This document shows, one piece after another, positions 1 through 64,000 of a stretch of 64,000 nt of DNA (positions are counted from its first letter, which is position 1; each line of letters starts with the position of its first letter). The translations under genes and the position numbers were made by a program. Source of the DNA: an uncultured Clostridia bacterium (GTDB lineage Bacteria; Bacillota; Clostridia; Oscillospirales; CAG-382). Under the pieces are notes generated by a model. That model was not told the origin of the DNA. It worked only from the letters and a program-made list of their open reading frames with translations, and did no database searches. Where the stretch lies: NCBI GenBank assembly GCA_944375955.1, contig CALWBE010000036.1:1-64000 (forward strand). Reading direction: 5' to 3'.

Positions 1-5
1 GCTTT

Positions 6-473
6 TTATTCTATAAGACAAACCGCATGCGCTGATATTCCCTCAAGCCTTCCCGTAAATCCGAGATGCTCTTCTGTCGTTGCCTTTATATTTATCTGCG
101 ATATATCGCATCCCGCCGCTTTAGCAATATTACAGCGCATTTTCTCTATATACGGCGCAAGCTTAGGCTTCTGAGCTATTACGGTACAGTCAGCATTGCA
201 CAATACAAATCCTTTTTTTCTCACCTTTTCCGACACCTGTCTCAAAAGCTCCATGCTGTCCGCGTCTTTATACCTGTCATCGCTGTCCGGAAAATGCTTT
301 CCTATATCTCCTTCTCCGATAGCCCCCAAAAGCGCGTCCATTAAGGCATGCGCCAAAACATCTGCGTCTGAATGCCCTAAAAGTCCTTTATTATACGGTA
401 TGTTTTCTCCGCCTATTATCAGTCTGCGGTTTTCCGCAAAACGATGTACGTCATATCCGTGTCCTATTCGCAT
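6..473 (-). CDS. ispF: 2-C-methyl-D-erythritol 2,4-cyclodiphosphate synthase (IspF)
   Basis: IspF converts CDP-ME 2-phosphate to the cyclic diphosphate MEcPP, releasing CMP, in the cytosolic MEP route to isoprenoids. The 155-residue length is normal for the family. The N-terminal GYDVHRF motif supplies metal ligands Asp8 and His10, and His42 lies in the [11 protein letters not shown] segment. The [11 protein letters not shown] motif near residues 130-140 is the CDP-binding signature. It follows ispD with a 3-base gap. The ATG has an AGAGGGG ribosome site inside the end of ispD, so the two are translated from one message. Identification is secure. Confidence 0.97.
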
Positions 474-476
474 TTT

Positions 477-1226
477 TCATTTCCCCTCTTTTTGCCTTTC
501 ATGTTCATCAGCAATACGGCGCTTTTCTATTATCGCTTCCGCTATAAGCACATCCTCCGGATATGTGATTTTTATATTGTCATGCCCGCATTCCACAAGC
601 TTTACAAGAAATCCCGCCGACGTTACAAGTCCGCTTTCATCAGTTTCTTCAAGTCCCGTCTTGCGTGCAAGCGCTTCTGCCGTATGAAACATATCCGCAT
701 CGAAAATCTGCGGCGTCTGTATATGCCATAAATTTTCCCGCTCTATAGTTCCTGTTACAAGGTTATTTTTATCAGTTATCTTAAACGTGTCTTTCGCTCT
801 CGCTGCGCAAACCGCATTACCGTACATCTCCGCAGCATGAAATGCTCTTGTAAACTCTTCTTTAGTTATAAGCGGTCTTGCTGCGTCATGAACCGCCACA
901 AATTTCGTCTTTTTTTTCCCTTTAAAACCCGCTGCAAACGCTTTTGTTACAGATTCCTGACGGCTTTTTCCGCCTTCTGTAACAAGGATCTCTTTCATGT
1001 AATTCTCTCTGCCCGCAAGCTCTCTTATCAGCAGCATTTCTTCCCTCTTTGCAGATATTATAACTCTCTCGACAAAATCACAGCTCATAAACATGTCAAG
1101 CGAATACAATATCATGTGCCTTCCGCAAATTTTCATAAGCGGCTTCGATATTCCTCCCATTCGCTCTCCGCTTCCTGCTGCAGCTATTATTACAGTTACC
1201 GGCCGGGTATTGTTCTGTCCGCTCAT
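477..1226 (-). CDS. ispD: 2-C-methyl-D-erythritol 4-phosphate cytidylyltransferase (IspD)
   Basis: IspD joins CTP and methylerythritol 4-phosphate to give CDP-ME, two steps before IspF in the same pathway. The glycine-rich nucleotide loop AAAGSGERMG lies near the N-terminus. VAVHDAARPL and TDESGLV, seen further on, are typical of the family. I chose the ATG at 1226 because GAGG lies five bases upstream. An in-frame GTG at 1250 would add eight residues but has a weaker ribosome site. The product is 249 residues. It is the first gene of a two-gene unit with ispF, and ispE is not in the window. Confidence 0.96.
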   Translation of the reverse strand: MSGQNNTRPVTVIIAAAGSGERMGGISKPLMKICGRHMILYSLDMFMSCDFVERVIISAKREEMLLIRELAGRENYMKEILVTEGGKSRQESVTKAFAAGFKGKKKTKFVAVHDAARPLITKEEFTRAFHAAEMYGNAVCAARAKDTFKITDKNNLVTGTIERENLWHIQTPQIFDADMFHTAEALARKTGLEETDESGLVTSAGFLVKLVECGHDNIKITYPEDVLIAEAIIEKRRIADEHERQKEGK

Positions 1227-1424
1227 GTTTTCCTCTGCCTCTTTTCTCACGTAACGTTTTCCTGATTTTTAATACATTACGATTTTAATCTATTTTATCA
1301 TTATGTGTCATTATGTGTCAAGCCTAAATCCTCAATCCGGCAAGTATATGACAGACTGTTTGATAAATTAACCAATTATATTATATTTGTTAAGCGTTCG
1401 GACATATATTTTTTTATAAAACTA

Positions 1425-1454
1425 TTGCAAAATTACAGCCGTTTTGATTATAAT
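1425..1454 (+). promoter_or_regulatory. candidate sigma-A-type promoter for the RNA methyltransferase run
   Basis: TTGCAA at 1425-1430 and TATAAT at 1449-1454 are separated by 18 bases, about 40 bases before the first plus-strand gene. This would drive the long plus-strand run that begins with the SpoU-type methyltransferase. The call rests only on matches to the consensus. Confidence 0.5.
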
Positions 1455-1495
1455 AATATGTATGCACATAAAATAACATAAATTTTGCCTGGGAT

Positions 1496-2308
1496 GTGAA
1501 AAATATACGCTGCGACAGAATAACTTCAAGAAAAAATCCTAAAATAATTTCCGCATGTGCGCTCTCGGATAAAAAAGTCCGCGATTTAACCGGTCTTTTT
1601 GCTGCCGAAGGAATAAAGCTGCTGCGTGAAATTCTTTATGAAAATATAAAAATCACCGATATTTACCATACTAAAAGCGCAGCCGTAAAATTTTCTGAAG
1701 AACTTGAAAAAGCCGATATGTCAGGTGCAAATATCTATGAGGTTTCCGACGAAGTTTACGACAAGCTGTCCGAGGAAAAAAATCCCGAAGGCGTTTTTAC
1801 CGTTGCAAAAAAATTTCCGGTATACCCTCATGCCGTACAAACTCCAGGAAATGGCGGCTTTGTCATTCTTGACAGCATTCAAAATCCGCTCAATATCGGC
1901 GCAATTATACGAGCCGCCGCCGCTTTGGGCGTGGAAAAAATTCTCTTAGGCGAAGGCTGCGCGGATATTTTCGGACGAAAAACCGTCCGTGCCGCAATGG
2001 GCGCGCTTTTTAAGGTAAATATATGTGTATGCTCTGATATCTGCGAAGAGTTAGGACAGCTTAAAAAATCCGGCTCGCGAATTTTTGCTTCGGCGCTCGG
2101 CGCTGAAAGCACTGATATAAGAAATATAAAATTTTCTCCCGACGACTGCATAGTTATAGGAAATGAAGGCAGCGGAATATCAGAGAAAGTTCTTTGTGTA
2201 TGCGACAAAAAAATAATAATACCTATGCAGCAGAATACCGAATCTCTTAATGCGGCGTCTGCCGCATCTATCCTTATTTGGGAAAAGCAAAAGGGAGTGA
2301 TCGAGTGA
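1496..2308 (+). CDS. TrmH/SpoU-family 2'-O-ribose RNA methyltransferase
   Basis: This is an AdoMet-dependent SPOUT enzyme that methylates a ribose 2'-OH in rRNA or tRNA. The exact target cannot be told from sequence. The N-terminal third is the substrate-binding SpoU domain. The C-terminal knot carries motif 1 (NPLNIGAIIRAAAALG), motif 2 (IVIGNEGSGIS) and motif 3 (IIIPMQQNTESLNAASAAS). The reading frame opens with GTG at 1496, but no good Shine-Dalgarno is visible, so the start is the least certain part. The stop overlaps the GTG of dprA (GTGA), implying translational coupling. Similar proteins in Bacillota often sit near pheS, which is not the case here. Confidence 0.9.
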   Translation: MKNIRCDRITSRKNPKIISACALSDKKVRDLTGLFAAEGIKLLREILYENIKITDIYHTKSAAVKFSEELEKADMSGANIYEVSDEVYDKLSEEKNPEGVFTVAKKFPVYPHAVQTPGNGGFVILDSIQNPLNIGAIIRAAAALGVEKILLGEGCADIFGRKTVRAAMGALFKVNICVCSDICEELGQLKKSGSRIFASALGAESTDIRNIKFSPDDCIVIGNEGSGISEKVLCVCDKKIIIPMQQNTESLNAASAASILIWEKQKGVIE

Positions 2309-3621
2309 ATACAGATTTTGCTTCCGAAAAAATTCTCTCAGGAAAGCCCGCTTCCGGCCCTGACTATTTTATATGGCTTTCAGAGCTCTGCGGCGCAGGA
2401 TCGGCGCTGCCGAAAAAGATTTACGAAGCCTTCGGCGGGAATATACGCAAAGCATATGAAGCGGATTTTGACGAATATGTTTCTATGGGATTTTCCGAAA
2501 ACGATGCACAGCTTCTTTGCGACAAAGATTTTACAAGAGCCAACAGCATTATAGATTACTGCGCCGAAAACCGCGTCGGTCTTCTATGTTTCGGTTCTGA
2601 TTATTATCCTCAAAAACTGTATGAAACAAAAACACCTCCTCCGGTTCTTTATTATAAAGGACATATCGAACGCCTGCGCGGCGGCGCGTATATTACCGCC
2701 GTAGGGAGCCGGAAATGTTCGGAAGAAGCATACGAGGCAGGTTATTCTTTTTCATATAAACTTTCATGCGCTGGAATTTCGATTATTTCAGGACTTGCAA
2801 CCGGTATTGATACCGCATGTACTTCCGGAGCTTTGGATGCCGGAGGTTTTGCGGTTGGAGTATTGGGCAGCGGCATAAATATCTTATATCCGTTTGAAAA
2901 TTCAGCACTTTTTGCAAGAATGTTTCGTTCCGGACTTGTTATGACCGAGTTTTCACCTTATACCGAACCGAAATCAGTAAATTTTCCTATACGAAACAGA
3001 ATTATGGCGGCTATGGGAGATGCAGTACTGGTAGTCGAAGCCGGAAACAAAAGCGGAGCTCTTATTACCGCAGATTTTGCGGCTGAGCTTGGAAAACGTA
3101 TTTTCGCGATACCCGGAAGCGTAACAAATCCCCTTTGTTTTGGATCCAATCGTCTTATACGCGACGGAGCGACAGCTGTGATAGATGCTTCTGATATAAT
3201 TTCTGAATTTGAATACTGTTATCCTTCTGTCGTTTCGGTAAGATCTTCCCGGCGCAGAACCTCCGATATAAAAGCGGGATATATTTCGAGAAGAAGGCGC
3301 GGAAAATCAGCAGCATCTCCGGAAAAATCAGAAATAAAAAGACGAAAAACAAAAGAAATTCACAAGCCAGAAACAGTATTTTCAGACAGAGACGCAACAT
3401 TTTCTGAAAATGACGGAAAACATGAGGATCTGTCGATGCTTTCAAAAACAGAAAAGAAAGTTTATGAAGAATTGAAAAAACACAGCGCGTCGGCAAACGA
3501 GCTGGGACAAGCTTTAAGTATTCCGCAGGACGATCTGCTTTCGGCTCTTACAATGCTTGAAATATTCGGCTTTATAGAATCTTTGCCGGGCGGAATATAT
3601 GCGGCATTACAGAATATATAA
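2305..3621 (+). CDS. dprA: DNA-processing protein DprA
   Basis: DprA binds incoming single-stranded DNA and loads RecA during natural transformation. The Rossmann core (about residues 110-320) has GSRKCSEEAYEAG, ISGLATGIDTACTSGAL and the RNRIMAAMGDAVLVVEA stretch, all typical of the family. A helix-hairpin-helix-like domain precedes it. A winged helix (about 375-438) follows a basic linker rich in Arg and Lys. The GTG at 2305 is preferred because AAGGGAG lies eight bases upstream and it overlaps the previous stop. The product of 438 residues is longer than many DprA proteins, mainly because of the linker. It precedes topA, a common order in Bacillota. Confidence 0.94.
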   Translation: MNTDFASEKILSGKPASGPDYFIWLSELCGAGSALPKKIYEAFGGNIRKAYEADFDEYVSMGFSENDAQLLCDKDFTRANSIIDYCAENRVGLLCFGSDYYPQKLYETKTPPPVLYYKGHIERLRGGAYITAVGSRKCSEEAYEAGYSFSYKLSCAGISIISGLATGIDTACTSGALDAGGFAVGVLGSGINILYPFENSALFARMFRSGLVMTEFSPYTEPKSVNFPIRNRIMAAMGDAVLVVEAGNKSGALITADFAAELGKRIFAIPGSVTNPLCFGSNRLIRDGATAVIDASDIISEFEYCYPSVVSVRSSRRRTSDIKAGYISRRRRGKSAASPEKSEIKRRKTKEIHKPETVFSDRDATFSENDGKHEDLSMLSKTEKKVYEELKKHSASANELGQALSIPQDDLLSALTMLEIFGFIESLPGGIYAALQNI

Positions 3622-3703
3622 GTAATATAAAATATTATAAATTAAAAAATCGGAAAACATATTCCGTATATCTAAATCACCAAGCAAAATCAGGAGGAAA
3701 ACC

Positions 3704-5977
3704 GTGTCAAATCTTGTAATTGTGGAATCTCCCTCAAAAGCGAGCACAATAAAAGGCTATCTTGGCAAGGGATACAAAGTAGTAGCATCAAAAGGACATG
3801 TCAGAGATCTGCCTAAAAGCTCTTTCGGCATTGATATAGATAATAACTTTGCGCCTAAATATATAAATATCCGCGGAAAAGGTCCGCTGATAAACGAACT
3901 TAAAAAAGATGCCAAAAATGCCGATACCGTATATCTCGCAGCCGACCCCGACCGCGAAGGAGAAGCTATTTCCTGGCATCTCGCAAACGTTCTCGGACTT
4001 GACGACAAAAAGGCAAAGCGCGTTACTTTTAACGAAGTTACGAAAACCGCTGTAAAAACCGCTATTAAAAATCCCTCAAAAATAAATATGGATCTCGTCG
4101 ACGCGCAGCAGGCAAGACGTATACTTGACCGTATTGTCGGATATAAGCTAAGTCCCGTATTATGGAAAAAAATAAAAAGCGGTCTTTCTGCCGGACGTGT
4201 TCAGTCGGTTGCTACGCGTATTCTTGTTGAACGCGAAAACGAAATACGCGCTTTCGTTCCCGAAGAATTCTGGAAAATCGAAGCTGAACTCGGCTCTGCC
4301 AAAGGTACGCTTAAGGCTTTGTTTTTCGGAAATGAAAAAGGTAAAATAGATATTCATGACAAGGACAATGCCGATAATATAGTTCAAACCGTAAAAAACG
4401 GCGTTTTTAAAGTAAAAAATATCAAAAAAGCCGTCCGCGCAAACAATCCTCAGCCGCCTTTTATTACATCGACTTTACACCAGGAAGCCAACAAGCGTTT
4501 CGGGTTCCGTTCTGAAAAAACTGCAAAGCTTGCGCAGGAACTTTATGAGGGAATTTCTCTCGGCGAACATGGTACGCGCGGTCTTATCACATATATGCGT
4601 ACAGATTCGCTGCGCATCTCCGATACTGCGGCAGAAGCTGCTAAAGAATATATTGTAAATAAATACGGTTCTGATTATTATCCGAAAACCCGGAGAACAT
4701 ATAAGTCCCGTGCAGGTGCGCAGGACGCCCACGAAGCTATTCGTCCGTCGGATATGGCTTTTCCTCCTCAGCTGGTAAAACAGTTTCTTTCCCCGGAACA
4801 GTTTAAACTATATAAACTTATCTGGGACAGATTCATCGCTTCGCAAATGGAATCGGCTCTTTTGGATACGGTAAACATCGATATCGAAAACTCAGGATAT
4901 ATTTTCCGTTCTTCCGGATATACAGTAAAACATCCCGGATTTATGGCAATATATGAAGATACAAAAGAAGAAAAAGACGAAAATTCCGAAAAAGACGACG
5001 AAGAAAAGGAAACCAAACTTCCGGAAGTATCGGAAAATGAAATTCTTTCTCTCGAAAAACTTTCGCCGTCTCAGCATTTTACAAAACCTCCGGCAAGATA
5101 TACAGAAGCCACACTCATAAAGGTGCTTGAAGAAAAAGGAATTGGACGTCCTTCCACATATACTCCTACGATTACTACCATAATACAGCGCGGATATGTC
5201 GAACGCGACGGTAAATCTCTTGTGCCTTCGCAATTAGGTGAAATTACGACAAAACTTATGATTGATAATTTCCCGGATATTGTCGACTATGGATTTACCG
5301 CCGGTATGGAGGAAATGCTTGACGAAGTTGAAAACGGCAAAAAAACCATGCTTGATGTCCTGAAAACTTTTTACGCCGATTTTTCGGACGAACTTGAAAA
5401 AGCCGAAAAAAGTATTGAAAAAAACAATTATAAGCTGTCCCCTGAAGAAACGGATATAATATGTGAAAAATGCGGAAGCCGCATGGTTGTTAAAAGCGGA
5501 AGATTCGGAAGATTTGCAGCATGTCCCAACTATCCCGCCTGCCGAAATACAAAGCCTATCGACAAAAACGGTAATCTTATAGAAAAAAATGCTGAAAACA
5601 AATCCGAAAGTCCTGTCCCCGCTCCCGACGATATAAAATGCGATTTGTGCGGCGGCCCTATGGTTATACGCCGCGGACGGTACGGCAATTTTTATGCCTG
5701 TGCTAATTATCCCGATTGCCGCGGAACAAAACCTATAACAAAAGATTTAAATATTCCTTGTCCTTTATGCGGCTCAAAAATTCTTATTAAGCACGGCAGA
5801 AAAAAAAGCGTGTTTTACAGCTGCGAAAGATATCCGGAATGCAAATTTTCCACATGGGATATACCGCAGGAAGAAAAATGCCCTGACTGCGGCGGCCTTC
5901 TTTTAAAGAAAAAAGGCAAAGATCTTATATACTGTATAAATGAAAAATGCAGCTATACAAAAAATCTCGGGAAATAA
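3704..5977 (+). CDS. topA: DNA topoisomerase I (TopA)
   Basis: A type IA topoisomerase that relaxes negative supercoils through a transient phosphotyrosine. The Toprim domain starts at VIVESPSKA and contains the acidic DPDREGEAISWHL motif. The catalytic tyrosine is Tyr297 in GLITYMRTDS. Four Cys4-type zinc ribbons fill the C-terminus (about residues 580-757), and the last is short. GTG at 3704 follows AGGAGG by seven bases. An acidic Lys/Glu-rich insertion lies near residues 422-445. The gene stands 82 bases after dprA, and a hairpin follows the stop. Confidence 0.97.
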   Translation: MSNLVIVESPSKASTIKGYLGKGYKVVASKGHVRDLPKSSFGIDIDNNFAPKYINIRGKGPLINELKKDAKNADTVYLAADPDREGEAISWHLANVLGLDDKKAKRVTFNEVTKTAVKTAIKNPSKINMDLVDAQQARRILDRIVGYKLSPVLWKKIKSGLSAGRVQSVATRILVERENEIRAFVPEEFWKIEAELGSAKGTLKALFFGNEKGKIDIHDKDNADNIVQTVKNGVFKVKNIKKAVRANNPQPPFITSTLHQEANKRFGFRSEKTAKLAQELYEGISLGEHGTRGLITYMRTDSLRISDTAAEAAKEYIVNKYGSDYYPKTRRTYKSRAGAQDAHEAIRPSDMAFPPQLVKQFLSPEQFKLYKLIWDRFIASQMESALLDTVNIDIENSGYIFRSSGYTVKHPGFMAIYEDTKEEKDENSEKDDEEKETKLPEVSENEILSLEKLSPSQHFTKPPARYTEATLIKVLEEKGIGRPSTYTPTITTIIQRGYVERDGKSLVPSQLGEITTKLMIDNFPDIVDYGFTAGMEEMLDEVENGKKTMLDVLKTFYADFSDELEKAEKSIEKNNYKLSPEETDIICEKCGSRMVVKSGRFGRFAACPNYPACRNTKPIDKNGNLIEKNAENKSESPVPAPDDIKCDLCGGPMVIRRGRYGNFYACANYPDCRGTKPITKDLNIPCPLCGSKILIKHGRKKSVFYSCERYPECKFSTWDIPQEEKCPDCGGLLLKKKGKDLIYCINEKCSYTKNLGK

Positions 5978-6001
5978 CAAAAATTTTCCTGATATCAGCC
6001 T

Positions 6002-6046
6002 GCTGCCGCATTTTTTTATTAGCTTTTAAACATGCGGCTGCTTTTA
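6002..6046 (+). terminator. candidate terminator after topA
   Basis: GCTGCCGCAT at 6002-6011 pairs with ATGCGGCTGC at 6032-6041, with one T-T mismatch and a 20-base AT-rich loop, then TTTTATC follows. It may end topA transcription before plsX. The T-run is short, so read-through is possible. Confidence 0.5.
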
Positions 6047-6099
6047 TCAGCGCGGCATCGGCTGAAAATGATAAATAAGTTTTACGGAGGGAAAACATT

Positions 6100-7116
6100 T
6101 TGAAAATAATCGTTGACTGTATGAGCGGCGACAATGCGCCGGAGGAAATCGTAAAAGGAGCTATCGCCGGCGCGGATTCTTATGATACCGACGTTCTCCT
6201 TGTCGGAGATGAAAACGCCATACGGAAAATAATCAGGGAAAATCAGCTTTCTGAACGCCGGGTGTCCATTTACCATACCCCTGATGATCCCATAACTATG
6301 GACGACGATCCTTCATGTATAATAAAAGAGAAAAAAGATTCTTCAATGGCTACGGCATTAAGGCTTCTTGCCGAAGGCGGCGGCGATGCAGTTATCAGCG
6401 CCGGAAATACCGGAGCTCTTTTCACCGGCGCAACGCTTATTTTAAAACGCGTAAAGGGTATGCGCCGTGCAGCTCTCGGAGCTATCATACCACTCGGCAA
6501 ACCCATGCTTTTAGTTGACGCAGGCGCTAATACTGACGTTCATCCCGAACATCTTCTGGATTTTGCCCGAATGGGCAATCTTTACATGAAAAAGGTGCTT
6601 ATGATAAAAAATCCCGCAATAGGTCTTATAAACAACGGCACCGAAGAAAAAAAAGGCACCGAACTTTATGTAGAAGCTCATAAACTATTAAAAAACGCCG
6701 GCTTTAATTTTATCGGAAACATCGAAGGACGAGACGTTCCGGAAGGTATCGCGGACGTTATAGTCTGCGATGGCTTTACGGGTAATATTATACTCAAGCT
6801 TTGCGAAGGGTTTGGTCTTTTTATCAAAAAAACCCTCGAAGACATGTTTTATCGCAACGCACGCACAAAGCTCGGCGCTGTTTTCGTTCTTGACAGCATA
6901 AAAAGACTGAAAAAAAAGATGGACTATTCCGAACACGGCGGAGCTCCTTTTTTAGGTATATCAAAGCCTGTTATTAAAGCGCACGGCAGCTCAAATGCAA
7001 AAAGTATAAGCCGCTGTGTTCTTCAGGCAAAAAATTATGCCCGCTCGGGAATTATAAATGAATTTTACGAACTTGCACAAAATAAACAAAAAGATACAAA
7101 CTCCGAAAATAATTAA
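6100..7116 (+). CDS. plsX: phosphate acyltransferase PlsX
   Basis: PlsX moves acyl chains from acyl-ACP to phosphate, giving acyl phosphate for PlsY and so feeding phospholipid synthesis at the membrane. The start is a TTG at 6100 with ACGGAGGGA seven bases upstream. The protein opens MKIIVDCMSGDNAPEEIVKG, which matches the family. SAGNTGALFTGA and the VCDGFTGNIILKLCEG motif follow at the expected places. The 338-residue length is normal. The usual neighbours rpmF and acpP are missing: rnc follows directly after 53 bases. Confidence 0.95.
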   Translation: MKIIVDCMSGDNAPEEIVKGAIAGADSYDTDVLLVGDENAIRKIIRENQLSERRVSIYHTPDDPITMDDDPSCIIKEKKDSSMATALRLLAEGGGDAVISAGNTGALFTGATLILKRVKGMRRAALGAIIPLGKPMLLVDAGANTDVHPEHLLDFARMGNLYMKKVLMIKNPAIGLINNGTEEKKGTELYVEAHKLLKNAGFNFIGNIEGRDVPEGIADVIVCDGFTGNIILKLCEGFGLFIKKTLEDMFYRNARTKLGAVFVLDSIKRLKKKMDYSEHGGAPFLGISKPVIKAHGSSNAKSISRCVLQAKNYARSGIINEFYELAQNKQKDTNSENN

Positions 7117-7169
7117 AATTAAAGTATAGGGAGCTTTTTTACGCTTCCTCAGCAGAGGTATTATAAAAA

Positions 7170-7934
7170 ATGAACAACGACCGATATCCGCTTCCGCTTT
7201 CTGAACTTGAAAAAAAAATCGGATATAAATTTAAAAACAAAAAGCTTGCCGAAACCGCGCTTACTCATTCTTCTTATGCAAATGAACTGCATGCTCACGG
7301 GAAAACAGATATAAAATGCTATGAAAGACTTGAATTTCTCGGAGATTCGGTGCTTTCTGTTATAACCTCAGATTATCTTTTTGAACATTATACCGTCCTC
7401 GATGAAGGCGATCTTACTAAGATCCGCGCGGCGACAGTCTGCGAAAGCGCCTTGTATGAATATTCAAAAAGCTTTTCAGCAGGCGATTATATGTTTATCG
7501 GTCACGGTGAAGAAATAACAAACGGAAGAGAAAGACGTTCTATTCTCGCTGATATTTTCGAGGCTCTGCTTGCCGCTATATATATTGACGGCGGATATTT
7601 CGCCGCAAAAGAATTTGCTATGCCGTATATCCAAAAAAAAGTGGACGAACTTACAAGCAAAGGCTCGAATGAGGATTATAAAACCGCACTTCAGCAATTT
7701 GTTCAGCAAAACCGCGGAGATATTCTCGAATATGTTTTGGTAGGTGAAGACGGTCCGGCACATGACAAGCGTTTTTCTTTTGAGGTGCGGCTTAACAACA
7801 ACTGTATAGGCCGCGGCAAAGGCGGTACCAAACGCGAAGCGGAACAGCAAGCTGCAAAAGAAGCTCTGATTCTTTTCGGCGTTATTCCCGAAATGAAACA
7901 AAATGACAAGGACAGACAAAAATTTTTAAAATGA
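7170..7934 (+). CDS. rnc: ribonuclease III
   Basis: RNase III cuts double-stranded RNA, processing rRNA precursors and some messages. The catalytic signature ERLEFLGDSVLSV is near residue 55 and the second acidic cluster DIFEALLAAIYIDGG near residue 130. The C-terminal double-stranded RNA-binding domain (about residues 168-240) ends in the basic GGTKREAEQQAAKEAL helix. AGAGGT precedes the ATG. The stop overlaps the start of the radical SAM gene by four bases (ATGA), so the two are likely co-translated. Confidence 0.96.
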   Translation: MNNDRYPLPLSELEKKIGYKFKNKKLAETALTHSSYANELHAHGKTDIKCYERLEFLGDSVLSVITSDYLFEHYTVLDEGDLTKIRAATVCESALYEYSKSFSAGDYMFIGHGEEITNGRERRSILADIFEALLAAIYIDGGYFAAKEFAMPYIQKKVDELTSKGSNEDYKTALQQFVQQNRGDILEYVLVGEDGPAHDKRFSFEVRLNNNCIGRGKGGTKREAEQQAAKEALILFGVIPEMKQNDKDRQKFLK

Positions 7935-8992
7935 ATCTTTATACCAAAACAGAAAAGAAACACGCGAATATTCCTATATTTATACCGCACGAAGGCTGCC
8001 CTAACGGCTGCGTCTTCTGCAGCCAAAAAAAAATTACCGGCTCGGATGAACGTGCCGACAGAAATATAATTCCTGAAATAGAACAAGCTCTCTCCACTCT
8101 CGATCCTGAAAAATACGATACGGAAATCGCTTTTTTCGGCGGCAGCTTTACGGGTATAGACCGCGCGGTCATGGAGCGCCTGCTTAAAGACGCTTATTCT
8201 TTTATAAAATCCGGAAGAGTCTCGTCGATAAGACTCTCAACCCGTCCTGATTATATAAATGAAGAAATACTCGGCATTCTTAAAAATTACGGCGTCGTAC
8301 ATATCGAACTCGGCATTCAGTCTTCTGACAATGCGGTTCTTCAAGCCTCAAAACGCGGACATACCGCCGAAACCTCCCTGAAAGCCTGTGAAATGATCGT
8401 AAACTCAGGCTTTGTGCTCGGTGGTCAAATGATGATAGGTCTGCCTAAATCTACTCTTAAAAGTGAGATAGATACTGCAAAAATGATATGCTCCGCCGGA
8501 GCGTCCGAAGCAAGAATTTATCCGACAGTGGTTTTCCGCCATACCGAACTTTGCTCGATGGCACAGTCGGGGAGTTATATTCCACTTAGCAATGACGAAG
8601 CCGCTGTACGTGCCGCGGAATGCTATAAAATTTTTATGCAAAACGGAGTTAAAGTTCTTCGTGTAGGTCTTCAGTCAAGTGAAAATCTGCACTGCGAAAA
8701 TGACGTCTACGGCGGCGCAAATCATCCGGCGATGGGCGAACTTTGTGAAAGCAAGGTATATTACGGCATTATACTTGACCGCGTTTCTGAAATTCTCAGC
8801 AGCTACCGCGGTGAGAAAACTTTGATTTTAGAATGCCCCTACAAAGATATTTCAAAAGTTTCGGGACAAAAAAAGGAAAATAAAAAAGCTCTTTTATTAT
8901 TTTTAAATAATAAAGGCGTTATGGTAAAAAATATAAAGCTTGTCGGTATTTTCGACGAGGCATTTAAAATAAATGCCCGCTTTGCATACTGA
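7931..8992 (+). CDS. Elp3-related radical SAM protein
   Basis: A radical SAM enzyme of the Elp3-like group commonly found between rnc and smc in Clostridia. Its substrate is unknown. The [4Fe-4S] motif is GCPNGCVFC, with Cys23, Cys27 and Cys30, followed by the FFGGSFTGID glycine motif and the IELGIQSSDNAVL strand typical of this fold. There is no acetyltransferase domain like that of true Elp3. The start overlaps the rnc stop by four bases. The position suggests a role in RNA modification, but that is inference from context. Confidence 0.85.
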   Translation: MNLYTKTEKKHANIPIFIPHEGCPNGCVFCSQKKITGSDERADRNIIPEIEQALSTLDPEKYDTEIAFFGGSFTGIDRAVMERLLKDAYSFIKSGRVSSIRLSTRPDYINEEILGILKNYGVVHIELGIQSSDNAVLQASKRGHTAETSLKACEMIVNSGFVLGGQMMIGLPKSTLKSEIDTAKMICSAGASEARIYPTVVFRHTELCSMAQSGSYIPLSNDEAAVRAAECYKIFMQNGVKVLRVGLQSSENLHCENDVYGGANHPAMGELCESKVYYGIILDRVSEILSSYRGEKTLILECPYKDISKVSGQKKENKKALLLFLNNKGVMVKNIKLVGIFDEAFKINARFAY

Positions 8993-9015
8993 AAACAAAA
9001 AAGGAAGTGAACTAT

Positions 9016-12000
9016 TTGCATCTTAAAGCGCTTGAAATGCGCGGCTTTAAATCCTTTCCGGATAAAACGCGGCTGGACTTTGAAAAAGGTATTACGGCAA
9101 TAGTCGGGCCTAACGGAAGCGGAAAAAGCAATATTTCCGACGCAGTGCGCTGGGTGCTCGGCGAAATGTCTCCAAAATCGCTGCGCGGAGCAAAAATGGA
9201 AGACGTTATATTCAGCGGTACCGCAAAGCGCCAGCAAACCGGTTTCTGCGAAGTTTCGCTGATACTTGACAACTCTGACGGCGCGCTTCCCGACGGACAT
9301 GCGGAAGTAAAAATTACCCGAAAATATTACCGTTCGGGAGAAAGCGAATACAAAATAAACGATAAAACCTCCCGTCTTCGGGATATATACGAGCTTTTTT
9401 TAAATACCGGTATAGGCCGAGAAGGATATTCCGTTATCGGACAGGGAAAGATAAGCGAGGTAATATCTCAAAAAAGCGATGAGCGCCGGCATATTTTTGA
9501 AGAGGCTGCAGGCATTTCAAAATACCGCTACCGCAAAAACGACGCTGAAAAAAAGCTGGAGGAGACCGAAACAAATCTTATTCGTTTAAGAGATATTGTA
9601 TCTGAGATAGAAACACGAATAGGTCCGCTTGAAAAAGCGTCAGAAAACGCAAAGAAATATCTTGTGCTCGCCGACAGAAAAAAAGAGCTTGAAGTGGCAA
9701 TATGGGTAGAGCGCATAGCAAAATCTTCGGTTGAAGCGGACAGCTTTGAAAAAAGAACCGAAACAGCACGGCAAAACTACGAAGCAAAAGAAGCGGAATT
9801 ATCTGAAAACGACTCAAAAACCGCCGAACTTTCGGATCTGAAGCAGCAAAAAAGCTTCGAAACCGAACAGCTTCGGGATGAAATTTCGGAAATGGAAAAC
9901 GAAAAAAACGATATCATGTCGAAATGTGCGCTTTCAGAGAACGACATAAAACATTATAACGACCGTATAGCCGCTATAACTTCCGAAAAAAACAAAATTG
10001 AAGAAGGCGAACTCAGCCTTTTGAAAGCAGAGCTTTTAAAAGCCGAAGACAAGCTGTCAGAAGCGTCAAAGCTTCTTTCCGAGGCGGCTCAGGATGAAAG
10101 TGAAAAGCAAAACGCGCTTTCGGAATCCGAGCGGCTGCTTGCGGCGGAAAAAGATGTTCTTGAGAAGCTGCTTTCCGAAAAAAGAGCGGCGGACGAAGCT
10201 ATAGTAGCTAACCGCATAAGCTCGTCGGCAGCGCAGAACGATGAAAAAAGCGCGTCAGAACGCCGCGCTTTTATAGAAAACGAAATTAAAAAGACCGAGG
10301 AAGAACTTGAATCTGCAAAAAGTTGTCTTGACGCGGCAAATAAGCGGAAAAAAGCAGCGGAAGAAGAAAAATCCGAGCTTGTAAAATCGCTTAATGAAGA
10401 AGAACAAAATATAGCTTTACTTGCTTCAAAGCAGGAAGAGCTTATAAAGATAAAAAACGATATTGCGGCAAAATATGCGTCAGCCAGTCACCGCAAGGAA
10501 ACACTCGAGCGAATGGACAGGCTTCTTGAGGGCTTCCCGGGAAGCGTCAAAACCGTAATGAACGAGCCTTCGCTTTCCGGGATATGCGGACCTGTATCAA
10601 AGCTTCTCTCTGTTTCTGACAAATATGTAACCGCAATAGAAACTGCTCTGGGTGCGGCTGTGACAAATATTGTAGTAGAAGATGAAGACAGCGCAAAAGC
10701 CGCAATACGTTTTTTAAAGGAACGCGGCGCCGGCAGAGCAACGTTTTTGCCTCTCACCTCAATAAAGGAAAACGTAATACGCGAACCGCAGCTTGAAAAA
10801 GAACAGGGCTTTATAGGAATAGGCTCGCTTCTTGTAAGCTGCGACAAAAAATATTCCTTGGTAGCCGGATATCTTCTGGGAAGAACTATCGTGGCAGACA
10901 ACATTGATAACGCTTCGAGAATAGCCCGCAAATATCTTTTCCGCTACCGCGTAGCTACGCTGGACGGTCAGCTTATAAATGCCGGCGGATCATACACAGG
11001 AGGTTCAGCGGCGGCAAAGATCGGCGCAATGTCAAGAAATGCCGATACTGCGGCGCTTGCAAAACAAATTTCAGAATATCTTGATAAAGCTCAGAAAATT
11101 TCTTCCGAGCTTAAAGATTTGTCAGAAAAAAAAGCAGAAGCCGTACAGTTTGCCGAAGCTGTCAAAAACGACGTTTCTAACTGTTCGGGAGAGATATACA
11201 AGGCTGACGGCGAAATAAAACTTCACGAAGAGCGCATAGAAACCTGCAAAACGCGTATCCTTCATGCCCGTGAACAGCTTGCGGAATTCGGAAATGCCGG
11301 CGGAAACGATACGTTAAATAAACTTGCGCTTGAAAAAGAAGAACTTGAAAAAAAGCTTGCTGACTGTGAAAAATTAATCTCGGATACAGAAACAAAAATC
11401 GGAATTCTTGAGGAAAAATCCGACGAGTGCGAAAAAGCTCTTACCGAATGCCGCATGAAATTATATGCGGCCGAAAAAGACCGTTCTGCGGCGGCAGGTT
11501 CTTCTGCGGATATCAAAAAGCGCATTGAGGATACCGAAAACAGAATAGCCGGGCTTTATGAAGAAAAAAACAGCATAGAAGAAAAACTTTCAGATATAAA
11601 TGAAGCTCTCGAACACGGCGGCGAACGTATTGATGCTCTTGAAAAAGCTCTTGCAGAAAAAAAAGCGGTCTTTGAAAACTGCCGCGGCAGTCTTGCGCTG
11701 TTTGAAAAACAGCTGTCAGACCTCAGGATAAAGCAAAACGACATAATCCGCGACAAGGAAGTATTTTTCCGCGAGCTGACAAAAAGCGAAAGCGCACTTG
11801 AAGAAAGACGCAAAGAATATGATTCGCTTACCGCAAAGCTCTGGGAGGAATATGAGCTGACATATACCGACGCGGCGTCACTCGGCTATCCTAAGCCCGA
11901 TGCCTCCTCAATGCAGGAACTATCTTCCGTACGGGCAAAAATCCGCGCGCTCGGCAGTGTAAATGTCAACGCCGTTGAGGAATACAGGGAAACCAAAGAA

Positions 12001-12573
12001 CGGTATGAATTTATGACAAATCAGATAAAAGATCTGGAAAGTTCGGGAAAAAGTCTTGAAAATGTTATAAAACGGCTTGAAACCGATATGAAAAAACTGT
12101 TTTCCGAAGCGATAAAAAAGATAAACGGACAGTTCTCGCTTGTCTTTACCGAACTTTTCGGGGGAGGAAAAGCTTCGATAGAAATAACCGACGAAGAAAA
12201 TCTTCTCGAATCCGGAATAGAAATAAATGTTCAGCCGCCGGGCAAAATGGTAAAAAACATATCCCTGCTTTCGGGCGGAGAACAGGCTTTTACAGCAATC
12301 GCGCTTTATTTTGCAATATTAAATGTAAATCCGGCTCCGTTTTACATTTTTGACGAGATCGAAGCTGCTCTTGACGATGTAAACGTTATACGTTTCGGAG
12401 AATATTTGAAACGCCACAGCAAAGAAACTCAGTTTATCGTTATAACTCACCGCCGCGGAAGTATGGAAGCCGCGGACAGGCTTTACGGTGTAACAATGCA
12501 GGAAAAAGGCGTGTCAAGCTTCCTTAAAGTTGATGTAAACGAAGTGGAAAAAAAGACTGGACTTAAATTGTAA
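9016..12573 (+). CDS. smc: chromosome segregation protein SMC
   Basis: SMC forms the condensin-like ring with ScpA and ScpB that organises and segregates the chromosome. The N-terminal head has the Walker A motif GPNGSGKSNISDAVRWVLGE. Two long coiled coils flank a hinge at about residues 500-680. The C-terminal head has the signature LLSGGEQAFTAIAL and the Walker B FYIFDEIEAALDD. I prefer the TTG at 9016, which gives MHLKALEMRGFKSF and has AAGGAAGTGA upstream. A GTG at 9007 is in frame but sits directly on the ribosome site. The product is about 1185 residues, normal for bacteria. It is followed by ftsY, a common pairing. Confidence 0.96.
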   Translation: MHLKALEMRGFKSFPDKTRLDFEKGITAIVGPNGSGKSNISDAVRWVLGEMSPKSLRGAKMEDVIFSGTAKRQQTGFCEVSLILDNSDGALPDGHAEVKITRKYYRSGESEYKINDKTSRLRDIYELFLNTGIGREGYSVIGQGKISEVISQKSDERRHIFEEAAGISKYRYRKNDAEKKLEETETNLIRLRDIVSEIETRIGPLEKASENAKKYLVLADRKKELEVAIWVERIAKSSVEADSFEKRTETARQNYEAKEAELSENDSKTAELSDLKQQKSFETEQLRDEISEMENEKNDIMSKCALSENDIKHYNDRIAAITSEKNKIEEGELSLLKAELLKAEDKLSEASKLLSEAAQDESEKQNALSESERLLAAEKDVLEKLLSEKRAADEAIVANRISSSAAQNDEKSASERRAFIENEIKKTEEELESAKSCLDAANKRKKAAEEEKSELVKSLNEEEQNIALLASKQEELIKIKNDIAAKYASASHRKETLERMDRLLEGFPGSVKTVMNEPSLSGICGPVSKLLSVSDKYVTAIETALGAAVTNIVVEDEDSAKAAIRFLKERGAGRATFLPLTSIKENVIREPQLEKEQGFIGIGSLLVSCDKKYSLVAGYLLGRTIVADNIDNASRIARKYLFRYRVATLDGQLINAGGSYTGGSAAAKIGAMSRNADTAALAKQISEYLDKAQKISSELKDLSEKKAEAVQFAEAVKNDVSNCSGEIYKADGEIKLHEERIETCKTRILHAREQLAEFGNAGGNDTLNKLALEKEELEKKLADCEKLISDTETKIGILEEKSDECEKALTECRMKLYAAEKDRSAAAGSSADIKKRIEDTENRIAGLYEEKNSIEEKLSDINEALEHGGERIDALEKALAEKKAVFENCRGSLALFEKQLSDLRIKQNDIIRDKEVFFRELTKSESALEERRKEYDSLTAKLWEEYELTYTDAASLGYPKPDASSMQELSSVRAKIRALGSVNVNAVEEYRETKERYEFMTNQIKDLESSGKSLENVIKRLETDMKKLFSEAIKKINGQFSLVFTELFGGGKASIEITDEENLLESGIEINVQPPGKMVKNISLLSGGEQAFTAIALYFAILNVNPAPFYIFDEIEAALDDVNVIRFGEYLKRHSKETQFIVITHRRGSMEAADRLYGVTMQEKGVSSFLKVDVNEVEKKTGLKL

Positions 12574-12631
12574 TTCCTTTTTTAGGAACAAATTATGCCA
12601 AAAAACGACTAAAATATTACAGAGGTATATA

Positions 12632-13540
12632 ATGGGATTTTTTGAAAAATTAAAAGCCGGACTTAAAAAAACCAAGGATTCGGTTTTCAAGCAGGTAAAC
12701 GATATTTTTAAAAATTTCGTAAGCGTCGACGAGGATATGCTTGAAGAGCTTGAAGAAGCTCTTATATCAGCCGACGTAGGCGTCGACGCTTCTGAGGAAA
12801 TAATAGAAAAGCTCCGCGATAAAATCAAGGAAGAAAGAATAAAAGATCCCGAAGAGGCAAAACGCGCTCTTATGCAGATACTCTGCGGAATGATAGGCGA
12901 CGGCGAACCGCTAAATCTTGAGAATACTCCGGCAGTTGTACTTGTTATCGGAGTAAACGGCGTGGGTAAAACTACATCTATTGCAAAGATAGCAAAAAGA
13001 TTAAAGGACAGCGGAAAAAATGTTATTCTCGCCGCTGCTGATACTTTCCGTGCCGCCGCAATAGATCAGCTTGAAGAATGGGCGTCAAGAGTAGGAGTCC
13101 CTATTATAAAACATACCGAAGGATCAGATCCTGCGGCAGTAGTTTTCGACGCGGCAGCCGCTGCTAAAGCAAAAAATGCCGATGTTCTGATAGTTGATAC
13201 CGCCGGCAGGCTTCACAACAAAAAAAATTTAATGAACGAGCTTGCTAAAATAAACCGCGTAATAGACCGCGAACTGCCCGGCGCTTCTCGTGAAACGCTT
13301 CTTGTACTCGATGCAGTGACAGGTCAAAACGCCGTAAATCAGGCAAAAGAATTTAAATCTGCCGCCGATATAACCGGTATAATTCTCACCAAACTCGACG
13401 GAACCGCAAAAGGCGGTATTGTTATTTCGATCAAAAAAATACTCGGAATTCCGGTAAAATATATCGGAGTAGGCGAAAAGATGGACGATCTTCAGGAATT
13501 TCAAGCTGAAGATTTCGTGCGCGCTTTATTTGAAGAATAA
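12632..13540 (+). CDS. ftsY: signal recognition particle receptor FtsY
   Basis: FtsY is the membrane-bound GTPase that receives SRP-ribosome complexes and passes them to the Sec channel. The 302-residue protein is an NG domain with only a short amphipathic N-terminal helix (MGFFEKLKAGLKKTKDSVF) for membrane contact and no long acidic A domain. GTPase motifs are GVNGVGKTTSIAKIAKRL, DTFRAAAIDQLEEW, DTAGRLHNKKN and TKLDGTAKGG. An AGAGGT site precedes the ATG. The ffh gene, which often follows, is absent here. Confidence 0.96.
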   Translation: MGFFEKLKAGLKKTKDSVFKQVNDIFKNFVSVDEDMLEELEEALISADVGVDASEEIIEKLRDKIKEERIKDPEEAKRALMQILCGMIGDGEPLNLENTPAVVLVIGVNGVGKTTSIAKIAKRLKDSGKNVILAAADTFRAAAIDQLEEWASRVGVPIIKHTEGSDPAAVVFDAAAAAKAKNADVLIVDTAGRLHNKKNLMNELAKINRVIDRELPGASRETLLVLDAVTGQNAVNQAKEFKSAADITGIILTKLDGTAKGGIVISIKKILGIPVKYIGVGEKMDDLQEFQAEDFVRALFEE

Positions 13541-13576
13541 TTTCCCGCAATAAAAAACCGAAAGTGAATATAAAAT

Positions 13577-14185
13577 ATGAATACTGTTACAGTAGCTACC
13601 AAAAACGCCCACAAAGTATCCGAAATGGCAGCTTTGCTGGACGGAGTAAAAAATATCCGGCTTATCACAATGAAAGATGCAGGTCTTGACTGCGAAATAG
13701 AAGAAAACGGAAAAACATTTAAGGAAAACGCTCTTATAAAAGCCCGCGAAGTTTGCAGGTTAACAGGAAAACCCGCAATAGCCGACGACTCCGGTCTTTC
13801 TGTAGACGCTCTCGGAGGAGCTCCGGGAATTTATTCCGCAAGATACGCGTCTGAAGACGGTTTGAATGCTTCGGACGAAGCTAATATAGAAAAACTTCTT
13901 GAAAACTTAAAAGAAATTCCCGGCAACGAACGTACCGCAAGATTTGTTTCGGCAGTCGCGCTTGTTTTCCCCGACGGAAGGGAATACTGCACTTTAGGCG
14001 TATGCGAGGGCCTTATTACAAGGGAAAAAAGAGGAGACGGCGGCTTCGGTTACGATCCGGTGTTTTTCTACCCCGCATTTTCAAAAACCTTCGGCGAAAT
14101 GACTGCCGAAGAAAAAAACAGCATAAGCCACCGCAACCGCGCGGTTGCCCAGCTTAAAGAAATTATAAAAGAAATAGACTTTTAA
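13577..14185 (+). CDS. rdgB: RdgB/HAM1-type XTP/dITP pyrophosphatase
   Basis: This enzyme hydrolyses dITP, XTP and related non-canonical purine nucleotides to monophosphates, keeping them out of DNA and RNA. The 202-residue protein begins VATKNAHKVSEM, has the ADDSGLSVDALGG loop with the metal-binding acidic pair, GGFGYDPVFFYP, and the C-terminal SHRNRAVAQL motif. All are diagnostic of the family. It lies 36 bases after ftsY and 16 bases before yhbY, inside the same plus-strand run. Confidence 0.95.
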   Translation: MNTVTVATKNAHKVSEMAALLDGVKNIRLITMKDAGLDCEIEENGKTFKENALIKAREVCRLTGKPAIADDSGLSVDALGGAPGIYSARYASEDGLNASDEANIEKLLENLKEIPGNERTARFVSAVALVFPDGREYCTLGVCEGLITREKRGDGGFGYDPVFFYPAFSKTFGEMTAEEKNSISHRNRAVAQLKEIIKEIDF

Positions 14186-14201
14186 TAAGAGGAAACTTAA
14201 A

Positions 14202-14519
14202 ATGGAAATTTTAGACAGCAGTCAGCGCGCTTATTTGAGAGGGCTTGCCAACCGTATCGACGCTATTTTTCAAATCGGCAAGGACGGTATAGGAGAAAAC
14301 ATGCTTATTCAGCTTGACGCCGCTCTTGAAAAACGCGAACTTATAAAAATATCGCTTCTTGAAACCTGCGAACATTCGGTAAAGGAAGCGGCACAGATAA
14401 TCTGCGATGCAACAGGCGCACAGTCTGTACAAATGATAGGAAGAAAACTTGTTTTATACCGCGAAGCGTCAAAAGACGAAAACCGCAAAATAGAACTGCC
14501 TAAAAAAAAGAAAAAGTAA
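14202..14519 (+). CDS. yhbY: YhbY-type CRM-domain RNA-binding protein
   Basis: A small CRM-domain protein that binds pre-50S particles in other bacteria. At 105 residues it consists almost entirely of the CRM fold. The motif RIDAIFQIGKDGI corresponds to the family GxxGxT-like loop, followed by ELIKISLLETC and a Lys-rich tail. GAGGAAAC precedes the ATG. It sits directly before nadD, the usual Bacillota order yhbY-nadD-yqeK. Confidence 0.92.
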   Translation: MEILDSSQRAYLRGLANRIDAIFQIGKDGIGENMLIQLDAALEKRELIKISLLETCEHSVKEAAQIICDATGAQSVQMIGRKLVLYREASKDENRKIELPKKKKK

Positions 14520-14526
14520 AAGAAAA

Positions 14527-15837
14527 ATGGAATGCAATTATAAAAAAATCGGCCTTTTCGGCGGTACCTTCAATCCGCCTCATATAGGACATGTAAGAGC
14601 ACTCGAAAGCTTTTGCCGCGAGATCTGTCCCGACGTCGTATATATAATGCCCTCAAATATTCCTCCTCACAAGGAGATATCTGAAGGTGACAGTCCTGCT
14701 CTGCGATTTCATATGGCACAGCTTGCTTTCGGCGGCAATCAAGCCGATATATCCGAATATTCAGAAAAAACTGTTTTTTCCGCTATTGAAATTTCACGCA
14801 CCGGAAAAAGCTATTCTATAGATACAGTAAACAAACTTATATCCTTGTTCGGATGTGAAAAAATATATATGTATGTCGGAAGCGACATGCTTTTCTATTT
14901 CGAGCAGTGGAAAGATTATAAAGAACTTTTTAAAAAATGTGTGCTTGTCACTGCGGCGCGCTGCTCAGCCGATCAGCAGAAATTAAAAGAACGCTGCGAG
15001 GAATATCGGGTAAAATACGACTGTGAATATATTTTGCTTCCCCTTCAGCCTTTTGACATTTCGAGCACCGAACTGAGAGATATGCTCTCATGTAAAAACA
15101 GTTTATATGAAACCAAAAAGTACTTGACCGGCGAACTTTATGAGTATATAATAAAAAATGACGTATATTGCAAAAAATCTCCTCCGGATGACATAACAAG
15201 CAAAAAAACGACAGAAGAAATACGAGGTCTGCTTCCCCGTAATATCGACAAAAATCGTCTCGAGCATACTTTTTCCGTAGAAAAAACCGCTCTTTCGCTT
15301 GCCGAAATATATCTGCCGCTTTACGGATATTCAGACAAATATTTTGAAGATATCTCTGCTGCCGCTCTTTTGCATGATTTTACAAAAAACCGTCCGCAGG
15401 AATGGCATGAGTCTTATCTTAACCGTTTTATGCGCGGATTTGCCGGCTATCCTGCCGTTTATCATTCTTGGTCCGCGGCATATTACGCGCTTGAGAATTT
15501 TTTTGTCAATCCCCGTGTTTTCCGCGCTGTTTACAGCCATACGACAGGACGCGCGGATATGGATATTTTTGAGAAAATAATATATCTTGCGGATTTTATC
15601 GAGCCCGGCAGAAAGCATGACTCATGCATAAAACTCAGGGAAAAATTCAATTTTCTTGTTTGCCGTCATTTAAATGAACAAGATAAACTTATAAATATTC
15701 TTGACAAAATAATACTCGAATCGCTTGACGGAACGCTTGAACATTTGAAAAACAGCGGAAAACCTGTATGTCCGCTTCTTTTTGAAGCAAGCGATTTCTT
15801 GTCCGACGAAAAAAACGTCGGATTTACATCGTTATAA
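14527..15837 (+). CDS. nadD: NadD-YqeK fusion: nicotinate-nucleotide adenylyltransferase with HD phosphohydrolase
   Basis: One 436-residue frame holds two enzymes usually encoded by adjacent genes. Residues 1 to about 210 are NadD, which makes deamido-NAD+ from NaMN and ATP. The motifs are GGTFNPPHIGH near residue 14 and SSTELRDML near residue 180. From about residue 225 to the end is a YqeK-type HD domain, with LEHTFSV, LLHDFTK, a YHSWSAAYYA helix, HTTGRADMDIFEK and IYLADFIEPGR. YqeK proteins cleave diadenosine tetraphosphate. No stop or frameshift separates the halves, and both catalytic sets look intact. The linker contains Lys/Ser-rich residues. Such fusions are known in a few other Firmicutes and Mollicutes. 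Confidence 0.93.
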   Translation: MECNYKKIGLFGGTFNPPHIGHVRALESFCREICPDVVYIMPSNIPPHKEISEGDSPALRFHMAQLAFGGNQADISEYSEKTVFSAIEISRTGKSYSIDTVNKLISLFGCEKIYMYVGSDMLFYFEQWKDYKELFKKCVLVTAARCSADQQKLKERCEEYRVKYDCEYILLPLQPFDISSTELRDMLSCKNSLYETKKYLTGELYEYIIKNDVYCKKSPPDDITSKKTTEEIRGLLPRNIDKNRLEHTFSVEKTALSLAEIYLPLYGYSDKYFEDISAAALLHDFTKNRPQEWHESYLNRFMRGFAGYPAVYHSWSAAYYALENFFVNPRVFRAVYSHTTGRADMDIFEKIIYLADFIEPGRKHDSCIKLREKFNFLVCRHLNEQDKLINILDKIILESLDGTLEHLKNSGKPVCPLLFEASDFLSDEKNVGFTSL

Positions 15838-15890
15838 TTCGTATAGAACTTTAAGGCAAATTCTTTAATTAAAACATGGAGGTGATATTT

Positions 15891-16385
15891 TTGACCGGCG
15901 CGGAAAAAAGAAAAGCCGTTACAGACAGGCTTGCAGCTCTCGGAATATTCTCCGGTCCGCACGGTAATACGGCGGAAGAATATGTGAAGACAGATAAAAA
16001 TTCCGAAGAAAGTTCGGGAATTGAAATAAAAAATCTATTTCTTAAAGAACACAACAGCGACAATTATTTTCTAATATCAATGCGGGGCGGCAAAAACGCC
16101 GATATAAAATCCCTCAGAAAATACCTCGGGACAAAACCTTTAAGCTTTGCTTCCGAAGAACAGCTTAAAGAAAAGCTGGATGTTACATACGACGAAATAT
16201 CGCCTTTAGCGGTAATAAACGACAGAACAAATTCCGTTTCCTTAATTATCGACGATTCTCTGAGAGACGGAACCTTAATGGGCTTTTATCCTAATGAAAG
16301 CTCTTCGATGATTTTTTTAACATATGATGAACTTGAAAAATATGCCGAAAGCTGCGGACACATGCTTATAAATATGCAGGTTTAA
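15891..16385 (+). CDS. PrdX/ProXp-type aminoacyl-tRNA(Pro) deacylase (YbaK fold)
   Basis: This protein resembles free-standing editing enzymes that remove wrongly attached amino acids, usually Ala, from tRNA-Pro. The 164 residues carry the family landmarks KNLFL near residue 48, a KSLRKYLG helix, LSFASEEQLKEKL, and ISPLAVINDRTNSV with the conserved Asn-Asp. I chose the TTG at 15891 because GGAGGTGAT lies six bases upstream. An ATG at 15876 overlaps that ribosome site and is unlikely to be used. It lies between nadD-yqeK and the LCP gene. Substrate choice is family inference. Confidence 0.82.
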   Translation: MTGAEKRKAVTDRLAALGIFSGPHGNTAEEYVKTDKNSEESSGIEIKNLFLKEHNSDNYFLISMRGGKNADIKSLRKYLGTKPLSFASEEQLKEKLDVTYDEISPLAVINDRTNSVSLIIDDSLRDGTLMGFYPNESSSMIFLTYDELEKYAESCGHMLINMQV

Positions 16386-16410
16386 AGCTTGGCTTAAGAG
16401 GTAATAATAA

Positions 16411-18069
16411 ATGAAAAAGAAAATAAACTCCGCAGCTGAAAAGCCGTGGAATAAATCAGATAAAAAAACAAAAGAGAAAAAGAAAATGAAAAAACCTTTG
16501 AAAATACTGCTTATAATTTTGCTGTCAGTATTTCTTCTTATAATTATTGCCGCAGGCGCTGTCGGAATTTACGCCTGGCGTATGATGAACCGCGCTCCGG
16601 ATCAAAATGTCGGCGTTAATGATGTTTCTCCAAACAAAAATTCCGGCGAGGAAATTAAAACCGAAGATCTTTTCGATACTGAAAAAGGCTCGGACGGAAG
16701 CGAAGTAAAACGCAAGGACGGCGTTTATAATTTTCTCATAATCGGACGCGACAAAGTCGCTCTTAATACAGACGTTATGATTGCCGTTTCATTCGACATA
16801 AACAGCAGCAAAGCTGCAACCGTACAAATTCCGCGAGACTCATATGTAGAGGATGATGAAGGCAATAAATCAAAAATTAATGCCGTCTTTGCAAGAGGAT
16901 ATACTGAGGCTCAGTCTGAACTTCAAAGACTTAAAAGATCCGCTTCCGGAAAATCTGATGAAGAAATAGCTGAATTATGTAAAGATTCAGGCATAGAGAT
17001 TACAGCAGATACCTTAAAAAAATATATTAACGGACAAAAAACCTTAGCTGATCTTTCGACTGAATACGGAATTAAAAAACTTCAGCGTGTTATCAGCCGC
17101 ACTTTCGGAATATATTTTGACTATTATGCCATCGTTTCTACAGACGCTTTCGTAAAAATCGTTGACGCAGTAGGCGGAGTTGATATATATGTTCAGCAGG
17201 ATATGAATTATGACGATCCTCTGCAAGATCTTCATATTCATATAAAAAGCGGCCTTCAGCATCTCGACGGAAAACAGGCCGAAGGTTTTGTCCGATTCCG
17301 CTCAGGATATGTCCAGGCTGATATCGCAAGACTTGACGCTCAGAAAATCTTCTTAACTGCATTCTTTGAAAAACTTTTGAGTTTTTCTTCAGTTACAAAA
17401 GTTGACGATATCGTAAGAGCTGTTTATGACAGCGTTGACACGGATATGTCTCTTGAAAATGCTCTCGGGTTTGTAAAACCGGCTCTTGCCGTAGATCTTT
17501 CAAATATAACCATGCTGAATATGCAGGGATCCCCTTACAATAACGGAATGTACTATTCTTTAAACAAAGAGGAAAACCTGAAAATAGTAAACGAGCATTT
17601 CAATATATTCACTCACGATCTTACTCCCGCCGCTATAAGTGTTGTAGAACTTGTAACCGAACATTCTCAGGGTGATTCCGAAGGAATGACAATGGAGGAC
17701 ATCTCCGAAAATCAGCCTTCTCTCGGTTTTATTCCCGGAAGATATAATTCTTCTGTGCCTGTTTCTTCCGGATCTTCCGGTTCATCGGTTTCATCGGATT
17801 CTTCCGAAGAATCAGTCCCGGTATCCTCAGGTTCTGATCCTAAAGAGGAATACTCTTCTTCAGACAGTTCTCAGCTGTCTGAAGAAAACAATGAACAAGG
17901 GGAAGGGGAAGGGGAAAGGGAAAACGAAAGTGCAAACTTAAGCGCGCCCGACACCGGCGACTCCGGCGCTGATATTCCTGTCATGGCACAATCGGAAGAA
18001 ACAGACTCAGGTTCTGACACTGCGGAAGAATCCTCTTTATCTCCCGAATCCGACGCTGCCGCCGCGTAA
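16411..18069 (+). CDS. LytR-CpsA-Psr (LCP) family cell-wall glycopolymer ligase
   Basis: LCP proteins transfer teichoic acids or capsule polymers from lipid carriers to peptidoglycan outside the cell. A basic N-terminus precedes one membrane helix (about residues 30-55, rich in Leu/Ile). The LCP domain follows (about 105-370), with FLIIGRDKVALNTDVMIAV, IPRDSYVED and FRSGYVQADIARLDAQK. About 65 residues are inserted between the IPRD segment and the central AVGGVDIYV strand, longer than usual. The last 120 residues are Ser/Glu/Asp-rich and likely disordered on the cell surface. The gene lies between prdX and rsfS, as in other Clostridia. AAGAGGT precedes the ATG. Confidence 0.92.
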   Translation: MKKKINSAAEKPWNKSDKKTKEKKKMKKPLKILLIILLSVFLLIIIAAGAVGIYAWRMMNRAPDQNVGVNDVSPNKNSGEEIKTEDLFDTEKGSDGSEVKRKDGVYNFLIIGRDKVALNTDVMIAVSFDINSSKAATVQIPRDSYVEDDEGNKSKINAVFARGYTEAQSELQRLKRSASGKSDEEIAELCKDSGIEITADTLKKYINGQKTLADLSTEYGIKKLQRVISRTFGIYFDYYAIVSTDAFVKIVDAVGGVDIYVQQDMNYDDPLQDLHIHIKSGLQHLDGKQAEGFVRFRSGYVQADIARLDAQKIFLTAFFEKLLSFSSVTKVDDIVRAVYDSVDTDMSLENALGFVKPALAVDLSNITMLNMQGSPYNNGMYYSLNKEENLKIVNEHFNIFTHDLTPAAISVVELVTEHSQGDSEGMTMEDISENQPSLGFIPGRYNSSVPVSSGSSGSSVSSDSSEESVPVSSGSDPKEEYSSSDSSQLSEENNEQGEGEGERENESANLSAPDTGDSGADIPVMAQSEETDSGSDTAEESSLSPESDAAAA

Positions 18070-18113
18070 ACTTAAACTTAAACTAAAATAAATAGAAAGG
18101 ATCTATTTGATCA

Positions 18114-18521
18114 ATGGAAAAAATCATAAACGATAACCAAAGGGATCTTCCGGAAGAAAAAGCACTCGAATCCGGAAAAGCTCTTGCTCTTAAGATTGCT
18201 TCCATACTGGATGAAAAAAAAGCTCATGATATAAAAATTATAAATGTAAATAAAAAAACAATTATCGCCGATTATTTCGTCATAGCAGGCGGCTCTTCAC
18301 GAACTCAGGTAAATTCGCTCGCAGATGAGGTAGAATATAAACTCGGTCTTGAGGGAATAGTTCCGGCGCGTATAGAAGGCCGCGGAGACGGTTCGTGGGT
18401 TATCCTTGATTTTAACAGCGTTATTTTGCATGTTTTCGGACGCGACGCTCGCGATTTTTATAAGCTTGAAAAACTGTGGGCAGAAGGAACTACCATTGAT
18501 TTTAATCAATCTGAAAACTGA
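18114..18521 (+). CDS. rsfS: ribosomal silencing factor RsfS
   Basis: RsfS binds uL14 on the 50S subunit and blocks joining with 30S when nutrients are short. The 135 residues show KKTIIADYFVIAGGSSRTQ, PARIEGRGDGSWVILDF and VILHVFGRDARDFYKLEKLW, which define the family. AGAAAGGA lies 13 bases before the ATG, slightly far but the only site. It is the last gene of the plus-strand run that starts near 1.5 kb. I see no clear terminator after it. Confidence 0.95.
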   Translation: MEKIINDNQRDLPEEKALESGKALALKIASILDEKKAHDIKIINVNKKTIIADYFVIAGGSSRTQVNSLADEVEYKLGLEGIVPARIEGRGDGSWVILDFNSVILHVFGRDARDFYKLEKLWAEGTTIDFNQSEN

Positions 18522-18644
18522 TCTCTTTTATGTTTGCGGATCTGTTTTTAATTAAAAACTTTGCATTTCAGTTTTAATATCATACAAAAAGTTTTTTACA
18601 TTCACCTTAATTTGCAGCCTTATGCAAACAATATATCTTTTTAT

Positions 18645-18672
18645 TTGCTTTAAAACAATATTATTATATCAT
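18645..18672 (+). promoter_or_regulatory. weak candidate promoter for leuS
   Basis: TTGCTT at 18645-18650 and TATCAT at 18667-18672 are spaced by 16 bases, 29 bases before the leuS start. The 180-base gap before leuS contains no T-box core, so no tRNA-sensing leader is apparent here. Confidence 0.35.
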
Positions 18673-18700
18673 ATACATTCAGAGGAGAATTAACAAAACA

Positions 18701-21112
18701 ATGAAACACGATTTTAAACAAATCGAGAAAAAATGGCAGGATGAATGGGAAGCCAAAGGTGCTTTCCATGCCAAAGACGACTATACTCTTCCTAAATTTT
18801 ATCCCCTTGTCGAATTTCCCTATCCTTCGGGTCAGGGCTTGCATGTAGGTCATCCTCGCTCTTATACCGCACTTGACATAGTCGCGCGAAAAAAACGAAT
18901 GCTCGGCTATAATGTTCTTTATCCTATGGGTTGGGATGCTTTCGGTCTTCCTACCGAAAATTATGCAATAAAAAACAAAATTCACCCAAAGATTGTCACC
19001 GAAAAAAACGTAAACCGTTTCCGCAGTCAGTTAAAATCTTTAGGACTTTCTTTCGACTGGTCGCGCGAAATCAATACCACCTCTCCCGAATATTATAAAT
19101 GGACGCAGTGGATTTTTATTCAGCTTTTTAAAAACGGGCTTGCTTATAAAAAGAAAATGTCTGTAAACTGGTGTACTTCCTGCAAATGCGTACTCGCAAA
19201 CGAGGAAGTCGTCGACGGCGTCTGCGAAAGATGCGGTTCTGAAGTCGTACGCCGTGAAAAAAGTCAGTGGATGCTTAAAATTACCGAATATGCCGAAAGA
19301 CTTATAGACGATCTTGATACTGTCGATTTTATCGACCGCGTTAAACTTCAGCAGAAAAACTGGATAGGTAAATCTACCGGAGCGCAGGTGACTTTCAAAA
19401 CTACTCTCGGTGATTCGTTTGAAATCTATACTACGCGTCCCGATACGCTTTTCGGCGTAACTTATATGGTAATTTCACCGGAACATCCTATTCTTGAAAC
19501 CTGGCGCAATAAGATAACAAACATTGATGAAGTCGACGCTTATAAAGCCGAAGCCGCCAAAAAAAGTGATTTTGAACGCTCTGAACTTGCCGATCAAAAA
19601 GAGAAAACCGGCGTAAGACTCTCAGGAGTTATGGCTATAAATCCGGTAAATGGAGCAGAAATTCCGATATTTATTTCAGATTACGTACTTATTACTTACG
19701 GTACCGGCGCTATAATGGCAGTTCCGGCTCATGATACCCGCGATTATGCGTTCGCTAAAAAATTCGGACTGCCTATGATTGAGGTCGTCGGCGGCGGAAA
19801 TATAGAAAATGAAGCTTTTACCGATGTTGAAACCGGAACTCTTGTCAATTCGGGATTTCTTACCGGTCTTTCGGTAGAGGACGCAAAGAAAAAAATTACC
19901 GACTGGCTTACTGAAAAAGGTATCGGAAAAGCTAAAGTCAACTTTAAGCTGCGCGACTGGGTTTTCTCGCGTCAGCGTTATTGGGGCGAACCTATTCCTC
20001 TTGTCAACTGTCCTAATTGCGGCTGGGTTTCGGTTCCCGAAAACGAACTTCCTTTGGAGCTCCCGGAAGTAGATTCATATGAGCCCGGAGAAGACGGCGA
20101 AAGTCCTCTCGCAAAGCTTACCGACTGGGTTCGCTGCAAATGTCCTAAATGCGGCGCAGACGCTCAGCGTGAAACCGATACCATGCCTCAGTGGGCAGGC
20201 TCTTCCTGGTATTTCCTGCGTTATTGCGACCCTCACAATCCTAACGCTATCGCTTCAAAAGAGTCTCTTGATTACTGGATGCCCGTAGACTGGTATAACG
20301 GAGGTATGGAACACACTACCCTTCATCTGCTTTATTCTCGTTTCTGGGCAAAATTCCTTTATGATATAAAAGTTTTGCGCTATCCCGAACCATATAAAAA
20401 ACGTACTTCTCACGGTATGATCCTCGGTGAAAACGGCGAAAAAATGTCCAAATCCCGCGGAAATGTGGTAAATCCCGACGACATAATCAACGAATACGGC
20501 GCAGATACTCTTCGTATGTATGAAATGTTTATCGGCGATTTTGAAAAAGCTGCTCCCTGGTCTTCTCAAAGCATAAAGGGCTGCAAGCGTTTTCTTGAGC
20601 GTTTTGCAGGACTTACGGATATTGCTCATGGCAGCGGAATTACTCCTGCGCTTGAATCAAGCTTCCATAAAACCATAAAAAAAGTTACGCATGATATTGA
20701 CGAGCTTAAACATAATACCGCTATTGCGGCAATTATGAGCCTTATAAATGAAATATATGACGCAAAAACTCTAACACTTGATGAGCTTGACGTATTTACA
20801 AGGCTTGTTTGTCCGTTTGCTCCTCATCTTGCCGAAGAAATCTGGCATACAGCTCTCGGTCACAACGATTTTTGTTCGCTCGCTCCGTGGCCTGAATTTG
20901 ACGAGTCAAAAACCGTGGACGCTATGGCAGAATACGGCGTTCAGATATGCGGCAAGTTCCGCGGCAAGCTCACTCTCCCGGCTAAAACCGCAAAAGAAGA
21001 CGCTATAGCCGCCGTGCGCGCTGACGCTAACTTTGCAAAATTTCTTGACGGCAAAGAGACCGTTAAGGAAATCTTTGTTCCGGATAAGCTTATAAACATC
21101 GTCGTAAAATAA
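18701..21112 (+). CDS. leuS: leucyl-tRNA synthetase
   Basis: LeuRS charges tRNA-Leu and edits mischarged products. The 803-residue class I synthetase has the HIGH-equivalent HVGH in [16 protein letters not shown] near residue 45. A zinc-binding CTSCK/CERCG module lies near residues 155-180. The CP1 editing domain is seen through [14 protein letters not shown] and the [16 protein letters not shown] threonine-rich region. The KMSKS loop [11 protein letters not shown] is near residue 580. An AGAGGAGAA site precedes the ATG. It is separated from its neighbours by intergenic spaces on both sides, so it is probably its own unit. Confidence 0.97.
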
Positions 21113-21233
21113 TTTTTATAAACTAAGTTTTTTACTTTAAATTTACATGTTTTCTGAATATTAATTTATTTTCGCTTTTCAGACTGTGTAACATTAAAAT
21201 ACTTTATGTTATTAAAATTATTTCTAAAATCTA

Positions 21234-21262
21234 TTGACAACGGATGTATATTGTTATATAAT
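21234..21262 (+). promoter_or_regulatory. consensus promoter for rpsU
   Basis: TTGACA at 21234-21239 and TATAAT at 21257-21262 are spaced by exactly 17 bases. This is a perfect vegetative-sigma promoter, 56 bases before the rpsU start, fitting strong expression of a ribosomal protein. Confidence 0.85.
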
Positions 21263-21317
21263 ACATTGTAGCACAAAAATATATATCTCTTTGCCTATTG
21301 CGAAGGGAGGGAAAAAA

Positions 21318-21494
21318 ATGGCAGAAGTAAAACTTAAAGACGGCGAAAATCTCGACAGCGCACTTCGCAGATTTAAAAGACAATGTGCAAGAAGCGGTGT
21401 GCTTACAGAGCTCCGTAAAAGAGAGCATTATGAAAAACCCAGCGTAAAGCGCAAAAAGAAGTCCGAGGCTGCCCGCAAGCGTAAATATAAATAA
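21318..21494 (+). CDS. rpsU: ribosomal protein bS21
   Basis: bS21 is a small, very basic 30S protein. The 58 residues begin [20 protein letters not shown], contain [20 protein letters not shown] and end in a Lys/Arg-rich tail, as in other Firmicutes. AAGGGAGGG lies seven bases before the ATG. It has its own perfect promoter and a strong terminator, so it is a single-gene unit. In many relatives rpsU is followed by yqeY, which is absent here. Confidence 0.96.
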
Positions 21495-21570
21495 TTGCGG
21501 TACGGATGGTGTCTATTTACGATTTGAATATTTTATTATTTGTTATAGACTTTTTATATTAGCCGCTATT

Positions 21571-21607
21571 AAGACAGTTTGTATTTTTACAAACTGTCTT
21601 TTTTTTA
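21571..21607 (+). terminator. intrinsic terminator after rpsU
   Basis: AAGACAGTTTGT at 21571-21582 pairs perfectly with ACAAACTGTCTT at 21589-21600 around a six-base loop, followed by a T-run. It also lies between rpsU and the converging LysR gene. Confidence 0.88.
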
Positions 21608-21620
21608 TTTTTTTACCCCT

Positions 21621-22520
21621 CTATCCGTATATTTTTGCCGAATCATGATATAAACTTATTATATCCCGCAAAACCTCCGTTTTTGAAAAATCTCTGTTGT
21701 AAACTATATTCATCTCACGTATCATACTGAGATTTTCTATCGGCAAAGCCGCAAGCTTGCCCTTATTAAGCTCATCCATACACGCGCTTTTCGGAAGTAT
21801 GGATATTCCCATATCCTTGCGTATCAAATCTTTTATTGTCGCTATATTATCCACTTCAAGCGTTATGTTGAAATTGTCTATCGTTTCTCCTATACTTACA
21901 AGCGTCGCCTCAAACAGCATCCGCGTAGCAGAACTCGGCAGCCGCAGTATCATCTGCTCGTTTTTCAGCTCCGCCAGTGTCACCATCGATTTTTTCGACA
22001 AAGGATTATTGTTTGACAATACACACACAAGATAATCGGTATCAAGCATAAGACAATTTAGATTCGGCGTGTTCGGCCGTCCTTCGACTACCGCAAGATC
22101 AAGCTCATAATTTTCAAGCATATTATAAAGATTTTTTATTGTATCAGTTATTATTGTTATACTTATATTATGATTCAAACGCCCGTATTTTGCAAGAGCT
22201 TCGGTTATAAGGTTGCTTTCGGCTGTATGCGTTATACCTATTCTTATTTTCGTCATACACTTTTCGCTGTCTTCAAGCTCTGAGATCATTTTATTGTATA
22301 TTGCCTTAAGCCTTTTCGCATAGCGCAACACGATTTCGCCTTCAGCTGTAGGTCTGAATTCGCCTTTTCCTCTCAAAAAAATCTTGATTCCGAGCTCATC
22401 TTCGATAAGACTTATATGATGACTCACCGCAGGCTGAGTGAGCGACAGCTTATCTGCTGCTTTCGTAAAATTCTTTTCCTCGGCGACAGTCAGAAGAGTA
22501 TCAAGCTTTATATCCAACAT
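21621..22520 (-). CDS. LysR-type transcriptional regulator
   Basis: A DNA-binding regulator whose ligand is unknown. The N-terminal winged helix-turn-helix (residues 2-60) has FTKAADKLSLTQPAVSHHI and the IKIFLRGKG wing. The rest is a periplasmic-binding-protein-like effector domain. The gene is divergent from the antiporter-mgtC pair. LysR regulators usually control the divergent neighbour, so that pair is the likely target. I place the start at ATG 22520, giving 299 residues, with GGAG about 13 bases upstream. An ATG at 22544 lacks any ribosome site. Confidence 0.9.
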   Translation of the reverse strand: MLDIKLDTLLTVAEEKNFTKAADKLSLTQPAVSHHISLIEDELGIKIFLRGKGEFRPTAEGEIVLRYAKRLKAIYNKMISELEDSEKCMTKIRIGITHTAESNLITEALAKYGRLNHNISITIITDTIKNLYNMLENYELDLAVVEGRPNTPNLNCLMLDTDYLVCVLSNNNPLSKKSMVTLAELKNEQMILRLPSSATRMLFEATLVSIGETIDNFNITLEVDNIATIKDLIRKDMGISILPKSACMDELNKGKLAALPIENLSMIREMNIVYNRDFSKTEVLRDIISLYHDSAKIYG

Positions 22521-22578
22521 GCTGACATTTTTCGCTCCTATCATAAAAAATATTTATATATATCAAAATAATTATCAC

Positions 22579-22606
22579 TTGACTTTATATAATAACAGTG
22601 TATCAT
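22579..22606 (+). promoter_or_regulatory. candidate promoter for the antiporter-mgtC unit
   Basis: TTGACT at 22579-22584 and TATCAT at 22601-22606 have 16-base spacing. Its -10 overlaps the -10 of the opposing LysR promoter, so the two genes would share one control region. Confidence 0.5.
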
Positions 22607-22625
22607 ATATTGTATATTTTTTCAA
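22597..22625 (-). promoter_or_regulatory. candidate promoter for the LysR gene
   Basis: On the minus strand TTGAAA (22620-22625) and TACACT (22597-22602) are spaced by 17 bases. The overlap with the opposite promoter is the classical LysR divergent arrangement. I could not single out a regulator box. Confidence 0.45.
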
Positions 22626-22676
22626 GTAATATTAAATCATTTTATAATATAAGAAGAAACAGGAACAGGAGACAAA

Positions 22677-24125
22677 ATGCCCGATTTCAGCAAATTGTAT
22701 GAACATATAGAAAAAACTTCGTCAGTGGCGCCGGTTATAATTTCGATAGCCATTATGCTTTTTTTCGGTTTTTTAATGACACGCATAACAAAAAAATTAA
22801 AGCTGCCTAATGTAACGGCGTATATTGTAACGGGAATTCTTATCGGCCCGTACTGTTTTAATTTTATTCCTCCTTCTGTTGCGGAAGGCATGGACTTCTT
22901 ATCTGATATAGCACTTGCCTTTATCGCTTTCAGCACAGGTGAATTTTTTAAATTTTCTTCACTTAAAAACAACGGAGTAAAAGTTATTGTTATAACTCTT
23001 TTTGAAGCTCTTGCCGCTTCGGTATTCGTTTTTATTCTCACTTATCTTATACTCGGACTTGATCTTGCATTTTCAATAGTTCTTTCGGCGCTCGCGTCGG
23101 CTACGGCTCCGGCGTCTACCATGATGACAATACGTCAGACAGGTGCTAAAGGAGAATTTGTCGACACTCTTTTACAGGTAGTCGCGCTTGATGATATTGT
23201 AGCTCTTATCGCTTACAGCGTTTCGATTTCCGTCGCTGTCTCTTCGGTTTCGGGAGCCGCTGTCGGAATATCCGAAATATTAACGCCGATTGCGGTAAAT
23301 CTCGCCGTTTTGCTGCTTGGCTGTATATTCGGTTTGTTTTTAAAAATACTGCTTCAAAAAAGATCCAATGACAACCGTCTCATAATTACGATAGCTCTTT
23401 TGTTTGCCTTCTGCGGGGCATGTGCGCTTTTGGGAATTTCTCCTCTGCTCGGCTGCATGTCAATGGGCACTGTATATATCAATTTCACTGATGACGATAA
23501 GCTTTTCAAACAGTTAAATTATTTCAGTCCGCCTATTATGCTTTTATTTTTTGTGCGTTCCGGACTCAGCTTTGATTTAGGAGCTTTATTCGGAAACAGC
23601 GGAAGCATCGGCAATATTCCCTTGTTTATTATCGGAATAACATATTTTTTCGTAAGGATTATAGGAAAATATGCCGGAGCTTTTATCGGCTGTTTAATCG
23701 CAAAAAAGAAAAAGGAAGTCCGCAATTATTTGGGACTTGCGCTTATTCCTCAGGCAGGAGTTGCGATAGGGCTTGCCGCAATCGGCGCCCGGACGCTGGG
23801 AGGAGAAGCCGGAGGTGCGCTTGAAACAATAATACTTGCGTCAAGCGTTTTATATGAACTTGTAGGCCCTGGGTGTGCAAAACTTTCGCTTTATTTGTCA
23901 AAATCATATTCTACAAAACTTGAAGAACTTGTATCGGTTGAGGAAACTACCGAACAAGGCGAAAAGAAAAGCTCGCTTGAACTGCTTATAGAGAGAATAC
24001 AAAAAATTCAGGAAGAAATTCCGAAACATGAAGTTTCTGAAGAGGAACAAGCTTTTACAAAGGCTGCCGAAGAGCATTTTGAAAGTTTATATCCTACCCG
24101 TCAAAGACATATCAACAGAAGATAA
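22677..24125 (+). CDS. CPA2-type cation:proton antiporter
   Basis: A membrane exchanger of Na+ or K+ for protons. The 482 residues contain about a dozen hydrophobic segments over residues 15-410. The TGILIGPY motif occurs early, and ALDDIVALIAY carries the paired Asp that bind the ion in CPA2 proteins. A roughly 70-residue charged helical cytosolic tail follows. No RCK/TrkA domain is fused. CAGGAGAC precedes the ATG. It is 17 bases upstream of the mgtC-like gene and divergent from LysR. Ion specificity cannot be inferred. Confidence 0.9.
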   Translation: MPDFSKLYEHIEKTSSVAPVIISIAIMLFFGFLMTRITKKLKLPNVTAYIVTGILIGPYCFNFIPPSVAEGMDFLSDIALAFIAFSTGEFFKFSSLKNNGVKVIVITLFEALAASVFVFILTYLILGLDLAFSIVLSALASATAPASTMMTIRQTGAKGEFVDTLLQVVALDDIVALIAYSVSISVAVSSVSGAAVGISEILTPIAVNLAVLLLGCIFGLFLKILLQKRSNDNRLIITIALLFAFCGACALLGISPLLGCMSMGTVYINFTDDDKLFKQLNYFSPPIMLLFFVRSGLSFDLGALFGNSGSIGNIPLFIIGITYFFVRIIGKYAGAFIGCLIAKKKKEVRNYLGLALIPQAGVAIGLAAIGARTLGGEAGGALETIILASSVLYELVGPGCAKLSLYLSKSYSTKLEELVSVEETTEQGEKKSSLELLIERIQKIQEEIPKHEVSEEEQAFTKAAEEHFESLYPTRQRHINRR

Positions 24126-24142
24126 GGAGGATTTTTACAAAT

Positions 24143-24865
24143 ATGATCACCGATCCAATAGCGCAGCTGCTCGGCAGCTGGTCAGAAGAAATAAACGCCG
24201 CCACAATTATTATAAGAATTGTTCTTTCAGTTCTGCTCGCTGCAATTATCGGCTGTGAACGTTCAAGCAAAAGACATTCTGCCGGACTTCGCACCTTTAT
24301 TCTCGTTTCTCTCGCGTCGACAACCGCTATGATGCTTGATATTTATCTTGCCGGCAAAAGCGGCGTCAATTTTTACCTTATTTCCGCCGCGTCTGTTATT
24401 GCAATAGCTATAATAAGCGTAAATTCCATGCTGTTCAGCTCGCGCAATCAGATAAAAGGTCTTACAACTTCTGTCGGATTATGGGCGTGCGGTATCATAG
24501 GTTTTTCGCTCGGCGCCGGCTTTTATACCGTAACCCTCGCATCCTTTGCCGCGCTTTTATGCTGTCTTTCGGTTTTTCCGGCTTTTGAGGCTTATCTTAA
24601 AAACCGATCTAACCATTTTGAAGTTCATCTTGAACTCAAAAGCAGCAGCAAGCTTCAGGATTTTGTCACTACCATTCGCCGTTTAGGGCTTACTATAGAC
24701 GATATCGAATCAAATCCCGCATATGCAAATTCGGGATTGAGCGTTTATACTATCGCGATTTCAATAAGCAGCGAAGAACTCAAAAAATACAAAACTCATC
24801 ATGAAATTATAGAGGCTCTGTCAACTCTTGACTATGTTTATCACATAGAAGAAATGCACGGATAA
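24143..24865 (+). CDS. MgtC/SapB family membrane protein
   Basis: MgtC-type proteins are membrane factors linked to growth at low magnesium and to control of ATP synthase. They are not proven transporters. The first 150 residues hold four or five membrane segments with RIVLSVLLAAIIGCERSSK and SAGLRTFILVSLAS, which match the family. The C-terminal 85 residues form an ACT-like domain. AAGGAGG precedes the ATG. Co-transcribed with the cation antiporter, it suggests a shared role in ion balance, which is inference. A strong hairpin follows. Confidence 0.9.
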   Translation: MITDPIAQLLGSWSEEINAATIIIRIVLSVLLAAIIGCERSSKRHSAGLRTFILVSLASTTAMMLDIYLAGKSGVNFYLISAASVIAIAIISVNSMLFSSRNQIKGLTTSVGLWACGIIGFSLGAGFYTVTLASFAALLCCLSVFPAFEAYLKNRSNHFEVHLELKSSSKLQDFVTTIRRLGLTIDDIESNPAYANSGLSVYTIAISISSEELKKYKTHHEIIEALSTLDYVYHIEEMHG

Positions 24866-24905
24866 TTATTTTTAAAGATATATCGTTTTCTTGGCCTAAA
24901 AATAT

Positions 24906-24947
24906 ACGCCTGCCCTTCGGTATCCCCGAAAGACAGGCGTTTTTTTA
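24906..24947 (+). terminator. bidirectional terminator between mgtC-like gene and mfd
   Basis: ACGCCTG at 24906-24912 pairs with CAGGCGT at 24934-24940. An inner CTTCGG/CCGAA stem extends it, followed by TTTTTTT. The minus-strand side ends in TATATTTTTA, so it can also end mfd transcription. Confidence 0.85.
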
Positions 24948-27900
24948 TTCATCGGCTTTTTCCGATACTATCTTACTGTACTGCTCGGCAAATTTTTTCG
25001 AAAGCTCTACCGGAGTTTCTCCGTTTTCAAGCTTTATATTGTAGCAGGGTTTTTGTCCCATTGATAAAAGAACTCTGCCTTTAAAACAAAGCGTAAGTTT
25101 TACCGCGACAGCTTTTTCAACTTTATCGGGATAAAATACAAGTTTGTTTTCCCTCTGCTCGATCTTGTTTATGCCGCTTTTTTCACATAATGCGCGCAAA
25201 AGCGATATCTCACAGAGAACTTCCGTTTCTTTCGGAATATCCCCGTATCTGTCAAGCATTTCATCCCTTATTTCATCTATATCTTCCCTTGTTTGAGCCG
25301 CAGCTATTTTTTTATACATCTCTATACGTCCGCCGGGAAGCCTTATATATTTTTCCGGAATATACGCATTGACTCGAAGATCTATCGAAGTTTCTTTTTC
25401 TTTTTTCGGCGTTATTCCCTTTTCCTCAAGCACCGCCTCTTCCAAAATCCTTATATACATCTCATAGCCTACGGCTTCCATATGTCCGGACTGCTCAGCG
25501 CCGAGTATATTTCCCGCTCCTCTTATTTCAAGATCCCGCATCGCTATTTTAAAACCCGATCCGAATTCCGTAAACTCCCGCAGCGCCTCAAGCCTCTTGG
25601 ACGCGATCTCTGTAAGCTCTGCCGATCGTTTCCATGTTATATACGCATACGCTCTACGGTTTGATCTGCCTATTCTGCCTCTTAGCTGATGCAGCTGCGC
25701 AAGTCCCAGCCTTTCCGCGTCTTCAATTATAAGTGTATTGGCGTTCGGAACGTCTATTCCCGTCTCAATTATTGTAGTACATACGAGTATATCTATTTCT
25801 CCGGCTACAAGTGATGCCCAAATATCCGAAAGCTCTTCTTTATCCATCTGACCGTGCGCGCATGCTATAACCGCATCAGGTAGCTTCTCCCTCAATTTTG
25901 CCGCCGTATTTTCTATTCCCTCTACCCGGTTATGAAGATAAAATACCTGTCCCGCACGGCGCAGCTCCTTTTTTATAGCCTCAAGTATCAGAAAATCGTC
26001 GTGCTCAAGCACATATGTCTGCACCGGATAACGGTCTGTCGGCGCTTCCTCAAGTATTGACATATCCCGTATCCCCGCCATTGCCATATTAAGCGTCCTC
26101 GGAATAGGCGTCGCAGTCAGCGTCAATACGTCTATCTGCCGCGACATCTCTTTCAGCCGCTCTTTATGCGCGACGCCGAAACGCTGTTCCTCGTCTACCA
26201 CAAGCAACCCCAGATCGCGGAATTTTATATTTTTTCCAAGCAGCTTATGCGTTCCGATTACTATATCCGTCTCTCCTGTCGCAAGACGTTTTACTATCGC
26301 CGCCGCTTCTTTCGGCTTGCAGAAACGCGACAGCATTTCAATCTTAAACGGAAATCCTTTCATCCTTGACAATACCGTCCTGTAATGCTGCATCGCAAGT
26401 ATTGTAGTCGGTACAAGCAACGCCGCTTGTTTTCCTTCTATTACACACTTGAAAATAGCCCTCAATGCTACTTCGGTTTTGCCGAATCCCACATCGCCGC
26501 ACAAAAGACGGTCCATCGGATGCGGTTTTTCCATATCTTCCTTTATTTCCCTTACCGCGGTAAGCTGTCCGTCGGTTTCCTCATATTCGAACTGTTCCTC
26601 AAACTCGCGCTGCCATTCGGTATCTGGAGAAAATGCATATCCCGGAAGCTTTGTCCTTTCCGCATACAGCTGTATTAACTGCTTTGCCATATCTTTTGCG
26701 GCTTTTTTTACTCTCGACTTTGTTTTCTGCCATTCCTTTGTCGACATGCTTGACAGTTTTACATTCTCTCCGGCTCCGGCATATCTTGATACCCGATCAA
26801 GCTGGTCGACCGGAATATAAAGCGCCTCGCTGCCGGCATACTGAAGCATGATATAATCGCGCGTAACCCCGGCAACAGTCATCGTCCTCAATCCCTCATA
26901 GCGCGCGATTCCGTGTACGGAATGTACCACGTAATCCCCCACCTTAAGGTCCTGATATGAAAGTATCTTTTGTCCCGAACTCTTTTTGTCATGCGCCGCC
27001 GATTTGCGCGACAGTCTTCTCCTTTCGGACAGAGCTCTTTCCTCTTCCGTTATAAGCGCAAATCCTGAACGCGTAAGCTCGAATCCGTGCAGATTTCCGC
27101 AGATTTTATATATCTCGCCGTCGGGTACGCAATAGCACATTCCGTCTTTTTCCGTCTCTGCCGCTCCGTAAGCGTCCGCTGTCATGCTTCGGATTCCTTT
27201 TCCGGACAGCATCTCACATAGCTCGCCTGCCTGCCGCTCGCTGCCTGCAAGTATTACCGTCTTATACCCGAGCATATTATAATTCGATATATCTTCGCAC
27301 AATACGTCGAAGTTTTTTCCGAACGGCGCCGTCTGTTTTGATACGAAATTGTAAAGTCCGGATATCTCAAAGTCAAGACGCGCCGTAAAATTGCTTGTAA
27401 CTACCGACGGCTGTTTTGACAGCTTTGACAAAAGCAGCTCTTCTCCGCACATAAACTGCGAACACGCGCTGTGCAGCTCTCCCGCTGACAATAGCGATAT
27501 CACCGTTTCTTCAATCTGCCATTTGCTGCTTTTTATCCTTTCGGACGTCTTGGGATAATCTATTACAAATATCCCGCCGTCAATACACGATAAAAGACAG
27601 CGGTCAGCTTTTGATATCGCCGGCAAGTATTTATCTATATTTGAAATTGTAGAATTTTCAAGCAGTTCCTTTTCTTTTTGCAGCTTTTCAAGCAAAGATT
27701 CTGCCGTCAGCTCTTCAAGTTTTTCCCCCGTCTTTTTTGCCTTTTTTACGCGCTTCTCACAGTTTTCTATCAGTTCGCAGCACAAACTTGTGCAGATTTT
27801 TTTCTGCTCAGGTGTCAGCAATATTTCCCTTGCCGGAGTTACAGTAAATTCGCTTACGTTTTCTATTCTCCTCTGCGTCATTATGTCGAAAAATCCGCAG

Positions 27901-28559
27901 GCGTCTGTCTCGTCGCCGTAAAATTCCGTTCTTATAGGATATTCGCTGTCCGGCGGATATATATCAACTATATCTCCTCTGTGTGAAAACTGTCCTTTTC
28001 CTTCGACTGTATCGCACTCTGTATATCCGTACAAACAAAGCTTTTCAAGCAGCTTGTTTATGCTGTATTCTTCACCGCGTCTAAGAGTTATGCTGCCTGA
28101 AATATTTTCCTCCGGCGGAAGCAGTGAAAGCACCGCTTCCGGAACTGCTATCACGATTTTCGCTTCGCCGCGTGAAATTTTGCGCAGTACCTCAAGTCTT
28201 TCATACTCAGCTTCATGTGAAAACGCTTCTACATTATGAAATACAAAATCCCGCATCGGGAAAATGTATACTCCGTCCGCGCAGTATGACAATATATCCT
28301 TTACATTCGACGCGGTTTTTTCGTCAGGAGCAATAATAAGGGACGTTCCGTATTTTCCGCATTCCTCTTCAAGATCGTCTGTCAGCGACAGTAAAAGCAG
28401 TGCAAGCGGCATATCGGAGATTCCTGTTACAAACGCCGGGGGCTGACGGAAATTTTTGATTTTATAATTCTTCAGCGATTCATATAATTTTTTATATTCA
28501 TTTTCCCTGCGCATTGCCCCCGCAAGAAGATGTGCCGTCGGATTTTTAAGTATTGACAT
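24945..28559 (-). CDS. mfd: transcription-repair coupling factor Mfd
   Basis: Mfd removes RNA polymerase stalled at DNA damage and recruits UvrA. The start at 28559 (MSILKNPTAHLL) gives 1204 residues, with an AAGGCGG site upstream. A further in-frame extension would add a 30-residue poly-basic leader and is less likely. The N-terminal third is UvrB-like. The RNA polymerase interaction domain begins GDYVVHSVHGIARYEG. The translocase has RLLCGDVGFGKTEVALRA (Walker A), LLVVDEEQRFGV and TLTATPIPRTLNMAM. The C-terminal TRCF domain contains the family ELEIR/GAGN-like stretch MRDLEIRGAGNILG. It lies downstream of thrS in the same direction. Confidence 0.96.
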   Translation of the reverse strand: MSILKNPTAHLLAGAMRRENEYKKLYESLKNYKIKNFRQPPAFVTGISDMPLALLLLSLTDDLEEECGKYGTSLIIAPDEKTASNVKDILSYCADGVYIFPMRDFVFHNVEAFSHEAEYERLEVLRKISRGEAKIVIAVPEAVLSLLPPEENISGSITLRRGEEYSINKLLEKLCLYGYTECDTVEGKGQFSHRGDIVDIYPPDSEYPIRTEFYGDETDACGFFDIMTQRRIENVSEFTVTPAREILLTPEQKKICTSLCCELIENCEKRVKKAKKTGEKLEELTAESLLEKLQKEKELLENSTISNIDKYLPAISKADRCLLSCIDGGIFVIDYPKTSERIKSSKWQIEETVISLLSAGELHSACSQFMCGEELLLSKLSKQPSVVTSNFTARLDFEISGLYNFVSKQTAPFGKNFDVLCEDISNYNMLGYKTVILAGSERQAGELCEMLSGKGIRSMTADAYGAAETEKDGMCYCVPDGEIYKICGNLHGFELTRSGFALITEEERALSERRRLSRKSAAHDKKSSGQKILSYQDLKVGDYVVHSVHGIARYEGLRTMTVAGVTRDYIMLQYAGSEALYIPVDQLDRVSRYAGAGENVKLSSMSTKEWQKTKSRVKKAAKDMAKQLIQLYAERTKLPGYAFSPDTEWQREFEEQFEYEETDGQLTAVREIKEDMEKPHPMDRLLCGDVGFGKTEVALRAIFKCVIEGKQAALLVPTTILAMQHYRTVLSRMKGFPFKIEMLSRFCKPKEAAAIVKRLATGETDIVIGTHKLLGKNIKFRDLGLLVVDEEQRFGVAHKERLKEMSRQIDVLTLTATPIPRTLNMAMAGIRDMSILEEAPTDRYPVQTYVLEHDDFLILEAIKKELRRAGQVFYLHNRVEGIENTAAKLREKLPDAVIACAHGQMDKEELSDIWASLVAGEIDILVCTTIIETGIDVPNANTLIIEDAERLGLAQLHQLRGRIGRSNRRAYAYITWKRSAELTEIASKRLEALREFTEFGSGFKIAMRDLEIRGAGNILGAEQSGHMEAVGYEMYIRILEEAVLEEKGITPKKEKETSIDLRVNAYIPEKYIRLPGGRIEMYKKIAAAQTREDIDEIRDEMLDRYGDIPKETEVLCEISLLRALCEKSGINKIEQRENKLVFYPDKVEKAVAVKLTLCFKGRVLLSMGQKPCYNIKLENGETPVELSKKFAEQYSKIVSEKADE

Positions 28560-28647
28560 CCTTTTTCGCCGCCTTTCTTTAAATCTCTCTTTTCTTTTTT
28601 TCTGCCGTTTTCTGCCGCTTATCTTTGATATTTTTAAACAGCAAGAC

Positions 28648-28680
28648 AAGGCTTATGCAACTATCATAAGCCTTTTTTAT
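28648..28680 (+). terminator. perfect hairpin with plus-strand T-run between mfd and thrS
   Basis: AAGGCTTATG (28648-28657) pairs perfectly with CATAAGCCTT (28665-28674), followed on the plus strand by TTTTTAT. No plus-strand gene lies upstream, so its role is unclear. On the minus strand it lies in the mfd leader. A related, longer imperfect stem (AGGCTT...AAGCCT) occupies 28731-28770 after thrS. Confidence 0.5.
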
Positions 28681-28816
28681 ATATTTTTTATTATATTATA
28701 AGGTGTTTCGCCTTTTTACGGCAGGCTTTCAGGCTTATGAAAACATATTATAACAATCACAAGCCTTTTGCCCTGCACTTTTTATTTTTTTTATTTTTTT
28801 ATATTTTTTAAACCGC

Positions 28817-30757
28817 TTAAACATTAAGAGTTCTTTCCGCTGTTTCCTTAAGAACGCGCGATGCAAATTCATCAAGCGGTACAGCTCCGCAGTCGCCTTC
28901 CTTGCGTGAACGAACCGCAACTGTTCCTGCCTCTGCCTCTTTGTCACCTATAACCAGCATATACGGTACTTTTTCAAGCTGAGCTTCGCGGATCTTATAT
29001 CCTATCTTTTCACTGCGTCCGTCAAGCTCGCAGCGGATTCCCATTGATTTCAGCTTTTTATATACGCCCTGAGCATATTCATGCTGTCTTTCGCTTATCG
29101 GCAGTATCTTTACCTGTATCGGCGCAAGCCATGTCGGGAATGCTCCGGCATATTTTTCAATAAGCAAAGCTAACGTTCTTTCATAACATCCGATAGATGT
29201 TCTGTGTATAATATACGGATTTTTCTTTGTGCCGTCACGGTCGGTATATTCCATTCCGAACTTTTCCGCAAGCATCTGATCTATCTGTATCGTAATAAGA
29301 GTATCCTCTTTTCCGTATACGTTCTTTATCTGAATATCAAGCTTCGGTCCGTAAAATGCCGCTTCTCCTATACCTATCTTGTAATTTATTCCTATATCAT
29401 CAAGAATATTCTTCATGATACCCTGAGCTTCGTTCCACTGCTCTTCGGTTCCGATATACTTATCCCTGTCCGCAGGATCCCACTGTGAAAAACGATATGA
29501 TACGTCTTCATAAAGACCAAGCGTTTTTAACATGAATATAGTAAGCTCAAGACATCTCTTGAATTCGTCTTCAAGCTGTTCCGGCGTACACATAAGATGT
29601 CCCTCGGATATCGTAAACTGACGCACTCTGATAAGTCCATGCATTTCTCCCGAATCTTCATTTCGGAAAAGCGTAGATGTCTCAGACAGTCTCATAGGCA
29701 GATCACGGTATGAACGCGCTCTGTTAAGATATGCCTGATATTGGAAAGGACATGTCATCGGACGAAGTGCAAAACATTCTTTTCCGTCCTCTTCGCTTCC
29801 CATTACAAACATGCCCTCTTTATAATGATCCCAGTGTCCTGATATCTTATAAAGATCAGACTTTGCCATGAGCGGCGTCTTTGTTATACGCCAGCCCCAG
29901 TCGGCTTCGATATCCTCGACAAATCTCTGCAGCAACTGAATTATTTTCGCTCCCTTAGGAAGCATTATGGGCAGTCCCTGACCTATATAATCTACTGTCG
30001 TGAAAAGCTCAAGCTCTCGTCCCAGTTTATTGTGATCGCGCTTTTTCGCTTCCTCTACACGCGCAAGATACTCGTCAAGCATTGACTGCTTCGGAAATGC
30101 TGTGCCATATATTCTCTGCAGCATTTTGTTTTTTGCGTCGCCTTTCCAGTAGGCTCCGGTACACTGCGTTAATTTTACCGCCTTTATTTTGCCCGTAGAC
30201 ATAAGATGCGGTCCGGCACAAAGATCGGTAAATTCTCCCTGACGGTAAAAGGATATCTCCTCACCTTCAGGCAATTCGTTTATAAGCTCGACCTTATAGT
30301 TCTCTTCCTTTTCTGTCATAAGCTTTACAGCTTCTTCTTTAGGCAAAACAAATCTCTCTATTTTATAATCTTCTTTTATAATTTTTTTCATTTCTTCTTC
30401 AATTTTTGTAAGAATCTCAGGAGAAAATGATATCTCTGAATCTATATCATAATAAAAGCCGTTTTCAATCGCCGGTCCTATCGCAAGCTTTGCGGAAGGA
30501 TAAAGTCTTTTTACCGCCTGCGCCAATACATGAGACGCCGTATGATTATAGGTCCGTTTGCCTTCCTCGCTGTCAAAAGTAAGTATTTCAGCCTCACAGT
30601 CTGAATTTATCTGTGTCGAAAGTTCCGTCACTTTTCCGTTAATCTTCGCCGCAACTGCCGCTCTTGCAAGTCCCGAACTTATTTTTTCGGCAAGCTCAAG
30701 TGCCGTTCCTCCTTCAAATTCAAACAAAGAACCGTCCTTTAATTTAATATTTAACAT
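28817..30757 (-). CDS. thrS: threonyl-tRNA synthetase
   Basis: ThrRS charges tRNA-Thr and edits Ser-tRNA-Thr. The 646 residues comprise a TGS domain (about 1-62), the editing domain with HTASHVLAQAVKRLYP (its HxxxH metal pair) and the class II core with LRPMTCPFQYQAY and YRFSQWDPADRDKY. The anticodon-binding domain begins near PIQVKILPISE. A T-box leader and a perfect promoter lie upstream, so expression should rise when tRNA-Thr is uncharged. The N-terminus MLNIKLKDGSLFEFEGG starts at a single ATG with AAAGGAAG upstream. Confidence 0.97.
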   Translation of the reverse strand: MLNIKLKDGSLFEFEGGTALELAEKISSGLARAAVAAKINGKVTELSTQINSDCEAEILTFDSEEGKRTYNHTASHVLAQAVKRLYPSAKLAIGPAIENGFYYDIDSEISFSPEILTKIEEEMKKIIKEDYKIERFVLPKEEAVKLMTEKEENYKVELINELPEGEEISFYRQGEFTDLCAGPHLMSTGKIKAVKLTQCTGAYWKGDAKNKMLQRIYGTAFPKQSMLDEYLARVEEAKKRDHNKLGRELELFTTVDYIGQGLPIMLPKGAKIIQLLQRFVEDIEADWGWRITKTPLMAKSDLYKISGHWDHYKEGMFVMGSEEDGKECFALRPMTCPFQYQAYLNRARSYRDLPMRLSETSTLFRNEDSGEMHGLIRVRQFTISEGHLMCTPEQLEDEFKRCLELTIFMLKTLGLYEDVSYRFSQWDPADRDKYIGTEEQWNEAQGIMKNILDDIGINYKIGIGEAAFYGPKLDIQIKNVYGKEDTLITIQIDQMLAEKFGMEYTDRDGTKKNPYIIHRTSIGCYERTLALLIEKYAGAFPTWLAPIQVKILPISERQHEYAQGVYKKLKSMGIRCELDGRSEKIGYKIREAQLEKVPYMLVIGDKEAEAGTVAVRSRKEGDCGAVPLDEFASRVLKETAERTLNV

Positions 30758-30819
30758 TTTAATTCAACGCTTCCTTTCAGTATTATAATTATAAATATTT
30801 TTTTCTAAAATTAAAAACA

Positions 30820-31065
30820 ACAAAAAACCCCGCAGAATAATTCCGCGGGGCGTATAAAAATTACGCTGTTCCACCCGTTTTCGACAAACCGTCAATATAT
30901 AAAAACGGTTTATCCTCATTTCACGCCTTAACGCGGCACACGCCGGAGCATTTCCTCACCGGAGCAAAAAAGCGGTAAGTCCGGATCCTTCCGTAAATGT
31001 CTTTCACCAAGTGACATTCTCTCTTGACGGGGAAAACCTGACCCTTGTCTTTTTTATGGCTTATA
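30820..31065 (-). promoter_or_regulatory. T-box riboswitch leader of thrS
   Basis: Read on the minus strand, the 245-base leader holds the T-box core GGGTGGAACAGCG (30863-30876 region). A GC-rich terminator stem with a T-run comes directly after it. A stem I apical pattern (CACTTGGTGAAAG, near 31005) lies upstream. The T-box would pair with the acceptor end of uncharged tRNA and switch the terminator off. A threonine codon ACC at 30974-30976 is a candidate specifier, but I have not folded stem I. Position directly upstream of thrS supports the Thr assignment. Confidence 0.88.
30822..30850 (-). terminator. T-box regulated terminator before thrS
   Basis: On the minus strand CCCCGC pairs with GCGGGG around GGAATTATTCT (itself able to pair), followed by TTTTTTG. 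It is the terminator half of the thrS T-box. Confidence 0.88.
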
Positions 31066-31070
31066 AATGT

Positions 31071-31099
31071 ATTATAGTTTTGTTTTTTCGATTTGTCAA
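31071..31099 (-). promoter_or_regulatory. consensus promoter for thrS
   Basis: On the minus strand TTGACA (31094-31099) and TATAAT (31071-31076) have 17-base spacing, a perfect vegetative promoter. Transcription would start near 31064, at the first base of the T-box leader. Confidence 0.87.
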
Positions 31100-31215
31100 G
31101 TCTTTATGCTATTTTCTCTTTGTGTTTTATATGCTAAATAAATAAGATTTTTACTTATTTATCGATAAAATCAAATTTGCTATGTTTTTATATAATTTTT
31201 AAAAGTTTCGCTCTG

Positions 31216-31244
31216 TTGCAAAAATTTTTTTATTATGATAAAAT
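31216..31244 (+). promoter_or_regulatory. candidate promoter for the HAD hydrolase gene
   Basis: TTGCAA at 31216-31221 and TAAAAT at 31239-31244 are spaced by 17 bases, 84 bases before the start codon. Confidence 0.55.
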
Positions 31245-31327
31245 ATACCCGAAAATATAATATTAAATTTTTTAGGCTTTTTTATAATTTATAAAAATAT
31301 ATGCCAAAATATATTTTGGAGAATATT

Positions 31328-31978
31328 ATGAAATATAAAAATATAATTTTTGATCTCGACGGTACTTTGACCGACTCCGGTCCCGGTATACGCAATGGCG
31401 TTTCGCATGCTTTGAAAAGATTCGGCATAGGCCCGAAAGATACCGCTTTTTTAAACAAATTTATAGGTCCTCCGCTTTTTGACAGCTTTGTAAACTTCTG
31501 CGGCATACCTCCCGAAGAAGCCGTAAAAGGCGAAGCGTTTTTTCGTGAATATTATCAGGATAAGGGAATTTTCGAAAATTCTCTCTACGACGGTATCTAT
31601 TCCTCCCTTGAAAAACTTTACGGCGCCGGTCTTTCACTGTATATCGCCACGTCAAAACCGGAATTTATGGCTGTTACAGTCGCTGAACATTTCGGTATTA
31701 AAAAATTTTTCCGGGATATCCGCGGTTCTGTTCCGGAAGACGGACTTTCAGATAAAAAAGACGTCATCGCGCAGCTTTTGATCTCCCATCCGGAAATTTC
31801 AAAAAATAACTCGGTTATGGTCGGAGACAGAAAACACGACATTCTCGGAGCAAAAGCGCATAATATTCCCTGTATTACAGTACTATGGGGATATGGTTCC
31901 CAGCAGGAATTCTTGAAGTACGGCTCGCTTTTGTCTGTTGATTCCCCTGATAACCTTGCAAAAGTTTTGCTCAGCTAA
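31328..31978 (+). CDS. HAD-superfamily phosphatase (phosphoglycolate phosphatase-like)
   Basis: A haloacid-dehalogenase-type phosphatase of 216 residues. Motif I is IFDLDGTLTDSG with the nucleophile Asp. Motif II is YIATSK and motif IV is GDRKHDILGAKAHNI. The small helical cap between motifs I and II fits the Gph/PGP subgroup. The substrate cannot be told and might be phosphoglycolate, a sugar phosphate or a nucleotide. I chose the ATG at 31328, which follows TTGGAG; an earlier in-frame ATG at 31301 has no ribosome site. It stands alone with its own candidate promoter. Confidence 0.88.
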   Translation: MKYKNIIFDLDGTLTDSGPGIRNGVSHALKRFGIGPKDTAFLNKFIGPPLFDSFVNFCGIPPEEAVKGEAFFREYYQDKGIFENSLYDGIYSSLEKLYGAGLSLYIATSKPEFMAVTVAEHFGIKKFFRDIRGSVPEDGLSDKKDVIAQLLISHPEISKNNSVMVGDRKHDILGAKAHNIPCITVLWGYGSQQEFLKYGSLLSVDSPDNLAKVLLS

Positions 31979-32004
31979 TTCTTTTATGCAATAGGACCCA
32001 TTGT

Positions 32005-32301
32005 TCATAGTCCTGCTGCTTGAAGTAGATATGCCGCTGTAAAACTTATTACAGATCCCGCGAAAAAACCATATAAAAACAATCTTTTTGAAAACTTTTT
32101 GCCTGACGAAAGACGTTCATATTTCCCGCTTCCGCCGCATGCCGCTTCGTTTATTATCCTGTTGGCTTCTTCTATAAAATCCCTTTCTGTACTGATATTG
32201 CATATTCCGCGGCGAGTTTTTAATACAAAATATGCTTCTTCAAAAAGATCGCTTCCGGTATCTTTTAACATTATCATTCTTTTTGAACAACCTTTTATCA
32301 T
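32005..32301 (-). CDS. small protein with C-terminal membrane anchor, unknown function
   Basis: I do not recognise this 98-residue protein with certainty. The first 75 residues are charged and mainly helical (SDLFEEAYFVLKT, FIEEANRIINEAA). Residues about 76-96 are a single hydrophobic helix ending at the C-terminus, so it looks tail-anchored with the body in the cytosol. AGAGGA lies nine bases before the ATG at 32301, supporting a real gene. The stop lies 26 bases from the end of the converging HAD gene, and its start is divergent from the TRIC-like channel gene. Confidence 0.65.
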   Translation of the reverse strand: MIKGCSKRMIMLKDTGSDLFEEAYFVLKTRRGICNISTERDFIEEANRIINEAACGGSGKYERLSSGKKFSKRLFLYGFFAGSVISFTAAYLLQAAGL

Positions 32302-32407
32302 CTTTAACGGTCCTCTTTTCATCTTTTTTGTTTTTTGGCTGCTTTTTTTCGTTTTGGCATTATTTTCCCCGTTTTTAACTTTGTTTATTCATCTGAGGTG
32401 TTTATTT

Positions 32408-33049
32408 ATGGATATGGGCGAAATAATTTATAATACCGTAGTTCTTATAGGAACCGCAGCTTTTGCCGTGTCGGGAGCTATGAGTGCGGTAAGCCGTAAG
32501 CTTGATATGTTCGGAGTCGTTTTCGTTGGAGCTGTTACCGCTCTCGGCGGCGGTGTTGTCCGCGATGTTCTTTTGGGAAGCCTCCCTCCCGTAATGTTCA
32601 GAAATTACAGTTATCTTATAACTGCTGTCTTTTTTTCACTTGCTGTTTTTTTCTCAGCTTATTTCTTTAAGGAAAAATACAGCGCTTCCGCAGCTGCAAT
32701 TGATAAGATAAACAATGTTTTTGATGCCGCCGGTCTCGGGCCTTTTACCGTGATGGGAGTTGACGCTGCTATTGCTTCAGGCTTCGGCAGCAACTGCTTT
32801 TTCTGTATTTTCCTCGGTATGACCACCGGTATAGGAGGCGGTATCTTCCGGGATATGCTGACAGCTTCTACTCCTTCGGTTTTAAAAAAACATGTCTATG
32901 CCGTCGCTTCGATCGCAGGAGCATGTCTGTATTATTTTTTGTATGTTTTCTCCTTTTCTTCAGCTTTATCTCTTATTTTCTCATCTCTGCTTGTCTTTCT
33001 GATAAGAATACTTGCTACTCATTATAAGTGGAATTTTCCTACAGCCTAA
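32408..33049 (+). CDS. TRIC/YadS-family (UPF0126) membrane protein
   Basis: A trimeric intracellular cation channel-like protein with seven predicted membrane helices in two homologous halves. Each half holds the family signature: GGGVVRDVLLG near residue 47 and GGGIFRDMLT near residue 137. Bacterial relatives conduct potassium or glycine in some reports, so function is uncertain. The start at 32408 follows GAGGTG. An open frame extends about 100 codons further upstream but shows no membrane-protein homology and overlaps the opposite-strand gene. Length is 213 residues, normal for the family. Confidence 0.9.
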   Translation: MDMGEIIYNTVVLIGTAAFAVSGAMSAVSRKLDMFGVVFVGAVTALGGGVVRDVLLGSLPPVMFRNYSYLITAVFFSLAVFFSAYFFKEKYSASAAAIDKINNVFDAAGLGPFTVMGVDAAIASGFGSNCFFCIFLGMTTGIGGGIFRDMLTASTPSVLKKHVYAVASIAGACLYYFLYVFSFSSALSLIFSSLLVFLIRILATHYKWNFPTA

Positions 33050-33122
33050 ACTGCTTTTAACTCTTTTTTTCATTTTAATTTTTTATTGCTGCTAAAAAAC
33101 CCTCAAATTTCCTTAAAAGCTA

Positions 33123-33151
33123 TTGCATTTCATTTTTTTATGTGATATAAT
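33123..33151 (+). promoter_or_regulatory. candidate promoter for secG
   Basis: TTGCAT at 33123-33128 and TATAAT at 33146-33151 are spaced by 17 bases, followed by a roughly 100-base leader before the GTG start of secG. Confidence 0.65.
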
Positions 33152-33258
33152 ATATGAGCTGATTCTCTGGTTTTACGGAATTTTTTGTATTTAGTTTATT
33201 TCGGACGGAACTTTATCCGTGCCGCAGGATTTTTAATTTTTTGGAGGTCTAACCTATC

Positions 33259-33834
33259 GTGAACACAATCAATATCGTACTTGGAATACTTTTACTTGTT
33301 ATGGCGGTTTTCCTTGTTATCACTATTTTGCTTCAGAGCAGCAAGGATCACAGAATATCCGGAACTATTATGGGCAGCGCTGAAACCTTCTTCGGCAAGC
33401 AAAAAGGAAAGACTATCGACGGTGTGCTCAATAAGCTTACAGCTGTTGTCTGCATTCTTTTCTTCGTAAGCGTGCTTGCAATGTATGTTACGAGCGATAA
33501 TACAAATAAGGTCAGCATTCCCGATAACAGCGGCAATTTAGTCACCGACGGACAAGACAATGATATATCCGCAGATGCCGATACCGATGCTGATGCAAAT
33601 GCTGACGCTGACGCTAATGCTGATGCTGATGCAAACACTGACGCTGACGCTAATGCTGACGCTGACGCTAATGCTGACGTAAACACCGACGCTGACGCTA
33701 ATGCTGACGCTGACGCTAATGCTGATGCAAATACTGACGCTGACGCTAATGCTGACGTAAACACTAACGCTGATGCAAATGCAAATGCAAATGCTAACAC
33801 TGAAGCAGAAACAAATAATACTGCTGCAGAATAA
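33259..33834 (+). CDS. secG: SecG subunit of the Sec translocon with long ADADAN-repeat tail
   Basis: SecG assists SecYEG in protein export. Residues 1-80 are a standard SecG: helix one at about 4-26, the conserved [20 protein letters not shown] loop, then helix two at about 57-77. The remaining 110 residues are almost only Asp, Ala, Asn and Thr in a hexapeptide repeat, against a usual family length near 75-80. With both SecG termini outside the cell, the tail would be extracytoplasmic and acidic. The GTG start follows GGAGG by 11 bases. The gene is monocistronic, with promoter and terminator. The smpB-rnr neighbours common elsewhere are absent. Confidence 0.93.
33571..33795 (+). repeat. tandem 18-bp repeat encoding ADADAN within secG
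   Basis: Variants of the 18-mer GCTGACGCTGACGCTAAT follow each other for about 220 bases. Synonymous GAT/GAC and GCT/GCA changes, plus AAC/ACT (Asn/Thr) and GTA (Val) substitutions, mark the older copies. All units are multiples of three bases, so changes in copy number keep the frame. Confidence 0.95.
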
Positions 33835-33853
33835 GATAATTATTTAAAATAAG

Positions 33854-33883
33854 ACTGCCGGAATTATCCGGCAGTTTTTTTTT
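33854..33883 (+). terminator. intrinsic terminator after secG
   Basis: ACTGCCGGA at 33854-33862 pairs perfectly with TCCGGCAGT at 33867-33875 around four bases, followed by nine T. Confidence 0.9.
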
Positions 33884-34039
33884 CGCAAAAAATTTCTGTA
33901 TTAAAAAATACTACATAAACACAAAAAATAATACTTTTTATTAAAATTAAAAAAAGCTTAATTTTTTACATTAGCATCTTAATAACAACAATTTTTTCTT
34001 TTATAATACAAAATAATTAAATATGTTAGACAAAACATA

Positions 34040-34068
34040 TTGACCGCGTTACAAAAAAAATGTATAAT
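34040..34068 (+). promoter_or_regulatory. candidate promoter for the LytM-like gene
   Basis: TTGACC at 34040-34045 and TATAAT at 34063-34068 are spaced by 17 bases, about 60 bases before the start codon. Confidence 0.68.
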
Positions 34069-34130
34069 ATTATTTGTAGAGTTATAGTCGCATGATTTTT
34101 ATATAACCTTTGATGAAAGGAATTTTTGCC

Positions 34131-35810
34131 ATGCTGAAAAAATCCACTTATATTATGCTTAGCCTGCTTTTGTGTATCCCTCTGATATTTATAATATATT
34201 TTTCACTCGCTATTGATACCGAAAAACCTACCCAGTCATCTTTGCTGGGACTTACGGTTACAAGCAGGGACGGATTTAAATTTACTTACACTGAACAGGA
34301 AGATCTTTCGGTTTATCTTTCTGTCATTTCAAATTCAAAGAAAACCGAAAATCCGGTGCGCGACCTGTCTGCAGTGAATCCGACAGTTGTAACGCATACT
34401 GAAAAAGACGCCGAATCAAACTATAATTATTATATGTCATTAGATACGGAGGCATGTTATTTTTCAGATACAAAGGGCAGTTATTATCAGATAGACAGCC
34501 GCGATGCTGCTTTGCTTGCCGCAAGACCGGAATTTTCATATCTGTATGAAAATTATACGGTTCCTACTCTTACTGTTTCATCTCCCGGCGGCAACTATTC
34601 TTTAGGAGCAAAGGAAGGCGCTGAATGGAAATTCAAACGCGCCGGAGAATTTGCCGACGGATTTGTAACCGAAACAGAAGATCCCGGAACCATTGCCTTT
34701 AAAAAAGATGATTCTTTGTCACTTAGTTTTTCAACGCTACCGACCAAATGTACGCTTACCGTTTATAACGGCGCGATAACTCTGCATTCTGCAGAATGGG
34801 CTTCTTTTGAGGACGGCGATGATATATCCTCTAAGCTTTTGTCCTCTCTTAACAATAAAATTTCCTATACCGCGGATACTCCGCTGACATGTGAAATTTC
34901 AGCCGAATGGGTAGACAGCGGAAGCAGTAATTGCTATGGAACTGCATCTTACACAGCAAATCTTCTTTTTGACGTTCCAGTATCATGCGAAACGGTAGAT
35001 GCAAGATTGTCGCCCGGTGAATTTACCTTCTTAAAGCTTTACAATCTCAACGACGATCAAACCGTTACGCTTGTTTCGGACGATCCGGCGTTTACGCTGC
35101 CCGAATCGAGAGTTCATAAAATCGACGATATGACTTTCGTATTTCTGCCGATCGATCTGTCCTCTGCTGCCGGCACATACAATGTAAGAGTTGTCGCGGG
35201 AGACGAAGAAACTTCTTTCAAAATTACCGTCAACAGTAAAAATTTCCCGTCAGCTACCATCGGTCAGATTCATGGTATGGCAGGATATGATTCATCTAAA
35301 AATGAATTTACATCGCTTATTTCACGTCTTACAGCACAAAGCGTAAACGAGCACTTATGGAATGACGCTAAAGTTTCTGGAAGCGACAACAAGTATAAGT
35401 TTGTTGCTCCTATTGCAGACGCCGCAGTAGGATCTCCTGCTTTCGGCACTAAAATAACAGAGGATCCCAATCTTCTTTCTTCCACTCCTTATATTCAGAC
35501 CGGTATATTGCTCGAAGCCGCAGAAGGTACTGATGTTCATGCTACCGCTTCCGGAAATGTTATATATGTGGGTGAACTTTCATATTCAGGCAAGATGGTA
35601 GTTATAGACCACGGTTTCGGCATGCTTTCGGTATATGAAAATCTTTCCGAAATCTCAGTAAACACCGGAGATTCGGTTGAAATGAACTCTGTTATCGGAA
35701 AAACCGGAAAAACCGGATATATCTTTAATGCAGGTACTCGCTTCTCTCTCTGCCTTGAAGGTGTATTTATAAATCCTGCTACAAACTATAATTACGGAAT
35801 TTCCTATTAA
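34131..35810 (+). CDS. membrane-anchored protein with degenerate LytM/M23 domain
   Basis: A 559-residue envelope protein with an N-terminal membrane helix (about residues 5-27). A long unassigned extracytoplasmic part rich in beta-strand-like sequence follows. The C-terminal M23-like beta domain (about 455-555) contains EGTDVHATASGNVIYVG, VVIDHGFGMLSVYENL and VIGKTGKTG. The zinc ligands of active endopeptidases are not preserved: HxGxD reads TGILLEA and the terminal HLH reads FSLCLEG. It may therefore act as a regulator or scaffold for an amidase, as EnvC-type factors do. That role is inference. I chose ATG 34131, with AAGGAA upstream. Confidence 0.8.
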   Translation: MLKKSTYIMLSLLLCIPLIFIIYFSLAIDTEKPTQSSLLGLTVTSRDGFKFTYTEQEDLSVYLSVISNSKKTENPVRDLSAVNPTVVTHTEKDAESNYNYYMSLDTEACYFSDTKGSYYQIDSRDAALLAARPEFSYLYENYTVPTLTVSSPGGNYSLGAKEGAEWKFKRAGEFADGFVTETEDPGTIAFKKDDSLSLSFSTLPTKCTLTVYNGAITLHSAEWASFEDGDDISSKLLSSLNNKISYTADTPLTCEISAEWVDSGSSNCYGTASYTANLLFDVPVSCETVDARLSPGEFTFLKLYNLNDDQTVTLVSDDPAFTLPESRVHKIDDMTFVFLPIDLSSAAGTYNVRVVAGDEETSFKITVNSKNFPSATIGQIHGMAGYDSSKNEFTSLISRLTAQSVNEHLWNDAKVSGSDNKYKFVAPIADAAVGSPAFGTKITEDPNLLSSTPYIQTGILLEAAEGTDVHATASGNVIYVGELSYSGKMVVIDHGFGMLSVYENLSEISVNTGDSVEMNSVIGKTGKTGYIFNAGTRFSLCLEGVFINPATNYNYGISY

Positions 35811-35893
35811 TATAAAAAGCTCAATTCTGATTTTTTAAAAAAATTACCGTATATTCAGGTTTTTAAATAAGCTAAAAATTTTAATTATAAAAA

Positions 35894-35928
35894 AAGACAG
35901 TCTTAAAAATTAAAGGCTGTCTTTTTTT
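35894..35928 (+). terminator. intrinsic terminator after the LytM-like gene
   Basis: AAGACAG at 35894-35900 pairs with CTGTCTT at 35917-35923, with a CTT/AAAG inner stem, followed by a T-run. Confidence 0.85.
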
Positions 35929-36011
35929 GAAATTTTTTCTATATTTGGAAAATTTTTCATAGGAACTTGATTTAATTATTATTCGTCAAAATATTCAGCT
36001 TATAAAAAATA

Positions 36012-36039
36012 TCCTCCGTTATTTTTATTAAACGGAGGA
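36012..36039 (-). terminator. hairpin after nrdR
   Basis: CCTCCGTT at 36012-36019 pairs with AACGGAGG at 36032-36039 around a 12-base AT loop. On the minus strand ATATTTTTTATA follows, so it can end nrdR transcription. Confidence 0.65.
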
Positions 36040-36073
36040 AGCCTTTTATTCGGTTTTTTTATTCTGCGTCAAT

Positions 36074-36535
36074 TTATTTTTTCCCGTCGTCAAGAAGCTT
36101 TTTAAGCTCTTCCATAAAGGTATTGATATCCTTAAATTGACGGTATACCGAAGCAAAACGCACATATGCCACCTCGTCGAGATCTTTGAGTTTTTCCATG
36201 ACGAGTTCTCCAATCTCGGAAGAAGGCACTTCACTGCGCATTGTGCTCTGAAGATACATTTCTGTTTCGTTTACTATGTTTTCAATCTGCTTTACGGATA
36301 CCGGTCTTTTCTCACACGCCCGGATCATTCCTTTAATAAGTTTTGTCCGGTCAAAAATTTCACGTGTTCCGTTCTTTTTTACTACAACAAAATTCATATT
36401 TTCTATCGTTTCAAATGTTGTAAATCTTTTCTGACACGACAAACATTCGCGGCGGCGGCGTATACTGGTTCCGTCTGATGAAGGACGCGAATCAAGAACT
36501 TTACTTTCAAGATTTCCGCATGCAGGGCATTTCAT
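36074..36535 (-). CDS. nrdR: transcriptional repressor NrdR
   Basis: NrdR represses ribonucleotide reductase genes in response to ATP/dATP balance. The 153 residues begin with a zinc ribbon (Cys3, Cys6, then CLSC near 31-34), including VLDSRPSSDGTSIRRRRECL. The ATP-cone follows from about residue 48 and contains VVKKNGTREIFDRTKLIKGM. A GGAGGC site lies 12 bases before the ATG. No nrd reductase gene is in the window, so its targets are elsewhere. Its hairpin terminator suggests a single-gene unit or the last gene of one starting at 37.4 kb. Confidence 0.95.
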   Translation of the reverse strand: MKCPACGNLESKVLDSRPSSDGTSIRRRRECLSCQKRFTTFETIENMNFVVVKKNGTREIFDRTKLIKGMIRACEKRPVSVKQIENIVNETEMYLQSTMRSEVPSSEIGELVMEKLKDLDEVAYVRFASVYRQFKDINTFMEELKKLLDDGKK

Positions 36536-36606
36536 TTGCTTTTTCTGCCTCCTTTCAATTGTTGCTTTTATTTATTGCACACTTAAGTTAAATAAGTTTT
36601 GCAAAA

Positions 36607-37425
36607 TCATCTATATATTTTCGCCGTTTTGCAAAACACAGCTTCTGTTTTTGCGATACAGCGGCAAAGATCTTCTTTACCGCTGAAATTTGTGCGGTAT
36701 ACTTCCAAAATATAATCTCCGCTGTAATTTATCTTATCAAGTTTATTTTTCACATCCAAAAAATCAATGTTTCCTTCAAAAGGCAAACAGCATTCATGTT
36801 CGCCGTAATCGTTTATGTGAATATGGCACAGCCGATCACCCATGGCTGTAATTATATCACCATAATCCTGCCTTGCACGGACAGCCTGCTTTAAATCAAA
36901 GGTATATTTTAGATCGGGAACAAGCCTGCGCAGTTTTTTTATATGCTCTGCACTGTGGCTGCGATGATTATTTACATTTTCCTGAGTAAATACAAGCCCA
37001 AACTGTTTTGCCGTTTCTATAAGACGTCCGTAACTTTCACATATACAGTCATCATCCGCAAGACCTCTTGAAAATGTCGGTGTATTTCTCTCGCCGTGAA
37101 ACACAAAATATTTAGCTCCTAAATAGGATGCGCCTTCAAAGAAACGCTTGTACATTTCTATCCCGTCGGCAACTCTTTCTTTATATTCCGAAAAAAACAA
37201 AAGACTTTCAAATGCCGACGTATACGGATGAAATGAAATTATCTCGGTAGAATGCGCTTTTGCTTCGGCAACATACCGGTCAAGATTCTCCTTTTTTATC
37301 TCATCAAGAGAATTCATAAATATCTCAGTTACCGGAACATTTGCAGACAGTACGTCGAGAAATGACAGATATGTATCCTGCGGATAATAGCAGGCAGTAG
37401 ATATTCCGACACGTGACAAATTCAT
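36607..37425 (-). CDS. sugar phosphate isomerase/epimerase-like TIM-barrel protein
   Basis: A xylose-isomerase-like (AP endonuclease family 2) TIM barrel of about 272 residues. The metal-ligand positions of the fold are recognisable: FVFHGER, VFTQENVNNHR, KYTFDLKQAVR, CHIHINDYG and YILEVYR. The barrel fits sugar epimerases or isomerases better than endonuclease IV, whose full set of histidines is absent. Substrate is unknown. The start is ATG 37425; a GTG at 37431 adds two residues. It precedes nrdR with a 71-base gap. No sugar genes lie nearby to suggest a pathway. Confidence 0.82.
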   Translation of the reverse strand: MNLSRVGISTACYYPQDTYLSFLDVLSANVPVTEIFMNSLDEIKKENLDRYVAEAKAHSTEIISFHPYTSAFESLLFFSEYKERVADGIEMYKRFFEGASYLGAKYFVFHGERNTPTFSRGLADDDCICESYGRLIETAKQFGLVFTQENVNNHRSHSAEHIKKLRRLVPDLKYTFDLKQAVRARQDYGDIITAMGDRLCHIHINDYGEHECCLPFEGNIDFLDVKNKLDKINYSGDYILEVYRTNFSGKEDLCRCIAKTEAVFCKTAKIYR

Positions 37426-37486
37426 ATTCACTCTTTTCTATAAAAACATTTAACTTTTTAATTCTAAATTCGTCAGGAGCGTAGCT

Positions 37487-37738
37487 ATGAAACGTTTGTT
37501 ATCAAAATTAAACAACATTGGCGATCTGCCTATACTTTTTACAAGGCGCTTTCTTCAGCTTATTTTTTTTACTGCCGCCGTACTTATACTATATTACATA
37601 ATTTTAGACAGCAAAGATTGTCTTGATCTCCGTGAAAGTTTGCGTATACGTATGTCTATTGAATATATTGCGTGTTCTTTGATGCTTTGTCCTGCTTTTG
37701 GGCTTCTTATGGATCTTATTATTAAAAAATACAAATAG
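37487..37738 (+). CDS. small two-helix membrane protein, unknown function
   Basis: I do not recognise this 83-residue protein. It has a basic amphipathic N-terminus (KRLLSKLNN). Two hydrophobic segments follow, at about 24-44 and 62-79, separated by a charged loop DSKDCLDLRESLRIRMS. It ends in IIKKYK. A CAGGAGCG site eight bases before the ATG argues that it is expressed. It is the only plus-strand gene between the minus-strand isomerase and holA. Confidence 0.6.
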   Translation: MKRLLSKLNNIGDLPILFTRRFLQLIFFTAAVLILYYIILDSKDCLDLRESLRIRMSIEYIACSLMLCPAFGLLMDLIIKKYK

Positions 37739-37758
37739 TTTTATAATTCTTTATAAAA

Positions 37759-38919
37759 TTATTTTTTATATCTTCCGCACAGCAAAAATATCATGTTCTC
37801 TATAAGCAGATATTTATTCACCGGAGATGTTTTCAGCTTTATATCATATTCGGCAACGATATGCACAAGTTTTTTGCACGGATTTTCTCCGTCTTCCGAA
37901 ATACCCCGGTCATATATTGATGACAGATATTTCAAATCATTTTTTACGGCAAAATCACGTATCCCGGTTTTTGCCGATATCTCTGCCGCTCCCATTCCGC
38001 GCCTTTTATAATAATCGACAGAATAAAGCTCGCTTATCTTATTGGAGATTGCTCCGAAAATATACGTTTCCGGCATTTTATCCGCTTCGAGACGGACTAA
38101 AGCTTTCATGGCGCGTGAATAATCCCCTTCCGCCACTCCTTTTGCTACTTCGTCAAGCCGCGCTTCGGTATTTTTTATACATATAAAATCAATATCCTCA
38201 TTATAAACCGCAGGCAGCTTTTTATATGCCGCATATGCGCACAGCTTTTCTATCTCGGATAAAAGCGTGCACATATCGTTTCCGACTGTTTCAATAAAAT
38301 AATCCACACTTTGAGCGTCTATAACGCATTTTCCCGCTTCAAAATGTTTTTTTACCCATCTTTTAAGCTGTGGACTCGAAGGCGCTTCCCGGCAAAATTC
38401 CACATCGAGAATTCCTTCGGTTTTAGACAAAATCTTTATGCTTTTTGAATATTCCGCTTCTTTTTTCGGATTGTTTGTATAATAAAATATTACGCATACG
38501 TCCGAACCTATTTTTCTGCAAAGATTTTCAAAGCTGTTTTTTTCTTTTTCCGTAAGCTTATATACCGGCGCTTCCTGCAATTTTATAACTCGTATAGCCT
38601 CACGCTTCTTGTCAGATAAAGCTGATCCGTCATCAAAAAAGCTTCCGCTGTAATCTACTGCCGGTGCGGCAGTCATTGCGTCAGCAAGTTTTTCATAGCT
38701 GAAATCCTCGCTGTTTATTACGGTTATATTTGAATCCGAATCTATTGCAGCTTTGCAAAGCTCGGAATAATAAAACCGCTTCATATACTCCTCTTCGCCT
38801 CGGAATATGTATATGCCCGAAGGCTTTTTTTCTTTTATGCGCGCTTTTATAACCCCAAGGTTTTCCGATTCTGCCGCAGTTTTCTTTTTTGAATAATATC
38901 CTGTGCCGTTATATGCCAT
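37759..38919 (-). CDS. holA: DNA polymerase III subunit delta (HolA)
   Basis: HolA opens the beta clamp within the clamp loader. The 386 residues show the typical IYIFRGEEEYMKRFYYSEL start near residue 35 and the GNDMCTLLSEIEKLCAYA helix in the middle. C-terminal helices end in LIENMIFLLCGRYKK. An N-terminal extension of about 30 residues (Lys/Ser-rich) precedes the conserved core. The ribosome site is weak. It lies 15 bases after the phosphoribosyltransferase gene. rpsT, a frequent neighbour of holA, is not seen. Confidence 0.9.
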   Translation of the reverse strand: MAYNGTGYYSKKKTAAESENLGVIKARIKEKKPSGIYIFRGEEEYMKRFYYSELCKAAIDSDSNITVINSEDFSYEKLADAMTAAPAVDYSGSFFDDGSALSDKKREAIRVIKLQEAPVYKLTEKEKNSFENLCRKIGSDVCVIFYYTNNPKKEAEYSKSIKILSKTEGILDVEFCREAPSSPQLKRWVKKHFEAGKCVIDAQSVDYFIETVGNDMCTLLSEIEKLCAYAAYKKLPAVYNEDIDFICIKNTEARLDEVAKGVAEGDYSRAMKALVRLEADKMPETYIFGAISNKISELYSVDYYKRRGMGAAEISAKTGIRDFAVKNDLKYLSSIYDRGISEDGENPCKKLVHIVAEYDIKLKTSPVNKYLLIENMIFLLCGRYKK

Positions 38920-38934
38920 AGCTATTCCGTTTTA

Positions 38935-39483
38935 TCAGTGAAAAAACAGCGGCAGCTTTTCAAGATAAACTATATCGTCTCTGTCGGCAGCTTCCCCTTC
39001 GGCAAGAATAGCCGCTCTGCCGCATATTATTCCGCCCGCGGTTTCTATAAGCTTTTCAAGCGCAGATAAAGATTCTCCCGTACTTATTACATCATCTACA
39101 AGAAGTATCCTTTTTCCTTTTATCATCGCCGCATCGTTTCCGTCAAGATAAAGCGTCTGATTCTTTTTTGTCGTTATAGAATGAACTTCTGCCGATATCG
39201 GATCGCACATATATACCTTTAAGCCCTTGCGCGCTACAAAATGCTTTTTCTCTCCAAGCTGACGCGCCATTTCATGTATAAGCGGTATGCCTTTTGCTTC
39301 CGCTGTGATCATATAATCATGCTCCGGTATCTTTTTTATAAGCTCTCTCGCGCATGCTTCGGTAAGCTCTACGTCTCCGAATATAACAAAACCGGCAATA
39401 TCAAGATTTTCATTTACCGCGCATATGGGAAGATCTCTTTCGAGTCCCGCTACTTTCAGTTTATAATATCGCCTTTCGCTCAT
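38935..39483 (-). CDS. adenine phosphoribosyltransferase-like protein
   Basis: A type I phosphoribosyltransferase of 182 residues. The PRPP-binding motif RILLVDDVISTGES lies near residue 125 and the MITAEAKGIPLIHEMA segment near residue 57, resembling Apt and PurR-type folds. Two further clues, ARKGLKVY and the flexible loop THKN-like SITTKKNQTLYLDG, fit purine salvage enzymes. The substrate base is not certain, and it may be a regulator. GGAGGG precedes the ATG. It lies in a run hinT - this gene - holA, downstream of alaS. Confidence 0.85.
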   Translation of the reverse strand: MSERRYYKLKVAGLERDLPICAVNENLDIAGFVIFGDVELTEACARELIKKIPEHDYMITAEAKGIPLIHEMARQLGEKKHFVARKGLKVYMCDPISAEVHSITTKKNQTLYLDGNDAAMIKGKRILLVDDVISTGESLSALEKLIETAGGIICGRAAILAEGEAADRDDIVYLEKLPLFFH

Positions 39484-39542
39484 TGCTGTAAAACCCTCCG
39501 TAATTTAACAGGTTTTTTATTTTTTATGAAAATCAATTATTT

Positions 39543-39881
39543 TCAACCCATATTTTCGGGCAGTGATTTTCCGCCGAGTATATGAAAATGCAAATGCTTT
39601 ACCGACTGCTTTGCGTCATCTCCGCAGTTTGTTATAACGCGGTATCCGTTTGTACAGCCGCATTTCTTCGCAATTTCAGGTATATTTTCAAAAATATGTG
39701 CGACAACTGCCGAATTCTGCGCCGTTATCCCGTCGCATGACGGTATATGTTCTTTAGGAATTACAAGCACATGTACCGGCGCCATCGGATTTATATCTTT
39801 AAAAGCTAATATTTTTTCATCTTCATATACCTTTGTTGAGGGAATCTCGCCTTTTATTATTTTACAGAAAATGCAGTCCAT
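39543..39881 (-). CDS. hinT: HIT-family nucleotide hydrolase (HinT-like)
   Basis: A histidine-triad protein of 112 residues that cleaves adenosine phosphoramidates and aminoacyl-AMP in the family. CIFCKIIKGEIPSTKVYED opens the sequence, HVLVIPKEH supplies the first His, and the triad HLHFHILGG lies near residue 100. AAAGGAC precedes the ATG. It follows alaS by 41 bases. The pairing with a tRNA synthetase is notable because HinT can remove aminoacyl-AMP, but a functional link is inference. Confidence 0.93.
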   Translation of the reverse strand: MDCIFCKIIKGEIPSTKVYEDEKILAFKDINPMAPVHVLVIPKEHIPSCDGITAQNSAVVAHIFENIPEIAKKCGCTNGYRVITNCGDDAKQSVKHLHFHILGGKSLPENMG

Positions 39882-39922
39882 TTTTTTCTGTCCTTTCTAA
39901 GTATATTATAAAAGTTTTTTAA

Positions 39923-42532
39923 TCAGAGCTTCGCTTTTACACTTTCAAGCGCTTCATCAAGCTTTTCGGCATTTTTTCCTCCGGCCTGTGCGCTGTCCGG
40001 TCTTCCGCCTCCGCCTCCGCCGACTATCTCTGCCGCGGATTTTACTATCTTTCCGGCATGCGCTCCGTTCTTTACCGCATTCTTTCCGCATACTGCTAAA
40101 AGTGTTATTTTTCCATCTGTTACAGCTCCGAGCACTGCTATTATATCTTCATCTGCGTCTTTTAATATATCTCCCGCTGCTCTAAGCTCTTCCCCTGTCA
40201 TTCCGTCAAGGCGCGCCGTTACTACGTTATAGTTTCCTATCTTCTCGGCTTTCTTTACAAGGTCTGCTGTTTTAGATTTCGCTATTTCAGATGAAAGCTC
40301 GTCTATCTTTCCTTTTAATTCCTTTATTTCTCCTGTATATGCCGCCGCTTTTTCCGCAATATCTGAAATATTCTGAGCTTTCAGCGTTTTCGCGGTTTCC
40401 TGCATTATATCAAGGTTCTCATATATATATGACATTACGCCGCTTCCGGTTATTCCTTCTATTCTGCGTACGCCGGCTGCTACCGAGCTTTCATACAATA
40501 TCTTGCAAAGCCCGGCTTTTGCCGTATTTGTCATATGTGTTCCGCCGCAAAGCTCTGTTGAAAAATCTCCCATTTTTACAACGCGCACCCTGCTTCCGTA
40601 TTTCTCACCGAAAAGTGCCATAGCTCCCATTTTTTTCGCGGTTTCAAAATCGGTTTCGATTGTCTCTATCTCAACGCCGGCAAGTATATATTTATTTACA
40701 AGCGCCTCTGTCTCTTTTATCTGCTCCTTTGTCATCGGCTCAAAATGTGAAAAGTCGAATCTGAATCTTTCAGCGTCAACATATGATCCTGCCTGTTCGA
40801 CATGATCTCCCAATATTTTTCTTAACGCCGCCTGAAGCAAATGTACCGCTGAATGGTTGCGCCTTATGCTTTCTCTCTTCTCCGCGTCTATCTTGGCATG
40901 AACTGTATCTCCGATTTTGGCTTTTCCTGAAATTACACGGCAGATATGCATATATTTTCCGTTTGATTTTTTTGTATCTATAACTTCAGCTTCAAAATCT
41001 TTTCCGGTAATTTTTCCTGTGTCGCCTACCTGGCCTCCGCCTTCTCCGTAAAAGACTGTTTTATCAAGCGCAATTACCGCTTCGCCGTCGGAAATTTCAT
41101 CTATTAAAAGTCCGTCGGATACAATCGCGGTTATTTTTGCGTCGGTCTCATTTTTATCATAACCTTCAAAAACAGTCGGAGCACATTTTTCAAAAAGATC
41201 TGCGTCGTCTTTGCTCCAGCCGCCTCCGGCTTTTCTGCTCTCACGGGCACGAACCTTCTGCTCGTTCATAAGAACTTTAAATTCTTCCTCATCTACGCTG
41301 AAGCCTTTTTCTCCTATGATCTCCTTTGTAAGATCGATAGGAAATCCGTATGTATCATACAGTTTAAAAGCGTCTTGTCCTGATATAACTTTTTTTCCCT
41401 CTGCCTGCATATCATCGATAATTTTTGACAGAAGTGAAAGTCCTGTGTCAATTGTAGAATCAAATCTTTCTTCTTCTATAGAAATAACCTTGCCTATATA
41501 ATCCTTCTTTACAGCAAGCTCGGGATATGCATTTTCATTCTGTGATATCACGACCTCTGAAAGGCGGGCAAGAAACGGTCCTTTTATTCCGAGAAGTCTG
41601 CCATGGCGTGCTGCTCTGCGCAAAATTCTTCTCAAGACATAACCGCGCCCTTCATTTGACGGCATTACTCCGTCGCATATCATAAATGTGGTCGAACGGA
41701 TATGGTCGGTTATTATGCGGATAGAAACGTCGTCATCGTAATTTTCTCCGTATTTTTTGCCTGAATATTCACATACGGTATCAAGTATCTTTCTTACCGT
41801 ATCTACTTCAAACAAGTTATCTACTCCCTGCATAACACAAGCGAGTCTTTCAAGTCCCATTCCGGTATCTATATTTTTTTGAACAAGCTCTGTATAATTG
41901 CCCTTTCCATCGTTATCATACTGTGAAAAGACATTGTTCCATACTTCCATATATCTGTCACAGTCACAGCCCGGTCTGCAGTCTTGCTTTCCGCAGCCGT
42001 ATTTTTCTCCGCGGTCGAAATATATCTCAGAACAAGGACCGCACGGACCGCTGCCATGCTCCCAGAAATTATCTTCCTTGCCGAGTTTTACTATACGTTC
42101 CTCCGGAACATACTTTTTCCATAAAGCATATGCCTCGTCGTCTTTTTCATATACTGAAGGCCAAAGTTTTTCTTCCGGTATCTCAAGCGTTTTTGTAAGA
42201 AATTCCCATGACCATTCTATAGCTTCGGTTTTAAAATAATCTCCGAATGAGAAATTTCCCAGCATTTCAAAATATGTGCCGTGACGCGCTGTTTTTCCTA
42301 CATTTTCAAGATCGGGCGTGCGGATGCATTTCTGACAGGTCGTCACACGTCTTCTCGGAGGTTCTTTTGTACCTTGAAAATACGGCTTCATAGGCGCCAT
42401 TCCCGAATTTATCAAAAGCAATGATTTATCATTTTGAGGTATCAGCGAAAAGCTGGGAAGTCTTAAATGTCCTTTGCTTTCAAAAAATGATAGATAGCTT
42501 TCCCTAAGTTCGTTTAATCCTGTCCATTTCAT
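39923..42532 (-). CDS. alaS: alanyl-tRNA synthetase
   Basis: AlaRS charges tRNA-Ala and edits Ser and Gly. The 869 residues have the class II core with RHGTYFEMLGNFSFGDYFK near residue 73. The editing domain has RNHSAVHLLQAALRKILG near residue 557 and CGGTHMTNT near 655. The C-Ala domain ends in a glycine-rich GGGGGGRPDSAQAGG. Two CxxxCxCxR-type cysteines near residue 180 (CRPGCDCDRY) may bind zinc. GGAG is about 15 bases before the ATG. No T-box is visible in the 79-base gap from gyrB. Confidence 0.97.
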   Translation of the reverse strand: MKWTGLNELRESYLSFFESKGHLRLPSFSLIPQNDKSLLLINSGMAPMKPYFQGTKEPPRRRVTTCQKCIRTPDLENVGKTARHGTYFEMLGNFSFGDYFKTEAIEWSWEFLTKTLEIPEEKLWPSVYEKDDEAYALWKKYVPEERIVKLGKEDNFWEHGSGPCGPCSEIYFDRGEKYGCGKQDCRPGCDCDRYMEVWNNVFSQYDNDGKGNYTELVQKNIDTGMGLERLACVMQGVDNLFEVDTVRKILDTVCEYSGKKYGENYDDDVSIRIITDHIRSTTFMICDGVMPSNEGRGYVLRRILRRAARHGRLLGIKGPFLARLSEVVISQNENAYPELAVKKDYIGKVISIEEERFDSTIDTGLSLLSKIIDDMQAEGKKVISGQDAFKLYDTYGFPIDLTKEIIGEKGFSVDEEEFKVLMNEQKVRARESRKAGGGWSKDDADLFEKCAPTVFEGYDKNETDAKITAIVSDGLLIDEISDGEAVIALDKTVFYGEGGGQVGDTGKITGKDFEAEVIDTKKSNGKYMHICRVISGKAKIGDTVHAKIDAEKRESIRRNHSAVHLLQAALRKILGDHVEQAGSYVDAERFRFDFSHFEPMTKEQIKETEALVNKYILAGVEIETIETDFETAKKMGAMALFGEKYGSRVRVVKMGDFSTELCGGTHMTNTAKAGLCKILYESSVAAGVRRIEGITGSGVMSYIYENLDIMQETAKTLKAQNISDIAEKAAAYTGEIKELKGKIDELSSEIAKSKTADLVKKAEKIGNYNVVTARLDGMTGEELRAAGDILKDADEDIIAVLGAVTDGKITLLAVCGKNAVKNGAHAGKIVKSAAEIVGGGGGGRPDSAQAGGKNAEKLDEALESVKAKL

Positions 42533-42611
42533 TTTCCAGTAAAATCTCCTTATTTACAATACGGTGAATTTTATCTTTTATTTTCTTTATATGCTTTAAA
42601 CAATTAACATA

Positions 42612-44702
<2,091 letters not shown>

Positions 44703-44736
44703 TTATTCCTTTCTGTTCAACATAAACTTTTTTAGT

Positions 44737-45015
44737 TTATTTATTTCTGCCGGCAAGAGATGATGACGACAGTGTAGTAAAATATATCGTATTTTTTTTT
44801 CGCGCCGGTTTTTCTTTTTTCAAGCCGTCTTCTTTTTCACTTGTTAAAACAAATGATTTCGGCAGATCATTGCCGCAGACTTTTACTATTCCTTTTTTTT
44901 CTGATTTCTTTAAAAAATCCCGCGTATCTTTTTCATGGGAAGATGTATCGAGATCAAAAATACCCACTATATTTTTTTTTCTTATCAGCTTATTCGCACC
45001 GATATTTATATACAT
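44737..45015 (-). CDS. remB: RemB/YaaB-type DUF370 DNA-binding protein
   Basis: A 92-residue member of the DUF370 group that in Bacillus contains RemA and the RemB-like YaaB. The start MYINIGANKLIRKKNIVGIF and the segment IFDLDTSSHEKDTRDFL fit this group. DLPKSFVLT follows. The C-terminus is extended by about 30 basic residues (KKEKPARKKN). It lies between recF and gyrB, exactly where yaaB lies in Bacillus. Any role in biofilm or osmotic gene control is family inference. CGGAGCG lies nine bases before the ATG. Confidence 0.9.
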   Translation of the reverse strand: MYINIGANKLIRKKNIVGIFDLDTSSHEKDTRDFLKKSEKKGIVKVCGNDLPKSFVLTSEKEDGLKKEKPARKKNTIYFTTLSSSSLAGRNK

Positions 45016-45030
45016 TTCATACGCTCCGAA

Positions 45031-46239
45031 TTATATTTCAGTATATTTTCCGTTTTCCGCCAATATTTTTTTTCTTATTTGAATACCGTCAAAATCATTT
45101 TTGTTGCAGCAGGTTATTATGACTTGTTTATTTGAAAATAAAGATAGTAGTTGTTTTTTTCTTTCATCATCGAGTTCTGAAAAAACATCGTCAAATAAAT
45201 AAACCGGATATTCTCCGCTGAGATCTTTTATTATTTCTCCTTCGGCAAGCTTTAATGACAAAACAGCGCTGCGCTGCTGTCCCTGAGAAGCGAATGTCCT
45301 TGCCGCAAATTCGGTAATTGCATCTGTTTTTTCTGACACATCGTCTTCATTTTCTTTTTTGCTAATTGCGGCAAATTCTGCGTCTTTATTTTTATTTCGT
45401 CCGATAAAAAATAAAATATCATCTTTATGCGGTCCGTATTTCGTTGCACCGTATTTTATTTCACTTTGTATATTTTCATTATAAAGTGAAAGATATCTTT
45501 TTTTGGTCTTTTCAGTATCTTTCGGATCTTCTTTTTCCGATGAAAGATAGTGTATAAATAATTTTTCATCTCTTCCGGATATAGCCGCGTAAAACGATGA
45601 AGCAGATTTTTCAAGATATTCTGAAAAATATGCCCTTTGCTTCGTTATTAAAGCAGCAGAACCTGCAAGGGCTTCCGAATATACCGAAAATAACGCCTCA
45701 TCAAAATAACCGCCGGTTTTTGCAGCACGAAGAAGCGCGTTTCTTTGAGAAAGTATTTTCATATATTCATTTAAGCATTTTATATATCCCGGTTTTATCT
45801 GGGATAAAGCCATATCCGCAAATCTTCTGCGTTCATCCGGAGAACCTTTTACCAAAGACATATGATCCGGAGTGAAAAATACCGCTCTGAATCTTCCTAT
45901 AAATTCAGAAATTTTTGTTATCGGAACATCTTCGCAGCTCATCTTCTTTTTTTCGGAACGTGAAAAAGAAAGAGACATTTTTTTCAAATTGTCAGAATCG
46001 TTTTCATAATCGCACAAATATTTTATTGAAATATGAGCGCAGTTTTCTCCGTGCATTATAAAATCGGTTTCTTTGTTTGTGCGAAAGCTTTTGCATATCG
46101 CAAAAAGGTATAATGCCTCAAGCACATTTGTTTTTCCTGCTCCGTTTTTTCCGAATAAAAGATTTACGCCGTCCGAAAAACTTATTTCAGCAGAATTTAT
46201 ATTGCGGTATTTTTCGGCATAAAGAGATTTAATACGCAT
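45031..46239 (-). CDS. recF: DNA replication/repair protein RecF
   Basis: RecF is an SMC-like ATPase that helps load RecA at gaps. The 402 residues contain Walker A FGKNGAGKTNVLEALYLFA near residue 34 and the signature FASQGQQRSAVLSLKLAE. Walker B is VYLFDDVFSELDD near the C-terminus. An insertion rich in Glu and Lys (about residues 295-320) makes it longer than the usual 360-370. It starts six bases after dnaN without an obvious ribosome site, so coupling to dnaN translation is likely. The S4-domain gene yaaA, usual between dnaN and recF, is absent. Confidence 0.95.
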   Translation of the reverse strand: MRIKSLYAEKYRNINSAEISFSDGVNLLFGKNGAGKTNVLEALYLFAICKSFRTNKETDFIMHGENCAHISIKYLCDYENDSDNLKKMSLSFSRSEKKKMSCEDVPITKISEFIGRFRAVFFTPDHMSLVKGSPDERRRFADMALSQIKPGYIKCLNEYMKILSQRNALLRAAKTGGYFDEALFSVYSEALAGSAALITKQRAYFSEYLEKSASSFYAAISGRDEKLFIHYLSSEKEDPKDTEKTKKRYLSLYNENIQSEIKYGATKYGPHKDDILFFIGRNKNKDAEFAAISKKENEDDVSEKTDAITEFAARTFASQGQQRSAVLSLKLAEGEIIKDLSGEYPVYLFDDVFSELDDERKKQLLSLFSNKQVIITCCNKNDFDGIQIRKKILAENGKYTEI

Positions 46240-46245
46240 TTTTTA

Positions 46246-47376
46246 TTATGAATTATTGAGCTGCACGGGAAGAATCATATATAGAAAACGATCGGGGTTT
46301 CCTTCTGATTTTTCATCCGGAGTTATTATCATCGGCCCTAAGCTGTGCGAAAGCGTAACCGTTATATATTCCTCATTTACTGCCTTTATGGCGTCAAGAA
46401 GTATTTTATGGTTGAATCCTATTTCAAGTTCACCGGGAATGATTTCTTCATATGAAAACTCGTCCTTGAATTTTCCGAGCATTGTAGCAACGCTTACGGT
46501 TACCGATGAATCGGCAAAACTTAATTTTATAGAACTTTTTATTCTTTCATCTATTATAAGCGCCGCTCTTTCTATACTGTCGATAAATCTTTCGGTATTT
46601 ATGCGGGCAGAAACCGTGCGCTGCGGCGGTATTTTCTTTCTGTAATCGAGAAATTCTCCGTCTAAAAGACGGGTTATAAAATAAACGTTGTCAAAAGTGA
46701 ATATTATATGTTTTCTCGCCATATTTACGGAAATAGGACTGTCGCTGTCTGAAATAAGTCTTAAAAGATCGTTTTGAGCTTTTCCGGGCATTATGAATCT
46801 AAGATCGAGATCGTCTCTTTCTGTAAGTCCTTCCTCGCTTCTCATTGAAACTCTGAATCCGTCAAGAGCTGTTATACGCATAGAATTTCCGTTTATTTCA
46901 AAAAGAGATCCGGTATATATCGGCTTTGAATCATCCTGTGATACGGCAAAAAGAGTTTTATTTATCATTGATCTTATTTTATTTTGCTGAAGCGTATAGC
47001 TCAAATCTCCTCTTACATCCGGAAGTCCGGGATAGTTTGAGGCGTCTTTTCCCGATATTTGGAAATCTGCTTCATCCGTAATTATTTTTATAATAAGATT
47101 TTCATCTGACTCTATAGTTACCGGTCCGTCGGGGAGCGAATGTATGATAGCTGCCGTTTTTTGTGCGTCAGCTACGATTTTTCCTTCTTTTTCTATGTCA
47201 GCTTCGAGCGTTGTGCGGATACCTTTTTCACGGTCATAAGAACACATTGTCAAAACTCCGCCGCCGGCTTCAAGATATATACCTTCAAGAAGAGGATCGG
47301 TATTCTTAGGAGCTACTCCTAAACATACAGGTGCTATTGATCTTTCAAGCATTTTTTTGTCAGCAGTAAATTTCAT
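46246..47376 (-). CDS. dnaN: DNA polymerase III beta clamp (DnaN)
   Basis: The sliding clamp that holds polymerase III on DNA. The 376 residues start MKFTADKKMLERSIAPV and show the three-domain clamp landmarks, ending in LGPMIITPDE and the RFLYMILPVQL hydrophobic end. I chose ATG 47376, with AAAGGAAGG nine bases upstream; an earlier ATG adds seven residues overlapping that site. It lies downstream of dnaA, with the probable origin in the 327-base gap. Confidence 0.97.
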   Translation of the reverse strand: MKFTADKKMLERSIAPVCLGVAPKNTDPLLEGIYLEAGGGVLTMCSYDREKGIRTTLEADIEKEGKIVADAQKTAAIIHSLPDGPVTIESDENLIIKIITDEADFQISGKDASNYPGLPDVRGDLSYTLQQNKIRSMINKTLFAVSQDDSKPIYTGSLFEINGNSMRITALDGFRVSMRSEEGLTERDDLDLRFIMPGKAQNDLLRLISDSDSPISVNMARKHIIFTFDNVYFITRLLDGEFLDYRKKIPPQRTVSARINTERFIDSIERAALIIDERIKSSIKLSFADSSVTVSVATMLGKFKDEFSYEEIIPGELEIGFNHKILLDAIKAVNEEYITVTLSHSLGPMIITPDEKSEGNPDRFLYMILPVQLNNS

Positions 47377-47423
47377 TTTTTGCAGCCTTCCTTTCATAAT
47401 TGAAGAGAAAATGTCTTTTTTTA

Positions 47424-47701
47424 TTTTGGAAAACTTATTGGAATTTTTTTTATTTTATAAATTTTTTTCTCTTGATTATTATATATATACATAAGGGTTA
47501 GGAGTAAAAGCAGTAGAGCTTTCGGATTTTCGGAAAACACGGACAAGCTTCCTTAAAATGGGAAAGACGGCATTTTTTTGATTCGGAAAAAGCCGCTTTA
47601 ATTTTAGGAAAACATGCGGAAAAAAACATTATTTTTCCACAAAGCATAAAAAAGAAAAATTTCGGGTTTTTCGGAAAACTTTTTTCGGGTTTTCGGAAAA
47701 T
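47424..47701 (-). repeat. seven TTTTCCGAAAA-like iterons in the dnaA-dnaN gap
   Basis: On the minus strand the core TTTTCC(G/T/A)(A/C)AA occurs at 47424-47434, 47527-47538, 47582-47592, 47602-47613, 47614-47627, 47668-47679 and 47690-47701. All copies share one orientation. The last two sit inside a 22-base direct repeat that also carries CCCGAAA. The final copy abuts the dnaA stop codon. Confidence 0.85.
47633..47641 (+). promoter_or_regulatory. DnaA-box-like site TTTTCCACA
   Basis: TTTTCCACA differs from the classical TTATCCACA at one position. It is the only near-consensus DnaA box I found in the dnaA-dnaN gap. Confidence 0.5.
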
Positions 47702-47703
47702 TT

Positions 47704-49281
47704 TTATCTTTGACCGAGTTCTCTCATTATGGATTTTATTTGTTCTTCAAGAGTTTTGTCTGATTTTTTAGCTTCTTCGATAAGATATACCGAATCGCAT
47801 ATTGTAGAATGATGCCTTCCTATAAATTTTCCTATTTGCTGATATGTCATATCTGTTAGATTTTTCAAAAGATAACATGATATCTGACGTGCGGTAGTTA
47901 TATTTTTAGCGTGGCTTTTTCCCAGTATATCGTCCCGGCTTATATTTGTATGGCGTGAAACCGTATCGATTATTTTTTCAGGATTTATCTCTATCGGTCC
48001 GGTAATGACATTTCCGACTACGCTGTGTACAAGTTCTTCGGTTATCGGCTGTTTTTTTAAGATTGCGTGAATATTTATATTTTTAAGTATTCCCTCAATC
48101 TGTCTTATGTTTTCCCTTACGTTGTCGGCTATATAATTTACCGCGCTGTTGGGAATTTCAATATTCATATCAATGGCTTTTCGCCTTATTATTGCCGTTC
48201 TTAATTCGGGATCGGGATCTTTTATATCTATAATCGCGCCGGATTCAAAACGCGAGCGTATCCTTTTTTCAAGCACTGCTATATCTTTAGGCGGACGGTC
48301 GCTTACGACTATTATTTGTTTGTTTGCTTCATAAAGGGTGTTAAATGTATGGAAAAATTCAAGCTGAGTCGCTTCTTTTCCGCCTATAAACTGAATGTCA
48401 TCTATCATTAAGATATCTGCGTTGCGGTATTTTTCGCGGAAATCTGCGGTTGTTTTATGTGTTATAGCATCTACAAGCTCAATTGTAAAATCTTCGCTTG
48501 TAGAATAAATTATATTAAATGACGGCCTTGTTTTTTCTATATGATGGGCTATTGCGTATAAAAGGTGAGTTTTTCCTATTCCGGGAGGACCGTATAAAAA
48601 AAGGGGATTGCATTGAGCTGCCGGATATTGAGCTACTGAAAAACAGGTTGCATATGCCATCCGGTTTGAATCGCCTACCACAAAGTTTTCAAAGGTATAG
48701 CTCGGACGGTATTCAGGAACCGACTGCGACATGAAAAGCATCCCGTCTTTGCTTCCTAAATCTTCGAGATATTTTATAAGAGATACGTCTTCGAGACTGT
48801 CCTTTTCAGAATTGTATACCTTTGGAAAATAAAGATTATTTTTTGAAAGCCGGAAGGTTTTTGGATGCGATCTCGGCTTTATTGTCTCTGCCGTATCCTG
48901 TTCCTGAGAATAATCCTGACTCAATGAATTATTGGAAAAATTATCTTCCTCTTTTTTCTTTTGTTCTTCAAGCAGCTGTTTTTTTGCTTCTTTTTCAATT
49001 ATCTCAAGATATTGCTCCTCAAAAGAGCGCGTTTCAATAGATATTATACATACTTTTACTTCAAAACCTATTATGTCTTTCAGTGCCTGTTCAAGAATAT
49101 CCATGAAATGAAGTTCTATATTCTTTTTTTTGAAATCATTTGTAGTCTGAAGATATACTTTGTCGTCTATCAGTTTTTGAAGTGAAAGATCACCGAACCA
49201 TAAACTAAAAGTCATTTTGCTTTTTAATCTTTCACCGATAAGCTCTAATACAGACGGCCAAATTTCGGATTCCAGCGACAT
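47704..49281 (-). CDS. dnaA: chromosomal replication initiator DnaA
   Basis: DnaA binds and melts the origin. The 525 residues have domain I (SLESEIWPSVLELIGERL), a Lys/Glu/Ser-rich domain II linker to about residue 185, and an AAA+ domain with LFLYGPPGIGKTHLLYAIAHH and ILMIDDIQFIGGKEATQ. Domain IV carries TTARQISCYLLKNLTDMTYQ. Its recognition motif reads IGKFIGRHHST, one residue shorter than the usual IG..FGGRDHST and with His490 in place of the base-contacting Asp. AAAGGAGG precedes the ATG at 49281. Transcription comes from a clear promoter at 49332-49360. Confidence 0.97.
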   Translation of the reverse strand: MSLESEIWPSVLELIGERLKSKMTFSLWFGDLSLQKLIDDKVYLQTTNDFKKKNIELHFMDILEQALKDIIGFEVKVCIISIETRSFEEQYLEIIEKEAKKQLLEEQKKKEEDNFSNNSLSQDYSQEQDTAETIKPRSHPKTFRLSKNNLYFPKVYNSEKDSLEDVSLIKYLEDLGSKDGMLFMSQSVPEYRPSYTFENFVVGDSNRMAYATCFSVAQYPAAQCNPLFLYGPPGIGKTHLLYAIAHHIEKTRPSFNIIYSTSEDFTIELVDAITHKTTADFREKYRNADILMIDDIQFIGGKEATQLEFFHTFNTLYEANKQIIVVSDRPPKDIAVLEKRIRSRFESGAIIDIKDPDPELRTAIIRRKAIDMNIEIPNSAVNYIADNVRENIRQIEGILKNINIHAILKKQPITEELVHSVVGNVITGPIEINPEKIIDTVSRHTNISRDDILGKSHAKNITTARQISCYLLKNLTDMTYQQIGKFIGRHHSTICDSVYLIEEAKKSDKTLEEQIKSIMRELGQR

Positions 49282-49331
49282 TACAAATCCTCCTTTCCGC
49301 AATAATACTCCACAGTAAATATATCCGATAT

Positions 49332-49360
49332 ATTATACCACAAAACGGTTTTTTTTGCAA
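49332..49360 (-). promoter_or_regulatory. promoter of dnaA
   Basis: On the minus strand TTGCAA (49355-49360) and TATAAT (49332-49337) have 17-base spacing. The leader to the dnaA start is about 45 bases. Classical DnaA boxes are not evident; TGTGGAGTA near 49310 is a poor match. Confidence 0.78.
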
Positions 49361-49414
49361 GTGTTTTCCTATTATAATATACCTGTTATTTTAATACGGC
49401 TTTTTTATGAAAAA

Positions 49415-49457
49415 ACAGCATAACGCTTTTTTATTTACAAAAAAAACGTTATGCTGT
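49415..49457 (-). terminator. intrinsic terminator of the ABC exporter unit
   Basis: ACAGCATAACG (49415-49425) pairs perfectly with CGTTATGCTGT (49447-49457), and the AT-rich loop (TTTTTT...AAAAAA) can extend the stem. On the minus strand TTTTTT follows, ending the exporter operon. It separates that operon from dnaA. Confidence 0.88.
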
Positions 49458-49484
49458 AATTCTTATTTTTTATTTAATAAATTT

Positions 49485-51488
49485 TTAGTCGAGTTCGGCT
49501 TTTCCGGTATAAAGCTCGTAATATCTGCCGTGAAGAGCAAGAAGATCTTCGTGGCTTCCTCGCTCGATAATTTCTCCTTTTTCAAGAACCATTATGGCGT
49601 TGGAGTTTCTTACCGTTGAAAGACGGTGAGCTATTACAAATGTGGTGCGGTTTTTCATAAGTCTGTCCATACCGTGTTCTATATGACGTTCTGTTCTTGT
49701 ATCGACTGAACTTGTCGCTTCGTCGAGCACCAGTATCGGAGCTTTTGACAAAGCGGCTCTTGCAATATTAAGCAGCTGTCTTTGTCCTTGTGACAAATTA
49801 GCTCCGTCTCCTTCAAGTACTGTGTCATATCCTTTATCAAGCCTCATAATAAATGAATGAGCACTTGCAGTTTTTGCTGCCTGTTCTACTTCTTCATCTG
49901 TGGCATCAAGTCTGCCGTAACGGATATTTTCCCTCACCGTGCCTGAGAAAAGATGCGTATCCTGAAGAACCATTGCTATATTTGAACGGAGATATTCCAT
50001 TTTTATGTCTTTTATATTTACTCCGTCTATTGTTATTTCTCCCTCTTCAATATCATAAAAACGATTGAGAAGATTAGTTATTGTAGTTTTTCCTGCTCCG
50101 GTTGATCCGACAAAAGCTATTTTTTGTCCGGGTTTTGCATAAAGCGTTATATCTTTAAGAATAGTCTTTCCGGGAACATATCCAAAAGTTACGTGTTTAA
50201 GTTCTACATATCCTTTCATTCCTTCCGGCTTGTCGGAAAAATCGACAGCTTCAGGAGAGTCTTTCGGTTCCTCTTTCTGATCTATTACCGCAAAAACTCT
50301 TTCAGCTCCGGCAAGTGCCGAAAATACGGCGCTCATCTGCTGTGATATGTTGTTTATCGGGAAAGAAAATCTTCTCGAATACTGTGCAAATACCGTAAGA
50401 GCACCCGGCATCATTCCGGCAGTGCACATCAGTATTCCTCCTAATCCTACGGTGAGCGCATAGCTTATCTGTGATGTGTTTCCCATTATGGGACCCATGA
50501 TTCCGCCGTAAAAATTAGCTTTGAACTGTTTATCTCTCAAATCGTCGTTAAGTGTTGAAAATTCTTCTATTGAATCGTTTTCGTGATTAAATACCTTTAT
50601 AACTTTCTGACCGGATACCGTTTCTTCGATATATCCGTTTATGGCTCCGAGAGCAGCCTGTTGACCTATGTAATATTTACGGCTCTTACCTGCTATTATC
50701 ATACCGCCTTTGGCGAAAATAGGTACGAAAAATACAGTGACAAGTGTCAGCCATATATTTGTGGTTATCATGAACACAAAGGTTCCTATAAGCGTTACAA
50801 GACCTGATATCACAGAGACAAGAGAGTTGTCAAGCATTGTTCCTATATTGTCCACATCGTTTGTAAAACGGCTCATTATTTCACCGGTAGGGTTATTGTC
50901 GAAATATTTTATAGGCAGTTTCTGCAGCTTGCCGAACAGATCGTTTCTTATCTGTTCTATAGAATTCTGTGATACCGTTATCATAAGTCTGCTTTGCATA
51001 TAGTTTGAAATTACTTCTACTATGTATACGGAAAGCAGTATTATAAGAGCTACTGCAATATACAGCATAACTTCGCCGAAATCTCCGTATTTTGTAAAAT
51101 CGATTATTTGCCTTAACGGTCTTTCAACAAAATTCATGACAGATGTTATAACACTGTCAGAAAGTTTTTCCATTGTGCTGAGACTTTCGGAAGATATGCC
51201 TATTTGTATAGAAAGACGGTTTATGATAGGCGCAAGCATAAAGGATCCTATAAGTCCTGAAACCGATGTCAGAAGCATAAAGAAAAGAACTGCTACAAGT
51301 CTGAATTTATATTTTCCGACATATTTAAAAAGTCTTTTTATAGTATTTTTTGTGTTTTTGGGTTTGCCTTTTTCATGTGCGGCCCTTCTTCCGCCGGGAC
51401 CGCCTCCGGGACCGCCGAATCCCATGCCTCTTGACGCGGATGCGGAGGAATTATATTGTTTTTGAAGTTCGCTTAATGATCTTGCCAT
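49485..51488 (-). CDS. ABC exporter, half-transporter with canonical catalytic site
   Basis: One half of a heterodimeric type IV ABC exporter, probably exporting drugs or lipids. A 60-residue glycine-rich N-terminal leader (GGPGGGPGGRR) precedes six membrane helices (about 65-380). The ATPase has Walker A FVGSTGAGKTTITNLLNRF, the unusual signature LSQGQRQLLNIARAAL (canonical is LSGGQ) and Walker B ILVLDEATSSVDTRTE, with catalytic Glu. AGGAGGGC in the end of the previous gene serves its ATG. It starts five bases after the partner gene and ends at a strong terminator. Confidence 0.92.
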   Translation of the reverse strand: MARSLSELQKQYNSSASASRGMGFGGPGGGPGGRRAAHEKGKPKNTKNTIKRLFKYVGKYKFRLVAVLFFMLLTSVSGLIGSFMLAPIINRLSIQIGISSESLSTMEKLSDSVITSVMNFVERPLRQIIDFTKYGDFGEVMLYIAVALIILLSVYIVEVISNYMQSRLMITVSQNSIEQIRNDLFGKLQKLPIKYFDNNPTGEIMSRFTNDVDNIGTMLDNSLVSVISGLVTLIGTFVFMITTNIWLTLVTVFFVPIFAKGGMIIAGKSRKYYIGQQAALGAINGYIEETVSGQKVIKVFNHENDSIEEFSTLNDDLRDKQFKANFYGGIMGPIMGNTSQISYALTVGLGGILMCTAGMMPGALTVFAQYSRRFSFPINNISQQMSAVFSALAGAERVFAVIDQKEEPKDSPEAVDFSDKPEGMKGYVELKHVTFGYVPGKTILKDITLYAKPGQKIAFVGSTGAGKTTITNLLNRFYDIEEGEITIDGVNIKDIKMEYLRSNIAMVLQDTHLFSGTVRENIRYGRLDATDEEVEQAAKTASAHSFIMRLDKGYDTVLEGDGANLSQGQRQLLNIARAALSKAPILVLDEATSSVDTRTERHIEHGMDRLMKNRTTFVIAHRLSTVRNSNAIMVLEKGEIIERGSHEDLLALHGRYYELYTGKAELD

Positions 51489-51492
51489 TTCC

Positions 51493-53271
51493 TCAGCCCT
51501 CCTTTGTGTTTACGGCAGTTTCTTTTTCTGATCCGGAAGACGTACGCCCGTCTGTTTGTGAAATATATATCTCGCGGTATTCTTCGTTATTTGCAAGCAG
51601 TTCGTCATGAGTGCCTATGCCGGTTATTTTTCCTTCGTTCATTACGACTATCATATCTGCGTCTTTTACCGAGCTTATACGCTGAGCAATTATTATTTTT
51701 GTCGTGTCGCGCAGACCTGTGCGGAACTGTTCGCGTATTTTCGCTTCGGTTGCAGTGTCAACAGCGCTTGTCGAGTCGTCGAGAATTAAAATCTTAGGCT
51801 TTTTAAGCAGAGCGCGAGCTATGCACAAACGCTGTTTCTGTCCGCCTGAAACATTGACGCCCCCCTGTTCAAGCTCAGTTTTATATCCGTCCTTAAAACT
51901 TCTTACGAATCCGTCGGCCTGAGCGCTTTCGGCAGCTGCAGCAACCTCTTCGTCGGTGGCGTTTTCATCGCCCCAGCGGAGATTATCTTCTATTGTGCCG
52001 GAAAACAGCACATTTTTCTGCAAAACCATTCCGACGCCTTCACGCAGGTTATAAAGGCTGTAATCTTTTACGTTTATGCCGTCTATTAAAACTTCTCCCT
52101 CATCGGCGTCATAAAGACGGGGAATAAGTGAAACAAGCGTTGTTTTTCCGCATCCGGTCGAGCCTATTATGCCAACGATGCTTCCGGCTTTTATTTTAAG
52201 GTTTATATTATCAAGCACACAGTCCTCGCTGTTTTTAAAATAGCGGAAGGAAATATTGCGGAATTCTATATCGCCTTTAGTGATAGTTTTTTCGGGAAGC
52301 GAACAGTTATCATCGGTTATGTCTATTTTTTCGTCAAGAACTTCGCCTATACGCTTTGTACTTGCCATCGCACGTGAAGTAAACATAAACATCATGGTAA
52401 GCATCATCAAAGACATAAGTATCTGATTTACATATGACAAAAACTGTGAAAGATCTCCGGGGAGCATCTGCGTATCGCCCAGTACAAGCTTTGATCCTAT
52501 CCATACTACGGCGGCGATTGTGACATTCATAAAAAGTGTCATTACGGGACCTGTTAAAATCATTATTTTATATGCTGAAAGTCCGGTCTTTTTCAGATCT
52601 CCGTTAGCGGTTCTAAACTTTTCGTTTTCAAAATCTTCGCGCACAAATGATTTTACAACGCGGATATTTGACACGCTTTCCTGAACAGTTGAATTTAGTT
52701 TATCCACCTTTTCCTGTACCTTTGTAAATCGGGGAAAAGCATTTCCTATTACAAAGGATATGGATATAAGCATCAGGGGTATTGTTATTATAAATACTAC
52801 AGACAACGAAGGCCTTAAAGATATCGCCATTATAAGCGCTCCTATAAGCATTCCCGGAGAACGCAGACACATACGCAGAAGCATGTTGATAAAGTTCTGC
52901 ACCTGTGTTATGTCATTTGTCAGCCTTGTTACAAGAGAACCTGTAGAAAATTTATCTATATTTGCAAATGAAAATTTCTGTACCTTCTCATAAACATCCC
53001 GACGAATGTCATTTGCATAGTTTACAGATGCCTTTGCTCCGAAATACGCGCCGCCTACTCCTCCTGCCATCATTAAAATTGCGGTAAGAATCATAAGGCC
53101 TGCAGCTGCTAAAGATTTTGCGGGAGTAAGAGTTCCTTCAGCCGCTGAATTTATTATCATTCCCAAAAACATGGGCATTAAGACTTCTCCCAAAACCTCC
53201 ACGATCATACATATCGGTCCAAGTATAAAGTATAATTTATACGGTTTTGCATAGTTTAACCAGCGTTTCAA
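51493..53271 (-). CDS. ABC exporter, half-transporter with degenerate catalytic site
   Basis: The partner of the following gene. Six membrane helices (about residues 15-310) precede an ATPase with GSTGCGKTTLVSLIPRLYD, a canonical NVSGGQKQRLCIARALL signature and Walker B ILILDDSTSAVDTATE. Asp replaces the catalytic Glu there. In heterodimers of the TM287/288 type, one of the two composite sites is degenerate, and the pairing of this Asp with the partner's LSQGQ signature fits that model. The start is TTG 53271, with GAAAGGA upstream. It lies 53 bases downstream of the MarR gene, which likely controls the operon. Confidence 0.92.
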   Translation of the reverse strand: MKRWLNYAKPYKLYFILGPICMIVEVLGEVLMPMFLGMIINSAAEGTLTPAKSLAAAGLMILTAILMMAGGVGGAYFGAKASVNYANDIRRDVYEKVQKFSFANIDKFSTGSLVTRLTNDITQVQNFINMLLRMCLRSPGMLIGALIMAISLRPSLSVVFIITIPLMLISISFVIGNAFPRFTKVQEKVDKLNSTVQESVSNIRVVKSFVREDFENEKFRTANGDLKKTGLSAYKIMILTGPVMTLFMNVTIAAVVWIGSKLVLGDTQMLPGDLSQFLSYVNQILMSLMMLTMMFMFTSRAMASTKRIGEVLDEKIDITDDNCSLPEKTITKGDIEFRNISFRYFKNSEDCVLDNINLKIKAGSIVGIIGSTGCGKTTLVSLIPRLYDADEGEVLIDGINVKDYSLYNLREGVGMVLQKNVLFSGTIEDNLRWGDENATDEEVAAAAESAQADGFVRSFKDGYKTELEQGGVNVSGGQKQRLCIARALLKKPKILILDDSTSAVDTATEAKIREQFRTGLRDTTKIIIAQRISSVKDADMIVVMNEGKITGIGTHDELLANNEEYREIYISQTDGRTSSGSEKETAVNTKEG

Positions 53272-53324
53272 ATACAGTTCATCCTTTCGGTATTAGATTA
53301 TTATATTATTTTTGCCGCCTTTTT

Positions 53325-53792
53325 TCAGCACATATGCGGCAGCAGCGTTGCTCCGCTTGATTTTAGATTTTTCTGTATTTTCTCGAGACATTCGGAAAAT
53401 TCTGTAAGCTCTTTATCAGAAATTCCAACAAACATAAGACTGTCTATTTCACTCAGAATGTCTTTTGCTTTTATAAGTATCTCTTTTCCTTTTTCTGACA
53501 ATACGATCCTGTTGCATCTGCTGTCGCCGTCTGATTGGGTCTTTTCTAAATATCCCGCAGCTTCAAGCTTCTTTATGGTTACGGCTACTGTCGCCGCGGA
53601 AATGTCAAGCTTTTCAGCTATCTGCCTTTGCGTCGGAGGCTCGCTGAAACTTGATATGCAGGCAAGCATGATATGCTGACTGCGATGTAAATTCAGATCG
53701 CTCATGCGCATTTCTACAAGACTCCTGTGAAGCCTGTCGGTATGAATAAAAAAACGTACAAGCTCATGTGGTGACGGTTTTTTCTCACTCAA
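53325..53792 (-). CDS. MarR-family transcriptional repressor
   Basis: A 155-residue winged-helix regulator with the family core RQIAEKLDISAATVAVTIKKLEAAG and the wing DGDSRCNRIVLSEKGKE. It opens the operon with the two ABC half-transporters, so it most likely represses them and itself, with ligands acting as inducers. Two SlyA/MarR-type palindromes overlap its promoter. The start is TTG 53792, with AAAGGAGT ten bases upstream. Confidence 0.92.
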   Translation of the reverse strand: MSEKKPSPHELVRFFIHTDRLHRSLVEMRMSDLNLHRSQHIMLACISSFSEPPTQRQIAEKLDISAATVAVTIKKLEAAGYLEKTQSDGDSRCNRIVLSEKGKEILIKAKDILSEIDSLMFVGISDKELTEFSECLEKIQKNLKSSGATLLPHMC

Positions 53793-53824
53793 AATATTTT
53801 ACTCCTTTCTTTGCAAAAAAATAA

Positions 53825-53851
53825 TTAGCACGCTAATATTTAGCACGCTAA
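53825..53851 (-). promoter_or_regulatory. twin MarR/SlyA-type operator
   Basis: TTAGCACGCTAA occurs at 53825-53836 and again at 53840-53851, 15 bases apart. Each is an inverted repeat TTAGC-NN-GCTAA, matching the known SlyA-type half sites. The second copy lies over the predicted transcription start of the marR operon, which is ideal for repression. Confidence 0.85.
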
Positions 53852-53853
53852 TT

Positions 53854-53882
53854 ATTATAGAGTTTTTAAATTTATATGTCAA
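53854..53882 (-). promoter_or_regulatory. perfect promoter of the marR-ABC operon
   Basis: On the minus strand TTGACA (53877-53882) and TATAAT (53854-53859) are separated by exactly 17 bases. The start site should fall near 53847, inside the operator. Confidence 0.9.
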
Positions 53883-53927
53883 GGGGATTTATGAAATTTT
53901 CAGAAAATTTTCACATTTCTAAAAAAA

Positions 53928-55646
53928 TCATTCTTTTTCGAGTTCCTTAAGCTCAGCGTCAAGCGAACTGTCTTCGCTGCTTCGCTGATAACCTATAATA
54001 TTTACGCTGTCGCGCTGGAAAGCCTGAGGCGGCGAATCGGATTTTGAATCGAGCCTGACTTTTACTATGCCTTTTAAAGGATTTGTTTCAACTACGACGC
54101 CTCTGCCTTCGGGTGTTTGAACGATAGCGTCGACTTTCGGAGTGCGCTCGTATTCCTGCTGATAAACCTCGTCTTCATATCTAAGACAGCAGAGAAGTCT
54201 GCCGCATGTGCCGGAAATTTTTGACGAACTTAAAGACAGACTTTGATCTTTTGCCATTTTTATCGACACCTGTGCGAATTCTCCGAGAAATGTGCTGCAG
54301 CACAGCGGGCGTCCGCATATGCCGAGTCCGCCTATGAATTTTGCTTCATCCCGCACACCCACCTGCCGAAGTTCAATTCTTGTACGGAATACTGATGCCA
54401 GTTCTTTTACCAGCTCACGGAAATCTATACGGTTTTCAGCCGCAAAATAAAACAGCAATTTTGTGTTGTCAAATGTGTATTCTACTCCGACAAGAGTCAT
54501 TTGCAGGCCAAGTTTGTCAATTTTTTCTTTAAACACAGCTTCAGCCTGTTTTTCAAGACTTTTATTGGCTTCAAGTCTTTCTTTATCCTCTTTTGTGGCT
54601 ATTCTTATTATTTTTTTCAAAGGAGCTACTACATTTTCCGAAGGTATAAAACGGTTTGATATCGCAGTAAAACCATATTCGAGTCCTCGTGCAGTTTCAA
54701 CGATTACGGGAGTTCCGTATTCTACCTTTTCTCCGTCCGGATCAAAATAATATATTTTTCCCGCTTCTTTGAATCTGACTCCGATTATTTCCGATTTTCC
54801 TTCTTTTTCTTCTTCTGTAAGCTCGGGTTTTATATTTTTTGGAGGGTATATCTGATCACGCAGCGGAATGGCTTTTGAATAGTCGATTTTCTCTTCCGGC
54901 TCCGGTTGTTCTGATTCTGTAAAATCATGTGCAATCTTTGATGAGAATGAACCGGGCAAGAACCCGAGATCGTTCAATACTGACGGAGCTGTAGATGTGT
55001 TCTTATTGCTCTGCCTTTCTTTTCCGCCGTTAAGTTTTTTTTCTTGACTCTGACGTGAATGCTCTTTTGCCGAACGGTTTTCTTTTGCATTTTTTTCACG
55101 CATAGATGCGATTTTTTCATTCTTTGCCGAATTCGGCTGCTGTTTCTTTTGCTCGCCGCGCAGGTTTTGATCGCGAAGTTTTTCTGTTCGCGGTTTTTGG
55201 CTGTAATTTCTTGAACGGTGATCTCTATCTGCGGATTTTTGTTCTGTTAAATTTGAAGCTGAAGGAATTGTTTTGATTTCAGCCGCTGCTGAAGAGTCAT
55301 TTCTTGCAGCTGCCTGTTTTTTAGAAAACTGTCTGCCGTGCTTTTGCTTTTTTTCCGGAAGATCACGCCGTATATCATTTTTTTCGCCGTTTTTACTTCT
55401 GGCGTTTTTATCCGGCTCTTGTTCGTGCGGATGCGGCTTCGTGTGCGTGGAAGGCTTGGAAGGCTTGCTTTGTTTTTGGTCGGGTTTCTTTGCCGGCTCG
55501 CGATTCTCGGTTTTTTCCCGCCCGTTTTCGTTGTTTCCGGCAAGCAGGCTTTTTTTCTTTCCGAATTTCGGAGGAGAAATCAAAAACCCTTTTTTTGTCA
55601 CTATTTCACTGTCGCCGGGCTTTGTATTCCTGTCTTTCTTTTCCAT
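53928..55646 (-). CDS. ricT: RicT/YaaT (PSP1-domain) protein with long basic N-terminal extension
   Basis: RicT works with RicA and RicF on RNase Y-dependent mRNA processing in Bacillus, and the complex carries Fe-S clusters. The C-terminal 285 residues are the usual protein: EIIGVRFKEAGKIYYFDPDG, then the cysteine motifs GICGRPLCC and SGTCGRLLCC. About 285 additional N-terminal residues are Lys/Asn/Gln/Glu-rich, repetitive and probably disordered. The gene is next to holB, as in other Firmicutes. AAGAAAGG precedes the ATG. ricA and ricF are not in the window. Confidence 0.9.
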   Translation of the reverse strand: MEKKDRNTKPGDSEIVTKKGFLISPPKFGKKKSLLAGNNENGREKTENREPAKKPDQKQSKPSKPSTHTKPHPHEQEPDKNARSKNGEKNDIRRDLPEKKQKHGRQFSKKQAAARNDSSAAAEIKTIPSASNLTEQKSADRDHRSRNYSQKPRTEKLRDQNLRGEQKKQQPNSAKNEKIASMREKNAKENRSAKEHSRQSQEKKLNGGKERQSNKNTSTAPSVLNDLGFLPGSFSSKIAHDFTESEQPEPEEKIDYSKAIPLRDQIYPPKNIKPELTEEEKEGKSEIIGVRFKEAGKIYYFDPDGEKVEYGTPVIVETARGLEYGFTAISNRFIPSENVVAPLKKIIRIATKEDKERLEANKSLEKQAEAVFKEKIDKLGLQMTLVGVEYTFDNTKLLFYFAAENRIDFRELVKELASVFRTRIELRQVGVRDEAKFIGGLGICGRPLCCSTFLGEFAQVSIKMAKDQSLSLSSSKISGTCGRLLCCLRYEDEVYQQEYERTPKVDAIVQTPEGRGVVVETNPLKGIVKVRLDSKSDSPPQAFQRDSVNIIGYQRSSEDSSLDAELKELEKE

Positions 55647-55708
55647 TTATGTTACCTTTCTTGTTTTTTTGTCTTTTTTGCCGTTTATTTATATTTTTTG
55701 TTTTTTTC

Positions 55709-56713
55709 TTATTTTCTTACGGATGTAAAAAGTTCGGCAAGTATGGATGAAACATTTCCTGCCGTTTGCAGTCTTTCCGCCGCGCGTGAAAATGCTTCGT
55801 ATATTTCTATTGCGCGGCGCAGAGATATATTGTTTTTTGCTTTTTCAAAATCTTTTTCGTTTTCAAAAATGAAAAGTTCGGCGCCGCTGTCTTTTTTTGA
55901 TACCGCTATATCGCGTGCCGCTGCCGCCATCACACAGATTACCGTAAATAGTTCATCCTTGCCTTGCGGCAGATATTCTTCGGTAAGAGGCTGCTTTTCA
56001 GAAAAAAAGCTCCTGACAGTATCATATGCGGAATTTACTGTCTTTATTTCAGATTCGTCAAGTTCTATCTTGTCAAAAATGCTCTGTATTTTTGCCGCGC
56101 GTTTTAATGTATCTGCCGTAATGCCGGGAAATTTTTCCTTATATATATTATAGATCTCTTCCGTCGAGCTTTTGCCGAGAGTATGGCACTGCGCTCTCGA
56201 AACGACAGTTGGGAGCAAAAGTTCTTTTGACGGAGCAAGCAGAAAGAAAACTGTGTTTTCCGGTGGCTCTTCGAGAATTTTGAGCAGAGCGTTTTGAGCA
56301 TTTACATTCATTTTTTCGCTTTCGCTTATTATATATATATGCCAATCACATTCAGCAGGCATGATATAGGCGTCTTTCCTTAAATTTCTTACAGTATCTA
56401 CTTTTATTTCGGCCCGCGCTTTTCCGGACTCTTTCTCCGGATATATAATTTTTATATCAGTGTGTTCTCCGCTTATAACCTTGAGGCAGTCAGTGCATTT
56501 CATACATGGCAAAAGATCGGTTCCGATATTGCGGCAGACCGCCGAACATGCGGCAGTTTGCGCGCATCTTAACCTTGACGCTCCGCCCGATCCTTCTATT
56601 ATATATGCGTGCGCGGCAGTTTTATTTTTAAGCGCCGATATCAGATCTTTTAAAACGCGTTCTTCTCCGGCGCTGATTTCGGATTTATTATTTATATTTG
56701 CGTCTGAAAGCAT
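55709..56713 (-). CDS. holB: DNA polymerase III subunit delta-prime (HolB)
   Basis: A clamp-loader subunit of AAA+ type. The product is 334 residues from ATG 56713, with GGAGAGCC directly upstream. The nucleotide loop reads EGSGGASRLRCAQ and lacks the lysine of a true P-loop, as is normal for delta-prime. Four cysteines (CRN, CMKCTDC) form the zinc module near residue 60. KILEEPPENTVFFLLA and VVSRAQCHTL match the family. ricT follows after 62 bases. Confidence 0.92.
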   Translation of the reverse strand: MLSDANINNKSEISAGEERVLKDLISALKNKTAAHAYIIEGSGGASRLRCAQTAACSAVCRNIGTDLLPCMKCTDCLKVISGEHTDIKIIYPEKESGKARAEIKVDTVRNLRKDAYIMPAECDWHIYIISESEKMNVNAQNALLKILEEPPENTVFFLLAPSKELLLPTVVSRAQCHTLGKSSTEEIYNIYKEKFPGITADTLKRAAKIQSIFDKIELDESEIKTVNSAYDTVRSFFSEKQPLTEEYLPQGKDELFTVICVMAAAARDIAVSKKDSGAELFIFENEKDFEKAKNNISLRRAIEIYEAFSRAAERLQTAGNVSSILAELFTSVRK

Positions 56714-56766
56714 GGCTCTCCGTTCCAATAATATTTTTGAACAATATATGTATATTCATACGAAAA

Positions 56767-56807
56767 TGTTTCATGTGAAACATTTTTTGATTGTTTCATG
56801 TGAAACA
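56767..56807. promoter_or_regulatory. pair of parS-like sites
   Basis: TGTTTCATGTGAAACA occurs at 56767-56782 and identically at 56792-56807, 25 bases apart. It differs from the Bacillus parS TGTTTCACGTGAAACA at one central base. The location within about 8 kb of dnaA agrees with the usual clustering of ParB-loading sites near the origin. parA and parB are not in the window. Confidence 0.72.
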
Positions 56808-56848
56808 TATCGCGTTTTTAACAGGTTTTGCAGTAAAATGCTTTTTGC

Positions 56849-57868
56849 TTATAGCCTTTCCTGCCGCTGCCTTGCCAGATTTATTGTGCCCGGCATTTTA
56901 GATGAAAGATTGTCCAATGACCGTCCGGCTCCGATTGCCACACATTTCTCAGGATTCTCCGCTAAAAATGTTCGTATACCGGTAACATGCTCTATAAGCT
57001 TGTCAAGTCCGAACAGCTGCGATCCTCCTCCCGTCATTACTATGCCGGCTGCCGCTATATCTCCTACAAGTTCCGGAGGAGTGCGTTCAATAACTGCGCA
57101 TACAGCGTTTACTATTGATGTGACAGGTTCTTCTATCGCTTCAAGCAGCTCTTGTGAGGATACGTCTATCATCTTCGGAAGACCTTCTATCAGACATCTT
57201 CCTTTCGCTTCCATCGTGGTTGTCTTTTCATATGGCCATGCACAGCCGATTTTCTTTTTAATCTCCTCAGCTGTCTGTTCGCCTATAAGCATATTGTATT
57301 TTCTTCTTATATATTTTATTATGGCTTCATTGATTGCATCGCCGGCTATTTTTATAGATTCGCTTGTTACTACATTATGCAGTGATATCACTGCTATATC
57401 TGTCGTGCCTCCGCCTATATCGATGACAAGATTTCCAACCGGCTTTGATATGTCTATGCCGGCTCCTATTGCTGCCGCCACAGGACTCTCAACAAGATAT
57501 GTCCTTTTCGCTCCCGCACTTATAGCCGCGTCGCATACTGCACGTTCCTCTACCTCTGTTATACTGCTCGGAACTGACATTATTATGCGCGGCTTTAAAA
57601 ATGACTGCGTTACTGCCCTTGATATCAAAGATTTTAAAAGCATAAGCGCTGCGTCATAGTCTGATATTACTCCTCCGACCATCGGACGTACAGCAAGTAT
57701 ATTTCCCGGCGTCCTGCCAAGCATAAGCTCGGCTTCCTTGCCTACTTTTAATACTTTTCCGGATACTCTGTCTACCGCTACTACTGACGGCTCTTCTATT
57801 ATTACGCCTTTTCCTTTTACATATACTTGTACCGTAGACGTTCCTAAATCTATCGCGATATCGTTCAT
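56849..57868 (-). CDS. mreB: rod-shape protein MreB
   Basis: MreB is an actin-like ATPase whose filaments direct lateral cell-wall synthesis under the membrane. The 339 residues have phosphate loop one DLGTSTVQVYVKG (the usual form is DLGTANTLVY) and phosphate loop two NLVIDIGGGTTDIAVIS, plus GIVMTGGGSQLFGLD. I chose ATG 57868, with AAAGGAG upstream. The gene follows the comF-like gene by four bases. The first loop variant suggests an Mbl/MreBH-type paralogue, and mreC is absent from the window. Confidence 0.93.
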   Translation of the reverse strand: MNDIAIDLGTSTVQVYVKGKGVIIEEPSVVAVDRVSGKVLKVGKEAELMLGRTPGNILAVRPMVGGVISDYDAALMLLKSLISRAVTQSFLKPRIIMSVPSSITEVEERAVCDAAISAGAKRTYLVESPVAAAIGAGIDISKPVGNLVIDIGGGTTDIAVISLHNVVTSESIKIAGDAINEAIIKYIRRKYNMLIGEQTAEEIKKKIGCAWPYEKTTTMEAKGRCLIEGLPKMIDVSSQELLEAIEEPVTSIVNAVCAVIERTPPELVGDIAAAGIVMTGGGSQLFGLDKLIEHVTGIRTFLAENPEKCVAIGAGRSLDNLSSKMPGTINLARQRQERL

Positions 57869-57872
57869 TTTT

Positions 57873-58631
57873 TCAGCTCCTTTCTTTAAATTCGTTGGTT
57901 CCCGCAACAAAAAGCATAAAGATCTTTCCCGCTTCGCTTTTCTTCAGCAGCTTAGCCGCCGCTTTGGCAGTGGCTCCGGTAGTTATTATATCGTCAAAAA
58001 CCACTATTCTGCCCGGGATGCCGAATCCATTCTCTTTTATTACTTCCAACGCCTTTTCTGCGTTATTAAACCTTTCCTCAAAAGGAAGGTCTTTTTGTTC
58101 ATCTATATTTTTTCTGCGCCTAAATAAATTTTGGTATCTGATATCCGGATGATTTAGAACTAATGTTCTAACTATCCTTTCAGACTGATCAAAACCGTAT
58201 TTTTCATAAAGGCGGACACTTCTTGGTATATATGTTAAAAAACCGTCGTTTCCGGCAAGGGCATAAACATAGTCTTTGATGACGCCGGCAAAGAAGGCGG
58301 TGCATTTTGTACATTTACATATTTTAATATGATGCAGCGAACGTTTTATCGTTTCATAAGTATAATCAAACAGAAATATTGCATCGGGAATATCCGGAAA
58401 AATAGTGCGCCGCCAGGGCCCCAAAGCCCTTTCGAGGTCGCGGGTGCAGAATTCACAGTATGGACTGTCAAAACATTTTCCGTTTATCCCGCGGAATTTT
58501 ATTTTTTTCGGGACGTCTTCAAAATTTTTTATTATATCGCCGCAGATACAGCAGACATCCGGAAGAAACAAGCTGTTAAAAAAGCCGCCTGCTTTTCTTG
58601 CAAAGCTTTTAGTATAAAGGGTATTAGACAT
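57873..58631 (-). CDS. comFC: ComF-type phosphoribosyltransferase-like protein
   Basis: A 252-residue member of the ComFC family, needed for DNA uptake in competent bacteria. The N-terminal CCICGD/CEFCTRD cysteines form a zinc module. The C-terminal phosphoribosyltransferase-like domain has IVVFDDIITTGATAKAAAKLL. The chemical role is not established. comFA is absent. The gene lies between the histidine kinase gene and mreB, 19 and 4 bases apart. No clear ribosome site precedes the ATG, suggesting coupling with the upstream gene. Confidence 0.88.
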   Translation of the reverse strand: MSNTLYTKSFARKAGGFFNSLFLPDVCCICGDIIKNFEDVPKKIKFRGINGKCFDSPYCEFCTRDLERALGPWRRTIFPDIPDAIFLFDYTYETIKRSLHHIKICKCTKCTAFFAGVIKDYVYALAGNDGFLTYIPRSVRLYEKYGFDQSERIVRTLVLNHPDIRYQNLFRRRKNIDEQKDLPFEERFNNAEKALEVIKENGFGIPGRIVVFDDIITTGATAKAAAKLLKKSEAGKIFMLFVAGTNEFKERS

Positions 58632-58650
58632 GCGGTTTTATCGGTGGATT

Positions 58651-59481
58651 TCATGATTCTGAAAAAGGAGGGGCTGAAGGCAGACTGAAAGACAGCGAAA
58701 ACACGCCGTTTTCAATGGCTGCCGTTAAAGATTGACCGTGAGCCTGTATTATTTTTTCCGCAATATACAATCCGAGACCTTGTCCCTGCTCAGCAGAAAC
58801 GGCCGCGCTGTCTCCGCGCATTCCGGCTTTAAAAAATTCGGAACAGGCTGTTTTTCCTCCGCTGTTTTCTGAAATCGAATCGTTTTTTATTTCGACAGTG
58901 CAGACGCCGCCGTCTTCATTTGCGGATATTTTTATTGCTCCTCCCTCGGAACAGTATTTTACCGCATTGTCACAAATATTGTATGCCGCCTCGTATATGG
59001 ATTCCCTATCTGCAAGAACAAAAAATTCATTTTCTTCGGAAAATGAAAATAGAATTTTAAGTCCGCGCTTTTGTGCTTTATGTTCAAGCGATGCCATTAT
59101 ATATCGCAGCATACCGCATATTCCGAATACAGAGCTTTTACCTAATACGATATCTCTGCTGTCGGTTAATGAGGTTAATCTGCCTGCAATTCCGGCAATA
59201 CGTTCCGCTTCAAGCGATATTATGGAAAGGCAGTCTTCGGTCTTTTGCCTGTCCGCTTTTCCCGAAGCAAGAAGATCTGCAAAGCCTTTTATATTTGCAA
59301 GCGGACTTTTTATATCGTGTGCCGCGCAAGACAGCAAAAGATTATTCCGGGCGGCATTTTGTTTTTCAGCTCGGTTTTTGTTGATTAGACGCAGAAAAAG
59401 TATAAATGATATTACTGCGAAAATAATTGCCGCTGCTGCTGTGACAATCGAAAAAACACACATTTTTTCGTATACTGGCAA
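58651..59481 (-). CDS. orphan sensor histidine kinase
   Basis: A compact 276-residue kinase with one N-terminal membrane helix (about residues 8-31) and no obvious extracellular sensor domain. The phosphoacceptor is His55 in SCAAHDIKSPLANIKG. The ATPase has the N box YNICDNAVKYC and the G2 box GQGLGLYIAEKI, but the G1 box (usually DxGxGI) reads NDSIS. No response regulator gene is near. The start is TTG 59481, with GGGAGATG about 11 bases upstream. Confidence 0.87.
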   Translation of the reverse strand: MPVYEKMCVFSIVTAAAAIIFAVISFILFLRLINKNRAEKQNAARNNLLLSCAAHDIKSPLANIKGFADLLASGKADRQKTEDCLSIISLEAERIAGIAGRLTSLTDSRDIVLGKSSVFGICGMLRYIMASLEHKAQKRGLKILFSFSEENEFFVLADRESIYEAAYNICDNAVKYCSEGGAIKISANEDGGVCTVEIKNDSISENSGGKTACSEFFKAGMRGDSAAVSAEQGQGLGLYIAEKIIQAHGQSLTAAIENGVFSLSFSLPSAPPFSES

Positions 59482-59680
59482 TTTTATTCACATCTCCCTG
59501 CAAATATATTTTTGATACTTGATCAACTTAAAAAAATAACTTTTTATCTTTCGATTATGCACGGAATACGGTAAAGATAAGTTGTGACGGGCAAAAAAAT
59601 AAAGATAAACATACATTATTTATTATATAATAAAATAAATAAAATTTCAATGAAAAAAACAGTGTTCGGTGAAAAAAAGA

Positions 59681-60586
59681 TTAAAAAGGCAGTTTATTAA
59701 AAAATTCTGGTACGTATTTATCTCCAGCCGCGGAGATATCCTGGCAGAATCCATGAATCAGCCCTTTTTCTCCGGCATATTCGGCAGCACGCTGACTTTC
59801 AAGAGTGGTCAGTTTTCTTGAAATTTCCGGATAATCGAAGGCTTTATAAAACGGAACATACTGTGACATAAGGCTTATCCAGAATTTCGACTTGTCATAA
59901 GTATTTGAAAGATAATCTATTATAAGCTTTGTCTCGCGCAAATGAGATGGCAGGATAAGATGACGTACAAGTACGCCTTTTATCATTTTTCCTTCATTAT
60001 CAAATACCGGATATCCTGCTAATGCAAGCATTTCGTCTATCGCTTCGGAAGCGGCTTTAAAATAATCGCGCGCGCCCGAATATTTTTCTGAAAGTTCGGG
60101 CGTTATATATTTAAGATCGGGCAGAAATATATCTATATATCCCGAAAGCAGCCGTATTGTTTCCTTTTTTTCATATCCGCCCGAATTCCATATCACAGGT
60201 ATGCCGAGCTTGTCTTTTACAATATCGAGAGCGTTTATTATATTGGGTGTGAAATGGACCGGATTTACAAGATTTATATTTTCCGCTCCCTTTTCTTTCA
60301 GCATAAGAAAAATATCCGCAAGCTTCCGGTCGGTTATTTCTTCACCCGTACCGTTATGGGATATTTGATAGTTCTGACAAAAAACGCATCCGAGATTGCA
60401 TCCGGAAAAAAAGACCGCTCCCGACCCGTTTTTGCCGGTTATACACGGTTCTTCCCACATATGAAGATCTGCTCGCGCAACTATGGGATATATCCCGCTT
60501 CTGCAGAATCCTTTTTTATATTTTCGGTCGGCGCCGCAGTTTCTCGGACACAGTTTGCAGGGTGAAAAAAGATTTTGATTTTTCAT
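59681..60586 (-). CDS. PflX-type radical SAM protein (COG1313-like)
   Basis: A radical SAM enzyme of 301 residues related to pyruvate formate-lyase activating enzymes. CKLCPRNCGADR near residue 10 is an extra cysteine cluster, and CNLGCVFCQN near residue 63 is the catalytic [4Fe-4S] motif. No formate-lyase gene is near, and members of this group often have unknown substrates. It starts 10 bases after mreD, so the two are co-transcribed. The next gene downstream, the histidine kinase, follows a 199-base gap. Confidence 0.85.
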   Translation of the reverse strand: MKNQNLFSPCKLCPRNCGADRKYKKGFCRSGIYPIVARADLHMWEEPCITGKNGSGAVFFSGCNLGCVFCQNYQISHNGTGEEITDRKLADIFLMLKEKGAENINLVNPVHFTPNIINALDIVKDKLGIPVIWNSGGYEKKETIRLLSGYIDIFLPDLKYITPELSEKYSGARDYFKAASEAIDEMLALAGYPVFDNEGKMIKGVLVRHLILPSHLRETKLIIDYLSNTYDKSKFWISLMSQYVPFYKAFDYPEISRKLTTLESQRAAEYAGEKGLIHGFCQDISAAGDKYVPEFFNKLPF

Positions 60587-60596
60587 AACTTTATAT

Positions 60597-61157
60597 TTAC
60601 TTTCCTATATCTTCACGCACAGGTATCCGGAAAATTGCCATTAGGATTCGCATAACCGTAAATACAATGACTGCCGCTAAAATATTTGCAACATATTCCG
60701 GAAGAACTCCGGATAATATAAGCCGCACTGCGCTTTGTCCGCCCGAACTTGCTGTAGCAAAAAGATAAAAAAACGAAAACAATGCTTTTATCAGTAAAAG
60801 AGCCGCGGAAATGAGAAGTACTGAAAGCGGGGTTTTTCTTGAAAAAGGGGACGCGGCAAAATTAGCTGAATAAGCGCAAAGAAAATAAACTATGGGAGAC
60901 AGAGCATACGGATTGCCGACAAATACATCAAATAAAAAACCTGCGGCAAGAGCAAAATATGACGCGTATTTTTTTCCTTGAAGCAGACTTGCGGATATAA
61001 CGGCTCCGAGAAGAATGTCTGCTTTTACGGTTATTCCTGATATTTTTGAAAAACTGCCGGAAAGCTTAGGCATAAGCTGAGTTGACAGTATAAAAACTAT
61101 AATAAAAAACAAGATAAAGAAAATATTTGTCTTTTTTTCTTTTAAAAATTTTATCAT
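60597..61157 (-). CDS. mreD: rod-shape protein MreD-like
   Basis: MreD is a membrane partner of MreB and MreC in the elongasome. The 186 residues form about five to six hydrophobic helices with the family motif AAGFLFDVFVGNPYALSPIVY and a basic C-terminus. AAGGAGG precedes the ATG. The gene lies about 3 kb upstream of mreB on the same strand, separated by a radical SAM gene, a kinase and a comF-like gene. mreC is missing. Confidence 0.82.
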   Translation of the reverse strand: MIKFLKEKKTNIFFILFFIIVFILSTQLMPKLSGSFSKISGITVKADILLGAVISASLLQGKKYASYFALAAGFLFDVFVGNPYALSPIVYFLCAYSANFAASPFSRKTPLSVLLISAALLLIKALFSFFYLFATASSGGQSAVRLILSGVLPEYVANILAAVIVFTVMRILMAIFRIPVREDIGK

Positions 61158-61244
61158 ATCCGTCTGCCTCCTTCTTTTTTAAACTTTTTATAAATATAAA
61201 CGGTTTTCCGCATGATGGAATCCGTACTTAGGAAAAGTGAATTT

Positions 61245-62363
61245 TTACGGCAAAACAGCGGAAGCTATACTGTATTCTCCAATCGCCGTTTCATCGGTCT
61301 TGACAAGATCTGAATATTTTTGTATAAGTTCTTCATATCTTTCGTTTATAAGAGTTGAATTTATTGACGACAGGACAGACTCGTTTGAATTGTATGTTTC
61401 GGGATCGGTTTCCACGCGCTGAATTACATGTATGCCGTAATCAGATTCTACTTCCTTAACTTCGCCTATCTGCATTTGTTTTAAAGCTTCGCCGAGTTCG
61501 GGTGCGTTTGCAGTTTCGGAATTGATATCCATTGACGATATTCCTTCGTAAACCGTAACATATGACTGTTTAAAGTTTTCCGAAGCGCTTTCAAATGAAT
61601 TTCCTGATTTTATATAGTTATATATTTCATCTGCGGTTTTTTTCCGGTTGCTTGCTTCGGCGGAAGATACGGGAGCGCGTGTGCCGTCAATTTTTTCATC
61701 ATAAGAGCTGTTTATAAATATATGTTTGACAGAATAATAATTGTCTGCGTAATATTGTTTTTTATCTTCATCTGAAATTTTCATAGAACCTGTTTCATCA
61801 TTAAATAAGGCTTCTTTAAGAAGATCTATATTTGCTGTCATTATATAAAGCTTGGTATAATCTTCTAAAGTAGTGCCGAAATTGAGAAGATAGCTTTCAA
61901 AATCCATTACCGAGCCGTAAGAATTTATTGCGTTTTGCTGTATTAGGCTATCGATATAGTCGAGATAATCTTCAGGAAGCGAATAATTTTTATCGGGATC
62001 GTCAGCTGAGGGCATTGAATAAAGAATTGTATTTGCCGTAACTAAATTTTTTGCTTCATTTAGGGTATCTTCAAAGAACTTTTCTTCATAGGTTGAGCCG
62101 TCCGGAGCGGTTTTCTGCCAAATTTCTGGAGTATCCGAGGTGATAGAGCTGTCATTAAAGCTTAAAACGGCAAAATATTCGCCTTTATGCTGAGAAAGAA
62201 AATAACTGAACATACCGGCTGTCATACCCGAATCTGAAATCTGTTTGCCGTTTTCATCTGTTCCCCACAAAATAAAATCTTCTTTTCCGGCGCAGGACAA
62301 GCAGCAGTTTAAAACGAGCAAAGAAAGCAGCAGAAATAAAAAGAATCTTGTTTTTATTTTCAT
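61245..62363 (-). CDS. PpiC/PrsA-type peptidyl-prolyl isomerase lipoprotein
   Basis: An exported parvulin foldase of 372 residues. The signal peptide is residues 1 to about 23, and CLSC around Cys24 resembles a lipobox, although several cysteines (20, 21, 24) make the lipidated residue uncertain. The parvulin domain begins YSVKHIFINSS near residue 210 and ends with SDYGIHVIQRVE. The N-terminal part is SurA-like chaperone. GGAGG precedes the ATG. It would assist folding of secreted proteins in the wall zone. Confidence 0.88.
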   Translation of the reverse strand: MKIKTRFFLFLLLSLLVLNCCLSCAGKEDFILWGTDENGKQISDSGMTAGMFSYFLSQHKGEYFAVLSFNDSSITSDTPEIWQKTAPDGSTYEEKFFEDTLNEAKNLVTANTILYSMPSADDPDKNYSLPEDYLDYIDSLIQQNAINSYGSVMDFESYLLNFGTTLEDYTKLYIMTANIDLLKEALFNDETGSMKISDEDKKQYYADNYYSVKHIFINSSYDEKIDGTRAPVSSAEASNRKKTADEIYNYIKSGNSFESASENFKQSYVTVYEGISSMDINSETANAPELGEALKQMQIGEVKEVESDYGIHVIQRVETDPETYNSNESVLSSINSTLINERYEELIQKYSDLVKTDETAIGEYSIASAVLP

Positions 62364-62473
62364 TTTAAGCGAAAACCTCCGTGATAGAAATATTTAAATG
62401 AAGCCGTGTGCGCTTCGGCAATTATACGGCAGCGGCGGGATTTTTAGGTTTTTCTTGTAAAAAATTCGTTATT

Positions 62474-63112
62474 TCATGCGCGCCGTGCGGTTTGCGATAC
62501 GTGCGACAGAAGATAATTTTTTATATCAAAAGGCTGTTTTTGAGTATCTGCGCGAAGATAAAGCGGATGATGAGGATGTCCTTTTCTTGACAGCGGTCCG
62601 CAGGAATACCAGCGGGCAGAGTATTTTTCGGAAATCTTTTCAAAATCAGATATAAAATTTATGAGATAATCTCTCTTTTCAACTATTGCTCCCCAAGCTG
62701 CCCATACAGACGGAACATCACTGCATAAAGACAGTATATATTCAAAGGCTTTTATGTTTTCCAAGTGCAGAGAATAGTTGCATGTAAGCTCCATATCATC
62801 CGGATCGGTGGCGCGCTGAGCATATACATTAAACATTATAAAACTGTCATGACCGTTGCCGTGCGCTATGCGTTCTACCGATTTAAGTGTGTTGTCAAGA
62901 TTGTCCGGCGCGGCAGTCGAAGGATTTATCCCGATACAAATAAGAGGATTTTTACCCTGTGTGCCGAGTATGTAACGGTATTCTCCGTAAAAAGGAGGCA
63001 CATACAGCCATTTTTTCGAATCATATTCTTCCTGCGGCATTTTTGCCGCCGCAAGCGCGTCATAAAAGCTTAAAAGCTCGATTTCGCAGGTTTTTTTTGT
63101 CGGAATATGCAT
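62474..63112 (-). CDS. DUF1643 protein
   Basis: A 212-residue protein of the DUF1643 family, whose biochemical function is not established. The signatures are ICIGINPSTAAPDNLDNTLK near residue 60, MFNVYAQRATDPDDM and WAAWGAIV, with CGPLSRKGHPHHPLYL at the end. It stands between mnmA and the PpiC lipoprotein gene. AAAAGGAC precedes the ATG. Confidence 0.85.
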   Translation of the reverse strand: MHIPTKKTCEIELLSFYDALAAAKMPQEEYDSKKWLYVPPFYGEYRYILGTQGKNPLICIGINPSTAAPDNLDNTLKSVERIAHGNGHDSFIMFNVYAQRATDPDDMELTCNYSLHLENIKAFEYILSLCSDVPSVWAAWGAIVEKRDYLINFISDFEKISEKYSARWYSCGPLSRKGHPHHPLYLRADTQKQPFDIKNYLLSHVSQTARRA

Positions 63113-63186
63113 TGTGCTTTAGTCCTTTTACAAGTTTATTTAAATATTTTAGTTTTTTTATAAAATATCAGCCTTACGCTAATGAA

Positions 63187-64000
63187 TCAGCATATAATGC
63201 CGCCGCACAGAAGAATTCCGTCTTCGTCATATGCGACAGCCGATTGCCCCGGAGTTACGGCGCGCTGAGGCTCGTCAAACTTTATATCAAGCAAACCGTC
63301 ATGAAAAGACATTAGGGCAGGACTTTCGGTGGAAGAATACCTCACCTTTACAAAAGCTCTTATCGGTTTTTCTATCCCGTCTATTGCCTGAAAATTCACG
63401 TTTTCAGCGGTAAGTCTGTCGGTATACAGCTCATTTTCGGGACATAATACCACCTGATTTTCACAAAGCCGCTTTTCCTTTACAAAAAGCGGAGCGGGCA
63501 GAGATAAGCCGAGCCCTTTTCTCTGTCCGGTAGTATAGCGTATAATGCCGCGGTGTCTGCCTAAAACTCTGCCGTCGGAAGTTACAAAATCTCCCGGCTC
63601 AAATTGTTTACCGAGAAGCTTTTGAGTAAAATCCGCATAGTTTGTATCTTTTATGAAACAAATATCCTGACTGTCCTTTTTTTCGGCGTTAAAAAGACCG
63701 TTTTGAGCGGCAAATGCTCGCACTTCGTCTTTAGTATATCCTCCGAGCGGAAAATAAGCGCGGTCTATCTGACTGCGGGTAAGCTGCCATAGAACATAGC
63801 TTTGATCTTTTTTTTTGAAGAGCGCGCGCTTTATAACTTTTCTTCCGTATTTTTCGGAATATTCGGCGCGGGCATAATGTCCTGCAGCTACAAAATCAAA
63901 GCTTTCTTTTTCAGCTATATCGCAGAGTATTCCGAATTTTATAAGCCGGTTGCACAAAACGCACGGATTTGGAGTTTTTCCTTCCGCATAGCTTTCGGCA
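63187..64000 (-). CDS. mnmA: tRNA-uridine 2-sulfurtransferase MnmA (5' end missing)
   Basis: MnmA thiolates U34 of tRNA-Lys, -Glu and -Gln. The visible part, about 270 residues, runs to the window edge, so the N-terminal ATP pyrophosphatase loop lies outside. It contains the catalytic cysteines in NPCVLCNR and DSQDICFI, and the GRHRGIIRYTTGQRKGLG stretch. The C-terminal beta-barrel ends LLCGGIIC. The frame stays open to base 64000, so the gene is truncated by the window and not broken. Confidence 0.94.
   Translation of the reverse strand, partial: AESYAEGKTPNPCVLCNRLIKFGILCDIAEKESFDFVAAGHYARAEYSEKYGRKVIKRALFKKKDQSYVLWQLTRSQIDRAYFPLGGYTKDEVRAFAAQNGLFNAEKKDSQDICFIKDTNYADFTQKLLGKQFEPGDFVTSDGRVLGRHRGIIRYTTGQRKGLGLSLPAPLFVKEKRLCENQVVLCPENELYTDRLTAENVNFQAIDGIEKPIRAFVKVRYSSTESPALMSFHDGLLDIKFDEPQRAVTPGQSAVAYDEDGILLCGGIIC

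Follow-up and report, generated by a model that had tools for sequence, protein, structure and literature searches.

The dnaA-dnaN gap of the window, the whole 64,000-nucleotide stretch of DNA from an uncultured gut Clostridia bacterium analysed here, raises the question of whether a short motif repeated in it is a lineage-specific DnaA box, as the original prediction proposed, and whether the DnaA protein encoded beside it differs at the residues that read this box. The gene order of the window is the usual one, dnaA, dnaN, recF and gyrB. The dnaA gene is located on the minus strand at 47704..49281, when its start is placed at ATG (MSLESEIW...), with the listed open reading frame beginning at TTG (49302). 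The dnaN gene is located on the same strand at 46246..47397. Window DnaA exceeds the cut-offs of Pfam DnaA_N, Bac_DnaA and Bac_DnaA_C, indicating that domains I, III and IV are present. The gap between the two genes is 306 nt long and 72% AT.

Seven 9-mers that begin with TTTTCC are located on the minus strand of this gap, with 5' ends at 47700, 47678, 47623, 47612, 47590, 47537 and 47433. Four of them are TTTTCCGAA (three being TTTTCCGAAAA), located at 47692..47700 and 47670..47678, 22 bp apart and each followed by AA, and at 47582..47590 and 47529..47537. The others are TTTTCCGCA (47615..47623), the box-like TTTTCCTAA (47604..47612) and the box-like TTTTCCAAA (47425..47433), which adjoins dnaN. 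All seven fit the 9-mer TTTTCC[GTA][AC]A, but only five of the seven fit the ten-base form ending in AA that had been described. They all read in the same direction, as predicted. TTTTCCGAAAA is a near-palindrome, the direction of which is set by its central base only, but the orientation holds nevertheless, because the other four copies are asymmetric, being constant in TTTTCC and variable rightward. The direct repeat of 22 bases that had been described is real but imperfect: two of the three TTTTCCGAAAA copies are 22 nt apart, but the repeat contains one indel. Because these two copies lie in a 22-bp imperfect duplication, they are not independent. The gap contains only one near-classical box, as had been noticed, a single TTTTCCACA at 47633-47641 on the plus strand, facing the opposite way. 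When the seven copies are compared with the classical box TTWTNCACA, they agree with it at positions 1-6, whereas ACA is absent from positions 7-9 of all of them; the single TTTTCCACA of the opposite strand does end in ACA. In its clustering, its orientation and its location between dnaA and dnaN, the motif is as expected of DnaA boxes.

In a spacer that is rich in AT and has runs of T and of A, TTTTCC...AAA may arise by chance, and the number of copies may be inflated by the 22-bp duplication, from which two of them derive. However, when the 306-nt gap is shuffled 5000 times by dinucleotides, the observed counts are never reached. TTTTCC is observed 7 times, as compared with a shuffle mean of 1.07 and a maximum of 6; TTTTCC[GTA][AC]A 7 times, as compared with a mean of 0.17 and a maximum of 3; and TTTTCCGAAAA 3 times, as compared with a mean of 0.02 and a maximum of 1. 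Chance is therefore excluded as the origin of the motif, and low complexity is left with a negligible probability, also because the arrangement of the copies recurs in relatives, as described below. The search of the whole genome (2.18 Mb, 72 contigs; counts by pattern search) confirms that TTTTCCGAAAA is rare, with 18 copies, 3 of which are in the dnaA-dnaN gap. Thirteen copies on other contigs were checked (12 by a conservative count, with 11 inside frames), and all but one are located inside long reading frames, on either strand. The lone copy outside reading frames points to a second, off-origin box cluster.

Three of the TTTTCCGAA copies have a partner in the same direction 8-9 bp downstream. 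The partner of the first copy, AAACCCGAA at 47684..47692, starts 8 bp past this box; that of the second copy, again AAACCCGAA, is located at 47661..47669, and the same block is found in the relatives L003 and L004; and that of the copy at 47529..47537, AAATCCGAA, is located at 47521..47529, also with the starts 8 bp apart. AAATCCGAA is box-like under the variant consensus only. This last tandem pair adjoins a DnaA-trio-like run, CTACTGCTTTTACTCCTA (CTA CTG CTT TTA CTC CTA, 47499..47516, minus strand), which is followed by an AT-rich stretch at 47440..47492 on the same strand, the probable unwinding element. The upstream box of this module, TTTTCCGAA, is separated by a 12-bp spacer from the trios, and the published box-to-trio spacing peaks at 10-13 bp (PMC8287927). 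The gap thus contains a box at about 10-13 bp from at least three trios as well as a same-direction tandem, the two features of a basal unwinding system. The comparison of the gaps of relatives, which had been proposed, reveals the same layout across the order, with the same trio-like element. For example, TTTTCCACATTTTCCACCGACT is followed by CTACTACTA in L007, the DnaA protein of which has Asp at position 433 (D433), and TTTTCCGCATTTTCCGCAGCATA is followed by CTATTATTA in L026, in which this residue is His (H433). Because the layout is common to the relatives, boxes can be compared at equivalent positions across genomes, with no motif presupposed.

A second box cluster upstream of dnaA, as in a bipartite origin, was sought in the 49282-49484 gap and not found. 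ABC-transporter genes are located upstream of dnaA (~49282-49500) in place of rpmH/rnpA. The origin therefore seems to be confined to the dnaA-dnaN gap. The GC-skew minimum, with which the motif had been expected to coincide, is not at dnaA: the cumulative skew of the contig (window 1-64000 together with L288 and L289) is still falling beyond dnaA until ~66 kb and wanders afterwards, so that it does not help to place the origin.

Alignment with the structures 1j1v (E. coli) and 8btg (B. subtilis) reveals the following residues of window DnaA in place of those of the E. coli protein: His for R399, Gln for P423, His for D433, Cys for L438 and Asp for H439; H434 is retained. The conserved base-contacting residues of a DnaA of classical specificity (R399, P423, D433, H434, T435 and H439) are thus H, Q, H, H, S and D. 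Residues 399, 423, 433-435 and 439 are listed as base-contacting (PMC7561715). D433, which acts on box position 7 together with L438, is highly conserved among bacterial classes (PMC8235120). The codon for the His that replaces D433, the base-contacting residue of E. coli that reads box position 7, is located at 47812..47814, and that for the Asp that replaces the base-contacting H439 is located at 47794..47796, both on the minus strand. Position 7 is the position that is changed from A to G in the motif. In a collection of 236 different DnaA proteins, most of which come from the order of the window genome, 11 have an acidic residue at 439; all of them are encoded in the window genus (g1) and a second genus of the family (g2), and always with H433. 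The window genome is the only one with this combination among the 398 phylum genomes sampled. The HH pattern is rare outside the order, and the one DnaA of the class sample that has it, L204, is accompanied by ordinary TTTTCCACA boxes.

A usable downstream gap is available for 204 of the 236 proteins. When the recognition region is masked for tree building, D433H falls into about 17 separate clades. The window genus is sister to g3, which carries D433 and has TTTTCCACA at the same place where the window genus has variant boxes. The genus g2, which has H433 and TTTTCCGCA boxes, forms a clade separate from that of g1. In the gaps with D433 (165 loci), 189 TTWTCC boxes end in ACA and 12 in GAA/GCA, as compared with 38 and 25, respectively, in those with H433 (32 loci). 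When counted per locus, G at position 7 (G7) is at least as frequent as A in 7 of the 16 informative H433 loci, as compared with 5 of the 56 informative D433 loci (Fisher p = 0.003, the loci not being independent). All five D433 loci are 1:1 ties, and G7 is dominant at none of the 56, an occasional G7 box being found in a few D433 relatives. G-dominant loci are found in three lineages, g1 (mixed), g2 (mixed) and L188, each of which lies inside an H433 clade; the H433 clades make up 19% of the length of the tree (rough p = 0.007). In L188, an H433 lineage independent of the other two, seven G[AC]A boxes and no ACA box are present.

H433 is not the only factor, and alone it is not sufficient for G7 boxes, because five other informative H433 lineages keep ACA: L133 (9 of 9 boxes), L159, L167/L170, L175 and L283. 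A single-residue rule for G7 was rejected, since M438 or S439 is common to G7 lineages and to H433 lineages that keep ACA. Nor can R399H be the general cause of G7, because it is absent from L005, g2 and L188.

Other departures from the classical pair are found in the same sample. Asn is present at 433 (KNHST/RNHST) in L114, L116, L153, L185, L192 and L194, from several families of the order, and some of these origins use boxes like TTTTCAACA or TTTTAAACA instead of TTTTCCACA. The trio-proximal boxes of L061, L136 and L151, which have H433, resemble TTTTAACA, in which C5/C6 are lost, a deviation from the consensus of another kind.

The second box cluster of the window genome is an intergenic array at ~8150-8355 of contig C27 (957-1155 of L296), in which TTTTCCGAA (four copies), TTTCCCGAA, TTTTCCTAA, TTTTCCACA and TTTCCCACA are arranged in both orientations within ~160 bp. 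Equivalent elements are located at L305 1482-1672, L313 1353-1559 and L341 722-912 of three other genomes (G001, G002 and G004, respectively). All four elements are bracketed by the inverted repeat TTTACATAAT / ATTATGTAAA (ATTATGTCAA in one of them), the two arms being 181-197 bp apart, and they are located near a gene for a YgjV-type membrane protein and/or a gyrB/parE-like topoisomerase gene. The commonest box endings over the four elements are GAA (15) and ACA (7). TTTTCCGAA and TTTCCCACA/TTTTCCACA thus occur together away from the origin in four members of the genus. Because both box types are mixed in this off-origin cluster, the same DnaA protein probably binds both. The array is possibly a titration element or an element of the datA/DARS kind.

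Two further explanations of the motif have to be weighed against a variant DnaA box. If the TTTTCCG copies are degraded classical boxes, TTATCCACA is still the sequence that DnaA recognizes, the lone TTTTCCACA is the one box that counts, and the copies are weak, tolerated sites of low affinity. Well-studied origins normally contain low-affinity boxes that are off-consensus at position 7, and L003 and L004 of the window genus retain several TTTTCCACA boxes, which are slightly more numerous than their G[AC]A boxes despite the same H399, H433 and D439. However, degradation does not account well for an exact TTTTCCGAAAA that occurs three times in the window, and TTTTCCGAA occupies the place beside the trios, where the best box is normally found. 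In addition, G7 is prominent in two more independent H433 lineages, and base-contacting residues are altered in the same proteins. Degraded boxes are therefore an unlikely explanation.

Binding of the motif by another regulator, such as Spo0A or a dimeric protein that reads the near-palindrome TTTTCSGAAAA, is less likely still. Spo0A sites overlap DnaA boxes in Bacillus, Spo0A is encoded in the window genome, and TTTTCCGAAAA is near-palindromic. However, the retention of TTTTCC with rightward variation is that of an asymmetric site, the 8-9-bp tandems end at trios, and the motif is mixed with TTTTCCACA in two places, the gap and the off-origin cluster. No Spo0A box (TGTCGAA, TCGAA or the reverse complement) is found in the dnaA-dnaN gap.

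The motif is thus very probably a DnaA box, as judged from sequence. The original prediction of a lineage-specific box is upheld by the position of the motif in the unwinding module, by the changes of base-contacting residues in the DnaA of this genome and its genus alongside a D433 sister genus that has TTTTCCACA, and by the mixed second cluster, but not in the sense that one specificity has been replaced by another. Because TTTTCCACA boxes remain in the genus, the specificity at positions 7-8 has probably been broadened or shifted, rather than fully switched. According to the preferred reading, the chromosome would be replicated from the dnaA-dnaN gap (oriC), with the repeated motif as the genus form of the DnaA box, TTTTCC(G/A)(A/C)A, to which domain IV of DnaA is predicted to bind, as suggested by the covariation between residues and boxes. 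The trio-proximal pair TTTTCCGAA and AAATCCGAA would load DnaA onto the trios CTACTGCTTTTACTCCTA, and the resulting DnaA filament would open the AT-rich stretch near dnaN. At position 7, the base preference of DnaA may have moved from A towards G through D433H in combination with further substitutions, H439D/E among them. We estimate the probability of this reading, in which the origin, the variant box and the residue-driven shift are taken jointly as worded, to be about 0.78. When considered separately, a causal role of the residue changes in the change of the boxes is given an even chance or slightly less. It is only tentatively proposed that the recognition code has changed repeatedly, D433H (with H439 changed to D/E in two lineages) moving position 7 from A towards G, the origin and off-origin boxes following, and the members of the genus, with mixed ACA/GAA boxes, being part-way.

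Lineage-specific DnaA boxes are already known from Thermotoga maritima and Epsilonproteobacteria. The window origin shares the dnaA-dnaN position, one-direction tandem boxes, the 12-bp spacer, DnaA-trios and the AT-rich stretch with the classical box (TTATCCACA / TTWTNCACA) and the basal unwinding system of B. subtilis, but differs from them in having GAA or GCA instead of ACA at positions 7-9, and H433 and D439 in DnaA. T. maritima provides a precedent for a DnaA with altered recognition residues and a lineage-specific box, and its DnaA (2z4r) has Asp at the 439 position, as does window DnaA. However, its 9-mer box, ACCTACCAC, is unrelated, the residue at 433 is Ser instead of His, and it is not a close relative. 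For the epsilonproteobacterial boxes, which have T at position 5, the divergence has been explained by substitutions within domain IV helix 5, but another box position is affected, and 433-434 are conserved there, whereas 435, 438 and 439 are variable. The off-origin cluster of the genus resembles E. coli datA/DARS and the off-origin clusters of B. subtilis in kind only, as an intergenic array of the same boxes, and differs from them in that it is an element of ~180-200 bp bracketed by TTTACATAAT ... ATTATGTAAA. No description of an H433 DnaA or of TTTTCCG(A/C)A boxes was found in the literature searched, the scope of which leaves out most subscription journals.

Because the DnaA residues that normally read the altered bases have changed to match, the results suggest that the initiator protein and the origin DNA have undergone a joint change of recognition code. 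Most origin prediction relies on the TTATCCACA box, and programs that search for the classical box may overlook such origins or score them wrongly. An order that has lost D433 many times, with a box change at the position read by this residue in three lineages, provides a natural experiment in which an essential protein and its DNA site change code while the cell remains viable, and offers initiator-origin pairs of altered specificity.
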